Shown piece after piece: positions 1-64,000 of a DNA stretch of 64,000 nucleotides. A program made the position numbers and the translations under genes. Location of the stretch: NCBI GenBank assembly GCA_021904315.1, contig CM038910.1, positions 10,788,001 to 10,852,000 on the forward strand, in the 5' to 3' direction. Under the pieces are notes generated by a model that worked only from the letters and a program-made list of their open reading frames with translations, did no database searches and was not told the origin of the DNA. Source of the stretch: Sphagnum magellanicum (taxonomy: Eukaryota > Streptophyta > Sphagnopsida > Sphagnales > Sphagnaceae). Position 1 is the stretch's first letter; every line of letters starts with the position of its first letter.

Positions 1-1759
1 CTGCCTCGAGGAAGAAGAGCCTTGAGGAAGTGGCCCTGATGACGGCCTCATGGCTGATTCCACCAGATAAACTACCCCACAAATGATTGACCCAGCTGCA
101 TACCAAAATCAACATTCAGCCCTGTGTAATTGTGAGACTGGTACTATTATCGGACATCCACAATGGAATCCTAACACTAACCTGAACTTTAAAATCTTGG
201 TCACAGCTAATAATGCATAAGGAGTTCTTAAACTAAGCCTGGTGAAGGTCTTGTAAAAACTTCACGTGCTCTTCAACTCCACCCCACTCATCAGTCTACA
301 CCCATTGTCTAAAATGAGTGACACGGCGTACATCAAAGACAACTCCCCTTGTGTGGCAGAGGTGTCATTCTCAAATTAGTATGTATGCTCAAAATCAGAT
401 AATCATTTATTGAACTCCAATGCAAGCACAACCCTGCAGTCAGAGGACGATCCCCTTCTTTTCCCAAGAACAAGTATTCAACCCAGTCTATCAGGGAATT
501 TTCCTTCCTTTCCTCAAAGAGATGGGCTTTTCATTAAGTAGGTTGAGGTCAACCAGACATATCAGAGGACTGCCACAAACTTCCAAATGCCTGACTGCCC
601 CTTATCCTGTAATGATCTCAGAGCTTGATGACCCACTTCAATATGTACACAGAAAATGTTCTCTTATCAACAAACTGGGCCATGTTAGTGCAAATCAGGA
701 TAAGGTACAACTCTGTCCACTTACCTGCAGCATTTGTGAGGAACCGTGGTCGAGGGCGGATCAGAGGCAGGCCCTGCATGTAGAGGCAAAACAAGATTCA
801 TCATCCTTCTCTTCACATCAGTTTCATCATGCATGCCTTGACAATCAAAATTGATTGCAATACTGGAGAAAGCATCTAAATAGGATGTATCAGAACAGAA
901 AAGTATGCACAATTTGCTAAAGCAATTGAGCACATGGTTATAAAACCACAAACATACCTGTTCCATTGCCATCATATCAGATCTTGTGATAACCATGCTC
1001 CGGAAAAGTACAGGGAGCTCACTTAGCACCCCCACGATGCCGCCCGCTATCATTGAGTTCTTAATGTCCTGCACCCCTGCTCTACCATGATGCATAAGAC
1101 AGAACTGTAAAGTGAGGACAGATTAGACCCCTTTGAGGTACCTGTTACAGTTGATTGCAATTTTTTTTAATCTTCTGAAAGACATGCAACATAGAATCTA
1201 AGAGTCGACCCTCAACAAGTGGAAGTTGGTAGCAACCTCGCATGTGCTCAAGTGAACACACAACTCCTCTATAAATTCCAAGTGCACCTCCAAATGCCGC
1301 ACCACCTGCTAATGATGACCCCACCACTGCTCTCACTGCATCAGGAAACCTGCCAGCCAATGTTATAGCTCAAATGATCCAAAGCATTCATAGTGAACCC
1401 TAAAGCCTAATCTCAAGACCCACATCCAGCAGATTACAGGTCATTCTTTTTCCCAATGAATTGATAATGGTTTCATAGAAGCACCTAAAAGATGCCTTGA
1501 AGCACAAGACACAGTGGACCTTTGAAGACAAACCCTAAGAACTGTTTTGAAATGAATTTCTAGATCTTATGGGGGCGGCAAATCCACTGAAAGCAATCTT
1601 TGGAAAAACCAGGCGTTGAGATGCACAAGAAGGTGAGAATAGTTCATGCCTCTATATCTCTTGCATCTACTCTAAATGATCACAAAATCAGGATAAGCTC
1701 CTTAAACCCTAATTTAGACAGAAGCCACTGAAACAGAAATACTTACCCCACAAGCGCAT

Positions 1760-1803
<44 letters not shown>

Positions 1804-1986
1804 AGAAGAGACCCACCTGATCTGAAGTTGGGAAGCTTGGGCCACAGCGGACAAACCAGACATACTGGCTCCGAAAACTGCACCGCTGAGGAAACCGGCT
1901 CTAACTTTTTGGCTGCAGCTTTGGCTCCTTCCACTTATTGATGCATAGCTGTGAGGGAGATCCGAGGTACGCTGCTTCTCATCCAT
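1..1986 (-). CDS. Tim17/22/23-like small membrane protein, partial (runs off left edge)
   Basis: Minus-strand spliced gene; the start ATG is at 1984-1986. Exon 1 is 1817-1986 (donor GTGGGT). Exon 2 starts at 1349 and its end near 1145-1240 is unresolved. Exon 3 starts near 1068-1080 and ends at 958, exon 4 is 725-773, and exon 5 starts at 95 and is open to base 1. Exon 1 joins exon 2 in frame (QLQI/RFPDAVRAVVG), and exons 3-4-5 also join in frame (MAMEQ/GLPLIRPRPRF, then NAAGSIICGVVYLVESA). The protein has several glycine/alanine-rich hydrophobic stretches (FLSGAVFGASMSG, AGGAAFGGALGIY, SMIAGGIVGVLSEL, AGSIICGVVYL). These are typical of Tim17/Tim22/Tim23/OEP16-type membrane proteins of mitochondria or plastids. 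The family call rests on this pattern, not on a decisive motif. The exon 2/3 junction is uncertain because a good donor at about 1141 lies just past an in-frame TAA. Confidence 0.5.
1764..1797. repeat. (AT)n microsatellite
   Basis: About 17 AT dinucleotides in the first intron of the Tim17-like gene, just downstream of the exon 1 donor in the sense of transcription. Likely length-polymorphic. Confidence 0.95.
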
Positions 1987-3771
1987 ACCTGCTCCTCCTC
2001 CTCCTCCTCCTCCTCTTGTTTTGCAAGCTCCAGCACCAAACTCTGCAAGTTCGCTATAGCTCTACAAACCCTAGAATGGCACGTACTACGTACCTAGTAG
2101 AAAGACAGGCTGACCCTACACACAAATTTATACAAGAACAACAAAAAAACTCATCCACAATCATCATCCCCCATAATGCACAAAATACATCCATAGCATG
2201 CGTTAGTTTGTACCAGTCAATTTAACATTTTTATTAACAGCTTATCGTAATACCTTCACCGTAATTAATTTCAGCAGTAATTAAACTTTTTTCGAATAAA
2301 TGCCAATTTTTTTCAAAATCAGCTGCTCACAATTCTGAAAGTTCTAGAAATTTGTTTCACATTACTATTGACTGCCTGCCCCTGCCCTAAAGTTTGATGT
2401 TGCAGTGTGCCTAAGTAGTGGCAAAATTACTTGGCATTTTTTTTTCCCACCTCCACCATAAAGGATTTCAGGAAATTTTTATTTTTATTCTCAAAGTGAA
2501 ATAAATAAATAAATATTCATCAAGAAAGATGCTGGAATGAATGGTAAAGGTACTTAACTACATCCTGCAGCACAAAAATTACAGGAACAACAAAAGGCTC
2601 GTCCACAATCATAATCCCTCATAATGCAGAAAATACGTCCATAACATTCATTAGTTTGTATCAATCATTTAACAATTTTTTGGACATTTTTTAAAAGTCA
2701 GATCAAAGCTTCAAAAGTTTTGAACTCAGAAAGCCCTGCCTGGATTCTTCCTTTGTATTTTCAGCTCCCTTACCTGCCTCAAGAAACCTGTTTTCAGCAA
2801 GCGGGATCTTCTGCGGCGGAAGGTACCAGCCAAGCTATACTTCTGATCAGTGGAAGGTACCAGCCTGTCACTATTTCTAAAAAGTGAAAAAATCCCAGCT
2901 ACTGGCCTTGGGCACAGATCTCAAATCATGGAAGATCCCTGCACAATGTTTATGATATTGATCAAGAAAACTGCCAATCTATGAAGAATCGTTTCATCAT
3001 GACTTGCATCCATCATAACTTGCAGGTGTGGTGCATAGAACAGAATTTGAAGTGACCAAGCCATCCTCAACCTGAGATTATTGTATCATTGCAATCCACC
3101 TCAAACTGAACCGAGCAGACAAAAGATGTCGCCTTGCTTTCTGAGTGCAAATCTTGAAGAACATGCAGCTTAGTTACAATCCAATGTTATGCTGAAGACA
3201 TGGGGGTCCTAGGGTTTGATGAGACATCTTGTCCTGAGCTTCCTTGGCCCTCGAAAGAAAAGCACAGAAAGGCAGCTGATGTACCAACTTGCAAGCTGAT
3301 GGATCTTGAAGAGCTCACAAGCAGTGTTTCTTTTTAAATGGCAAAATTTCGCAACTTTGCAAAAAAAATTCAGAAAATGGCAAAACAACAAAAAAACAAA
3401 AAGAAACTGAAATTTTTGTGATTTTTGTGGATTTTTAGGTCATTTTTCGACATATAAATAATTAAATTAGCCACATCTAGAATCTGAGTTGTTTTCTTTG
3501 GTGGAGAAACTTCACAACTTGTCGATTTTCGGTTTTCTAAAAATGAAACAAAAAAGATTTAGAATTTATTGTTCTTAGGGATTCTTTTGCCATTTTTCGA
3601 AATTAAAAATTTATAAAATAAAAATTTATTTTTTTATTTTTTTAAAAATTATTTAAAATATTATAATAATAATAATAATAATAATATTTTTTATTTTATT
3701 TTTTTAAAAAAAACCACATCTAGACCTACACACTTTTTCGGTCGCCAGTTGTAACAGCACTACAACCCTTA
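1987..3771. other. Intergenic upstream region with a duplicated ~100-bp segment
   Basis: No gene recognised. The 5' flank of the Tim17-like gene begins with a CTC/CCT trinucleotide run (about 1987-2015). A segment at 2131-2232 recurs in diverged form at 2580-2680: both carry AACAACAAAA, TCCACAATCAT and ATTAGTTTGTA in the same order. A short AAT/ATA microsatellite lies at 3661-3688, surrounded by A/T homopolymers. Confidence 0.6.
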
Positions 3772-3803
3772 AGAGCATCTCCACTGGTGTTTAGCATGTG
3801 ACT
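3772..3803 (+). repeat. Left terminal inverted repeat of the 4.1-kb element
   Basis: 32-bp arm starting AGAGCATCTCCACTGG and ending TGTGACT. The partner arm is at 7882-7913; five of the six differences are transitions. Confidence 0.55.
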
Positions 3804-4478
3804 TTGGGCTGGAGTGAACCAGTAGCCACCCATGCATTAGTTTAAATGAGGTTGTTCAAGCCGTTTTGGGGATGAACCAAAAACACATCTTCTTCCCCTA
3901 CCCAAGGATTTTTCAGCCCCCTTTTCTGCTCCAAAATTTTCATCTCCTACCTACTCCCCCCCCCCACCCCCCCTCCTACCTCCCTCACCTCATTTCCCGC
4001 TCATTCCATCTCTAGAGCTCGGGAGAGCTCTTGAGCTTGAGTAGCACAGAGCTTTGAGGAGATGTGACACACAAGGCTTGAGGAAGGTGGAGAGTTCAAT
4101 GTTGAAGGAATGTGAAGAGGAAAAAGTAAGACGAGCCCTTGATCCCAAATGCAGAATTGAAAAAAGAAAGGTAATCTCCCTCCCTTTCTGCAATTTTTTT
4201 TTTTTTCTTTGTGTTTTTTTTTCTTTTCTTTTGCTTGAAAAGAAAAAGAAGCCACGAAGAAAGCACTTGAAATGAAAAGTCAGAAACAGGATGCTAGAAG
4301 CAGGAGCTAAAAGTGAGAGGGCAAAGTAAGAGATTGAAAGTAAGCTCCCTCCTTTTTTTACATTTTTTTTCTTATCTATGGTTTCTTTTTTCTTTGTGTT
4401 TTTTTTTCTTTTCTAAGCTCCCTCCTTTCTCTTGGTTCTTTTTTTGTTGTTTTCTTGTGTGTTTTGTTTTCTTTGTGT

Positions 4479-5122
4479 TTGAAAAGAAGAAGACGAGAAC
4501 ATGTTGTCAATGTGCCGTCATCTTTTTTTATGGTGTTATTCCAATGAAGAAAGCGATGGCAACTTGTTACCATTGCCTTCTTCTTTGTTGGTGTTCAAGC
4601 AAAAAAGGTAACGACAACTTGTTGTTGTTACCTTTTTTTTTGTGTTAGAGAAGAAGAAGACAACAACAATGCGTCGTTGTCTTATTTTGAGGTGCTATTA
4701 GAACAAAAAAGGCAACGACAACAAGTTGTCGTCGCTTTCTTTTTTGTGTTTAAAAAAAAAAGAAAATAAAAAGAGGATGGTGTGGCAACAAGCCGTCGTC
4801 TTCTCCTATGGTGGTGTTCTAGTAAAGAAAGTGATGGTAGCAAACTACCATCGCTTTCTTCTTTGGTGTTGTTGAAGCAAAGAAGGCAACAACAACTTGT
4901 TGTCATTGCCTTATTTTTTGTTAGAAAAAAAGAAGATGACGACAATGTGTCGTCATCTTCTTCTATGGTGTTGTTACAATAAAAAAAGTGACGGCAACAA
5001 CATGGTCGCCTTCTTTTTTGTGTTTGAAAAAAAGAAAACGACAGCGTGGCAACACATTTTCTTCTATGGTGGTGTTCCAATGAAGAAGGCAATAACAACT
5101 TGTTGCTATCGCTTTCTTCTTT
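4479..5122. repeat. Tandem array of about 12 short hairpin units (~54-bp period)
   Basis: Each unit has a purine-rich 5' arm (AAGAAGG or AAAAAAG), a 10-15 bp stem, a tiny loop and a pyrimidine-rich 3' arm, followed by a spacer like TATGGTGTTGTTCCAAT. Clear hairpins are at 4545-4583, 4601-4640, 4651-4688, 4705-4746, 4824-4862, 4880-4915, 4929-4964, 4980-5022 and 5082-5122; weaker ones are near 4479-4530, 4770-4800 and 5026-5065. Stem sequences differ between units (GATGACGAC/GTCGTCATC, GTGATGGTAG/CTACCATCGC, GGTAACGACAAC/GTTGTTGTTACC) but remain largely paired. Reading frames through it, up to 191 codons, are low-complexity and are not taken as genes. Confidence 0.8.
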
Positions 5123-5707
5123 GGTGGTGTTAAGGTTTAACTTGATGGTTTTTGGATGTTTATAAGGTTTAATGCACAACAAAAGAAGAGTTTGTTGCAA
5201 ATGCAATTCAAGTTGAGATGCAATGCTGCCATTTATACATTGTTCGTCATGTAACAAGGGTTACAAATGCAACAACTTCTTACCAAGTTAAACACGAGAT
5301 TGTAGATAATGATATGCTTTAAGGTTTCCACTTTATACAGTTAGTTAAGTTTTTTCAACCTTTTCATTTTTTGGACTACTCAATTTTTGAATTTTGGTCC
5401 ATTGATATATTACAAAAAATCTTTTTTTTCATTATGTTTTTTAACATTATTGATCCACCCATATTTGTACATCTTTTATCAATATAATATTTTCCTCTAG
5501 TCATACTTGTTTGATGTGTAGATGGTTAATTATATATGTTTCTTTTTTCACAATTTTCTTAATACTTTAAATTAAGAATCAAAACTTAAATAAGCCCATA
5601 TGAATAGGTCACATTAATTTTTTTAGGGTTCACAAAAATCAAAATGAACATTGTGTAATACCTACACCCTTTCTATTATAATTTCCATAAGGCCATTTCA
5701 AATATAC

Positions 5708-5880
5708 AATACCCACATATAGGTCTCGTAAATAGTTGCTAATTTTTTTACATCCATTGTAATACCCTCATATAGGTGTCTTAAATAGTTGTCGATTTTT
5801 TACATCCATTGCAATACTCGCATATAGGTTTTGTAAATAGTTATTAACTTTTTTTACATCCATTGTAATATTCGTATGTC
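5708..5880 (+). repeat. Tandem repeat, three ~53-bp units plus a partial fourth
   Basis: Units at 5708-5760, 5761-5812 and 5813-5866, then a partial unit. Each runs from AATAC through CATATAGG and AAATAGTT to ACATCCATTG. The units differ at roughly a fifth of positions. Confidence 0.9.
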
Positions 5881-6777
5881 CCAAATTTCAAACCTAAACC
5901 ATAATTTTAAAATTAAGTAATAAATTTTACATTAAACCTTAACCCCCTATATCATCAATGTGACCAATTTTGCATTATGTTCATTTTTATATATGTTAAA
6001 TCATATTATAAGGTGAATAAATAATTTTGAAAACATGAATTTCATGATGTATTGGCGAAGAATCAAATATTTAAAAAATATTTTTATGTTTCATGGTTAA
6101 TGAATTATCACAATATGATATAGATATTGCATTTAAACAAAAGTGGGTTAGGAAATATTGAACTTTAACAACTATGGAACAAATGGAATAAAGGAGATTC
6201 ATAATTATGTTATAGATCTAAACAAATGATAAGATCAAAAACTAATACAATGAGCAAAGTCTGAAATATAAACCTTAAACTTTGATATATATGAAGCAAA
6301 TTCCTAAACATTAAATCATAAAAAGTTTTAATGATATATGTCTTAAATTCAAAAAACTATACAAAATATACAAATTATATAATGCAAAACTAAATAAATA
6401 AATAGGGAAAATTTTAGAAACCAAATTATAAAACTTTTAAATTCCATAGATTTACTAACCGAAAAAAAACCTTAATATTAAAAAACAATCAAATAAATTT
6501 TGTAAAAAACCAAAAGAAAATATATGTCTTTTACTTTTGTGTGATCTTTCCAAACTAGTTTTTTCCACTTTTTTTGAAAAAAATATAAAATGAAATTGTA
6601 TTACGTCACATATGTCTAAACCCTAAAATTCCCCCTTAAATTTAGTTTAGTTTAGGTTACTTACTATAAATTTGTGAAAAACTTGCTAACTAATTTATGT
6701 GTCCCAACCTTAAACCTAAACCATAATCCAATAGTACATAAATATAATAATTACATGAAAAGATGTTTTGTAACGTA

Positions 6778-7290
6778 AGAGGTAAGTAGGAAGGTGGGTG
6801 CATAGGTAGGTATATAGGTAGGTAGTTGGGTTAGTAGGTAATTAGTAAATAAAAAGGAACTTCAAGGAGCAAAGTAGATAGGTTACTAAAGTAGATAAGC
6901 ATGTAGGTAGGCAAGTTAGTAGATAGGAAGAAAGTTACACTAGCAAGGTAGCTAGGTAGATAGGCAAGTTAATATGTAAGAACAAGTTACCTTATCAAGG
7001 TGACTAAGTTTGTAAAATATTTATGTCAATAGGGTGATTGTGTATATAGGGTTGCTAAATAGTAATGTAGTTAGGTTAGTAGGGTAGGTAGTTGATACAA
7101 TGGTTAAATTTGTAAGGAAGTTAAATCAATAAGGTATATAGTTAACAGGGTAGCTAGGTTAATAGAGTCAGTAGTTAATATAGTAGTTAGGTCAGTAGGA
7201 TAATTAGTTATTAAGGTAGCTATGTCACTAGGATAATTAGTAAGGTACCAAGGTTGGTACAATATTTATGAAAGTAGGAAGGTGAGTAGG
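6778..7290 (+). repeat. Degenerate GGTA/TAGG-type repeat tract
   Basis: Dense occurrences of TAGGTAGG, GTAGGTA and TTAGTAGG separated by AT-rich spacers, decaying toward both ends. Looks like an old, heavily mutated microsatellite. No coding potential recognised. Confidence 0.75.
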
Positions 7291-7576
7291 GTAGCTATGT
7301 GTGAAATCAGGTCTGAAGAAAAAACAACAAAGAACAAACCCAAAACAAAATGTATAGTGATCAGCAATGAAAAGAAATGGACTGTGATGAACCCCATCTA
7401 ATGCCAAATGAAAAACCGCAGACCATCCAGTGGACAAAACGACCAACAGGTGCATTGGTGGCTGCTGGTTCGTTCTGGTCGTCACTCTGGACAATAAAAT
7501 TAAATGTCTAAGTTTGGCTCTTTTGTTTTTTGGCAACCCCACCAATAACTGGAACTGGAACTGCATATACGTGGGA

Positions 7577-7754
7577 ACTACTAATAGCAAGCCACCTGGA
7601 CCAATCATTATGATCGACCAATCAAAAGTACTGAGCCGCAGTCAGGTCCAATTTATCACACTCTTACTACTAATAGCAAACCACCTGGACCAATCATTAT
7701 GATCGACCAATCAAAAGTACTGAGCCGCAGTCAGGTCCAATTTATCACACTCTT
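7577..7754 (+). repeat. Recent 89-bp tandem duplication
   Basis: 7577-7665 is repeated at 7666-7754 with essentially one difference (GCAAGCC versus GCAAACC). Both copies contain GGACCAATCATTATGATCG and AGCCGCAGTCAGGTCC. The near-identity implies a recent duplication inside the 4.1-kb TIR element. Confidence 0.95.
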
Positions 7755-7913
7755 TTTTGGTGGTGCATAATTGCATCTTTTACCAGCCATGGCAAGCTGC
7801 TGTGAATGTGGTGCAGAAGAACCAATTTGCTGAGCTAAACCGGCAGATTTTTACCTTCTCACAACAAATTTTGCTGTTTGGAGTCACACACTGAGCAGCG
7901 GTGGAGATGCTCT

Positions 7914-10137
7914 GAGGACCTTATTTGCTACAGTCTAAGGACAGAGGACACTTGTAGCCAATTAATTGACTCTAATGAAAATACTTAAGAAGTCGCGGAA
8001 AAAAAAAGCAGAAAGCCTCCTCTCAGGCAGAAGATTTTCAGGAACAGTTTTACTCATTATCTAATCCATTTTGATGTTGATGGTATGGCGCCCTGTTACA
8101 GGCAATCCAAAAATTGGTGATAAACCGGTGAGTGTGGCCTGTGCACGGTATTCTTTAGTAAAAGGCGAAAGAATAGTTCGCTTTGCACTGACAACGCAGT
8201 CTTAGCAATTCTCCTCATTGTGAACCTGGTCTTTATACTGCAAGAAACGGTGTTTTCTGGCAATTGATATGGGACAATATCTTTCTTCGTCGTACACAGG
8301 AGTTCCTTGAGGGAGGGGGACGACTATGGTAATCCAGGCGCTTGGTTTGCTTTGCAGCACAGCACGACGTGTTTTGCCTTTTCTAACGTTCGAGGTTCCG
8401 AGTGGGGTCGGGGGGAGTAGAGACGGAGAGAGATTCTTGGCACGCGTTGTGGTTGTATGAATGTCGACTTATTGAAGGAAGGTAGAAGGAAGGAATGGAG
8501 CTAAAAGTATTTTTGGTTCCATAGATTGCAGGGGATAAATAGGTATGCAAAACCAGGCAATTTTTGTCATGAAGTAAAAATGAACAGATTGGTACACACA
8601 ACTCATGAAGGAGAATGCTGGAAACAGGACATGCTAAGACTCCAAAAATATACTCAAAAGCAACTGAACCTGAGAATTCTAACAGCTAGCTGATCAAAAT
8701 GAATGCTGAACATCAATGAACTTATCTAGATGTAAATGGAGAAGGACCAAAGCATAGGTGTATCTTTTGTGTAGGACTTCCTTATGTTTAGGATCTGAAG
8801 TGATCCTGAGCAGGGATTTTTTATCAGTTGTGTTATATCAAAAATTTGGCAAATTTTTCAACCAAAAAAAGAAGACAATTTAATCAAATTTGCGTCACAA
8901 AAAGAAATCCCTTTTTTCTCAAAAAAACCCACAGAATTTGTCCAAAACAAGTGCTGAGATTCCTGAGAGATCCATTACAAAACCATCGGTCAAGAGAACC
9001 TTTGCAGGATTAATATATCAATATTATACCTTCTCAAAAGTTGCACCAACCAAGAGCTCCACTCCTCCTCGAGCTCATACTCTAAGAATCATACGATCAT
9101 TGACCATTTTCACACTCCTAAAATCAAGTTCCAACATACTCACTCTCTTTCCTAACTTCTTATCCTCAGCATTGTACCACACTCACATTTGAAAGGCACT
9201 CTATACACAAAGATTTCAACAGACATTTCCTAGTGTATTTTGACAACACATTATAACACGGGAATTTTCCCACCAACAGAAGAGCAAGACTAGGGTTATG
9301 ATAACAACATTTGCCTCCTGCTTTACAATAGGTTAAGGCCCAAGGGTGGAGGACAATCTCAAAATATAATGCTGGACTCAACTAGCACCTCGTCCTAGGC
9401 CCCTTATTTTTGGGATGCTCACCTTGGGGCCTTACCCTACACATTCACTCTTCCACACACCCAACATATTAGAGCTTCTTTTCAACCAACATCTGCATTT
9501 GCAAAACAAACACCTACCGAGCCTATCAAGACCAGTCTCCACTTCCACTGTATAGTAATCTCATTAAAACCATCACAATTTCCCATAAGACACCAAAAAA
9601 GGTGCTGAGTGTTACCACTAACAAATTGCTAACTTCGAGTACTCGTCTCTCTCTCACCACAAGGCATGCAAACTCCATTTGAGAGTGATGCTTGTAATGA
9701 AGTAAATATTTACAGTCACTTTCCTAGTATTGGTTCTGTTCTACACAAGAGAGACAGTGCAAAGCCACTTGAGTGTCTCTCTACAGTTTCCAGTGTGTAT
9801 ATTGCAACAAAAGCCACATTGACTTGAAAGAGTCTTGTCACTTTGAGTTCACCACCAAGCCAAGAGCAGCCTGTTCCATGCTCTGCAGCATTCCTTCAAG
9901 AACAAAACTCTCTGAAGGACTTTACACTCTCTGCTTCAACTTCGTTTGAAACAGAGAAAGCAAAGGGAAAAGGCAGCCAATGGTATAAAACTTCATACTC
10001 TGTGCCCGTCAACAGTCTTAAGACACACCCTTCAGTACCCCCTGTTCAGTATGTGTTGAATTATGCAATCCCATTCCTCAAAAATGGATGAGTTCCCCTT
10101 TGCTGTTGCCTGGAAGCTCTCAAAACATCTAATCCCC
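7914..10137. other. Intergenic region, no gene recognised
   Basis: Mixed-composition sequence with no homology I recognise, no RNA gene and no clear repeat family. The last 300-500 bases probably include the 3' UTR of the minus-strand DUF7950 gene that ends at 10138. An 82-codon plus-strand frame at 9843-10091 lies there and shows no recognisable motif. Confidence 0.5.
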
Positions 10138-13100
10138 TCAAATCCCCAGTGGTTGCCAGTCATTGAAGATATTGAATTTCCAAACCAAAAAAGGACCTGA
10201 ACTGTCCGCATCGAGTCTTATCACATCTGTGGGGATGACAAATGTGCTGTTCTTGCCTCTGTTCTTTGGCCACTGTACACGAACTTGACAAGAAAACTCA
10301 GCTGCATCCACTGGAGGTTGCTCACCAGCAAAGACAATTGAGACATCTCCAGCTAACCCATTACGCAAGTGAACTTCAAGTTCCAGGTTCCCTCCAACTC
10401 TGGGACTCAACCAGGCACATTCAGTTTGTCCCACCATCTGCTTGTATGCTGTGTTCACCCAACGTACCTTGTGTGTCACATCAGTAATCACACTTGGCAA
10501 CAGCAGCTTCTCAAGCTGATCTTGGAACGCCTCCACTCTTCCTGTCATTGGAGATGCAAGCTGATTGACCTTGGTTATACACTCTAGACATATCGTGGAT
10601 CCAACAGCTTGCACAGGTTGTGGAGCAATAACCTTGTGTGGTGAAAGACCTAATGAGAGGTCTCCTTCATAGGCAACAATATGCTTCAAAACCATCGATG
10701 CATCAAACGACACTGTTCTCGAATCTTGAGGTTGTTCATGCAATTGGGCTTGAAACATCCATTCTCCCAACCCTTTGCTGTCAGAAAAGCATGGATGAAC
10801 CTCTTGGAAGATGAATTTCTTCAAGAAACCCCATAGAACAGCCTTACACTTTGCAGCAGAGTATCGGGGCTGAAATGTCAAGACAGCAAGTTGGGTTGGA
10901 ATCCCCAGTCGATTGATATGTGGACCTGCAGACTACACCAGAGAAAGTGAAAGCACCACCATTAGAGTTCATACAAGGAACATCCCTGACAGTTCACACA
11001 AGGAAACATCACATTATTTTAATGAATATTCTAACCCCTTCCAGCATATTTATAGAAGAGTATGCCACAAAGAGGTCTGTTAAGACATTGGGTACCAAAT
11101 GTCAGAGATTCCAGATTTGTCTTTTGAACTAACTCCAGTGCCTTAAGGTTTAGTATCTTCCAAATAGCTGAGAATTTGGAAAGACAAACAAGAGTTTGCA
11201 AAAATGTCCTACAGTGAACACAGTACTCTGCACAAGACCCATGTTAATGAACAACAATCCTGCAAAACTTGTGTGCATATTAGATTCTAGATATCTTGGA
11301 CATACGTTGTGTAGAGATTTTCTCTGCCAAAAACTATTGAGCAGCATGCGAGCTCTTCCAAGAACCTTGAAGGACCTTGAATTCAGGCTCAATTTGGTCC
11401 TTTTGTACACTTGTCCATCTACTGTAATTCTGCAGATGCAGCCAAAATTATCTTCCATCCATATTGCAAAGAGTATTTTGCTCATTCCTGTCCCAGACTG
11501 TCCTCAGATTTGACCCTTCTCAAGAAAACTGTGACAATAATTCCCCTGGTTTTCAAAACACCTATAAAGATCCCTTGTAAAACTGCCTCCCAATAGGAGG
11601 AGCTTCAGATCCTGCGGAGCAATTCAAGCATTATTAAGAAATGATGAAAATCGGGAATTTCAAGGTTCCTCTCTCTTCTGGGTTGAGATATTTTCAGATT
11701 CAGACATGAATGCAACACACTGCATCATCCCAGCAGAATCTGTGCACTTAGGGTAGCAGTAGAGAAACGGATGATTTTGTTGTACCATTTACCATACAGT
11801 GTGAGCCCTTTAAGCATGAAGCAAAAAGGATTCGGTGTGCTGAAGGTAGTTTGGGCCACAGGCACTGAGAAAGAAGCTTCAGAAGAGCAAAGTGGTAACA
11901 AAACCATGAACCTCTGATGATGGTGATCAACTAATGCTAACATAGCTGCAACATCTGTTTAACCAGCTTCAATTCATCAAGTATGGTCCTGCAATCACTC
12001 TGTCATACTTGATGCAAGGGACTCATTTCTGAAGCATCGTCCTTTCGATGTCAGGCCAAGGTACTTCCTAACAAGATCCTCCAGGGCTGTAGATCCAATG
12101 CAGAAAGAGTGTAGAATTTCTCAAATGAGTAGAGTCAAACAGGAAACAGGCAATGTGACAATACTGCCCCTGAAACACTTGTTTATGAGCAAACTCACCT
12201 GCATCTTGCCACTTGTTTTCTCAGTAGCTGCTCTCTGGAATGCTAAATTGGACCATAGCACGCTGTTATGTTCATCTGTGAGCAGCATAGCATCAGATGA
12301 GGTTGCATACACTTGGTCGAGATAATACCAATCCACAACCGGTCCATTCGGAGCCTGTCTTGTGTCGCTACGTGCAGGGCAGTGTGATGGAGCGTGAGTA
12401 GTCCTGCTCCCGCTCATCACCTGCTCCACAAAACCCAGAGCAGCCACAGGCCCAAAGTTGTCTGTCACTACTGGCATGTCTTCGAATTTCTTTGGGTTGT
12501 TCTTCAGCCCCTTGTTGCACGTCGGATCTCTGCATTCCTCCTCCCGCAGCTGCTGCTCTTCCCCTCTACTCAACATGGTCAGCTTCGTATCCGCAACAAC
12601 AACTTGATTGATTACTCCTCCTCCTTCGTCGTTGCAGTCGATTCTCAAACCATGCGCGGATGAACTTGGAAGTGAAGAAGACTTGGATTTTTGGGCGTAC
12701 GAAGAGCTGACAAAGGAGGAGTCTGACGGCGATGATGATGGCCCGTGCAGTGGATTCTCTGGCAGTAAAGAGAGCGTTACGACATCCGTTCTCCTGCTTT
12801 CTGCAACATCTTCGCCCGAACAAACTTCACTCTCGGCGCCGTAAGAAGCAGAAGCATACGGCAGAGGCATGAGATTGCCTCTCAGACACTCACTGGACGA
12901 CTTCGTAACTGTGCTTTCGTTGAACCTCTGCAAGCCTCCGGGGGCCACGATGTCGCTCAGAATTGGCGTAAGCTCTACTACTGGAACCTCCAGCTTGACG
13001 TTGCGGGGAAAACCAGACTCGTTCCGTTTGGACCTCTCTGTTACCGACGCCTTGTTCGTGGTGGTGGTTACCTTACGGCCCTTGTCGGGAGCAGCGGCGA

Positions 13101-13392
13101 CGGAAGCTTTCTTCGCATGTCTTGTTGTTGATGCCGGCGAGTAATCAGTCTGCCGTTTGCGAGATCTTCCCCCCTTGGCTTCTGTGAGCTTCTTGCTGGA
13201 GCCCTTGTCCAAAAAGAGGGAGGAAGATGTCTGCGGACCTGACGGATCCGTGCCAGCTTCCGGGCTCGGAGCGAGCGGCTTCGGTGCAATGGGACGATAC
13301 CTTGACATGATAACATATCGATTCTTGGACGGGAATGCCGGAGTGCCTGCGTACATTGCGATACAGCAACCTCCTTGATTAGCCCGACTCAT
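10138..13392 (-). CDS. DUF7950-type plant protein, two exons, 641 aa
   Basis: Exon 1 is 12199-13392 (398 codons, donor GTGAGT). Exon 2 is 10138-10869 (acceptor TTTCAG, 243 codons plus TGA). The junction is phase 0, so the reading frame is intact. The N-terminus GGCCIAMY (residues 7-14) and RYRPIAPKPLAP (31-42) match what I know of plant DUF7950 proteins, as does the C-terminal region with VRWVNTAYKQMVG (533-545), FSCQVRVQW and a final LVWKFNIFNDW. The middle of exon 1 is serine-rich, basic and probably disordered. At the end of exon 1, LLTDEHNSVLWSNLAFQ resembles the C-terminal VITDVTHKVRWVNTAY, suggesting a repeated PAS-like motif. Function unknown; nuclear location would be a guess. The 1.33-kb intron contains no other gene that I see. 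Confidence 0.85.
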
Positions 13393-14061
13393 CACCCTCC
13401 TACGATCCTCCTTTTGCTTCGCCTCCTTTCCGTCTCCTTCCTGGTTTCTTTATGCTACGTTCAAACTGCACTCAAGGCACAGCTCCAAGCATCCGCAAGT
13501 TCCTTCTGTCTCACAGCACATCAGCTACTAGAAACTCCATGCGAAGGAATCCTACGACCAGAGCGTGTAACGATCGGTGGTCGCATAATATCAATGGATG
13601 CCATGCGCGACTTGCCGATGCCATGCGCATCAGGGTCTAGATCCTCCTCCTGGCTCCTGGCTCCTTGCAACAGGAATTAAAATCACAACAATATCCGGGC
13701 AAAATAATCCGTCCTTCGAGGTTCTCTGGGGGAGGAGAAAAAAAAGTGTTGTGGAGTGGCGGGAGAGGACAGCAACAGCGTACCAACGACCGATACTGAA
13801 GCAGAAAACAAACGGCAAAAAGGGCTGATTTCCAAAACGACTGATTCTCAAGCTCAACGAGATCAAAATACATCAATCAAACGAAAAGAGCTGCAGCAAC
13901 AAGAATTGGAAGAATCCAGAAAATGCAGAGACAAGAAAGAAGACAAAATAGTCGAGCGAGAGAAGACTCCAAACGCAAAACTCATGCACACACCGGCCAT
14001 GTCTCCAACCGCGAGCGACACCGCAAAAGGAAAGCCTGTGTCTCTCTCGACTCGACTCGAC
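13393..14061. promoter_or_regulatory. Probable promoter and 5' UTR of the DUF7950 gene
   Basis: GC-richer than the surrounding DNA, lies immediately upstream of the DUF7950 start codon and contains no recognised gene. No convincing TATA box or start site could be fixed. Assigned only by position. Confidence 0.35.
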
Positions 14062-14605
14062 GCACACCAAACCCTTTTTTTTTATTGGCGAAATTCGTAA
14101 ATGACGTGATTTTGGAGGTTTTTCAGCTTTTTATAGCCAGAAAGTGAGAGAGAGAGGAAAAAAAAAAAACAAAATCGCCAGATTTCATTTATTTAGTTTT
14201 AGGTATATAGCCATAAAATATAAAAGGTAGATTGAAAATTTACATAATTCATATCTGGTTCATAGCCATATTTGGCTAAATATTCCTAGGGATGATCGCC
14301 ATTTTTTCCATCTTCATGTGGATGAGAGATAGGGAGGAAAACGTCATTCTCTCTCCTGCACACGAACCTTTTCTTTTAATTGCCGAAATTCGAAAATGAA
14401 GTGATTTTGAAGGTTTCAATAGCCAGAAAGTGAGCAAAATAAATAGTAAAAAATGTCCATATTTCCATATTTAGTTTTCAGTGTGTAGCCATTAAAATAT
14501 AGAAGGTAGATTAAAAAACTTATATACTTCATGAATCATATCTGTGATTATAGACACATTTTTCTAAATATTCCTACGGATGATCGCCATTTTTCCTACT
14601 TGTTC
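14062..14605 (+). repeat. Two diverged ~290-bp tandem copies
   Basis: A copy from about 14062 to 14310 recurs at about 14358 to 14605. Shared blocks in order are CGAAATTCG, TATAGCCAGAAAGTGAG (shortened in the second copy), TATTTAGTTTT, AAGGTAGATT, TAAATATTCCTA and GATGATCGCCATTTTT. The offset is 288-295 bp with small indels. Confidence 0.85.
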
Positions 14606-14680
14606 GTATGGAAGATTGCCACTTTAAGCTACATAATTTTTTTAATTCCTAAAAAAAAAACACTGACGCACACAAGGGCA

Positions 14681-14704
14681 CAGACAGACAGACAGACAGA
14701 CAGA
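14681..14704 (+). repeat. (CAGA)n microsatellite
   Basis: Six perfect CAGA units preceded by CACA-rich sequence. Confidence 0.95.
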
Positions 14705-14705
14705 G

Positions 14706-17700
14706 GGCCATCCTCTTACTAGTAAGTTAACTAGTGACAGTAATAGATGGTAACTGTTCAATCGATTATTGCTGAATTAGCTACATACCCGATCTAGTAA
14801 AAGTAGCCAATCATTGTCTCCTGCCTACCTCAGTACTTACCTCCTGCTAGATTCCCCATAGCCAGTAGAAGTGGTCCACGTGTCAGACTCAGAGACTTCC
14901 CAGTCTGAGACAACCAATGAGAAGGCAGTTTTCAATTCGCCCGTGGTGTGTCTAGTCAGCTTAGATGCCATTGGCGCATGATTTACCCTATCCGCAGACC
15001 GATCGAGGTCCCGAAATGACGTGCCATCGAGCGATAGCGCCCATCTTCGATTGTTGAAGAAGAGAACCGTAGGTATGTGTACCGTATGTATCCGTTGGGT
15101 AGGTATCTATAATTGGTATACAACTAAAGTCGTGCGATCAACAACTGGCCAGAGCGAGCCAGCACCCCCCCCACCAGCGCACCATCCCGGATGGATGAGT
15201 GGTTGGATGGACAGAAAAAACAAATTTCATTCAGTTGCTGTCCCGGAGCTAACCACACTGGTTAGCGTAGTTCCTGTTTTTTATTGACCGTTCTGTCCAG
15301 TGTCCGGCGGTTCTTTGAATTTTTTTAATTACATATCCTTATAAAGAGATTAGCCGGTTCCTGGTATCTGACTTCTTATTTTCAGAGATCCGGTTGTTGG
15401 GTCCAGTGCTTTGATCATTTTTCATTTTTTAAGAATCAGCCGGGTATGGAGCCGGGTATGGTTATTTCTTGTTTACCACATATTAATTACTGGCCTAGTA
15501 TGATGGTTTGGTAGTTTTGAGGTTGTCTTTACCGAGCGTGCTTTCATAGAGTGCATGTGGTTACCCCCCTTCTAATGAAAAACCCAAGGTTGACTATGAC
15601 ATCCATTAAAGACAATGTATGTACAAAATATGTATAATTTTTCATGTACATGTGAATTGAAATGTATATGGACACATAGATGAATGTTGGATGAAATTGA
15701 TAACAATAAATGAATGATTTTTTAAATGGATGAATTTCATCCCAAAATTCAAGAAAGGAAATGATCCCACATATGAAATGAAAAAAGAAATTATGAATGT
15801 TTGAAACAAAATTTACTAATATTTTTGCATAGCTCTAGTTTAACAAGGTTACAAGGCTCTACCATTTTGAGGTATATACCCCTAAAGAAAACAATAAGAT
15901 TGACCTTTCAAAAAAAAATTTGTCATTAAGCATAGGACAACAATCTTTACTTTTCAAGCTTCGAGAACATTGAAAAGTTTTATCCTTCATCCATGCATGC
16001 AGCATGGAAAAGAAAGCAACCTCCATAAAGATATTTTTGATATTATGAAAAAGATAATTCTTTGTGAAAATGACACATTTCAATCACATACTAACATAAA
16101 ATTATGATTCAAATTTAATAGATAATTGGCAAGCTTCATTTTAATAGGACAAAATTTAGGTTGGTATTGACATGTTTGTATAGAAAAATGAACTTACAAC
16201 TTTATGAACTTTTCACTGAACTTGGAGCCATAAGATCTTAAACTTGCATAAACCAAACAAGTCTTATTATAAATTTGCACAAAACATTGAAAACAATATG
16301 ATTTTTTTAATGCAATGTGAGATAAGTTTCTTTCTCTTGGGAAACATGAATGACCCCAACATTTGATTCTCCAATCCCAAATACACACCCCCAAAGTCAT
16401 TGTCACATTAAAAGACTTTGTTATAAAAGGAGTATGCCCAAAATCATTTATTTGCAAATGAACAAGAAGGATTATTTTCATACTATTTTCATCACATGTA
16501 AGTCTTTGGAAAACTTGGGAATATTTTTTTCCACCATAAATTAACATCTTCAAATGCAAGTTCAAGATGAACTTGAGGTTTTTTAAGGTTAAATTTCTTA
16601 TGTGCAAGTTGAAAATAAATTTTATTGATATTGAAACCATAAAATTCTTCAACAAGAAATAAAAAAGCCATGACACATGACAATAAAACAATAATATGAG
16701 ATGGAAACACAACGTCCAAACAATATAATTTGATTTAAGAGTGGAACTATCCACATTCATAGCAACAAAGGTGGAATATGGAAAAAACATTTTGAGTGCC
16801 AAACCACTCCATTTCAAAACATGTTCCAAAGTACATGTAGAACTAGATTTTAAAACTTCATCATCCACATAACAATGCACTCCAACATGATATCTCTTTG
16901 ATTTCAATGGTGAAGATGTGGACGAAGGGGATGTTGGTTGGGTAGCATACATATCTGCCACTTGTGAAGCATAACATGGTAGACCTAGACTCATGGAAGG
17001 ACTTATGATGATATACATAACAACAAAACAGAATACATGTCAACCCACATCACAAAAAACTTTTGGCCATTGTCAATGACTAAAGCAATTTTTTGATCTT
17101 TCTTACTAGACAAAGATGAATCAAAATTCAACATGATGACATCCAAACAAAATGAAAATTGAAAAAAAATTCATGGACACTTATGTAAAGAATAAATCTT
17201 GAAGGCTTTGTTTTGGGATCATCACCCCATCATCATCTTCATCAAAATCAGTCTCGTCCAAGATCTGAAAACCAAATTTGAGCTTAAGGACGTCTTTAGG
17301 GTGGTCATCAATTTGAGGTTTTAGAACATATTGAAACAAATCAGTGTCACCTTCTAGTGCAAGAATGTGCATGTTTTCATTGCAACAAGTTTTGATAGAA
17401 AGTTTTTAGACAAAGTGCACATACAAGAATTCAAACACCATCACATGTACATGCCAATTCACACCAACAATTTTTTGTTTCCTTACAAGAAAATGATGAT
17501 CTTGTAATTGGCACTTGTTCCCACTATCAAATCAGCCCTGAAATTGCCCACACAACAACATGCTCGTAAGATGATGGATAGGAGGTCATGATGTTTCTCC
17601 TTTGGACCACACTACGAAATATCATCTCCACATAAAATTTGCAATGTTTTGTCAATGCGATTGAACAACACATCAACTATTGTGACATCAACTCCAAAAT

Positions 17701-20189
17701 GTGCCAACTTTTCATCAATCCACAACTTGAAAGGTTTTGGAACTTGAACCATCTTCTTTTTTGATGGAAAGTTACAAACAAGGAGGACAAGCCTACCAGC
17801 CATTGTCTAAAAGCATGAACAAACAAAAAATTCAAACATAAGAAAATAACATTCACATGGATATTGCATTCAAGCCAAAAAGATTAAACATTAGATGACT
17901 ACATTATGAAGTCAAGAAATTTATTGTTTTCTTTTGGATCCAAAGGTCGTGTGAGTTTCAATCTAATATTGCACACAATCCACCTTTGGAAAACTTGGAA
18001 ATTGTTGTTTGTTAGGTAAGCACCAATCTATTTGAACACCTTGGGGTCATATGGGTAAAAGATGAGTAGTGCACCATCATCATGCAAAAAAGATGTGCAA
18101 AAAGAAAACAAACAATCAAGGAAAGAATCATTTGTTGTGTTCCAAGGGGGCACAAAAAAATTTGAAAATGATAAATCGAGCATAGGTAGACCATCCGAAA
18201 GATCAACAATTACAAGGTCAACTACTCCACCATCATGTTATTTCCCACGAAAATATCATTTGGCATCACTACACGCCTACACAAGTGGACATATTTTTTC
18301 AAAAATTGCATATGGCATGGAAGTGTATTAAAAACCCACCACAAGGTTGTATTGCACATAATACATGTTTGATGAAACCTTTCATATCTACAAAACATTG
18401 TGGCCAAACACCTATGCTTCTCTTGTTGTCCACAATGCCTATGAATGATGTAGTAATGACCAATTCTTGCATTTTACATCTAACTAGGGGGGTTTGACCA
18501 AGTTCACTTTTGTAATGGAGCTACACCTCGAGTCTACTATGGCTTCTTGTGATGGGTGCTCATGTAGTCATATGCTTCCTCAATGACAATATTTAATTTA
18601 GTAACATTTTCCCCTTCAAGATCAACCACCTTACATTTATTTTCGCGTGTTTCAAAAGCAATTGTGGCATTGTCCAAATTTAGGTTCTTGTTCAAAGGTG
18701 GTTTCTTTTGTTTTTCCCCATGTTTTTCCTCTAGCACCACATGTTGAAAGAAACCTAATTCAATTTGTTCATGAAACCCTTGCTTAGTTTGTGAAGTTTT
18801 GTTCTTGGAATAGTCAAAATACCACCCACAATTGTCCAAATGTTTAAAACTCCAATTAATTATCATTAAGTTGGAATACATGATTAATGAATATTCGAGA
18901 TCAACAATTTCCATGTATAGTTTGGGCATGCTTGTAAATACCTGAGTAGGCAACAACACAAACTTGAGATACCTGTTACACAACCACCATGCAAAGGAAA
19001 ATAAGAAAAAATCAAATTTCATACATAATGAATTGACAAAGGAAACAAAATTTTCAAAAAAAAAATTTAATTTATATTAAACCCCAATATGGAAATGTGC
19101 ATTAAAATATATAGACATGCACACAATTCATTTGAGTACTTATAAGGACCCAAATTGTTTAAACCATTAATGATTTTTTTGAATCCCAACCAGTTCGATA
19201 AGGCCATTGAATTCTTTGTAGAAACAATTTTCCCACATCTTTTATCACTAATGCTCAATGTATTCATCAGTTGACTGAACCTCCACTCCTAGCATTGTGG
19301 TGCAAATCTCAACCCCATTGTTAATTTGTCCTTTCTTACGGTAACCATCACTTGTTTCAACAAGAAACAAACATGTGAAAATTTCAAGTAATCAACATTA
19401 ATTCTTAAAAAAAAGTAATTATTGCAATCAAAACTTCAAAACCATGATTTACCTAAGCCCAAAATGTTGCATAGTGCAACCAATGTGTGAAGTTAATTTT
19501 TGACACATCATAAATTCTCCCTAACAAGACATTTTGAATTCCACCACTTAGCCAAGTTACTTTTTGAATTGGTTCAACAAGGGATGTGACCAAAAGCTAT
19601 AGTTTTTCAAATGTCATCTCTGCTTCTTCATTTCATTTTGAGTCATAGTGACATTGTATTAAAAAATTTGAAACTTAATGTTGGATTTGCCAAAGACACC
19701 ATTTTCCCAAAATTTGTGTCATATGACTTTCTCTTGTCATCAATTGCATTGGTCATGAGTTATTCCAATTCCTTTTTAAAACATTCTAACACCTCTACAA
19801 CATTCTCATAATATCAATGCATAGCCAAATCTATCATAGCTATAATTTCTCATTGTAACAAAAGAACATCAACAAGCCATGACAAAAGAAAAACAAGCCA
19901 CAAGCATATATCCATCATGTTTGAAATTCAATGACAAAAGAATTAAAACTTACATTATACAAATAGTCAATCATTGCCTCCTTTATTAAGGAATACCATT
20001 TTTTTTTATCCCCTTTCGTATTAAGAATCAAGAATAATTTCCTTTAATTGTTATAATGGAATCTATCTAACATTTTGGATTTAGTATAACATGTGAATGA
20101 AACTACCTTTCACATGGTCATATTTAATGGATTTATGAAAAGATCCCACAACAAACATAATTAGTACATGAAATATTGATGATTACCAC
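14706..20189. other. AT-rich intergenic block with weak coding-like remnants
   Basis: No intact gene. From about 15600 onward the minus strand has scattered open stretches with protein-like composition, broken by stops: 17181-17372 (ending in an acidic run DETDFDEDDDG), 17612-17803 (VPKPFKLWIDEKLAHFGVD) and 18537-19022 (161 codons, highly charged C-terminal half). I recognise none of them. A decayed transposon or a heavily mutated gene copy is the likeliest source. Confidence 0.35.
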
Positions 20190-21157
20190 TGACACACTCC
20201 CAACTCCTCAAAGGGCTCAAATGTGAGCCCAAGTAAGAAAACAGCGGAAGAAGGAGGAGTCGGAGCACGCTCCCTAGCTCACAACACTTTGAGGAGTAGA
20301 GGGGCGTGTTGAAGCTCCGGGATGGGACTAGGAACAGTTCACAAGCTTCACTCACTCACACGGGCCTGCACACAACCCACACAAAGTGGTTAGTGCATAG
20401 TTGGAGCACCCTTGGTGCTAGGACGAGCCACGGGCAACACGGACACACAACCCTAAACCATGGCCCAGACTTGGGGGAAGCCACCACCTTCCCCCTTATA
20501 GTATACTCTGCAGCTCTCCACGGAGGCTACATCCAAATGGCTATTTTTCCCGAGTGGGAGTCTCGAAATCACGCCAAATGGGACTCCCACGACTTTGGAG
20601 CCCCATAACTTTGCGAGCAGACCTTGGATCGCGATGCAGTCTAAATCAAAGTTGTAGCTCTCGTCAAGAGCTTTCCAACAATATGTGGCACGCCCCCTGC
20701 AGCTAAGTAAATCGGGTCGATTACTGACTTTTTGTGGTCGGGAATCAAATTGGCAGTTCGACTCCCGGCCCTTCTTTTGACCATAACTTGTGTTTCAGAT
20801 GTCTGAATGAACAATGCGAGCCCATTTTAGACATCTACGCTTCAAGAACTTTTCAATGATATAATGAACGCCACAAGACATTGAGGTTTGACCCCTGCAA
20901 TTACTCTCTAAAGTTTCGGGAGTCCACTGGGACTCCATCTCCCAAAGTGGGAGTTGTCTTGGGAGTGTGAGGGTTCACTCCCTCATACTCCCTCACACTT
21001 TCTAACACTCCCGGGAGTATGTGATGTGACTCCCGGGCTTCCTCTTTCCTTAACTCTCGGGCTTCCTCTTGCCTTAACTCCTGGGCTTCCTTCCTCTTGG
21101 CCCGCAACCTTGCAACCCCTTTGCCTTAGTCGCGAGCCCAAAGCTAGGGTTGCGACA
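20190..21157. mobile_element. Solo-LTR-like element, copy 1 (968 bp)
   Basis: Begins TGACACACTCCC and ends GGGTTGCGACA, so it has TG...CA ends. It is nearly identical over its length to the element at 26916-27854, which is flanked by a 5-bp target duplication and so defines the true ends. No PBS or PPT adjoins it and no internal region belongs to it, so it is read as a solo LTR. Unlike copy 2 it has no target-site duplication: the left flank is ACCAC and the right flank is ACAAA. Its right end sits exactly at the truncated start of a copia polymerase. Confidence 0.8.
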
Positions 21158-21160
21158 ACA

Positions 21161-24100
21161 AAGAATTTGGTTTCTGTTGGGCAAATGATTGAGCAGGGTT
21201 TGCAAGTTCGGTTCAACCCTGATGGTTGCTATGTCGAAGACTTCAAGGACAAATGTCATTTAATTGCTAAGGGCAAAAGAGTGAGCAGAATGTTTACCTT
21301 GGATGTAAGCATGCCTAAGGTGGAAGCTGCTATGTTTGCAAAAGGTGCAGGAGTTGTGGCTGATATGGACATATGGCATAAGCGTATTGGTCACGTAAAT
21401 GAGTAGCGATTGAAGTTTATGTAGAGTTCAGAAATTGTCACAGGTTTACCAAAGTTTAAAGTGGATGGAATGCATAAGATATGTGAAGCATGTCAATTTG
21501 GGAAACAAACAAAGAATGTGTTTCCGCATGACAAGAATGTAAGTAAAAGAGCACTTGATGTAGTGCATTCAGATGTATGGGGGCCAACCAAGACGGCGTC
21601 AATGGGAGGATGTCGCTACTATGTATCATTCATTGATGACCACACAAGGAGAGTGTGGGTGTACTTCATGAAGGAAAAAAGTGAAGTGTTTACTCACTTT
21701 CAGAATTTCAGAATGTTGGCTGAAAAGCAAACATGGTTGCAGGTTAAGTGCCTAAGGTTAGATGGAGGGGGAGAATATTTCTCCAATGAGTTTACTACAT
21801 GTCTGAAAATGCATGGAATTCAAAGGCAATTTACATGCAAGTATACTCCGCAACAAAATGGAGTTGCTGAGAGAAATAATAGGCACATTGTAGAGGTTGC
21901 TCGTGCATTAATGGCTGACAAGAGCATGCCACATCATTATTGGGCCGAAGTAGTTTCGACTGCAGTTTACATCATGAACAGGACCCCCACAGTAGCAGTG
22001 CATGGTATGACTCCAGAGGATACAATGGCAGAAAACCAGATTTGTCACACTTGAAAGTGTTTGGGTGCATTGCATATGTACATGTACCAGATGAGCTACA
22101 GACTAAACTGGATCTGAAGGTTGAAAAATGTGTTTTCATTGGGTACTCATTTGAGCAGAAAGGGTACAGATGTTATAACCCTATCACACGTAAAATGAGG
22201 GTGAGCAGGGATGTTGTGTTTGATGAAATGAGCAACTGGTATGCTGATGTGAAAGACATTATTGGGGCTGATGTAGATGAGCATGTGGTTGCAAAGAATG
22301 TAGATCAGCAATCACAAACATTGAGTGGATCTACTAATAGACCATGGAGTGGTAGGCTACGACGTCATAGCAGTAGTCCTACAAATACAGGTGATGCATC
22401 ATATAAAGGAAAAGAGAAGGTTGGTGAAGCCCTTGGTATGCCTGACATTTCTGCAGGATATTCACATGTAGATGGAGAGTCTAATGGCTCTGAGCAAAGC
22501 CTTGATGAGGAGTTTGGGATTCCAGCTATCAGGACACTTGGTGTGAAAAGAGCTAATGTAGCAAATAGGACACCATGGACAGATCTAGGTCCACGTAGGT
22601 CTACCAGGGAAAGATGACCAGTCCAGAGATTGATATATGATGGTTATGTAGCTCGCCATTATGCATATATGGCAAAGGTTGTGCAGGATGTTGAACCCAT
22701 TTGTTTTGAGGATGCCATTGGGCATGCACTTTGGGATAAAACCATGGATGAGGAGATGGCTGCATTGGATGCAAAGGGGACATGGGAGTTGGTGCCTTTG
22801 CCTAAAGGGAAAAAGGCTATTGGATGTAAGTGGGTGTACAAAGTGAAACACAACTTGGATGGAAGCATAAGCAAGTATAAGGCTAGATTAGTAGCCAAAG
22901 GATATGCCCAGACACTTGGCATTGATTATGAGGAGACATTTGCTCATGTTGCAAAGATGGCAACAGTGAGAGCTGTGATTGTAGTGGTTGCATCAAGAGG
23001 TTGGCTGTTACATCAAATGGATGTAAAGAATGCCTTCTTGCATGGCGAGTTGCAAGAAGAGGTGTATTTGGACCAACCACCTGGATATGAGGATATGAGT
23101 CACCCAAATTATGTGTGCAGGCTGCGTAAAGCCTTGTATGGACTGAAACAGGCACCGAGAGCATGGCATGACAAAATTGCAGAGTATCTTGTCACCATTG
23201 GCTTTTGTATGTCAAATGCAGATCATTCACTCTATGTGCGTAAAAGTGATGAGGGCATTGTGGTCATCATTATCTATGTGGATGATTTGATTGTTGGGGG
23301 TGACAATGAAAAGGAAGTTGAGCATGTAAAACGTCTCCTTAAGTAGAAATTTGACATGAAGGATCTAGGTGAGCTCAAATTCTTCCTAGGCATTGAGGTC
23401 ATCAAGACGCCTGAGGGTATATGGTTGTTACAGTGACAATATGCATTGGACATGTTGTCCAAATATGGTATGGTTGGTTGTAAGCCCATTTCTATACCAC
23501 TGAATCAGAATGGCAAGCTGAGTGCAGATGCAGGTGAGGTTTTAGAGGATGCCACTATGTACAGGAAGATAATGGGCAATCTTATCTACATGACGATCAC
23601 TAGGCCAGACTTAAACTACATAGTTGGGTTGGAGAGCCAGTTTATGCAGGTTCTTTAGAAGCCACATTTGGATGGTGTGAGGCACACACTACGCTATGTG
23701 AGTGCCACAGCAGATTATGGTCTCTTTTATGAAGCTAGCACGGAGTTGCAGGTGCATGGATACATAGATGCTGATTAGGTTAGTAGCATCTCAGACAGGA
23801 GATCTACTAGTGATTTTATGTTCTCTTTTGGGAGTGCTACTATTACTTGGAGTAGCAAGAAGCAGCCGACAGTTGCCTTGTCGAGCACAGAAGCAGAGTA
23901 CAAGGGTGCTGCGATGACAGCATGTGAGGTAGCTTGGCTCCGCAAGCTACTTGGAGATTTGGGGCTGCATGTGGACAGACAGGTTGTCATATATTGTGAT
24001 AACCTTAGTAGTATTCAGCTGGCTAGGAACCCAGTGTTTCATGCACGAACAAAACACATTGAGGTTCATTATCACTTCATTAGGGAGAAGGTCTTGGCAG

Positions 24101-24240
24101 GTGAGATTGATCTTACTTATGTCAGCACAGAGGATCAGGTTGCTGACATCTTCACCAAGGTCTTGGGAGCTGAGAAGCATCGCCGATTCCGCAGCATGCT
24201 TGGAGTGCTGGAGTTGGAGTTGAACTTGAGGGGGAGTGTT
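21161..24240 (+). pseudogene. Ty1-copia pol polyprotein, inactivated
   Basis: It encodes a GAG-preintegrase zinc finger (HKRIGHVNE ... CEACQFGK), an integrase core (HSDVWGP, FIDDHTRRVW and PQQNGVAERNN give the D, D and E positions), reverse transcriptase (WKL-type start as CKWVYKVK, MDVKNAFLHG, catalytic YVDD at 23275-23286) and RNase H (SSTEAEYKGAA, IYCDNLSSIQLARNP, TKHIEVHYHFIRE). In-frame stops occur at 21404, 21422, 22615, 23344, 23434, 23656 and 23776, and there is one frameshift at about 22020-22045. Apart from these breaks the frame is continuous, so the element is recent on an evolutionary scale but cannot make a full polyprotein. Confidence 0.9.
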
Positions 24241-24476
24241 GAGATGTCAAGCTCAATTAGAGCTGACATTCATGATGTGCCTCAGTGACTGTTCTACATC
24301 GACTGGCGCACCTAGTGACCGTTTTACATTCACATTGACTGACGCACGCGACGGATCTTCACCACTGTTTTTTGGAAGACTTGTTGTCGTTTGTGGGCGT
24401 GGGTGTTTGCAAGAACTCAAGCTCTCTCCCCCCCTATTTTTTCACTTCATGATTACAAGAACTCCTTTCCTCACAT
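24237..24476 (+). repeat. 3' LTR of the copia element (end uncertain)
   Basis: Starts TGTTGAGATGTC directly after the polypurine tract. The terminal CA cannot be fixed without a second copy. Confidence 0.6.
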
Positions 24477-26167
24477 CAATATCACCTATGTAAATGCATT
24501 CTACATGCCATCCTTTCCAATGTACAACAACACATGACTACCCATTCCATTTGCTCATAATAAGATCCCATGCATCGACATCCAAGGCAATGACATGGCC
24601 GAAAAAATGGCCAAACTTGGATATCTACAATGACACTTACAACCCAACAATAATTTCATCCACATATATCATCCCAAGGTTCTAATATTACTTACAAAGT
24701 GACAAGTTTCATCCAAGCCTTACCCATAATATACATACACATTTTCTTCTCTCACATTGACCACACCATCCATTAGATCTCCCCACAACAAGCCCCATTC
24801 TACAAATGTTTTTAAAACATACCCCTCATTGAATATTATCCAATCATTTTTGGACCCACCCATCGGTTTTAACATCGTAAATAACATGAACACTTCATTT
24901 TTGAAACATGGACAACTATCCAAAAATCTCCTTTAGCATGTTCTTTTCAATCCTTAATGTGTAAGCAATGCGAACCCTTCATCACCCATGCAAATAGATG
25001 GACACCTTTTTTTCCCTCTTGCCAACACTCAATATTCCATGGTTATAGATAACACCATAACAAAACCCTTCAACACATTAAGTATTTCTTCCACACCCAC
25101 CATTCTACTAGATGGTGATGTTTTATTCCCATTCAAAATGTTATTATTTTGCCTAATTATGTCTATATATCCTTCTACTAGATGGTTTTTTCATACATCC
25201 ACCCTTTTAAATCATCAAATTCACATATTGCCATGACCAATTCTCATAACTTGTTATCACCAAAAAAATTGAACAACTAAAAAGTTCTTTTGAATGTACC
25301 ATCCATTTGCACGAATGGCCAATTGACCTCCTATTAATCCTACCTTTGGTTCAAAAGGAGGAATGCACCTACACATGTCCTCCAACCTTTTACAAACATG
25401 ATTCCAAGTCCCAATGTCCTAAATTCGATCTAATCGCTATGTATCATCATTTTTAATAAATGTAAACTTGAATATCAAATTCGTATTATTGCTAATCCAC
25501 ATGCCACCACCTTCTAAATTGCTTTTAAAAGTGCCCTAGATATATATATTAAAGTGACTATTATAAAGTTCACCCTAGATAAGTTGTAGTAACCTTATGG
25601 TGGAGAACCTCTTATTTATAAATGATGATTAAGGCATTTGTTTCCTCTCTCCTCTCACTTTCTTTCATTTCCAAAGATCCCATACATGTTCATGTTCTTC
25701 TCATTAGTCTTAGTTTTTATCCCATATCTTGCCCAAAGTTTTATTTTATTTAGTCTAGATGGATGAACCAATTGAAAAGGCTATGCACATTCCATCTTTT
25801 AAGTGGCCAGAGGCCAAAAGATTAAGTGGTGTTACTAATAGCCCACTTTTTATAATTTTTTTAGTAGTTTTATTGTTTCAAGTTGCTAAGGTTGGGTGTC
25901 CGTTAAATATTTTCACTTGTACTTGTATTTATATTTTTACCCAATCCACTTGACATAAAGGTGAATTAAGATGTTGCAAATTTAGGGAACACATAATTTT
26001 CCTCAATGTTGTACAACCCAAGCTACCTATCATTTTAGGAAAAAGTAAAAATGAAAAGACAAATAAGTGCACAACTTGGTGATTTTGGGAAAATGGCACC
26101 CATTATTTTTAATTTTATGGGCATTATAGGCCATTGAATATGTAAACCAAGACTAATTTATTCCCTA
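24477..26167. other. AT-rich intergenic DNA, no gene recognised
   Basis: Low-GC sequence with many short open frames. One minus-strand stretch at 24720-24923 (67 codons, containing VLKTFVEWGLLWGDLM) looks like decayed coding DNA but I do not recognise it. Confidence 0.4.
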
Positions 26168-28017
26168 TGATGCACCCCCAAGCTCCTTGATAGACTCAAA
26201 TGTGAATGAATCTAAGGTGAAAATAGTGGAAGGATAAGAAGTTGAGGTACGTTCCCTAGTTTGTAGCATTTTGGGGGTAGAGGGGCGTGCTCGAGCTATG
26301 AAATGAGGACCAAAATGAGTGACAAGCGAGTCAATTACTCACATAAACATGCACAAACCTACACAAACCTAACAACAAGTTGGTTAATGCACAATTGGAG
26401 CACTTTTGAGGCATAGACAAGCCACTGGCAAACATGAACTCACAAGACTCACCACGGCCCGGACTTGGGGAAGCCCACCTTCCCCCTTATAGTATTCTCT
26501 GTGCTTAACCACGAGGCCTACACCCAAATGTCAATTTTTCTTGGGAGTCCCAAAATTAGGACTCCCATGACTTTGGAAGCCCATAATTTTTTGTGTAGAC
26601 CTCCAATTAAAATGAGATTTTTAAAAAATTTGTATTTTTTTTTAAGAGCTTTTCAATGATATGTGGCGCACTAGTTGCACAAAAATAAATCAGGGCGATT
26701 TTTGACTTTTAGTGGTCGGGAATCAAATTGGCAATTTGACTCCCGACATTTCTTTTGGCCATAACTTATGCTTTAAGTACCCAAATGGGTCATGTGAACC
26801 CATTTTAAATATTTAAGTCTCAAGATATTTATAATGATATAAGGAACCTTTCAATCCAATGAGTTTTGACCACCGTAATCGCCCTTTGAAAATTTGTGAA
26901 TCCATTCGGACTTTATGACGCACTCCCAACTCCTCAAAGGGCTCAAATGTGAGCCCAAGTAAGAAAACAGCGGAAGAAGGAGGAGTCGGAGCACGCTCCC
27001 TAGCTCACAACACTTTGAGGAGTAGAGGGGCGTGTTGAAGCTCCGGGATGGGACTAGGAACAGTTCACAAGCTTCATTCACTCACACGGGCCTGCACACA
27101 ACCCACACAAAGTGGTTAGTGCATAGTTGGAGCACCCTTGGTGCTAGGACGAACCACGGGCAACACGGACACACAAGACTCACCACGGCCCGGACTTGGG
27201 GGAAGCCACCACCTTCCCCCTTATAGTATACTCTGCAGCTCTCCATGGAGGCTACATCCAAATTGCTATTTTTCCCGAGTGGGAGTCCCGAAATCGCGCC
27301 AAATGGGACTCCCACAACTTTGGAGCCCCATAACTTTGCGAGCAGACCTCGGATCGCAATGCGATCTCAAGCAAAGTTGTAGCTCTCGTTGAGAGCTTTC
27401 CAACGATATGTGGCACGCCCCCTGCAGCTAAGTAAATCGGGTCGATTACTGACTTTTTGTGGTCGGGAGTCAAATTGGCAATTCGATTCCCGGCCCTTCT
27501 TTTGACCATAACTTGTGTTTCAGATGTCTGAATGAGCAATGCAAGCCCATTTTAGACATTTACGCTTCAAGAGCTTTCCAATGATATAAAGAACGCCATA
27601 AGACATTGAGGTTTGACCCCTGTAATCGCTCTCTGAAGTTTTGAGAGTCCACCGGGACTCCATCTCCCAACTGGGAGTTGCCTTGGGAGTGTGAGGGTTC
27701 ATTCCCTCATACTCCCTCACACTTTTTAACACTCCCGGGAGTATGTGATGTGACTCCCGGGCTTCCTCTTGCCTTAACTCCCGGGCTTCCTCTTGGCCTG
27801 CAACCTTACAACCCCCTTAGCCTTGGTCGCGAGCCCAAAGCTAGGGTTGCGACACTTTAACTCCCAAAATGGGAACCCATTTGGGAGTGTGTGGGTTCAA
27901 TCCCTCACACTTTCCTACATTCCTAGGAGCATTAAATGTGACTCCTAAGCTTCACTCTTGGCTCACACCTTTGTAGGCCCTTACCTTGGTCGCAAGCCCA
28001 AAACTAGGGTTGCGACA
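26168..28017. mobile_element. Older solo-LTR-like element, copy 3, split by copy 2
   Basis: The left part 26168-26915 starts TGATGCACCCCC and follows copies 1 and 2 in order but is strongly diverged. The right part 27860-28017 supplies the missing end, finishing CTAGGGTTGCGACA. With the inserted copy 2 and one duplicated CTTTA removed, the two parts form about 906 bp, comparable to the 939 and 968 bp of the younger copies. Five-base flanks are CCCTA on the left and CCTTA on the right, a plausible target duplication with one change. Confidence 0.85.
26916..27854. mobile_element. Young solo LTR, copy 2 (939 bp), with CTTTA target duplication
   Basis: Starts TGACGCACTCCC, ends GGTTGCGACA, and is flanked by the direct repeat CTTTA at 26911-26915 and 27855-27859. 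Near-identical to copy 1. It lies inside the diverged copy 3 of the same family. The 5-bp duplication and TG...CA ends are as expected for LTR retrotransposon integration, with the internal region later lost by LTR-LTR recombination. Confidence 0.95.
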
Positions 28018-28039
28018 CCTTATGCCACTTTGGAAGATG

Positions 28040-29090
28040 TTTTAACCTAGTTGGGAAAATCTCAATGGTTTTTTGCCCTAGATCTTCAATTTGGGTTTTA
28101 ACAAATAAGCATGGCCTTAGAAGATATAAGGAAGACTTGCTTGTTTATAAAATATGGGTTTTTTAATTGACCTATCATGTCTTTCAACATGAAGAATGTT
28201 ACAAACACATTTTTCAAAACCATGTGAGAGGTGTTCAAAGAATATATGGACAAGTTCCTAGTGTTTGTCGATGATTTTAATATTCACAATTTAACATGGG
28301 TTAATCATTTAGAGCATCTTTGATATGTATTTACGAGGTTAAAAAAAATTAACCTTAAAGTCAACCTTAAAAAATGTGAATTTGCCATTTGGATTTTATC
28401 AATTTTTTGGTTCATGTACAGTTAGTAGGGAAGGAACACATCCAAATCCTATAAATATTTAAAGGTATTATTGACTTTTCTATTTTTACATTTATCACAA
28501 ATGTCAAGACATTTAATTTTGGGATTGTAGAAACCATGTAAAAAATTATTCACATATTGTTGTCCCTTATTTTTAACAAACCAAATCAATTATGTGTTTT
28601 TGTGAATCATGAATATAAAAAACCATTTGAATTGCTAAAAGAAGTTCTAACAAAGGTATCCATGTACTAATTGTGCCTAATTGCATTAAACTATTTATAT
28701 TAGTTATGATTGGGATAACATGGATGCCATGAACAAAAAACATGGATATATGGACATGGTGAGATTTATTTTATAATGTTGAATGTAAGACAATTCTATA
28801 GATTGTAATGAGCAAAATTTGGTTAGTTTGAAAAAAAAATTCTAAACTATTATTCACATGGTGATCATTTATTCTTGAAGGAACTTATGGTTCCAAAACC
28901 TAATGAAAGGAAACATATTGTTCAAGATATGCATCTTGAAATTGGTAATTTTCAATGAGTAGTACACCCTTGCAAAGATTTGCAAACAATACTTTTGGCA
29001 CAATAGGATTGAAGAAATCAAGATGGTGGTAAGGGTATGCACCCAATGTTGGTGAAAAGAACTAGGAGCCAAATTTGATTCTTAGGAGTT
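28040..29090 (+). pseudogene. Decayed Ty3-gypsy pol (reverse transcriptase to integrase zinc finger)
   Basis: Conceptual translation, broken by stops, follows the gypsy order. Reverse transcriptase pieces are ALEDIRKTCLFIKYGFF, MKNVTNTFF, a catalytic FVDD at about 28264-28275 and LKKINLKVNLKKCEF. A connection/RNase H stretch follows. Near 28860-29055 an H2C2 integrase zinc-finger remnant reads LKELMVPKPNERKHIVQDMH ... VRVCTQCW. All segments lie in order on the plus strand with frame changes. The match is to family features I know, and LTRs of this element were not found. Confidence 0.75.
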
Positions 29091-29762
29091 CAAATAACTA
29101 TTTGGGTTTTTTGACCCAAAATTTGAAGATGAAAAGGATCAACAATTGTTGACAAAAAAATGATTAACAAAATGAAGTTGATTGTGAGATTGCATGGAAA
29201 AGTTTTGGAAAATGTTGGCCAAACATTAAAAGACAAAAACTGATGTATGGAAAGGGAAACAAATGTTTATTGGATTTGAATAAAGGGATTTTTTTTGAGT
29301 TTATTTTTTGGTGTGTAAGGTTGGTGATGGCTATTATTTTTTCATTGGAAATTATGGGAGCTTATCATGATGGATTGTGTGGTAATGTTGCATGGTGTTG
29401 GTGTGCAAGTCTAAATAAATATAAAATACGTTTCATTGGTTGCAACAAGAATTTCATTACTAAGGAACATCTATACCTATATGTTTATATTATGTTTTGA
29501 GTAGAATGCAATGCTAAACATAAGTGAACATTTCAAGTGTTATATTAAGCTACAAGAATAACTTTGTTATTTCGCTATGTAGTCATATTAAGTATGTAAG
29601 CTTAACATGAATAATAGAGAAAGGAGCCCAAAAAAATGATGACAATATTTTAAACTTTCCTTGATTTTGTGAGGACATGTGGGGTTTCGTGTAAGAAATT
29701 TGGGAAGAGTGAATTGTGAATGTGGTTATGTTGATGTTGGCAACGGGGTTCCAAAGAGACTT

Positions 29763-29905
29763 GTGCACACCACAATGTTCAAAACTTGGGTTTTACAATT
29801 TGGGTCTAGCTCAACATAAGGTATTTGTGACCTAGCTAAGCAACTAGCCAAGTACCTCAAGTTGCTAAACCCAAGTTGCAAAACCCAAGTTTTGTTATAG
29901 TGCAC
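29763..29905. repeat. 143-bp fold-back (long imperfect hairpin) element
   Basis: Both ends are GTGCAC. The left arm contains CAAAACTTGGGTTTT and CAATTTGGGTCTAGC; the right arm contains their near-complements GCTAAACCCAAGTTG and AAAACCCAAGTTTTG. Pairing continues inward with mismatches to a small loop around 29835. Size and shape fit a MITE-like fold-back or a miRNA-like precursor. No target duplication is obvious. Confidence 0.75.
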
Positions 29906-31506
29906 ATGGTGTAATTGTTTCATAAGGATTTGTATCTACGTCTATTCCTAGTATGGAAAAAGAAAGATATGATGTATAAGGTTGTTACAAGTTGTGTAGT
30001 AATCTAAGAATATATATGGAGTCATATGTAAAGGAGATTTAATTATGTGAAGAACATAAAAAATTATGTGAAATTATTTAATTTGAATTTTTAATGTCAG
30101 TGAAACTGTGAAAAGGTGTGTTGGGAATCTTGTTATTTTAGTGATATGTTGATGGTATGAAAGTTTAAACATCATTGTTGGGTTGTTATGTTAAAGTTGA
30201 AAAGTCTTTTGTATTATTGTAGTTCAACATGGACATTGTCAATGGGGTTAGGATGAGAAAGAGACCCATAACCAATAATGGGATGTAAGCTAAGGTTTGA
30301 TTTAAAGAGCTTCTCAAAATTCACTAGAATCTAAATCGATAGAAAGTTAGTATCTTTGAAATTTCATTGGCAAGATAATAATTATTGTTGTGTAAATTGT
30401 TATGCATCAATGCAACATGAGGTGTTTGTATTGTGTTTTTGAATTGGTGGGAATATGTATCATGTATAAATATATTCCTTTTAGGGTACAATTCAACATT
30501 GAGTGTTAGTTGTTTGTGAAGGAATTATTTTTTTGAATATTGAATCATTATTTAATTCTTTTATTTTTTTGGCTACTTATTCAAAACCAAATATAAAGAT
30601 CTAGTGGTTTTTACTATTTCTTTTATTACTTTTGGTGATTGAGACCCCCAAAACTCACTTTGTTTTTTTTTTTTAATTATTTTTGGAAAAAAAATTAGTA
30701 AAAAAAAGGATGCGAATCCAATTATATTAAGGAATCTTTTGGAGGGCTCTACCATGAATCAAATTTGAAGGAACATTAATCATGAATCAAATTTGCATGC
30801 AATGGGTTTAGTAAAAAATCAATTACAAAACTAATGTGACGTGATTAGACTAGTTTTAGGCCAAAAGTTTCTTAAATGCATAGTGGAAAAAACAAAACAA
30901 TTGTGCAAGTCAATAGCTAGCTTCCATCTTTCAATCATTCTTAACACACCATGAAATGAATTTTGAAAGCCCCAAGCATGCCAATTCTACCTTTGAAGGC
31001 AAAAACTCATTAATTTCATTGATGCCACCTTCCTTAGAAAATACAAAAGGAAATGAGGATGTGGGTAAAGAAATGAAAAAAATGGATGTAAAAAATGATC
31101 ATGTAAATGAACTTATTAGCCTCCACCCAAACTATGGGTCCTGGATGATGTTGATGCAATTGGAAGTTGGCAACAACTCGGGTCATGTAATAGGTGATGT
31201 TTAATTCTTGATTGAGGAAATTGTGCAATTGGCTAATGGTTTTCAAAAGAAACTTAACCAACCACAAACAATGGATGCATATAATAGGACCTATGGGACG
31301 TTGGTAAATACATTTGTCAATTGGTTTTTTCTTTAAACCTTTTAGATTACCCGACTCAACTGGAACAAATGTTTTAGACTTACCTTGCCCTTACTCTTCC
31401 CAACCAACTAATATATGTTTGAGATGAGAGAGAACCCACTTGTACAAGAACCCTCCCTTAGAACATAATACAGCATTCCTTGTTGTTGACCACCTTGTAA
31501 GTAAGG
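29906..31506. other. AT-rich intergenic DNA, no gene recognised
   Basis: Contains A/T homopolymers (for example around 30660-30710) and short unrecognised frames, one being an 82-codon plus-strand frame at 30956-31204. Nothing can be assigned. Confidence 0.4.
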
Positions 31507-31532
31507 TTAGGTTTAGGGTTTAGGGTTTAGGG
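31507..31532 (+). repeat. Interstitial telomere-like repeat, TTTAGGG type
   Basis: About three and a half copies of the plant telomere heptamer TTTAGGG in the plus orientation. Confidence 0.9.
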
Positions 31533-31947
31533 TCTTCTTCTTCCTGCCCAAAGAAGGCATGGTCCCATATGATGAAGAGAAAGGAATCCGGCCACGCTTT
31601 ACAACTCAGTTGTAGGCTAGTGAGTGTTGAAGAAGGCATTTCACATGGGCGCTAGGCTCTAGCTACTTTAGCTTAAAGCTTAGTCTGCTCAGCTCCAGCA
31701 GTAAGCTGAACTCAGCAGTGTTTGTAGTTCGTATCATCAGAGACTCTGTAGTAGCGTACGGGGGAGTGACCGCCGTGGAGGTGAAGCAAGAATGCTCCTG
31801 ATCAGTTTTTGTGGCTTGTGACATGACCACGCGTCGGAAACTGAAGTCGCATTGCAGCATTTAGCTGGATTGTTATTGGTTGTCATCTCCAGCAACACGT
31901 GGGAGTCGAAGCTCGGACAATCGTTGCTGAGTATTCTTATCCTGCCG

Positions 31948-32150
31948 CGGATCTAGACAAGGCGCCCTCAGCCACGGGAATAAAGTGTCAGAAATCAATC
32001 AAGTGGCCACTGCCGTAAAGTCTGAGCCCAAGTTGAGAGTCGCTTTCCAGCGGATCTAGACAAGATGCCCTCAGCCACGGGAATAAAGTGTCAGAAAACA
32101 AGTGACCACTGCCGTAAAAGTCTGAGCCCAAGTTGAGAGTCGCTTTCCAG
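31948..32150 (+). repeat. 103-bp tandem duplication
   Basis: 31948-32050 recurs at 32051-32150. Both copies start CGGATCTAGACAAG and end GTCGCTTTCCAG, and share CCCTCAGCCACGGG and CACTGCCGTAAA. The copies differ by a few substitutions and a small deletion. Confidence 0.95.
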
Positions 32151-34577
32151 GATTCGCAGCTTCGCAACCTCTGTTCGTGCTTTTAACTCTTACGGACCAT
32201 CGTGGCAGCGTCTAAATGTCCGCTCCTCTTCTTTTGTCTGCTTTTTATACTCTCCTCCACCCTTTTCTAGATTTAAAAAAAAATGCTCCCAAGGCGCAAG
32301 TGAAATGATTCTGTGTGTATCTTAATGTCTCTACCCACATAAGCTGGCTGGTAAGGTGCAAAATTATCCCTCATCCTCCCACAATTCCTGGCCAAAAGAC
32401 GAAGGTTCAGATTTTACATGCTTCTTTGGCAGGCAAACAATGAGAATGTTGAGGACATACACTTGTTGGATGCTAAAGGTTTGTGTTGGTCACTACTCTG
32501 AATATTGTATTCTGGAGTGTGCCTGGTATCATATACAACAATTGTGCCTGGCGAGGTGCCTGTGAGGAATTTGGGGTTTAGGGTGAGATTGAATTTCTGA
32601 TTGGGCAGCTTAAACAGACACAATGGCCTGTACCCAACACACTCCTTTACCTCCTGGTTTTACCTCATGGTTTTCAGGTGGATTTGCTGCCTGGTCACGT
32701 GGTCATGTAGATTTTGCAGACAGGTTTTGTAGATAATAGGTCTTGGCACCTGCCCCAGCCCAAGTTAGGTCTGGTAGACCCCCCACAGGACCCCTCCATT
32801 CTGCTATGTAAGAGAATTCAAAAGAAGCAAAAAAGGCCATAGGCAAAACATCATTTCAGGGCTGCCCTGCCTGAGGAGCAGGGAGTTCGTGAAATAAACA
32901 CCCCCAAGGCAAGCCCTCATTCCAGGGAACGCCCCACTCCAGTCGCATTCCCTGATGTAAAGCACTGTGGCTGCCAAAACAAAATCCACTCTTTTCCCAT
33001 GATACACAGCCGCTATCTGATGGGTATCACAGGAAAAGAAAACAGACCACCCACTCCTTTTCCAAAAGACCCACAAATTTTTGCACTCTGTAGCATGACC
33101 TGCAAACATACCAAAAATTTCTGCCCAGTGCTTTTGGTGAGTAAAAATCCTCGCATTGGTAATCCTCAGAAAACCACTATGTGAGTAAAAATCCTCATCT
33201 TCATAAATACTAAACACTATAATCCTGGCTCCCTGGCCATCCCCATTAAAGCACACCTGTCCAACCCACAAAAAGGACGTTTCTATCCAGAATTCAACCT
33301 CAGGAATGAGCAGAGTGTACATAACCCATGGAAACTTGCACTATTTGCAGCACAAAAAAGTTGAAAACCAGTCAGCCCCAGAGGCTGTTGCTTAAGATTC
33401 AAAACTAATCACATCATATAACATATGAAATAGCACTCAAAAAAAAAAAAAAAAAAAAACAGAGAATCAAATAGCTCTGCATTTTATGGCAAGGTCAAAC
33501 ACAATCATGAGAAATGATGAAACCATGTCACATGGTTAAAGAGGTAAGTTGACTGACAAGGTACAAAAAAGCAGCCTAGAATGAACAGCTGGGTGTCCAG
33601 CTGCGACCCACATATTGGTTATGGTTCCGAGTTCAAACCAAAAAAACTATCCTAAAATCCTACACTGGTGGGAAGTTTACTCCCTCTCTGGACTGGGAGG
33701 AGCCTCTGAGAGGAGCCAAAAAACTGGCCCCAAAAAATGTATACTCCTTCCTTCCACCTTGATGGGCACTCATTAGTCTGTTGGTGTGTAGGTTGGCCTG
33801 GCCTGATAGTTTCCCTGTTGAGTATTTTGATAGGAAGGCTTGTAAGCCTGCAGCAGATAAGTACCTGACATTACTGTTGGTACAACACCCAATCAAGGAT
33901 CTCTTGGGTGAACCAAGATCAACACTGGTACCTTCGCCGGTACCCTCACCTTCTCGAGTGAGGGTATCTTTCCATTTAGGAGCTCCACCTTCAACTTCGG
34001 AAGTTTGAATTCAGATTTGTTCTAGATTTGCAAGACTTGCAAGCTGCACTCCTAGCTGCACCTTCAGCATGGGCATTGGAGGCTAATTGAAAGGAAAGCA
34101 AGTTGCACCCCTAGCTGCATCTTCAGCTTAGGAAGGTCATGCTAATGGAAAGCAATTGGGCCTTCCAAAGCTGAGGGTGCGACTACTCAATGGAAAGGCG
34201 TCCATGTTATATTTGCTTGGGCCCAGCTGCTGTTTCTTCCTGTAGTTCTCAAGGAACTCGTCTGCTTGGGAGATGCACTTGCCATACTGACTCTTCACTA
34301 TGTATCATTATGAATCAAATCCTCCCAACACACTACACCCTCCTTCCTGTGCTGCTCCTGCAAATCACCAATTTTGCCCCAGGAAAAAGACAACTTTTCC
34401 AGTTTTTTGCAAACCACATGTACTCGGTCATCAACCAGAGAAATAGTTCACCATAGACCTTTCCCAAGCCATGCTTATCAACGAAAAGTGTCAATGTCCG
34501 AAGCAGCAGAGAGCAGATTTCCGGAATAGAGGCCTTCTGGTTAGGTTCTCCTTCTGGTGGCCGTAGTTTGTGAGAAC
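32151..34577. other. Intergenic region with a 22-base poly(A) tract
   Basis: GC content is higher than in the AT-rich blocks, but no gene is recognised. The longest frame is minus strand 32804-33322 (172 codons), with no motif I know and no clear start context. A pure A tract lies at 33439-33460. Short related phrases recur (GTGAGTAAAAATCCTC at about 33137 and 33181; CTAGCTGCA near 34050 and 34110). Confidence 0.4.
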
Positions 34578-34727
34578 ATGGCAGTCGATACTGCCGTCCG
34601 CGCCTCCTCTCCCTGCGTAGCTTCCTTCATGCTGCAGGCGAACGCTCAACTTCGCCAGTTGTCCTGCCTTCTTTACGAAATCCGTGGGCTATTGTTCTTG
34701 ATGTCTGGCGTGTCTCAAGTTCCGTAA
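34578..34727 (+). CDS. Possible small ORF or first exon, 49 codons
   Basis: An ATG at 34578 opens a 49-codon frame (MAVDTAVRASSPCVASFMLQ...) ending at TAA 34725-34727. It stands out by higher GC content than its flanks and by a balanced amino-acid make-up. No homologue is recognised and no splice partner is evident. It may be chance. Confidence 0.2.
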   Translation: MAVDTAVRASSPCVASFMLQANAQLRQLSCLLYEIRGLLFLMSGVSQVP

Positions 34728-35011
34728 CCACGTCAACTAGCACACTACGCCTTCTAGTGTAGAGAATCCATCACGAAAATATCTAACAATTGCGGATTTC
34801 CTCCTCTCTACCGCGTCCATTCTCAATTGAAAAATGTGCACGATCGTTGGAGAAAACCGTGAATTCTCGACATCTGCATGTGAAGGATTTGACTTGCTTA
34901 ACAATGATCTGTAGTGTCTGGTCTGGACCTTCAATGGAGGTGCAAAGGGCAAACCTCTGCACTGAGAGAGGCCTGCATAGTATGGCAAGGCGAGAGAGAG
35001 AGAGGGATGGT

Positions 35012-35037
35012 AACCCTAACCCTAACCCTAACCCTAA
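35012..35037 (-). repeat. Interstitial telomere-like repeat, CCCTAA hexamers
   Basis: Four CCCTAA units ending in CCCTAAAT, preceded by a GAGA run. The unit is the hexamer (TTAGGG on the minus strand), not the plant heptamer, and its orientation is opposite to the array at 31507. Confidence 0.9.
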
Positions 35038-37303
35038 ATCGGACTCGTAGTCGCCCCCGGAAGTACTGAGGTCGCCGCCTTCGGCGTTAGCAGTCTTCCC
35101 TTCATATACTCGCAATCTGTAGGATGGCGAAATGAGTTTTACGAGGGCGCAGGAGATGGCACATCGTTATGAGTTCTGTCTGACATGTGTGCTTTGCGTA
35201 TAGGTTGCATTGAGTTTTTTGTGCGTTGCTACTCCTGTCTGTTCTTACAGCAAGTAGTGTATGTTGTGGGATGTCTTTCCTTCACGGATTTGAATTGGCA
35301 GTTGAGTGAAACTTCCATCATCGTTCTAGACAGCTGCATAGTAGCATACTAGAATGGTGCCTTGGCTCGTCTCTTTGGTCTTTCTTTCCTTCCATCTCAT
35401 TGGCAGATTCTCACACGGACGCGCGTCAGTCCTTGACGCTCTAGAGTTAGTATATGATGTAGACGCACTCTGGTGCTGTACGAATCTCTCAGGATGGCTC
35501 ATGATGATTAGACATTGTCCGTACCATTTGAGGCGAAAGCATTGCTGATACAGTCTTTCACTCTCTGAAGCCATGCCTGGAAGAATGAAACCTTGTTGTC
35601 GAGGTTTCGTGACTCGATGGTTGAACCTTTAGAAATGGCAGATGCAGAGTTTTCGAGATTTCTTTGAACTAGTCAGTAAGGCTCAAAGAAATGATACATA
35701 CTGTCCATTCTTTTTTGAGGCGAGAGCACCGCTGAAAAAGTCCGTCTTGCAGTGTCTCTTTCAAGCCATGTCTTTCAAGACAAGTTCTTCTCTTTTGAGT
35801 GTTTTCGAAATGGCACATCTGCTTTGCTAGAAAGATCTTTTGTTTGTTGGATTCTAGAGCAAATATTGCCTACCCTGGATGTTGTGTGAACAGCTTGTGA
35901 TGAATGAACTTGGACATAGGCATAAGTCATGCTGAGTATTGTTTTCCACCTTCTGAAGCTGAGTATCGTGTCTTGGGTTTGCACCTCGACCCATCACGGA
36001 CCTTCCTCCCCTCTGCTCATCAGTATTTAAAGGGCTGCAGGCAGTGACACTGTCCTCTAGGTTTGTATACGCTAAGAACCCAGAATGGGTCTGTTTTGGG
36101 AGTGGGGCTAACTGGGGCAGAACTAGAATTCAATATGAAAATTCCCCAGAAGAGCAATGGCTTGTCAGTGCTACAGCTTGCTGAGGACAACAGGTAAAGA
36201 TAATTATTCGATAGTCAATTCAGATAAAGAGAGAAACATATTTTTCAAATCTGCTTTCATGTCACAGCTAACCCCGGAAATTCTGGGGAAAATTTATGTA
36301 TATGGAACTGGGAAAATGGATGTACCCGATATTTCACTGATAAAAGATAGAAATAAAAGGAATATTTGGAATGGAAAGTCACGAGGTGTAACTTCAATGG
36401 ACGTTTCTACTCCACTAAATCACAATCTAAGAGTGAATACTACAAGAATATGGGTCTGATACTTTATACAACTATCTCCACCCTTCATTCAAGCTTCCAT
36501 AGTTACCTGAGAACAAGTTACCTGAGAACAAGGATCTGTAAAATTATCAGTCTCCTATACATAGCAACCCAACAAAATTGGCTGTATACTATGCAAATTT
36601 TCTGAAATCATGTTTCTACTATCAAACTGTCTCTGCCTTCCCTACAATTCCAGACCTTTCAATTCATGAACCATGAAGGATTCGATACTGTAGCACCCTA
36701 AGCCCCCCACACAAAATAACTTGGTAGAAGATAAATATGTGCCTGCCAATTGTCATTACCAAAGAAGTTTTTAACCTTGACATGCTTCTGCAACCTCTAC
36801 ATTGCAATCTTATACAAAATAGAAGGGAATTTGTAAAAATTGGGCTTTCAATCTGTGACAAAGTTCAACATAGCCAGCTTACGCATAGATTTAACAATGC
36901 CATGAATGGAGTCCGCAATCTAGAAAACTATATATCCAACCATTCCAGGTCAGAACCATACTACTCAACATCCTTAATCAAAATATCTGGAAATGAGAAT
37001 TTCCCCAACATTTTGTAAATGTTCCTTCATTGTAACCAAGCCATTAGTAATTATCTCCTACGAAAATGAACACAGTTACAATGACCCACAGCAACTCTAC
37101 AGGGATTGGCAATAGATTTCCATAGGAACTTGCAGATGCCTGCTCAATATATATGTTGATTCATATCTTGTAAGTTGCCACATGGTGTGCAACATTGCCA
37201 GATAAGGAGCACACAAGTACCTGGATTTCCACAGAAGCCACAAGTTGAAATGTTCTGTGGCTGCACCCATCAAGGTCTCTCTGCAAATTGACAGTGGCAT
37301 GCT
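35038..37303. other. Intergenic region, no gene recognised; 3' flank of the CHR24-like gene
   Basis: No recognised coding sequence. The last few hundred bases before 37304 probably hold the 3' UTR of the minus-strand remodeler gene. A 100-codon plus-strand frame at 36157-36459 shows no motif. Confidence 0.45.
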
Positions 37304-40300
37304 CTAGTGGCCCATGCTCAGCTTACTTAGCACATCTGACATGTCTGCAATGTCCAGCTTGGCCAGAGATTCTTTCTTGGCAGCTTCCAACTCTGCTTCC
37401 TCAAGCTCAGCTGTCAGGTCCTGTATCTTCTTCTCAATATTTGCTCCTCTGTCTGGTAGCCGTGCAAGTGTAGCCTGCAAAAAAATGCATATTATTGACA
37501 TAGTGGAGACCTTTGAAACTATTTAGTAGAATGTCTCCAATGGAGAGAAATTCCAAAATGCTGAGGACAGAACTTGGGAGCTATGCACAAAAGCATAACA
37601 TTTACAGTCTGATAATCAGAACAGGCAACAACTCCTGCACCATCCTTGAAATGCTCTCTTTCTTGAAGTTCCACATTTGATATAGCCCAGATAGTCAATC
37701 AATTAGCAAAGCTCGATGGCAGAAAGATTTGGATTGGAAGGTGGAACCTCACCTTGTCATTGAAAGTCTTCCAGAGACGGTTAAGTTTGCCTCGTAGAAA
37801 TAATACTTTAACCATACTGTCATGTTCACTTTGAGCTTGCAACTGTGCCTTGGCAGTTGTGAAAACACCTTTCCTGTCCATCCCCATGTTATTTAGCCCA
37901 CCTTATCCACTATACAATGGGAGTTCCTCAAGCATTGAATCTGAACTTGACCTGATTCAATACATAGCACACTAAGGTTGGAGAGAAATCAGAAAGAAGC
38001 ACACTAAGGTGGTAGTGAGCACAATAAAATGATGAATAGTTTCCTTGAGTGTGACAGACGAGAAGAGAGGATGCATGACATACCCTAAGGTTTCTGTGTC
38101 TTCCCATATGTGGGTTACACTGTCATGCTTTGAAGCTGGCTTGCTTCTGTGTCCAGTGTATGCAGGATTCCTAAAAAACAACCACATGTCAGATAAGATT
38201 ACACTTAATCTTGCATGCTCAATCATGACCATCTCCTGCAAAAGGACTCTCCTTTAATATTAGCAGTGCCAAAAATTGATACAAAATTAACCATTTGTAA
38301 CAGATAACAGGATGCAAGCAAATGATTAGCCAGTCACAGGCCCACCAGAATCCTTTTGGCACCAATCTGCGGAATACTGACTAGTAATAGTACTTGACAA
38401 GCTCTAACTTGGGGGTTAAGAACATCCCAAAACATACATTTCCTGCCCAAAACTTTACAATGGTGCAGAGTTCTGTGCAGCAGACAATGAGGAGTGAGTC
38501 ATCTCAACAAAACATAGTGTTCAGTTGCATTAGTACCTTGGTTCCCACGTAACATTAAGATCTTTGTCATCAGGACCAGCAGGTGGAACTGGCTCTGCTG
38601 CCTTCGAGAATAGAAGATCATGGTGACTCACACCAGCAATGCCCAGCCCTTGTAGGAACACAATGTGCTTTTGTAGACCTTCATCTCTGCAAAAAAACAA
38701 AATGCCTCTTAGGTATGTAAGAATTTGGTCCGTCAGGGCCACCAAATTCAAACCTGACTTCAGTGCGAGAGGATACTAAGAACACAGCTAGTTTGAGCTA
38801 CAGCTTACATCCGGTGCTGGCTAGCATGCTCCTTGTGCAATTGCTGTTGTGTAACAGAGACATCAAAGCCTGTCTTTGGCACCTGGAACAGCTCCCTCAG
38901 TTCCTGTACAGAAGTCATGTGAGATGCATTTCCCCTCATTGCTTGCTAGCTGTTGAGAATGTTGTGTGAACAGCCGAGTTAACACCACATTATCAAGACA
39001 AAAAGATGATGAAACCCAAACTGTTCTCTTCTTTCCACTTGCATCAACAGCCAAAAGAAAAATTGCAGACCTGGTGTGAGAAATATCGCATTTGATCTTT
39101 TGTTTCTGTGGCCACTTTCATGAGTCCTCCCTTGTAAACCTGCCCAGAGACAAACACAAGCAACTTTCTCAAAAAGTCCCATTGGCAGGGTGAGAATCCC
39201 ATTGGCAAGGTGATCAATCTATCTTTTAATTCCACAGTAAAGGAAGTCATTTCTGACCTGTTTGCGATAGATCTTTTCCTCAACAGTGCCACATGTCATC
39301 AAGCGGTAGACTATGACATCCTTCATTTGCCCAATGCGGTATGCCCGATCAACACTCTGATTGTCAGTGCTGTTTCCCCTCCAGCACATAGTCATTATCA
39401 GTTCACTAACACAGTAAAACAATTAGGAAAAAACATTCAAGATGGCAAAAACCCCTTGATATAATCAAGTAGATTCCCTAGGGTGATTGGCAAACTTTCA
39501 TTATCACACTGGGACTTCACATCAAAAATAAACTTACTTCATGGATCATTTAGACATCTACAGAGGGCAAGAGGAAATGCCTTGGGTTCCAAGCAGGGTC
39601 AATTATCACAACTCTGTCTGCTCCAGTCAATGTGAGCCCCAGACCTCCAACTTGTGATGTCAAGAGAAAGAGAGGAATTTGATCATCAGCTTGGAAATCC
39701 TGTAACAGAACATTTGCACCTATGTTCAAAACAGGGATTACAGAACTCTGAGCAGAAACTTATCAAACTATCTGTAGATTGTGAAGTCATATAGTCCCAG
39801 AGTTCCAACTGCGAACATAATGAGAACTTCAAATGCTGCAGCATCTCTCTTCCATGCTGAACTAGCTATATTCTGGCATAACATGACTTTCAAACCAAGA
39901 AAAGAGTAGGTTCCTGCCACACACTTGCACATGCAGTTCACGTTCAGCTGCTTTCAATGTGCCATCAATTCGTCGAAAACACCACCCTCTGCCAACTATT
40001 TCACTCTGCACCGGACATTATGAACTGAATTAATGAAAATGCAGGAACAAGTCTGGAGAATAGTGGGACTGCAAAATAGACAATCCTCTAGCAAAAGCAA
40101 ATATGGTTGGTAAGATTGGTTCCTCATCTCCTCAGTCCTTTTGAAATGGCTATGGAGTTTGCACCAGAATGCAGAACCAAGAGGTCTTAACTGGAAATAA
40201 GTTCTAACAATTGAATAAAACAGACGTCTCACAATGCCACTTTAACTCACATGGCTTCAACAACTAAGGGAAAGGTCAATCCATTAGTCTCATCCCTCAT

Positions 40301-43300
40301 CCACACAAGATATAGTTCACAAGGGATGTCCACTCTGCAAAAGCACTCAGAAACCAGTAGATAACTTATGTTGACAAAGAGGATTTAGCAGAAAGACCTG
40401 AATGATGTCTAACATTTTACGGGTCTGTGCAAATATGAGAGTGCGATGGCCCTCATCAATCAAATTCTCCTGCATTTAAGCACCATGTAAGTGATTGTCT
40501 TGTGTAGCTTGATCTCCCTGAAATGGTTTGCATTGTTAAGCAGGGATTAACAGAATGTGATAGGTATCAGTGGCAAATGAGTGAAGACAGAAAGTAATGG
40601 ATCCCAATGGGCTAGCTACAAAAGGAAAGTTGCAGCTCAAAAGTTGTGGAATTACAAGCGTGGAAACAGTTACCAGCAAGGCCATGAGAAAGACAATCTT
40701 GCAAGAAGGAGCACCCATGGAATCATCATCCTGAATCATCCCTGCTAAAGACTTTGTCAAATCCTCAGCAGTAGCAACATCAGCAGAGTCCAGGATACCT
40801 TCCATCCCTTCTGCTATGTCATTAGCTGCTCTCACTGTGAGCAGACTTGGATGGTCACATATTTTCTTCATCACCTGGTAGTCACAGCACAAGCAAGTTT
40901 CAGCTACCTTGTTCACTGACTTTACATCTGACTATCTATTGCTAAGTTTGTGTCAGATGAATCTCTTGCTTACCGCCAGTGCTGCCAAGGCCGATCTACC
41001 ACCAGCCCATGACTCCTCAGCTGTCTCACTATTGAGGAATGCTGTGTACAATTTTCGCTGCAACATTGGAACACAGTAGCCCAGTGAGTACCACATCCTT
41101 GCAAGTAACTTTGAGGGTGCCAACTCCCAGAATCACTCTCATTAGAATGCAAACATAAGACAGATTGATGCACCGTAACAAGCATGAGCCCAGAGGTTCA
41201 AATCACATCTTTCACCTGCCTTTGTAGCAAACTATCCTCCACCAGAAGTTCAATTGCTGAAAAAACATACCTCCATACACACTCTTATGGTTGTAATGTC
41301 AACCCTAACATTTATAAACCTGGAACTGACAACACCTGTTGAGACCTCAGGAAGCCAACAGACCATAGAGGACAGTACCTAAAACTCAAAAAGCTAGAAG
41401 CTACTGTTGACTAAATAGACACTTATTAGCCACATACCTTGTAAAGGTACATAGTTAGGTGCTTCTGCAAGCAAAAGAACCAGAGGACTTTGTACCTGAT
41501 GCTCAGAGGGGCGGAGCCACACAATCAAGTCATTCTTCCTAGAGAGCTTTTGGTCAGATCTGTCTTCTGATTCTGGGAAGACTTCACTCTTCAAGCGACG
41601 CAGAAAAAAGGGCGCAAATCGTTGCCTTAGCTCCTGCAATCAGAAGAACATCAATATTACCCAAAAAATCCGAACACCGGTCTGACTCAGAAACAATGAT
41701 ATGTACCCAGATGGTCCTTTAAGAAATCACTTGAGCTACAAATGCCTACAACCTACAGAACATGTAACACAATTGAATAATGTTGCTGGTCATTGTGCAA
41801 TCAGCCATTGCTGTGCAGAATGAGCTCAAATTTTTCCCTTCTTGTGTGCCACAATTGATTCATTTCATGAGACCAAAATTTCCCAATTCATCATTATGTA
41901 TGAAAAAAATGATACATCCAACAAATTTTAAATGGTTGATATTGGGCTTGATTATTATCCATAACTCTCCACAGTGCTCAGCTACAGAGGGTGAACTCCA
42001 CAGAAGGAAACTTTCACCTCTGCAACTGCAAATCCAATTCGCTTCTGCCTGTCTGATGCATGTTTGTCTGTCCCTTCCACAATCTGTCGCTCATACTTTT
42101 CCTTGAACCTGTTGGAAACCCAAACATCGGGCAGTCAGAATGTGGCATATTTCAATTCCTGTGATCTTGGGGAAGCAAGATAGTAGGTAAACAATTCAAG
42201 CCACCATAAGACACTACCCCAAGAAGCTTGCTTGCTTAAGAACTCTGAAATGGTATATGGTAGTAAAACACTCACTCCTTGCGGTCTCCAAGAAGATCTG
42301 GGCAGCAGAAATCAAATAGTGCCCACATTTCCTGCAATCAAAGCAGAAGAAAATGTCCATCATTGACCTGCAGGTAGAGTCTTGGAGGTTGCAATGATTG
42401 AAGACAATAGCAATCAACATATGTAGCAACTTAGCAACATATGCTCATTCAAACTCTTATTCATCTCACCCAAAAGAAAGGGGGAGGAATACCTGAAGTC
42501 TGTTTTGAATGGGGGTGCCACTGAGAACAATCCGGTGTGCAGCTGGTATCTCCCGCAAGCTTTTGGCCCGTTGAGTATTTGGATTCTTAACCAAATGTCC
42601 CTGTTACAGAACCTCACTAATCATAGGGAGAATTGCCCCATCAAAGCTGCATCTTCTCATTCAACTTTGAAGGTGCAGAATCAAGCAGCAATACATTCAA
42701 AACCAAAGATCAGTGCAGGCACAAACCTCATCAAGGATAATGTAATCCCAGGTGACAATGTCATCACTAGTATCACCATAGCCATCTCTCCCTATAAAGT
42801 CTCCTCTCAGTGCCTTGGAATTGCAACGCACCATATCATATGTTGTAAGCAGAACCCCTCCAACTTGCAGAACACATTCTAGAGCATATTCACGTGCCTT
42901 TACAGATGTGCCTGAATAACTGCACACCACCAACAGCATCACCTGTGGGGCTATGTCTCTTCATTGCCATCTCTCACAGATGTTGCATGCATGTATATTG
43001 GCAGACACTGTTATTTCAGCATACTAAAGCAAAGCTGTCAACAGCATTCAGCACAACTGGATACAAAGCAAGCAATCTTACTCTTGAATGAAATCCTGAG
43101 TTTCTTGGAATGGGATGGCTAATGCTATCCCAATAGAGATGAATGTGTTCACTTAATACAATTATTCCCAGAATTCCTTTGCTTCTGAAGGGAATGCTGT
43201 TACAATCCAATACTAGCAGAGATCAACTTGGAATTCAACCTTACTGCTACAAAATTGCATGCCATCTGGAGTAACTCAACAATATAACCCTAATTTACTT

Positions 43301-45565
43301 ATAATAGCTAGTTTGTGGACATACTCATGCGTCTTGCGTGCAAGACCAACACTGGCCAGTTCTTTTGCCCAATGGGCGATTAGAGTCTTTGGAGCAACAA
43401 TAACCGCACACTTGATGAGTCGGGAATAAAACAAACCTGCAAGAAAGGATGCAATCTGCATCAAACATGACCAAAAATTGAATGTCAGATCCACACATGA
43501 TAGGTATTAAGCAGACAGTACTCATCTGTAGTCAGCAAGACATGTATGTGTGCAGACAAAATATGAGCCTGCAAAACTGCAGAACAAAATAGCTCTTGAA
43601 TTCCAAGCAAGCAACTTATGAATATTAAGGAACCTAGGAAGTCACTTGAATTGCAAATTTACAGGCACTCCACCATTTTCTGGTGCAGGTGGCTCAATTA
43701 CATCTCAGGACAGACATGGTACCACATCTTGTATATTAGTGCAGAAACTTTAAATTATATGTTTGAAAGCCCTGTAAGAAAAATGTGAAATTTTGAGCAA
43801 AGAATACCTCTCATGAGAATCAAGAAATCTCCATTCCCACAACTAAGAAAAGTCAGAACAAATTTTCTGGAAAGAAACCACAGAGTAGACTAACCTGCAT
43901 GGTCTTACCAAGACCCATGTCATCTCCTAGGATACCTCCCATCTTTTTGACATGTAGGCCCCATAACCACCTGATGCCTTCAGACTGATGTGGATACAGA
44001 ATCTTTGCAATTTTTGATTGGAGGATGTAGCGATGTGCACCATCCACCAAAACCATATCCTCTTCTACTGCTCCTCTATCTGTTCGTTCATTGGTCACAC
44101 TGCCAGCAGATGGTTGAGAGTGTTGTTGAGAAGTTCCCACCCTTGCAACCTGACCTGTGAAAAATCAGGACCCCAAAGGTAAGATGGAAATACACTAGAG
44201 ACAACAAAATACCCTTCAGCATATTCCAGGAACTGGCTTAGCCATGTAATCCACAGTTACAGCCCACTACTTCACACCTTCTCTTGATCAATAGCAAATA
44301 ATCCAAGCTCCCAGCATGGGATGTCCTTGAAAGAAGGTTCGGTAAGCGCCCATCTGAGTGGAAAGGAAAAGGCACAGGGCCATGATGAAAGGCACAGGTT
44401 GGACTACAATTTGACTTGCTCTTGACAACCTGAAAGTGTATTTGGCTTTCACATTCCTGAGGAAACTGACTGCATCTTAAGTTGAAAGGAGGAAGAAGCC
44501 TCTGGAGGCAGAACAGATTGCTTACTTTTTTGTTTGGTGTTCAACACCACATACGAGTCCACATCATCATCAACTGCAGAAGAATACTCTGTGGATGCTT
44601 GGGAGACTGAAGTAGAAAGACTGTTGAGCCTAGCACCCTCAGAGTCACTATCCAGTTGAACTACAGCTGTTCTCTGGACCATGCCTTTTCTCCCATTAGG
44701 AGGACATTCTTTTGATTGCAACTGATTGTATCCTTCAGTCGACCTTGGTTTTTCACCATTCTTGCCCTTGTTTAGCTTGTTCAGACTCGCACTTAATCTT
44801 TCTGACATACTAGCTTGCACAGACAGATGGGAATCAGAGGCTGTGCCCCCACAATCCAGACCCTTGGAGCCTGAAATCTGTTCATTTTGTGCTTGTACCT
44901 TACACAATCTCCTCCTTCCATTGACCTTGGCTTCTAGTTGACTCTCAGCTGCATACAAAGCATAACAGTTGCTAACTATGAACCGGTAAACAAATATCCC
45001 TTGGCCTGCTTGATACAAATCCTCACAATACAATGACTGTCAGTACAGGCAAAGGGTCCTTCAGACTGATTATGTTAGAGGTCATGCCAGGATCATCTGA
45101 TTTCATTTACAACCAATTTGAGCAGTCATCAGACACTTCACACTTACAGAGGCCTGAAGTTGAATTGTGATGGCTGGAAATGGCAGTCTCTTCATCACTG
45201 CTCACTCCACTCTCTTCTGAAGAGTCCGGCAAGAATTCAATAGCTGCCAACCTTGCCTCTTCATCAAACTTCCCAGCTCCACTGACCACAGTAACCGCAT
45301 CTGCCAGCCAATTTCCTTCTCATAAAGGCATTCTTTCAGTCATCAGCTATTCTAAGATTTGACTTCTGCATTTTACAATTTTCAAGTGCTTCTAGAATTG
45401 TCTGCTACATGAGAACAAACACATACCTGCCAGTATGGGGACATCCTTGTTAGTACGGAGCTGTTGGGCCTGTCGGCGGGCAGCAATGGATTGAAGAAGA
45501 TTAGCTCGTTGCTGATGAGCAGTGGAGTTGTTGACTACCCTTCGTTCTCGGGCCCAATTGTCCAT
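37304..45565 (-). CDS. CHR24: SNF2-family ATPase, CHR24/ERCC6-like, 22 exons, 1037 aa
   Basis: DNA-dependent ATPase of the ERCC6-like (Rad54-related) SNF2 group, a nuclear chromatin remodeler. Exons: 45427-45565, 45148-45300, 44453-44948, 43895-44141, 43325-43455, 42727-42919, 42493-42600, 42276-42331, 42018-42108, 41496-41633, 40974-41057, 40674-40874, 40398-40469, 39925-40005, 39581-39699, 39258-39369, 39071-39139, 38809-38903, 38537-38686, 38084-38170, 37753-37873, 37304-37474. Lengths sum to 1038 codons including TAG. Helicase motifs: GDDMGLGKT (335-343), LDEGH (451-455, split by an intron), SGTPIQN (480-486), [18 protein letters not shown] and [10 protein letters not shown] (775-784). 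An acidic/serine-rich N-terminus precedes the ATPase; a coiled-coil C-terminus follows. Close in length to Arabidopsis CHR24. Intron 15 is GC-AG. The exon 3/4 boundary is the least certain. Confidence 0.93.
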
Positions 45566-46380
45566 TATTGACTACAAACCCCAGCTGCACACAACTTGTG
45601 ACGTAAATCCTGATATCAGATCACGAGTTAGGGCAAGACGAAGGTCCACATTTCAATTGGCAACATAACGGGTTACAAATTCGTACACACTTCCGGCAAC
45701 ACTACCACTATCGAGCCTTGCGCCCTCAAGCTTCAATATTTCATTGAGAAATATGAAATTGCCACTCAGATAGATACACGAAAATGAGGAGCTCTCTGCA
45801 ATCTTCAACTCCGATTTGCAACCAACACCTTACGTCGCTACAAGGGGAAAGATGTGAAATTCAATTGTACAAGCAAGCTGCCTAAAGTTTTCGAGCTTAG
45901 AAACAACACAAAGATCAAATATTCTCGACATAAGAGAAGATTGTTAAATGGGAGAGACAGAAAGAAGAAAAAGGAAGAGCACAAACAGGAGCAGCCAAAA
46001 CTAGACGAAGACTCAGGGTTCCAGAATACAACAGACAAACGGACTACAATTTGCAACAGAAATTAAATTCTTAATCATTTTTTCAAAAATTAAAAACTGG
46101 ACGACTTAAGCGACATGTGTGAGGGGAAGTACAACACCTGTATTGTGGAGTAGTCGTGAAGCCGCGGTGATGGCGGGAGACGAGAAACACACACGCGCAC
46201 ACACAAACAAAGTGCGCATCGCGCAACGCACGAAGTGGTCGAACTTCGAAGCTGGGAAGGGAGAGAGGGTACCAGATGGACGGCCCCTGGTTTTGGCCCC
46301 TCACAAGGCAAATTCGAGAGCCCGAGAGCTTGAACACAAATACAGACCTAAGTAAGTCCCCTTTGTATCTTAAACCTACT
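45566..46380. promoter_or_regulatory. Probable promoter and 5' UTR of the CHR24-like gene
   Basis: Upstream of the remodeler start codon, less AT-rich than the DNA beyond it. It has a short CA/CG-rich run near 46187-46206. No core promoter element could be fixed; assigned by position. Confidence 0.3.
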
Positions 46381-46639
46381 TTTCAAATATCGAGATGTCA
46401 GGATCTCGTTCAAAAGTAAACCCAGATGCGGTAAGTAGTGTACAACAACACCTCGATTGCCGCCCTTGGGACGGTTTTCGAACCAGGTTATTATACCTAA
46501 TTAGGGATATCTGAGTTCCAAATGGATGGCATCTGGATTAGGACCTGGATATTGATCCCACGACGTGCGAAGTTGTTCGGAATCTTTCTACGGAATACAA
46601 AAGGAGCCAGACCTAGTATTATAGGTCCTAAAGTCGTTC

Positions 46640-48000
46640 CTTCGTCTCATGGTGGAACCCCAAGACCTATAGAATATTAAGCTTTTTAAAAAGGCGAGGA
46701 CTTAGGCCTAGGGATATTGGTTACGATACCCAAGGGCTTGACGTCCTAAGACATGAGCCTTTACAAGTGTAGGACTTTCCAGTCTCAGGACATAGGACAT
46801 GAATTTTTTTAAGGTCTAGGACGTTATGCTTGTACCAGCCAAAGACATTAAGGCTGAGGCATATGGTCTAGGACATGAAGGCTTAAGGGCCTAGAACATT
46901 GGGCTTTAGATTTTCTCTATCCCTATGGCCCAGAACATGAGGCCCGGAGACATGAAGATCTTGACTATCTTTGCTCCAAGGGCTTAAGGCATGAAGCCTA
47001 AACACAAAAACACCTTAAGTTTTTTTTGTCTCAAAGGCCTAGGACATGAGAGCCTAGGGACATGAAAACAATTGATCCTAAGGGAAATGAGGGCATCATA
47101 AGGGGTGATCCCTGACCTTGATTCCTTGGTACCAAGGGCCTAAAAACATAACAACATCTGGCCTAGGGACTTGCAAACAAAGGACATAAAGACCTTTGGC
47201 CTAAGGACATGGAGAAGTCTATTTTTTCTAATGTTATTCATCACCCATTATTGCAATTGCCAAAAATACATCAACAAACATTGGGGCATGCACTTTCAGA
47301 ATTGCTCCATCACATGTCACTACAACATGTCCAAAACCAACTATTATAAATGTTAAACCCAATGTCTTAGGCCCCAAGCCAAATGGCCTAGCCATAAACC
47401 CTAAGTTGTTTGTCTTACACATAAAAGCAAAGTGTTTTAAACCTTAAGCCCTATGTTTTAGGGCCTAAGCCAAATGTCATGAGCACTAAAACCAAATCTT
47501 TAAGGCCTTAGCCAAATGTCTTAAACCCTAAAGTCAAAGGCTCTAAGCCTTAAGCCAATTGTCCTTTGCCACATGTGAAAATTTCATATAAACACCTTAA
47601 ACCAACTATCGTAGGCCAATGTGAAAGATCTCACAAAAGAACCTAAACCAAATGTCCTATGCCATTAATGAAGTCTCACAAATTCTTTAAGCCAAATCCC
47701 TTATAAATAAATTAAGCCAAAAAATTTATGATCGCCTTAAGCCAAAAGTTTATGAACTCCCCCCTCAACCACAAGTCCTAGGCCACAAACCAAAAGTCCC
47801 ATGGACATCTTAAGCCAAATATTTTGAATACGTCCTAAGCCAAATGTACTTAGAATAAATATAAAGTAACTGTAGGTTGTAAAAACAAAAACATATGTTA
47901 AAAGCCAATGCGATTTGACTTAATGTTAAACCCTAAGCCAATAAATATAACCCCAAGCCAAAATCCAATTCGGCTTGCACATTTTCATTTGGCCTTAGAA
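46640..48000. repeat. Degenerate minisatellite of telomere-like words
   Basis: 46640-47230 is dense in GGCCTAGGACATGA-like and GGCTTAAGG words. 47340-48000 is dense in AAGCCAAATGTCCTA and TTAAACCCTAAGCC words at irregular spacing of about 20-30 bp. The two halves carry related words in roughly opposite sense (CCTAAG versus CTTAGG). No gene is recognised. Confidence 0.7.
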
Positions 48001-48302
48001 TGTTTTTGAGTATATTGGTTTAGAGTTGAAATAACTTTTAGCATCTTGGTTTAAGGTTAGAATAGTTTTTGGCATCTTGGCTTTGGTTTAGAATAAATTT
48101 TGGCATCTCAGCTTCATGTAGTGCCATGTCCCGTATGGTTGTTTTTGTATTCCATATCTGTCTTTTCCAACGCAAAGTGCAATGAATCCTCTAAGCTAGA
48201 AGCCAAAGGGTTAAACCTTAAACCCTACCCTATGGGAGATTTATCTTTACAACTCTACATACTAAAATTCAGAAAACAAACAAGGCATGGACAAAACACT
48301 GA

Positions 48303-48525
48303 TAGACATTGACAATAGAAGGGGAGCAAATTTTTTAAAACATTCAGAACACACATTAACAATTCAATGGGAGCAAAATTCAAACAGAAATTCAAAATAG
48401 ACATTAATAACCCAATGTAATTCACAAAGGAAAAAAAATTCAACAACATAAAAGACATTAACAACTCAATGTAATTCATAAAAGACAAATCAACAACATA
48501 AAGACATTGACAACTCAATGATAGA
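48303..48525 (+). repeat. Degenerate ~50-bp tandem repeat, about five units
   Basis: Units start near 48303, 48352, 48399, 48453 and 48502, each with ACATTAACAACTCAATG or a close variant followed by an A-rich spacer. Confidence 0.75.
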
Positions 48526-50570
48526 ATCTTAAATCTAAAACTAAACTTTTGCTAAAATCAAAAGGAAATCTAACTACAAAGTTTGAAATTTCTATGAAGA
48601 CTAGTCAAATGACTCTAAGGTGCTAAAATGAAATCCAATGTGATAATGTTTACGAATGCCAAAGTATGAAATTCCTATATGAAAATTAATAATGAATCAA
48701 TATTCAAAGTTATTACATCAAAATCTAACTTTTAAAAACATGTGGCATTGTAATACCACAATAGTTCAACAAAAATCAATGTGTCCAATTATAATAGTTT
48801 ATGGCATTAAAGTGCAACCCCAATTTTAAAAGAAAAATAAAAATCAAATGTTATGAAATGTCCATGTATTAAAACACAAGAGAGGTAACCAAATGTAAAA
48901 ACAAAACACTTCCAGTGAAACATCAAACAAGATCTTGCATCCAACTTCAATGAAACAAGTCCTTACAACCATCTCCAATATAACAATAAACATTTTACAT
49001 TTATCTCTAGTGAAACAACATCCATTTCTTTGCAACCATCTCTCATGAAAAAACAAGCAACATCTTGCATCCATTTCTTAAAATACAACAACTTGCACCA
49101 TTATTTGTCACGGTACATTTTCAGATGCCTTTGATGTCAAAGCAAAAAGAGAAAATGTTAAAATATAAACTCACTTGACATTTACCGAAGTAGGAACATG
49201 CTTGGGGTCAACCACATAATTGATCATAATTGGACAATTCTACAAATTATCGTTAAAAACATGTCTAGAGGTTGTATTCACATTAACAACATTTAAAGGC
49301 ACATGATCGAAAATGGAATCTACACATTCGCTATGTTTTGGCAGTTTATTTTCAAACACGTCGTGATAAGTATTATCATCTAATGGATTAATGAAACATT
49401 TATTGGAAGTAATTGTCAAACATGAACCATCATTTTTTCTATAGCAAAATTAGCAACATCAACATTAGGATCAACATCAAATGTAAGAACCACAACATCA
49501 AGAAATGGAATTTTAACACATTTAATGGTAGGAATACCATTAACAAGCACATGAACTCTGCTTTCAAACTCTTGCCAAAAAAATAAGAACCACAAAAAAC
49601 CATCACATCAATAGCTACAAAATATTTAAAATTGAAAATAGCTAAAAACAAATCACTTAAAAAATAAAATGATGACACATACCTTTGTCTTTTCAACTGC
49701 ATTTATTTCATTCATCATAATTCAACAAACAACCAGTTTTCAACTCTCCACTTATAATCCATCGTAAAACATGACGTGAATTGTTTTATTAATATGACTA
49801 TACTTACAACAATCATAAACCAAAAGAAATGAAAAGCAAAAAGCTAGTATGATGAACAAATAAACAACCATCGTAAAACAAAAACATGCAATGGTTAGGG
49901 ATACAAAACAACAAACAACATTGTTTTGTTTTACAAATGTTGTCATTGCATTGTACCTATAGCATATAGCAAACACATGCCATAAACAATTCCAACCAAA
50001 AAGTTAAAAAGACACATGAATAAAAAAACCAATAAATGTAACTTAGTAACAAACCAAAACAATTTAACCAAAAGGAAAGTAAAATTGAAAACAAATACTT
50101 CCTATAAGAAATCAAATATCTATGGCTAATCATTTCCATGCCATATTCCTTTGGAACAAATGCCTCTTCCATGTGCATTATTCCAATACCTTTGTTAATC
50201 TTGTTAAATGAAATTTTGTCTTTAAATCATGAAATGTCATCATCAATTTGTCAACAATCAAACACAATTGGTTTCAACCCATTCATGTAGTTGTAAACAA
50301 AATGTCAGCAAATTGTCACCACTTTGGTTTGGGATGCAAGAACATAAAATATGGACATGCCTTATTAGGGGGCCATTCAAGAGGGTGATGACAAATCAAT
50401 TGCTTGAAAATATCAATCACATCGAAAATCATAAACTTATGTCATTTGCAAAACCACTTACAAACAAATGCATGATCAATTACAACAAAGTAAAAAAGTA
50501 GTAAAAATATATAGAAATTTTTAAAATAAAATTTTAAATTAAAAAACAACATATTCAACTTCAACCACGT
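48526..50570. other. AT-rich intergenic DNA with weak repeats
   Basis: 48905-49080 repeats phrases such as CATCTTGCATCCA, CAACCATCTC and GTGAAACAA at about 55-bp spacing. The rest holds short unrecognised frames, mostly on the minus strand, and looks like decayed transposon DNA. Confidence 0.4.
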
Positions 50571-50810
50571 TCAAAAAAAAAGAAAAAAAGAACAAAACAA
50601 AACAAAATTGCAATATATTGAATACAAAGATGTATAATTTATTGGCGAGTACAATTTACCATCATTTTTCACCACCTGAAGAACAAACATGGACAACATG
50701 TCCACTAATTCCATGACATTGTGTTCATTTTTCAACAAATCAACAATTGATTTTGTTGTATCAAAACCCCAAAACTCCCTCCATTCATAAAATGCATTTT
50801 TGGCCCACAT
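50571..50810 (-). pseudogene. Possible Crypton/DUF3504-type recombinase fragment
   Basis: A 79-codon minus-strand stretch with FYEWREFWGFDTTKSIVDLL, LVDMLSMFVLQVVKNDGKLY and a following low-complexity tail. The spacing of the W, the FDTTKSI phrase and the LYxP-like turn resembles the N-terminal arm of Crypton-derived tyrosine recombinases. The catalytic domain is not visible, so this is a weak call; it may belong to another transposon. Confidence 0.3.
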
Positions 50811-52559
50811 TTTAGCATGCTTGTTTGCTTATTGACCACTGTTATTGATGTTATTTCATTCCTTTTCATTAATATTTAAAAATCAAACCTTTGGGCATGT
50901 GTCATCAACATTAACAAAAATAATATCATCAAGATAAAAAGACATCACCAATAGTATTTAAAAAATTAAAATAGAAAAAAATTTATTCAAATTGAACAAG
51001 GTATCAATCAACAAAACCATCACTAGCTGCATTTAAATCCTCTACAAGTATGGAACAAAAGGATTGTGAAAACTTGTGAAAAAAATTTGATCAATTTCAA
51101 CCATTCATTTATATTTAGGAGATTGATCATCACGATCATGTGATTACACATACCCCCCACCCCCCCAACACACACATCATCTAACCAAATCACACCATAA
51201 GAAAAACATTTCAAAATAAAATGTTCTTCCATAAATTGGATGTTTTTAGTAGTACCTTATCTTGGAGCTATAATGTAACCATACTTTGTGTCCCACCTTC
51301 AATGTCACTTTAAGTTATCCTTTAATTATATCATATTTCAAGGGAAAGTTTGACATACCATTGTTTAATGATATAATAAAGATGTCCCAAGCAACTTTGA
51401 CATTTGATTTAGATTTTTAAAAAATTTAGCCCCCCACAACTTGATTCCTTTTTTGTTCAACATTTTTAGTACTTATGCAAAAACAACAAAACAATGTTTT
51501 TTTTTAAGGTTTTCGAGAATTGAACAAATGATTATTGTTAAAACAAAATTGGTCCATGTATGGTGATATTGTGAATGTCAAAATGTGAAGCCTTTAGTTA
51601 ATTTAAACTTCAATGAATCAAACAAATTATATGCATAAGAAAATATGTCATTAACAATTTGAAAAATTATCCAAAAATACAACAAAAAAAACTAATGATG
51701 TTCACAAATTCAAAATATAATATATGGTTACCCAACTCATATTTTATGGAGCTATTTGGTGATGCATTAGAATTTGCACTACAACTTTTTTAACATGAAA
51801 TAACATAACAAACCTTTGTTCATTATCGGGTGAGGTTTTTGAAAAAGAGTCAAGGTTGATCAAATCTTATTGCAATCCACATACATAAACAATGGACATT
51901 ACATAAACTCAAACACACTTGAATATAATGACACACATAAACATAAACAATGGAAACACGTGCACATTGCATAGCCTCAAATACCCAACAATAAACCAAG
52001 CAAAGGCACAAATAATTAAGCAACAAACCCAAAAAAATTAACAAAGACCCAACAAAGTTAACAAAGACCTAACAAAGGAAAGATTTAGACATGTACACAT
52101 AAGGAAGAAAAAAATATTCACTTGCAAAGACCTTACAATAGACCTAACAACAAACACAATGATAAATACAAATACACATAAAACCCCATCAAAAAATAAT
52201 AGTAAATCAAACAAAGACAAACTTAAAAGACATAAATCAAATTTTACTTAAAATATGACAAAGTTAAAATTTGCAAAAATTCAACAACATTGATTAAACA
52301 TAAACACAAGCAAACCTATCAAAGACAAAGGAATAAATTCAACAAAAAAAGATTTTAACAATAACCTAATAAATACCCAATTTAGATAAACTTAGATTCA
52401 AAACAAATCAAAATAGATCCCAAATGAATTTTTTTAATAAAGACCTAACCAAGACAAATTTAAAAATAAGACAAATCAAAATAGATCCTAAAAAACTACC
52501 TAGTTTTGCAACTTGTGCTTGTTATTGTTGAGATATGGTGGTTGCCATTTAAATATAAG
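50811..52559. other. AT-rich intergenic DNA, no gene recognised
   Basis: Very A-rich on the plus strand with many AACAAA-type words and a short C run at about 51152-51167. Nothing assignable. Confidence 0.4.
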
Positions 52560-55500
52560 CAAGGTAGCCAACAAATCCATAGTAAACTAATTTTCAAATT
52601 TTGAACGTTGGCCTTTTTCCATTCATTGAATATTGCATCATAGGGGAACTTTTCCATAATGAAAAAAATGTTGCAAGAACATGCCCACAATAGTTAGAAG
52701 ATGTTCATTTAATTTATTCAACAACTTGGTTTTCATGAATGAGAAGGTTAAAAACATTCTTTCATTTTCAACACTCATGAATACCTAAACAACAACAATT
52801 TCAATTAACTTGAAAAACTTTGGAACATAATTCTTCAACATTTTTTAATTTAAAAAAATGTGTGACATTTGACTGAACAAAATTACATGAAAGGGAGGTT
52901 CCATGGTTGTTGCCCCATTAAATTTCATTGTGCATTTGAACATGCTACATTGCAAATCAAGGTATGGGGGTGATAAAATTGCAAAAGACATTGGAACAGC
53001 CAACTTGTGTTCATAACCATAATGATTATTAATTAGTGTATAATGGTGTTCAAAATTTAAGTTGACATCTTATTGTAGCCAATAGTGGGGTTAGATAATT
53101 TCCAATGGGTCCATCAAACAATTGGTAGGGAATCAATTAGATAGTTATTTTGTCAAGATTTTAGTAACACCTACAAGACAACCAAAAATATCAAATGTTA
53201 AACAATATTAAGTTTCAAAGTAGTCAACAATTTTTTAAAACCATAAACAAGTTACAACATGATATATGGGATAAACCAAAAATAACATGCACCTTGGCAC
53301 AACTCCACCTCCTTTAAGATAATAACGTACAATTCTATTGTGACATGCTCAAGTTTTCTAGTCACATGATCTAGGTAAATAACATCTAAAATTTGTTTAA
53401 CACATTGAAAAATTTAACATTCAATCTTTGTTGTATTCAAATTGATCTCTAAGGCAATTCAATTTAATGTGATAATATCATATTTGTAATCCAACAAATC
53501 CTTGAAATCTTTGAAAGCATATGAAACAAAACATGTGTTTAAATCATTGTAGAGGCCATACAATTGACTTTGGCTACCACATGATCACAAATAATGATTT
53601 CTTTTTTATATGAAAACTTGATCAAGTAATGAATAGTTTCAAGCATAAGTAACAAACTTGCAATCCCAATTAAAATTGAAACGTCAAAAAACAAATCAAA
53701 TTTTGTTTGAGCCAAGCTAACCTTTTCATGTCTTTTTGTCATCAAAGGCCTATATTCTAAAATAACTCATTTGGTTGGATTCAAGATGATAATCGAATGT
53801 GTTTTTACATTTTGTAAAATTTTGTTACCCTTGACAATCATTAGTTCAACCAACTTTATGAATTCAATATATCATTTTGGGTTGTGAAAAAAAAATGGAT
53901 AAATTGATTACGACAAAAACTTGATCCTTGAAATAACTAGCAAATGGAAATGGGTTTGTCTAGCCAAATTAATGCGATGGTTCATGCAATGGACACTTCC
54001 ACATGTATTATTATATTTCTTTTGTAGCACCATATTAACTTTTTGCAATCCTGAATGTCAAGATTGAAAAAAATGGTTCATGCAATGGACATTTCCACAT
54101 TCATGTGAAAATACCTTTGGGTGGTACCACTAGGAGCCACCTTGCCAAAACCACAAGAAAGTTAGACCCAATTTTTAAAAATAAAATTCCATCTACTTAT
54201 ACATTGGTTTATTTGATTAGACTAGGTGGGAAATGTTTTTCCCACCTATTCGCACACTCATGAAAAATAATGAGCACCCAAAAACCTATAATATACATTA
54301 ACATTTCAATTTCTAAACCATTATTGACCCAAATTTTGATTTTTTTTCTTTTAAATGTCCTTACATTTATACATTACATTTTTTTTCTTGTTTATTTAAT
54401 ACATGCACAAGGGAATGATCCAAACTAATCATTAAAATAACAAAAGATGAAAATAATTATCATTTGTGTTCTTGACATCAATGGCCCTTTAAGACCTCAC
54501 AATCTTGATTTCAAAAATTCATAACTAAATGAAAATTGATTCAATCAATTATCTATAAAAACCATCGAGTAGGTTGACATTTGAAATGTTTTAAAAAATT
54601 AACATTCAAAAAAAATTCCCAAAAAGTAGATTTCTTTTGTGTTCCTAATAAAAAAAATCCTTCGTGTTACATTCTTGAATTTTTTTCCAAGATTATGCAT
54701 TCATTTTCTACATCAAAACACATTTTTAAATGATTTAAATTGAATTTTTAATTCAACGTGACTTGGGTAACCTTTTGATGAATAAATTGAAATGAAAAGC
54801 TTTCTTTATGTGAGTCCTATGTTGTTCTAAAATTGGATGGGTCTTAAAAATTTGGGGTACCACCCAAAGATATATATCAATGATGGTAGTAAACACCAAA
54901 AAATTAAAATTGATCCTAAACTAAAATGATAATATAAACAAAACCAAGATGATGATAATATGCACAAAAAAAAAAACTTTGACCTAAAAAACAAAAACAC
55001 CGTGTACACCAAATGATAATAATTTCAAAACAACATCCACTTTTGTGACACTACCATTAATGATTAAAACATCAATGGATATTGCAATGAAATTGTTGGC
55101 AATTTTGCCTTGTATACATGTTCCAAAAAATGAATTCCATAATCGACTCCAATCTTGCATAATATATCCATGCATTGAAATTCAAAATTGATTATCAATT
55201 GTTGTGACTTTATCACAAGTAACATCAAGATAATTTGATTCCCCAAGGACCTTCTTCATCTTGGTTTTGACCTATGCACACATGAAATGCATCACATTGC
55301 AAGTGTTAGAATTTGTTTAATGTTTTTTTGCCATCATCATAATTCCCAAAAATATAAAGAAAGGATTTAAAAATTCATACTCTAACATTGACCTCCCCTA
55401 AAAGAAATGGAAATTTATTGCTAATTGTTACCTTTACTTGCCCCTTTCACCTTTAAATAAAAAGGTTTTAAATATTCATATTTTAAGCATGGATTGCACT

Positions 55501-56035
55501 TTTTCAATGACGGTTGTGTAATGCATGCTTGCATAAATTACATCATTTTAGACATGCCAACATTGTTTATTCATGTACATTTCATCTTTTTTCACCCCAA
55601 TATGTGGTAAATTTTTTATCACATTTTGTTTCCCAACATTCTTCTCCAAAATATCTAGCTTAACATTTGGAATCATGTCCCTCTTTCAAACAACACTATA
55701 AACAATGCGCTTGACATGTTGAACTTCCCTATCATTACCTTGTAACATTTTAGCCAAAGGAAACTGTGCAATCCAAGTGTCTTGGAGTTTTTGTGATGTT
55801 TCATAACTTTTTTTCTTTTTTTGGGTGGTTTTGCATCTTCATCAAGATCTAGGATCTCACATGCTTCAAGGATAGAGGGCATGTAGGTTGGCAAACCACC
55901 AGGACAAATCAATTTTAAAATTGAATTATTGCACATAAATGTTGAAAGGGAATCATCTTTATAACCAAAAGATGTCACTTTAGAAAAAAATGGAGATATG
56001 TACAAGCTAGGATAACAATTTGGCTTGGGTTTCAT
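52560..56035 (-). pseudogene. Decayed hAT-like (DUF4371/hAT C-terminal) transposase
   Basis: Minus-strand conceptual translation, interrupted by stops, keeps segments in the order of a hAT-type transposase. There is a lysine-rich N-terminal stretch (KPPKKRKK, about 55830). Near 55020-55260 come VTCDKVTTIDNQF, MHGYIMQDWSRLW and VDVVLKLLSFGVHGVFVF. Near 53540-53745 come LLLMLETIHYLIKFSYKKE and IIICDHVVAKV. Near 52620-52830 lies the dimerisation region KLIEIVVV, VFMSVENERMF, SFMKTKLLNKLNEHL and MFLQHFF. Stops such as TAG between VVV and VFM, and TGA after TIDNQF, show inactivation. Terminal inverted repeats were not found. Assignment rests on remembered family pattern. Confidence 0.6.
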
Positions 56036-58488
56036 GCATCACAGTTGGAATGAAATTAACTTTTCAACATCTTTTATATTGGCTTCACTTTTGACACTTT
56101 AATTGACAAATCTTGAATCACATTAATGTTTGACACTCCAATTTCTAAATCTTAACTCCCAATGACATTTGACATTTTGATTCATAAGCCTTTGATTGTA
56201 AGTGGTGTTTTGCACCCAACATCTCCCTAATTCCAATGGTTCACACCCAAAGTTGAAACCCCAAATTGAAAGACAATACCAAATCCCAATTCCCCACAAC
56301 CATAAGTAAATCTAAAATTAAATCTTGACATTCAATTTGTTCAAACTCACAATAAAAAACACAAAGTCGCACACATTTGTTAAACAAAAATGTTGATGTT
56401 TACAATGTATAACAAATATATTAATAAGAAGCAAACAATTAACACTTGTCAATTATCAAAATGCAAAAATCAACGACTAGTTGTAATTTGCCGAAACAAT
56501 ACAAAATGTTAAAATGTGAGATATGATCATTTACAAAAAAAATTAAACTTTGGATGAAACCCTTTGAAGCAAGGTGAAAGCAGGCAAAAAACAAATGTAT
56601 GTTGCAAAGTTGCATTGCTCAACAAGTTGCATGAGCTCAAAGTGATGCACATTAAACAAGGAACAATGAACATTGTTCTTTCCAACTTCCAACTACATTT
56701 CCCCATTCTTCCCACTCTGCCCTGGTCCCATTACTTGCACTTTGAGTATTAGATATGGTACTGGTGTCTACAATAACAATGAAAATGAAGGTTATGAGAC
56801 TTGGAACTTTGGAGAAGAAACATGCGCGATAATATTAAAATGAAGGCATTGAGACTTGAAGCTTTGGAAAAGAAATGTGGGATGAAACTTGGATAACATG
56901 ATGGATGGTTTGAAAAATGGAGGGCTAAAATGCATTGCATTGGCAAAAACACCTAATTATTATGGTCCTTTTGTTGTAGAGGTGATGATGAAACTTTAAT
57001 CAATGGCAAAGCTAAATGATAATGCACTTTAATTGGATTGTCACTTGGGAATCATCCTAAGTGATTGGTGGTGTAATGTGACGAGAACTTTAAAAAAACC
57101 TTGATTTTTCTTACAACCATTTCGTAGGTTATTAAACCTTGTCACATTTTGGTTAAATATCGCTAGGAAAAAAAATTGCAACAAAGAAGGTCTAGGCAAA
57201 CCAAACCATCATATAGACACATTGCATTGTGGTAAATATTTAAATTCAAGGATCAATTACAAACACCCATTTTTTCACATGTTTATTTACAAGCAATAAA
57301 TAAAACATCTTCTTTCTTTCATCATTTTGAGGTTGTTTGATAATGTTATTCTAATTTTTTTTTTGGCTTTCAACAAAAGCTTTAGGTCTTTATATTCCAA
57401 TGACATGTAATTGAAACTGGTATATAGGGGATTTTTTGGAATCCTCCATATGGTTATCCATGGACCATTCCAAAAACAAGTTCAAAAATAATTATTCATT
57501 TTCAAATCTACCTATTTCTTTTCTTTCTTAATAACAACTTCTTTTTCCTATTAACTTTCATAATAACTATCTCCCACTTTTCCTAATAACTACTTGCATT
57601 TTATAACTATTTTATTTTTTTCCCTTGTTCACCAACATGGTATGAAAAAACAATATTAACATGTGTCTTTTCATGTCCATGAAATGTATATTAATTTAAA
57701 TTAAATTTGCCATTGACATAAATAATGATGAATTATTGAAAACCATATGAAAACATTAAAAAAAAATCGTCATTAATAGTGCGTAACAAATATAAAACTT
57801 AAATTTTTATTATAAACATGCACCCATGGTTCCCCCCACTCCCTCACAACAATTTTTTTTTGTTGTTGTTGTTATGAGCAAACGTCATTTTTCAATAAAT
57901 TTTCTAGTTGCTAATAATCAAAGGATACACGTGAACTGCATGAAAATTCTTTTTTTAATGTTATTCGTTAGAGGTTTGCTTCAACTTGAAAAGTAAGGAT
58001 TTGATATTAATATTAATTGCTAATTTCAAATTTTAAAATTATTTCAAAATTGGAAAACTATTGACTTCAATTCATCCAAAAAAACAAAAGAATTACCAAT
58101 TCCAATTATTTTCAAAAATTCAATGAAATGACAAATTTCATAAAAAAAAAACTATTAAGGAAATGATGGTTTCAAAGGTGGTAATTTTAATTTATTTTGG
58201 CCAAGTAGTACTAATTGCATAAAAACCCTTTTGTTGTTGCAACCTATATTGGGTGGGCATTTGATTTTGTGTATAATTGATGATTTTGATTTTAAAAAAC
58301 ATTTCAAAATCAAAAGAATCGTCATTTTTACTTGAACTGACCAGAGTACAAGTCAGGCAATTTCAGTTCTAATTATTCAAAAAATTAGGCATTTTTTTCT
58401 TGAAGAAACCAAATTATTGGGCACTTGCCAAAACAATTAATTATTGTGAAGCTACCACTGGGGTAGGGTAGTAACCCCCTGGTTGGGA
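56036..58488. other. AT-rich intergenic DNA, no gene recognised
   Basis: Homopolymer-rich sequence between the hAT remnant and the CCT1 upstream repeats. No frame with a recognisable motif. A short TTG/GTT run occurs at about 57857-57875. Confidence 0.45.
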
Positions 58489-58621
58489 TTAGGGTTAGGG
58501 CTTCTTGTCGTGTGAGACGAGAGAGGGCTTGGGGTTAGGGTTAGGACTTCTTGGCTTGTGAGAAGAGAGGGCTTGGAGTTAGGGTTAGGGTTAGGACTTC
58601 TCGTCTTGTGAGACGAGAGGG
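58489..58621 (+). repeat. Three 43-46-bp tandem units carrying TTAGGG, upstream of CCT1
   Basis: Units at 58489-58534, 58535-58578 and 58579-58621. Each starts with two or three TTAGGG/TTAGGA hexamers followed by CTTCTTGTC-, GTGAGACGAGAG- and GGGCTTGG-like blocks. The reverse complement contains CCCTAA cores, like the telo-box found in promoters of many plant growth and translation genes. Located 167-299 bp before the CCT1 start codon. Confidence 0.85.
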
Positions 58622-58787
58622 AAGAAGGCGAAGAGAGAAGAATCTGTTCCTACCGGACGGAGAGAGCTTCAAGTCTTGTTCTTCGCAATTGACCAAGTCG
58701 CTTGTGGCCTCATATCGGGAGCTGGAAGTACCTTGTTTGTTACCAGGCAAGAGAGAATCGGGTTCTGGATTTTTTAAGGTGTGAAGA

Positions 58788-61700
58788 ATGTCGCAGAACC
58801 TGGAGATTTTGGGAGATCGGCAGACTGGCCAGGATGTCCGTACCCAAAATGGTAAATGGGGCTTTGCAACAACTGCTGCTGGGCGATGGGTTCCTATGGA
58901 TTGTTGGGATGGAGTGCAAAATGTGGTGTTGCAAGAATGACAGGGGTTTTGTCATTTTCTTTTCTTGTTTCGTCGCATTTTGATGGTCACATGGTGTAAG
59001 TTTCAGTTCATAGCGAGAGAGTCCATCTCTTAGACAGTGTTCGCTTTCTGCGTGCGCTGTATGTATCCCCTTTCGTCTTCTTTGCATGCCGTGCTGATGG
59101 TAAGGATTTTTATCTCGATGTTGTTGGATGTCAATGCAGTCATGGCTTGCCAAGCCATCGCCAATATAGTGAAAAGCTCGTTAGGCCCTGTTGGTCTTGA
59201 CAAGGTGCGCATCTTTCTTTGATGGTTTTTCTTTTTGGTCTGGCTTCCTCTGATTGGAATGTTGTAGTTGCTCCATCTGAGAACAGTAGTAGGGTTTAAG
59301 GGTTCTTGCCATTAGCGATCTTGATACTGAGGATATTCCTTATTCTACGTGTTGCAACATTGTATGCTCAGTTTATAGTGGCATCACCTAGAGGCTGAGT
59401 TTGCTTTGTTTGTTGTGGTCATTGATTCAGTCAAACAATAAATTCCAAGGGAATATAGAATGGTATATTTATCAAGTTCAGATTCTGGTTCAAAACTTGT
59501 GTTGGGTTTTGTCTATAGATGCTTGTTGACGACATTGGTGATGTCACAATAACAAATGATGGAGCAACAATCCTAAAAATGCTTGAGGTGGAGCATCCTG
59601 CTGCAAAGGTAAGCAAGTGATGTGGTTAAAAGATGATGCTAAAGGATGTGGTCATTAGGACCAACCTTTCCTTGGAACACTCAAGCTATATTGCTTGAGT
59701 GAGTGCTAGGCCAACATCATGACTTGAGTCTTTTCCCATGACTTCCACGAATGCAACAGAAACTCAGGATGCAGATCTTTGTATACTGTTTTGTTCAAAA
59801 ATTTTGGCATATTATTATGCACTTATTTATACCCACCATTGGGAGATCATGAGGAGTGAACAGCAGATCATGTCACTGCTATTCATGATGTGGGTGATGG
59901 TCTGTCAGTTTGTTAGTGACACTGATCTGGTTATGACTGCACCCTATTCTTGTCATGTTAGTTTTGTGTTCTGCTGGAACTGACAGAATGGTTACCCTTC
60001 AAAGTTTTTGTTATGGGGTTTCGTCTGCAATTTCATAGACATCTCATGTCCTTGAAACTCTCTGGTTACAAAATGGCCAAGAGAGTGACATGTTCTCACT
60101 GTTTTTCTTTCCAGAATCTCAAAGCTTAGCACGAGGTAATTGCAAAGTTTATATTTAGGTCACCTCAGATTCCTTGATGATCATGAAGATAATGTTTCTT
60201 TCCTCATTTATCAGTGGAGCAACAGAAGGTCATGGCAAGAGGAACTGATTATTATCATGCTAAGTGCCAACCAGAAGTGCACGTATGATATTCCTTGCAA
60301 CTACTGAGACTCTTATAAAAATCATTTGTGGCAGGTTCTAGTGGAGCTTGCAGAATTGCAAGACCGGGAAGTGGGAGATGGAACTACATCTGTGGTAATC
60401 ATTGCTGCAGAGCTACTTAAGGTGAGCATACCATCATTGCAGTCACATTTCATGCTCACTGCAGAGCATCATCACAAAGGGGCATTCTTTCCAGCCAGTA
60501 TCTGACTTGTTGTTGCCATCTTTTCTTTGCAGAGAGCCAATGATCTTGTCAGAAACAAGATCCATCCCACCTCAATAATAAGTGGATATCGTGTAAGTCA
60601 GATGCCTTGCTTTGAACTCTGTGACAAGACATTTTGTTTGCTATCCTTCTTTTAAGGAAAGTATTCCATGGCCACATTGTTTTGTTTTACTTTCTTTGCA
60701 ACCCCAGAAAGTCAACATTAGCACACTCACAGTTGCCGTCATTCCCAACAAAGCCCTTTTTTCCAAACTCTGAAGTGGTGGATTGATGGCAAGGATCTCC
60801 TGCTTGATACATTTGTACATTGTATGGATGTCTTTGTAGTGCTAGCAAGCATCTCTACTCAGTCTTCCTACTGCCTCCAGAAATGAGGCAGAAACCCTGG
60901 ACACAGATGTTTATATAATGTCAGGCCCAGTTGTGTTTGTGCACAGTACTGTCGCCTCAACATTTCCCTGGGTTTGAGGGTATAATGCACACCACTGTAC
61001 TTCCTTCCAGCCCTGTAGATTTAAGCACATCTATACAAGTTCATTGGTTATGTTTACTTTTTAGATCCATTGTGTGTCCCTGCAGCTTGCCATGCGAGAG
61101 GCATGTAAATATATTGATGACAAGCTTGCCATCAAGGTACGCCAGCTTCCATCATCTTTGCAATTTTTTTCACAAATTTTGGGATTCACCCACATACTAT
61201 GTCAGCTTTATCTGTTGATTAAGGTCTGCTTTCATCAAACTTAGAATGGCATTGACACAACTGATGCAGGTAGAGAAGTTGGGGAAGGAATCACTGATCA
61301 ACTGTGCCAAAACAAGTATGTCTTCAAAGATCATTGGGCCTGACAGCGACTTTTTTGCAAAATTGGCAAGCACTTCTCTGAACTATTCCTTTCTCTGCCA
61401 TTGCTGTCATGAAGGTCAACTAGACATAATTGCTGCAAAAGGGTTCTAAACAGCTTGTCTGTGATGTTACAGGTGGTTGATGCAGTCTTAGCTGTGAAAA
61501 CCACAAATGACAAGGGGGAGATAAAGTACCCCATCAAGGTGTGTAATATTGAATCTCCTACAGTGCACATTATTTGCTTTCGAAGACAAGAACTTTATTT
61601 TCTTATTGCCTTTTGTTTCTTTTTTGTGTGTGTGGTGGTTGGTACTTTTCACAGGCAATCAACATTCTCAAGGCTCATGGAAAGAGTGCAAAAGAGAGTT

Positions 61701-64000
61701 ATTTGCTGAATGGGTATGCCCTGAATGCTGGTAGAGCAGCCCAGGGAATGCTCAAGCGTGTGGCACCAGCTCGCATAGCATGCCTGGATGTCAATTTGCA
61801 GCGGACAAAAATGCAAATGGGGGTCCAAGTTTTAGTGACTGATCCAAGGGAACTGGAGAAAATACGTCAGCGGTGAGTGCACCTGATCAGTTTTTTCCAG
61901 TCTCAAGTTGGTTCTATCTTACCATACAAAGCTTAGTCTGGATTTTCTTAATTTGAAATGTTTTCTTTTACTGAGCAGTGCTCTAACTTGTATTGAATAT
62001 CATCAGCTGATGAAGTCAGTGGTAAAGTAAACATGGCATCTCACTGATATGCATGTTGTTACTGTATTCACAGTATTGGTCTTTGGTGAAGTTTTAATTG
62101 TGCTTTACATGCCACAGGGAAGCTGATATCACAAAAGAGAGAATTGAGAAGGTTTTGAAGGCAGGTGCCAATGTTATTCTTACCACAAAGGGCATTGATG
62201 ACATGGCTCTAAAGGTCAGCTTCAACACCTCTCCTGATGGGTCCAAAAGTACAGTTAAATTTTGAGGTTGAATTCTTATGGTCGAATATTGGGTTGAATG
62301 CCAAATGCAGTATTTTGTGGAAGCCAATGCCATTGCTGTGAGACGTGTTGGTAAGGAGGATATGAGACACATTGCAAAGGCAACTGGTGCCACTCAGGTC
62401 AGAACAACTATCACCTTCAATTCATCAGCTTATCTGATCGTCTTATTTCCCATCTCTTTTCAGAGACCACAGAATTACCCTTTGAAAATGAAGGTTTGTG
62501 TGCACTTGCATTTTATTTTCTTTCACTGAGGATGACCAATGTTTTACTTGGTCAGATATCTCTAATTTTGTGTCCCTTTTTGTTTGCTACAACTCCCAAT
62601 TCAATATTTAAAGAAGCTGCCTGCGCTGTCTTTATCTCAGACTTGATACTTCCTTATTTGCAGCTGTTACGGAAGATATGAATTTAGAATTGAATGTGTA
62701 GTGTTATCTCCTGTCAATTAGTTTGTTCATGTGAAATGTGTCCCCTGCTTTAAGTGTAGGGTAATGCCCAAGGCCACAGGCATCACATGAGGTGGAGCTG
62801 AGGTTGACCTCAGTTCTGGTAATGCCTGCAGCCAAGGGTGTTACATGGTGTAGAAATTGATGTCTTTTTTTCCCCATGATACCTGGTGGGTATGATGGAA
62901 AAAAAAACATAAAAAAATGATGCAGGGTCATTTTTGAAAATGAAATCCCTGCGGGTGTGGGCTTTTCATTTTCAGAAATGCCCACAGGATCTTATGAGTT
63001 GTAAGCATACCTCCAACTACACTAAGAATTTCTTTGGAGGTTTTCATGTTTTGAGAAGCAAATTTCAGGCTGATCCTATCTGAATATAAAACCTTCTGCA
63101 AGACATGTGAGAAGATGCCGGGAAGATGTTTTAGGTTGAAGAGGTTTAGATTGCTGAAAATTGTGTGAGGTGGCACAGGTACTTACCTTTGCTGACATAG
63201 AAGGTGGGGAGACATTTGATGCATCGTTACTTGGAAGTGCTGAAGAGGTTGTTGAGGACAGGGTGTCAGATGATGATATCATCCTCATCAAGGGTGCAAA
63301 AAGTTCAAGGGCGGTAGGCACTCTTAAACCAGATTATCCCCTGTCTGATGCTGTCTGTGCTGAAGCTTGTGTAGAATCTATCCAGGGTTTGTGTGACTCT
63401 TCCAGATTGACTGGAATTTCCTTTCAATTGCAGTAGGTTCAAGGCTCAATATTATGGAGATTCATCTCTTTGATTGCGCAAGAGTACTAGTTGGAAGACT
63501 TTCAAATGGCCAATTTGAACTCTTCTGAATGCTGTGTGGTGATTTCAATGAGTGAAAGCAAGTTTTGGATGTGGTATTTCAGCTTGCCAAGAAGTGATTT
63601 CCTTATGATTAAATCTTGATGTACTTTTCTTTTAGGTCTCTATCATATTGCGTGGGGCAAATGACTACATGCTAGATGAGATGGAACGATCTATTCACGA
63701 TTCTTTGAGCATTGTCAAACGGACATTGGAATCAAATATGGTGGTAGCAGGAGGTGGAGCAGTAGAGGCTGCGCTCTCTGTCTACTTGGAAAATCTGGCA
63801 ACAACCCTAGGCTCAAGAGAGCAGCTAGCTGTTGTTGAATTTGCTTTGGCTCTTCTTGTAATCCCAAAGGTAAACCTAGCCCATTTGTTTCAATTGAGCA
63901 TTTGAATATGTTCTTTTGTTTTGAAGTTATATTTGTCTTGCTATTTGTGAGGAGATTGTTGATCAATAATCTGTTTTCTGGAAGACCATCTTTGCAATGT
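58788..64000 (+). CDS. CCT1: T-complex protein 1 subunit alpha (CCT1), partial at right edge
   Basis: Alpha subunit of the hetero-oligomeric cytosolic chaperonin CCT/TRiC, which folds actin, tubulin and other proteins using ATP. Exons: 58788-58851, 59140-59204, 59519-59608, 60335-60421, 60533-60592, 61086-61136, 61270-61365, 61473-61538, 61655-61872, 62118-62214, 62311-62397, 63179-63313, 63636-63869. These give 450 residues in frame; about 95 more are expected past the edge (plant CCT1 is about 545 aa). It carries VMACQA near the N-terminus, [22 protein letters not shown] (53-60), GDGTTSV (87-93), the HDSL aspartate (D394) and GGGAVE (411-416). Subunit identity follows from [11 protein letters not shown], the REVGDGTT context and [13 protein letters not shown]. 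The intron after exon 7 is GC-AG. Residue 443 is Leu where FADAL is usual. Confidence 0.95.

Follow-up and report, generated by a model that had tools for sequence, protein, structure and literature searches.

A tandem array of covarying hairpins in Sphagnum magellanicum, perhaps shaped by arm-to-arm templating within a probable old transposable element

Twelve tandem hairpin units lie at positions 4482-5134 of the 64-kb stretch of Sphagnum magellanicum DNA analyzed here (the window), and their two arms covary between unit types. On balance, we favor the view that they form a palindromic minisatellite that was shaped by arm-to-arm templating and is now decaying inside a probable old element with terminal inverted repeats (TIRs). 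A tandem array of covarying hairpins had been proposed at this place by a sequence-only reading, which our analysis confirmed in part: an array is present there. The reading gave about 54 bp per unit; the measured lengths are 46-71 bp.

Layout of the hairpin array

The 12 units can be read as 2.4 copies of a higher-order repeat of five units, in slots A-B-C-A2-D. The two full copies, H1 and H2, differ at 66 of 264 aligned columns, by 51 transitions and 15 transversions, and self-BLAST matched 4740-5131 to 4469-4873 at 72%. Tandem Repeats Finder at score 50 did not include the array in its output. The copies and units are listed below, with pair counts given as Watson-Crick pairs over 14 positions; the E values come from a covariance model built from six units (u2, u3, u5, u7, u8 and u12).

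4462..4739, plus strand: higher-order copy H1, u1-u5 in slots A-B-C-A2-D, aligned to H2
4740..5013, plus strand: higher-order copy H2, u6-u10, from BLAST and alignment to H1
5014..5140, plus strand: partial higher-order copy H3, u11-u12
4482..4529, unstranded: u1 hairpin, worn; slot A; 9/14 pairs; model E 0.14-0.31
4546..4583, unstranded: u2 hairpin; slot B; spacer ACTTGT; 11/14 pairs
4601..4638, unstranded: u3 hairpin; slot C; spacer ACTTGT; 13/14 pairs
4654..4686, unstranded: u4 hairpin; slot A2; 11/14 pairs; model E 0.0037
4705..4742, unstranded: u5 hairpin; slot D; spacer ACAAGT; 11/14 pairs
4771..4802, unstranded: u6 hairpin, worn; slot A; 9/14 pairs; missed by the model
4825..4860, unstranded: u7 hairpin; slot B; spacer GCAAAC, nearer the flipped form; 13/14 pairs
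4879..4916, unstranded: u8 hairpin; slot C; spacer ACTTGT; 11/14 pairs
4930..4962, unstranded: u9 hairpin; slot A2; perfect 15-bp stem; 14/14 pairs; model E 1.8e-05
4981..5016, unstranded: u10 hairpin, weak; slot D; 7/14 pairs; fold not significant; model E 0.0099
5026..5080, unstranded: u11, hairpin largely lost; slot A; 6/14 pairs; missed by the model
5082..5119, unstranded: u12 hairpin; slot B; spacer ACTTGT; 11/14 pairs

The CpG observed/expected ratio is 0.87 for the array (4479-5134), compared with 0.36 for the window and 0.39 for the surrounding element, and this high value coexists with the differences at 66 of 264 sites between H1 and H2. Decay of methylated cytosine at CpG was considered as the source of the transitions and dropped, because CpG is not hypermutable in the array (changed C-bearing sites: CG 6/19, CHG 1/2, CHH 44/96). 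Protein coding was also considered, as a 192-aa stop-to-stop frame on the minus strand (4682-5260) spans most of the array. It was rejected since the translation is of low complexity by eye and has no Pfam match at 0.001, and since unit lengths of 46-71 bp break the reading frame. At gathering scores, no Rfam family matched the array.

Pairing of the arms

Every unit was folded on both strands and compared with 300 dinucleotide shuffles per strand, as the earlier reading had proposed, and pairing stood above the shuffles in ten of the 12 units, in which at most 3 of 300 shuffles folded as well on at least one strand. The two others, u10 (60 and 10 of 300) and u11 (174 and 53), folded no better than shuffles. 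Folds matched by none of the 300 shuffles were found for 8/12 units on the minus strand and for 3/12 on the plus strand. The three stems quoted in the earlier reading are those of u9, u7 and u3, with 0/15, 1/16 and 1/18 mismatched pairs; these are the best three of the 12 and come from three different higher-order slots. The covariance model recovered u9, u4 and u10, all outside its training set, at E < 0.01; searched across all 64 kb with a cut-off of E 1, it gave no match beyond the array. Only one of the 14 stem pairs is identical across all 12 units.

The arms follow a purine/pyrimidine (R/Y) frame, in which left arms of (RRY)n face right arms of (RYY)n. Within the 656 bp of the array lie nine of the 25 RRY runs of at least four triplets found in the window (0.2 expected) and six of its 17 RYY runs (0.1 expected), and the frame is near-constant in slots B, C and D. 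It accounts for part of the pairing, not for all of it. Because of this period-3 frame, sliding the arms by 3 columns still pairs 66.7-71.6% of cells. When A and G, and C and T, were shuffled within their classes so that the frame was preserved, the summed pairing score averaged 90.2 (sd 5.8, largest 108), against 141 observed. Taken singly, seven of the 12 units exceeded such shuffles at P < 0.05; u1, u5, u6, u10 and u11 were not below this level.

Covariation between unit types

Across all 12 units and 14 pairs, 126 of 168 cells are Watson-Crick. Comparisons between units, which involve related members of one array and are not independent events, comprised 145 compensatory changes (247 two-sided changes in all), 272 one-sided changes and 405 unchanged pairs. 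The compensatory count compares with a mean of 58.6 in per-column shuffles, none of 500 being as high, and slides by 3 columns gave 55-60, about the shuffle mean. The excess was also seen in the four H2 units alone (15 vs 6.1 in shuffles, 1/500 as high) and in the four H1 units alone (13 vs 6.2, 25/500 as high).

A second test used 18 pairs in the six units that have the 6-nt spacer in register. Ten pairs showed a double change, seven were invariant and one departed solely through unpaired cells; none of the 18 was classed as varying on one side only, and the 108 cells held 5 one-side changes and 11 unpaired cells. The covariation score of 0.370 was reached by none of 500 shuffles. Further pair types showed no excess in this test (14 vs 14.0 in shuffles; 331/500), and sliding the alignment by -3 kept 8 double-change pairs with a score of 0.329, owing to the period-3 frame.

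Arms were also swapped between units, using windows centered on the hairpins and leaving each arm pair free to choose its best offset. Across all units, own arms paired better than swapped arms (p 0.0005). Inside slot classes, own arms had no advantage (A, p 0.39; B, p 0.33; C and D together, p 0.50). The claim that the two arms change together thus stands between unit types and has no measurable support within them; between the higher-order copies it is weak, one-sided changes outnumbering compensatory ones.

Changes since block duplication

H1 and H2 were compared over slots 2-5, the worn slot 1 (u1, u6 and u11) being left out of the main count. Depending on the reference copy, 4 or 5 compensatory changes stood against 15 or 13 one-sided changes, with null expectations for the compensatory changes of 2.1 (P 0.11) or 2.4 (P 0.03), respectively. 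With slot 1 added and H1 as reference, there were 4 compensatory (null 2.1, P 0.13) and 22 one-sided changes. Pooling with u12, by which units are reused, gave 9 compensatory changes against a null of 3.2 (P 0.0004).

Neutral decay was simulated for 14 pairs in each of slots 2-5 (56 pairs) at similar divergence. Assuming perfect ancestral hairpins, which favors a neutral reading, simulated Watson-Crick pairing was 0.784 to 0.755, against 0.812 observed (P 0.29 to 0.10). Three compensatory changes were observed in these 56 pairs vs 0.98-1.26 simulated (P 0.075-0.13), and 14 one-sided changes vs 18.9-20.6. Divergence was 0.240 in stems and 0.269 in linkers and loops. Since pairing is near the neutral level and stem divergence is about that of the linkers, stem pairing was seemingly good at block duplication and has mostly decayed since.

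Transitions and transversions number 36:5 in stems vs 15:10 in linkers (Fisher P 0.015). Of the 42 mismatched cells, 21 are A-C, 11 are G-T and 10 are other combinations; the G-T share was 0.34 vs 0.40 in shuffles, with 11/1000 shuffles as skewed.

Inversion of the spacer

Six of the 12 hairpins have a 6-nt spacer in register, which reads ACTTGT in four of them (u2, u3, u8 and u12). The spacer of u5, ACAAGT, is the exact reverse complement of this sequence and presumably the flipped form. That of u7, GCAAAC, is 3 transitions away from the flipped form and 3 transitions plus 2 transversions away from the unflipped form. Whichever of the other four units u5 or u7 is set against (eight comparisons), inverting the orientation removes two transversions; for u2 vs u5, for example, 9 transitions and 2 transversions become 5 transitions, and for u5 vs u12, inversion adds four transitions. 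The simulated chance per unit is 0.00075-0.0024 for a change of the center from TT to AA and 0.013-0.029 for any spacer nearer the inverted form, in a test that was chosen after the pattern had been seen and for a flip that rests on two bases.

The surrounding element and its neighborhood

The array lies between two candidate TIRs:

3772..3803, plus strand: left TIR, AGAGCATCTCCACTGG..., 26/32 identical to the reverse-complemented right end
7882..7913, minus strand: right TIR, forming a 32-bp pair with the left end, 26 identical

The score of this pair was equaled or exceeded by 2 of 2976 random segment pairs, the ends having been picked following a motif search. Together they would delimit a probable TIR element of about 4.1 kb, which appears old and non-coding. 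No exact target-site duplication was found, the flanking 3-mers being TAA/TGA or TTA/GAG. Eleven of the 16 ORFs of at least 60 aa that overlap the element were scanned for a transposase and gave no Pfam match above the cut-off (two sub-threshold DUF matches, E 0.04-0.05), in a scan that could miss a decayed transposase gene in short pieces. The candidate TIR transposon of the earlier reading is probable in view of the 32-bp ends, but it lacks an exact duplication, and the frames scanned gave no transposase. The array begins about 0.7 kb from the left end, inside the first third of the element, and the covariance model found no counterpart of it near the right end.

The ends read GAGCATCTCCA..., a type that we take to occur in plant PIF/Harbinger-like elements, whose target duplication is the 3-bp TTA/TAA. 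The element resembles these in its ends, in having TIRs (32 bp, 26 identical) and in its TAA/TGA flanks, which come near a TAA duplication; it differs in the absence of an exact duplication and of a DDE transposase from the ORFs scanned. Literature searches on the end motifs GAGCATCTCCA and AGCATCTCC gave no plant-transposon report among the matches listed.

Other repeats occur in the element. Degenerate tandem arrays were seen at 5708-5870 (52-bp unit) and 6777-7300 (GGTAGGTA-like units), and Tandem Repeats Finder reported 5708-5870, 7139-7241 and 7577-7754. The last of these, near the right end, is an 89-bp tandem duplication whose two copies are about 99% identical, and it is seemingly much younger than its old surroundings.

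Features elsewhere in the window are as follows:

8088-8202, minus strand: full-length U5 spliceosomal snRNA match (Rfam 85.9 bits, gathering 40), at a distance of about 175 bp from the element's right end, and the sole Rfam match in the window
8265-8275, minus strand: match with 2 mismatches to a plant snRNA upstream motif; 20 such matches in the window vs 16.7 expected
10138-13449, minus strand: exon of a protein of DUF7950, a plant family (Pfam 3.9e-13 at 10138-10932); the upstream 442-aa frame (12121-13449, without a Pfam match) may be the first exon of this gene
21425-23346: LTR-retrotransposon polyprotein (RVT_2, rve)
20182-21157 and 26160-27854: related repeats of about 0.75-0.97 kb on either side of the polyprotein and, given this placement, probably LTRs; 20190-21157 and 26916-27854 are 91.7% identical, and a further copy, about 70% similar, lies at 26166-26912

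Origin of the array

Under the favored reading, arm-to-arm templating, the array would have started from a short quasi-palindrome with a purine-rich (RRY)n and a pyrimidine-rich (RYY)n arm around a CTTG center, which would have been amplified into a block of five hairpins and then into 2.4 copies of this block. During block formation, template switching from arm to arm within a hairpin would repeatedly have rewritten one arm using the other as template, and mutations in one would thus have turned up in both; at times the switching would also have inverted the short spacer. Arm-to-arm conversion would be an equivalent alternative to template switching during replication. After block duplication, the hairpins would mostly have decayed by point substitution. 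The data directly show the array and the pairing of its arms, covariation from one unit type to another and the inverted u5 spacer; we infer template switching as the cause, this order of events, the direction in which the spacer flipped, and a lack of function of the array. A further-reaching version sees in the array a fossil left by recurrent template switching at CTTG-centered DNA hairpins in a plant transposon, with arm conversion and loop flipping preserved in its units and covariation that arose without any selection; it is put forward tentatively, as a possibility of about one in three at our present judgment.

Two published studies describe the process. According to Abraham and Hazkani-Covo (PMC8604942), template switching yields both homogenization of arms and inversion of spacers, including a 2-bp TT/AA spacer flip in yeast SPO75, and according to Monttinen and Loytynoja (PMC8794818) it can create and maintain stems, as in rRNA hairpins; CTTG loops make up 2.43% of the rRNA hairpins with instantaneous compensatory changes vs 0.01% of the full data. 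The array shares with the quasi-palindromes described in these studies a short spacer, near-perfect arms, paired changes, the TT/AA flip and the CTTG loops, and differs in that paralogous units of one tandem array are compared rather than orthologues. A minisatellite reported in a Porphyromonas MITE (PMC4596501) likewise consists of tandem units inside an inverted-repeat element, whereas the present units are long palindromes in a higher-order arrangement, in a plant host and an element of about 4.1 kb. Literature searches on tandem, palindromic or dyad repeats gave no description of the array in the titles or abstract openings of the matches listed, nor did searches on Harbinger and minisatellite.

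The earlier reading had offered selection on structure, arm-to-arm conversion and palindrome-templated replication as causes. The evidence leans towards the templated ones, on account of the flipped spacers of u5 and u7, the stem divergence close to that of the linkers and the near-neutral recent decay. Several observations count against template switching. The excess of compensatory changes over the null in the H1-H2 comparison is small, and own arms beat swapped arms solely between unit types. Stem transversions are few (36:5 vs 15:10), as pairing selection would give. In the six-unit test, further pair types are no higher than in shuffles and the -3 slide comes close. The flip concerns two bases, and u5 vs u12 gains four transitions when inverted. 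There is one array with few independent events, and exceptionally stable loops, among which PMC8794818 counts CTTG, are described there as unlikely to be inverted, which argues against frequent flips at CTTG.

Selection on RNA structure appears unlikely, with some support left in the transition bias of the stems and the small excess of mismatches that would be G-U in a minus-strand RNA. Under this reading, a present or past transcript, most likely of the minus strand, would have owed the upkeep of its paired hairpins to a small-RNA pathway or another RNA function that has since been relaxed. The covariation beyond shuffles in both the 12-unit and the six-unit tests would fit such selection, as would the ratios of 36:5 in stems and 15:10 in linkers, the 21 A-C mismatches (wobble pairs on the minus strand) vs 11 G-T with 11/1000 shuffles as skewed, the folds at 0/300 shuffles in 8/12 units on the minus strand vs 3/12 on the plus strand, and the 14 one-sided changes in slots 2-5, somewhat below the neutral 18.9-20.6 in a comparison that carries no P value. 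These signs are modest, and all derive from related units of a single array. Against them stand the divergence of stems (0.240), which is close to that of linkers (0.269), the near-neutral recent loss of pairing, u10 and u11, which fold no better than shuffles, the worn u1 and u6, and the Rfam search at gathering scores, which was negative for the array; a flipped spacer would not be expected from selection on the loop either.

Composition together with tandem duplication is a little less likely still. A degenerate triplet-like repeat, (RRY)n/(RYY)n, would then pair with itself without any paired change, the unit types being separate palindromes, which agrees with the near-constant frame in slots B, C and D, with the 66.7-71.6% of cells paired and 55-60 compensatory comparisons seen in 3-column slides, and with own arms pairing no better than swapped ones within slot classes. 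It does not agree with the frame-preserving shuffles, which reached 108 at most (mean 90.2, sd 5.8) against the observed 141, or with the per-column shuffles, which attained the observed compensatory count in 0/500. That the palindromes were kept on double-stranded DNA as subterminal repeats or binding sites of a transposon, for a dimeric transposase or a host protein, is very improbable: every unit is a dyad and the array falls within the first third of the probable TIR element, but about 0.7 kb separates it from the left end, it has no counterpart near the right end, only 1/14 stem pairs is constant across the 12 units, and the frames scanned contain no transposase.

The array is real and unusual-looking but explicable, and the most likely source of its covariation is arm-to-arm templating in replication or repair, a known mutational process. 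Covarying arms are commonly regarded as proof that an RNA stem is functional, and here is a case in which function need not follow. If its covariation indeed arose without selection, R-scape and other covariation tests would have a natural negative control in this array. By passing a covariation count while lying in non-coding repeat DNA, carrying a flipped spacer and decaying near-neutrally, it would be a concrete warning, and it would allow a test of how far mutation by itself can produce covariation.
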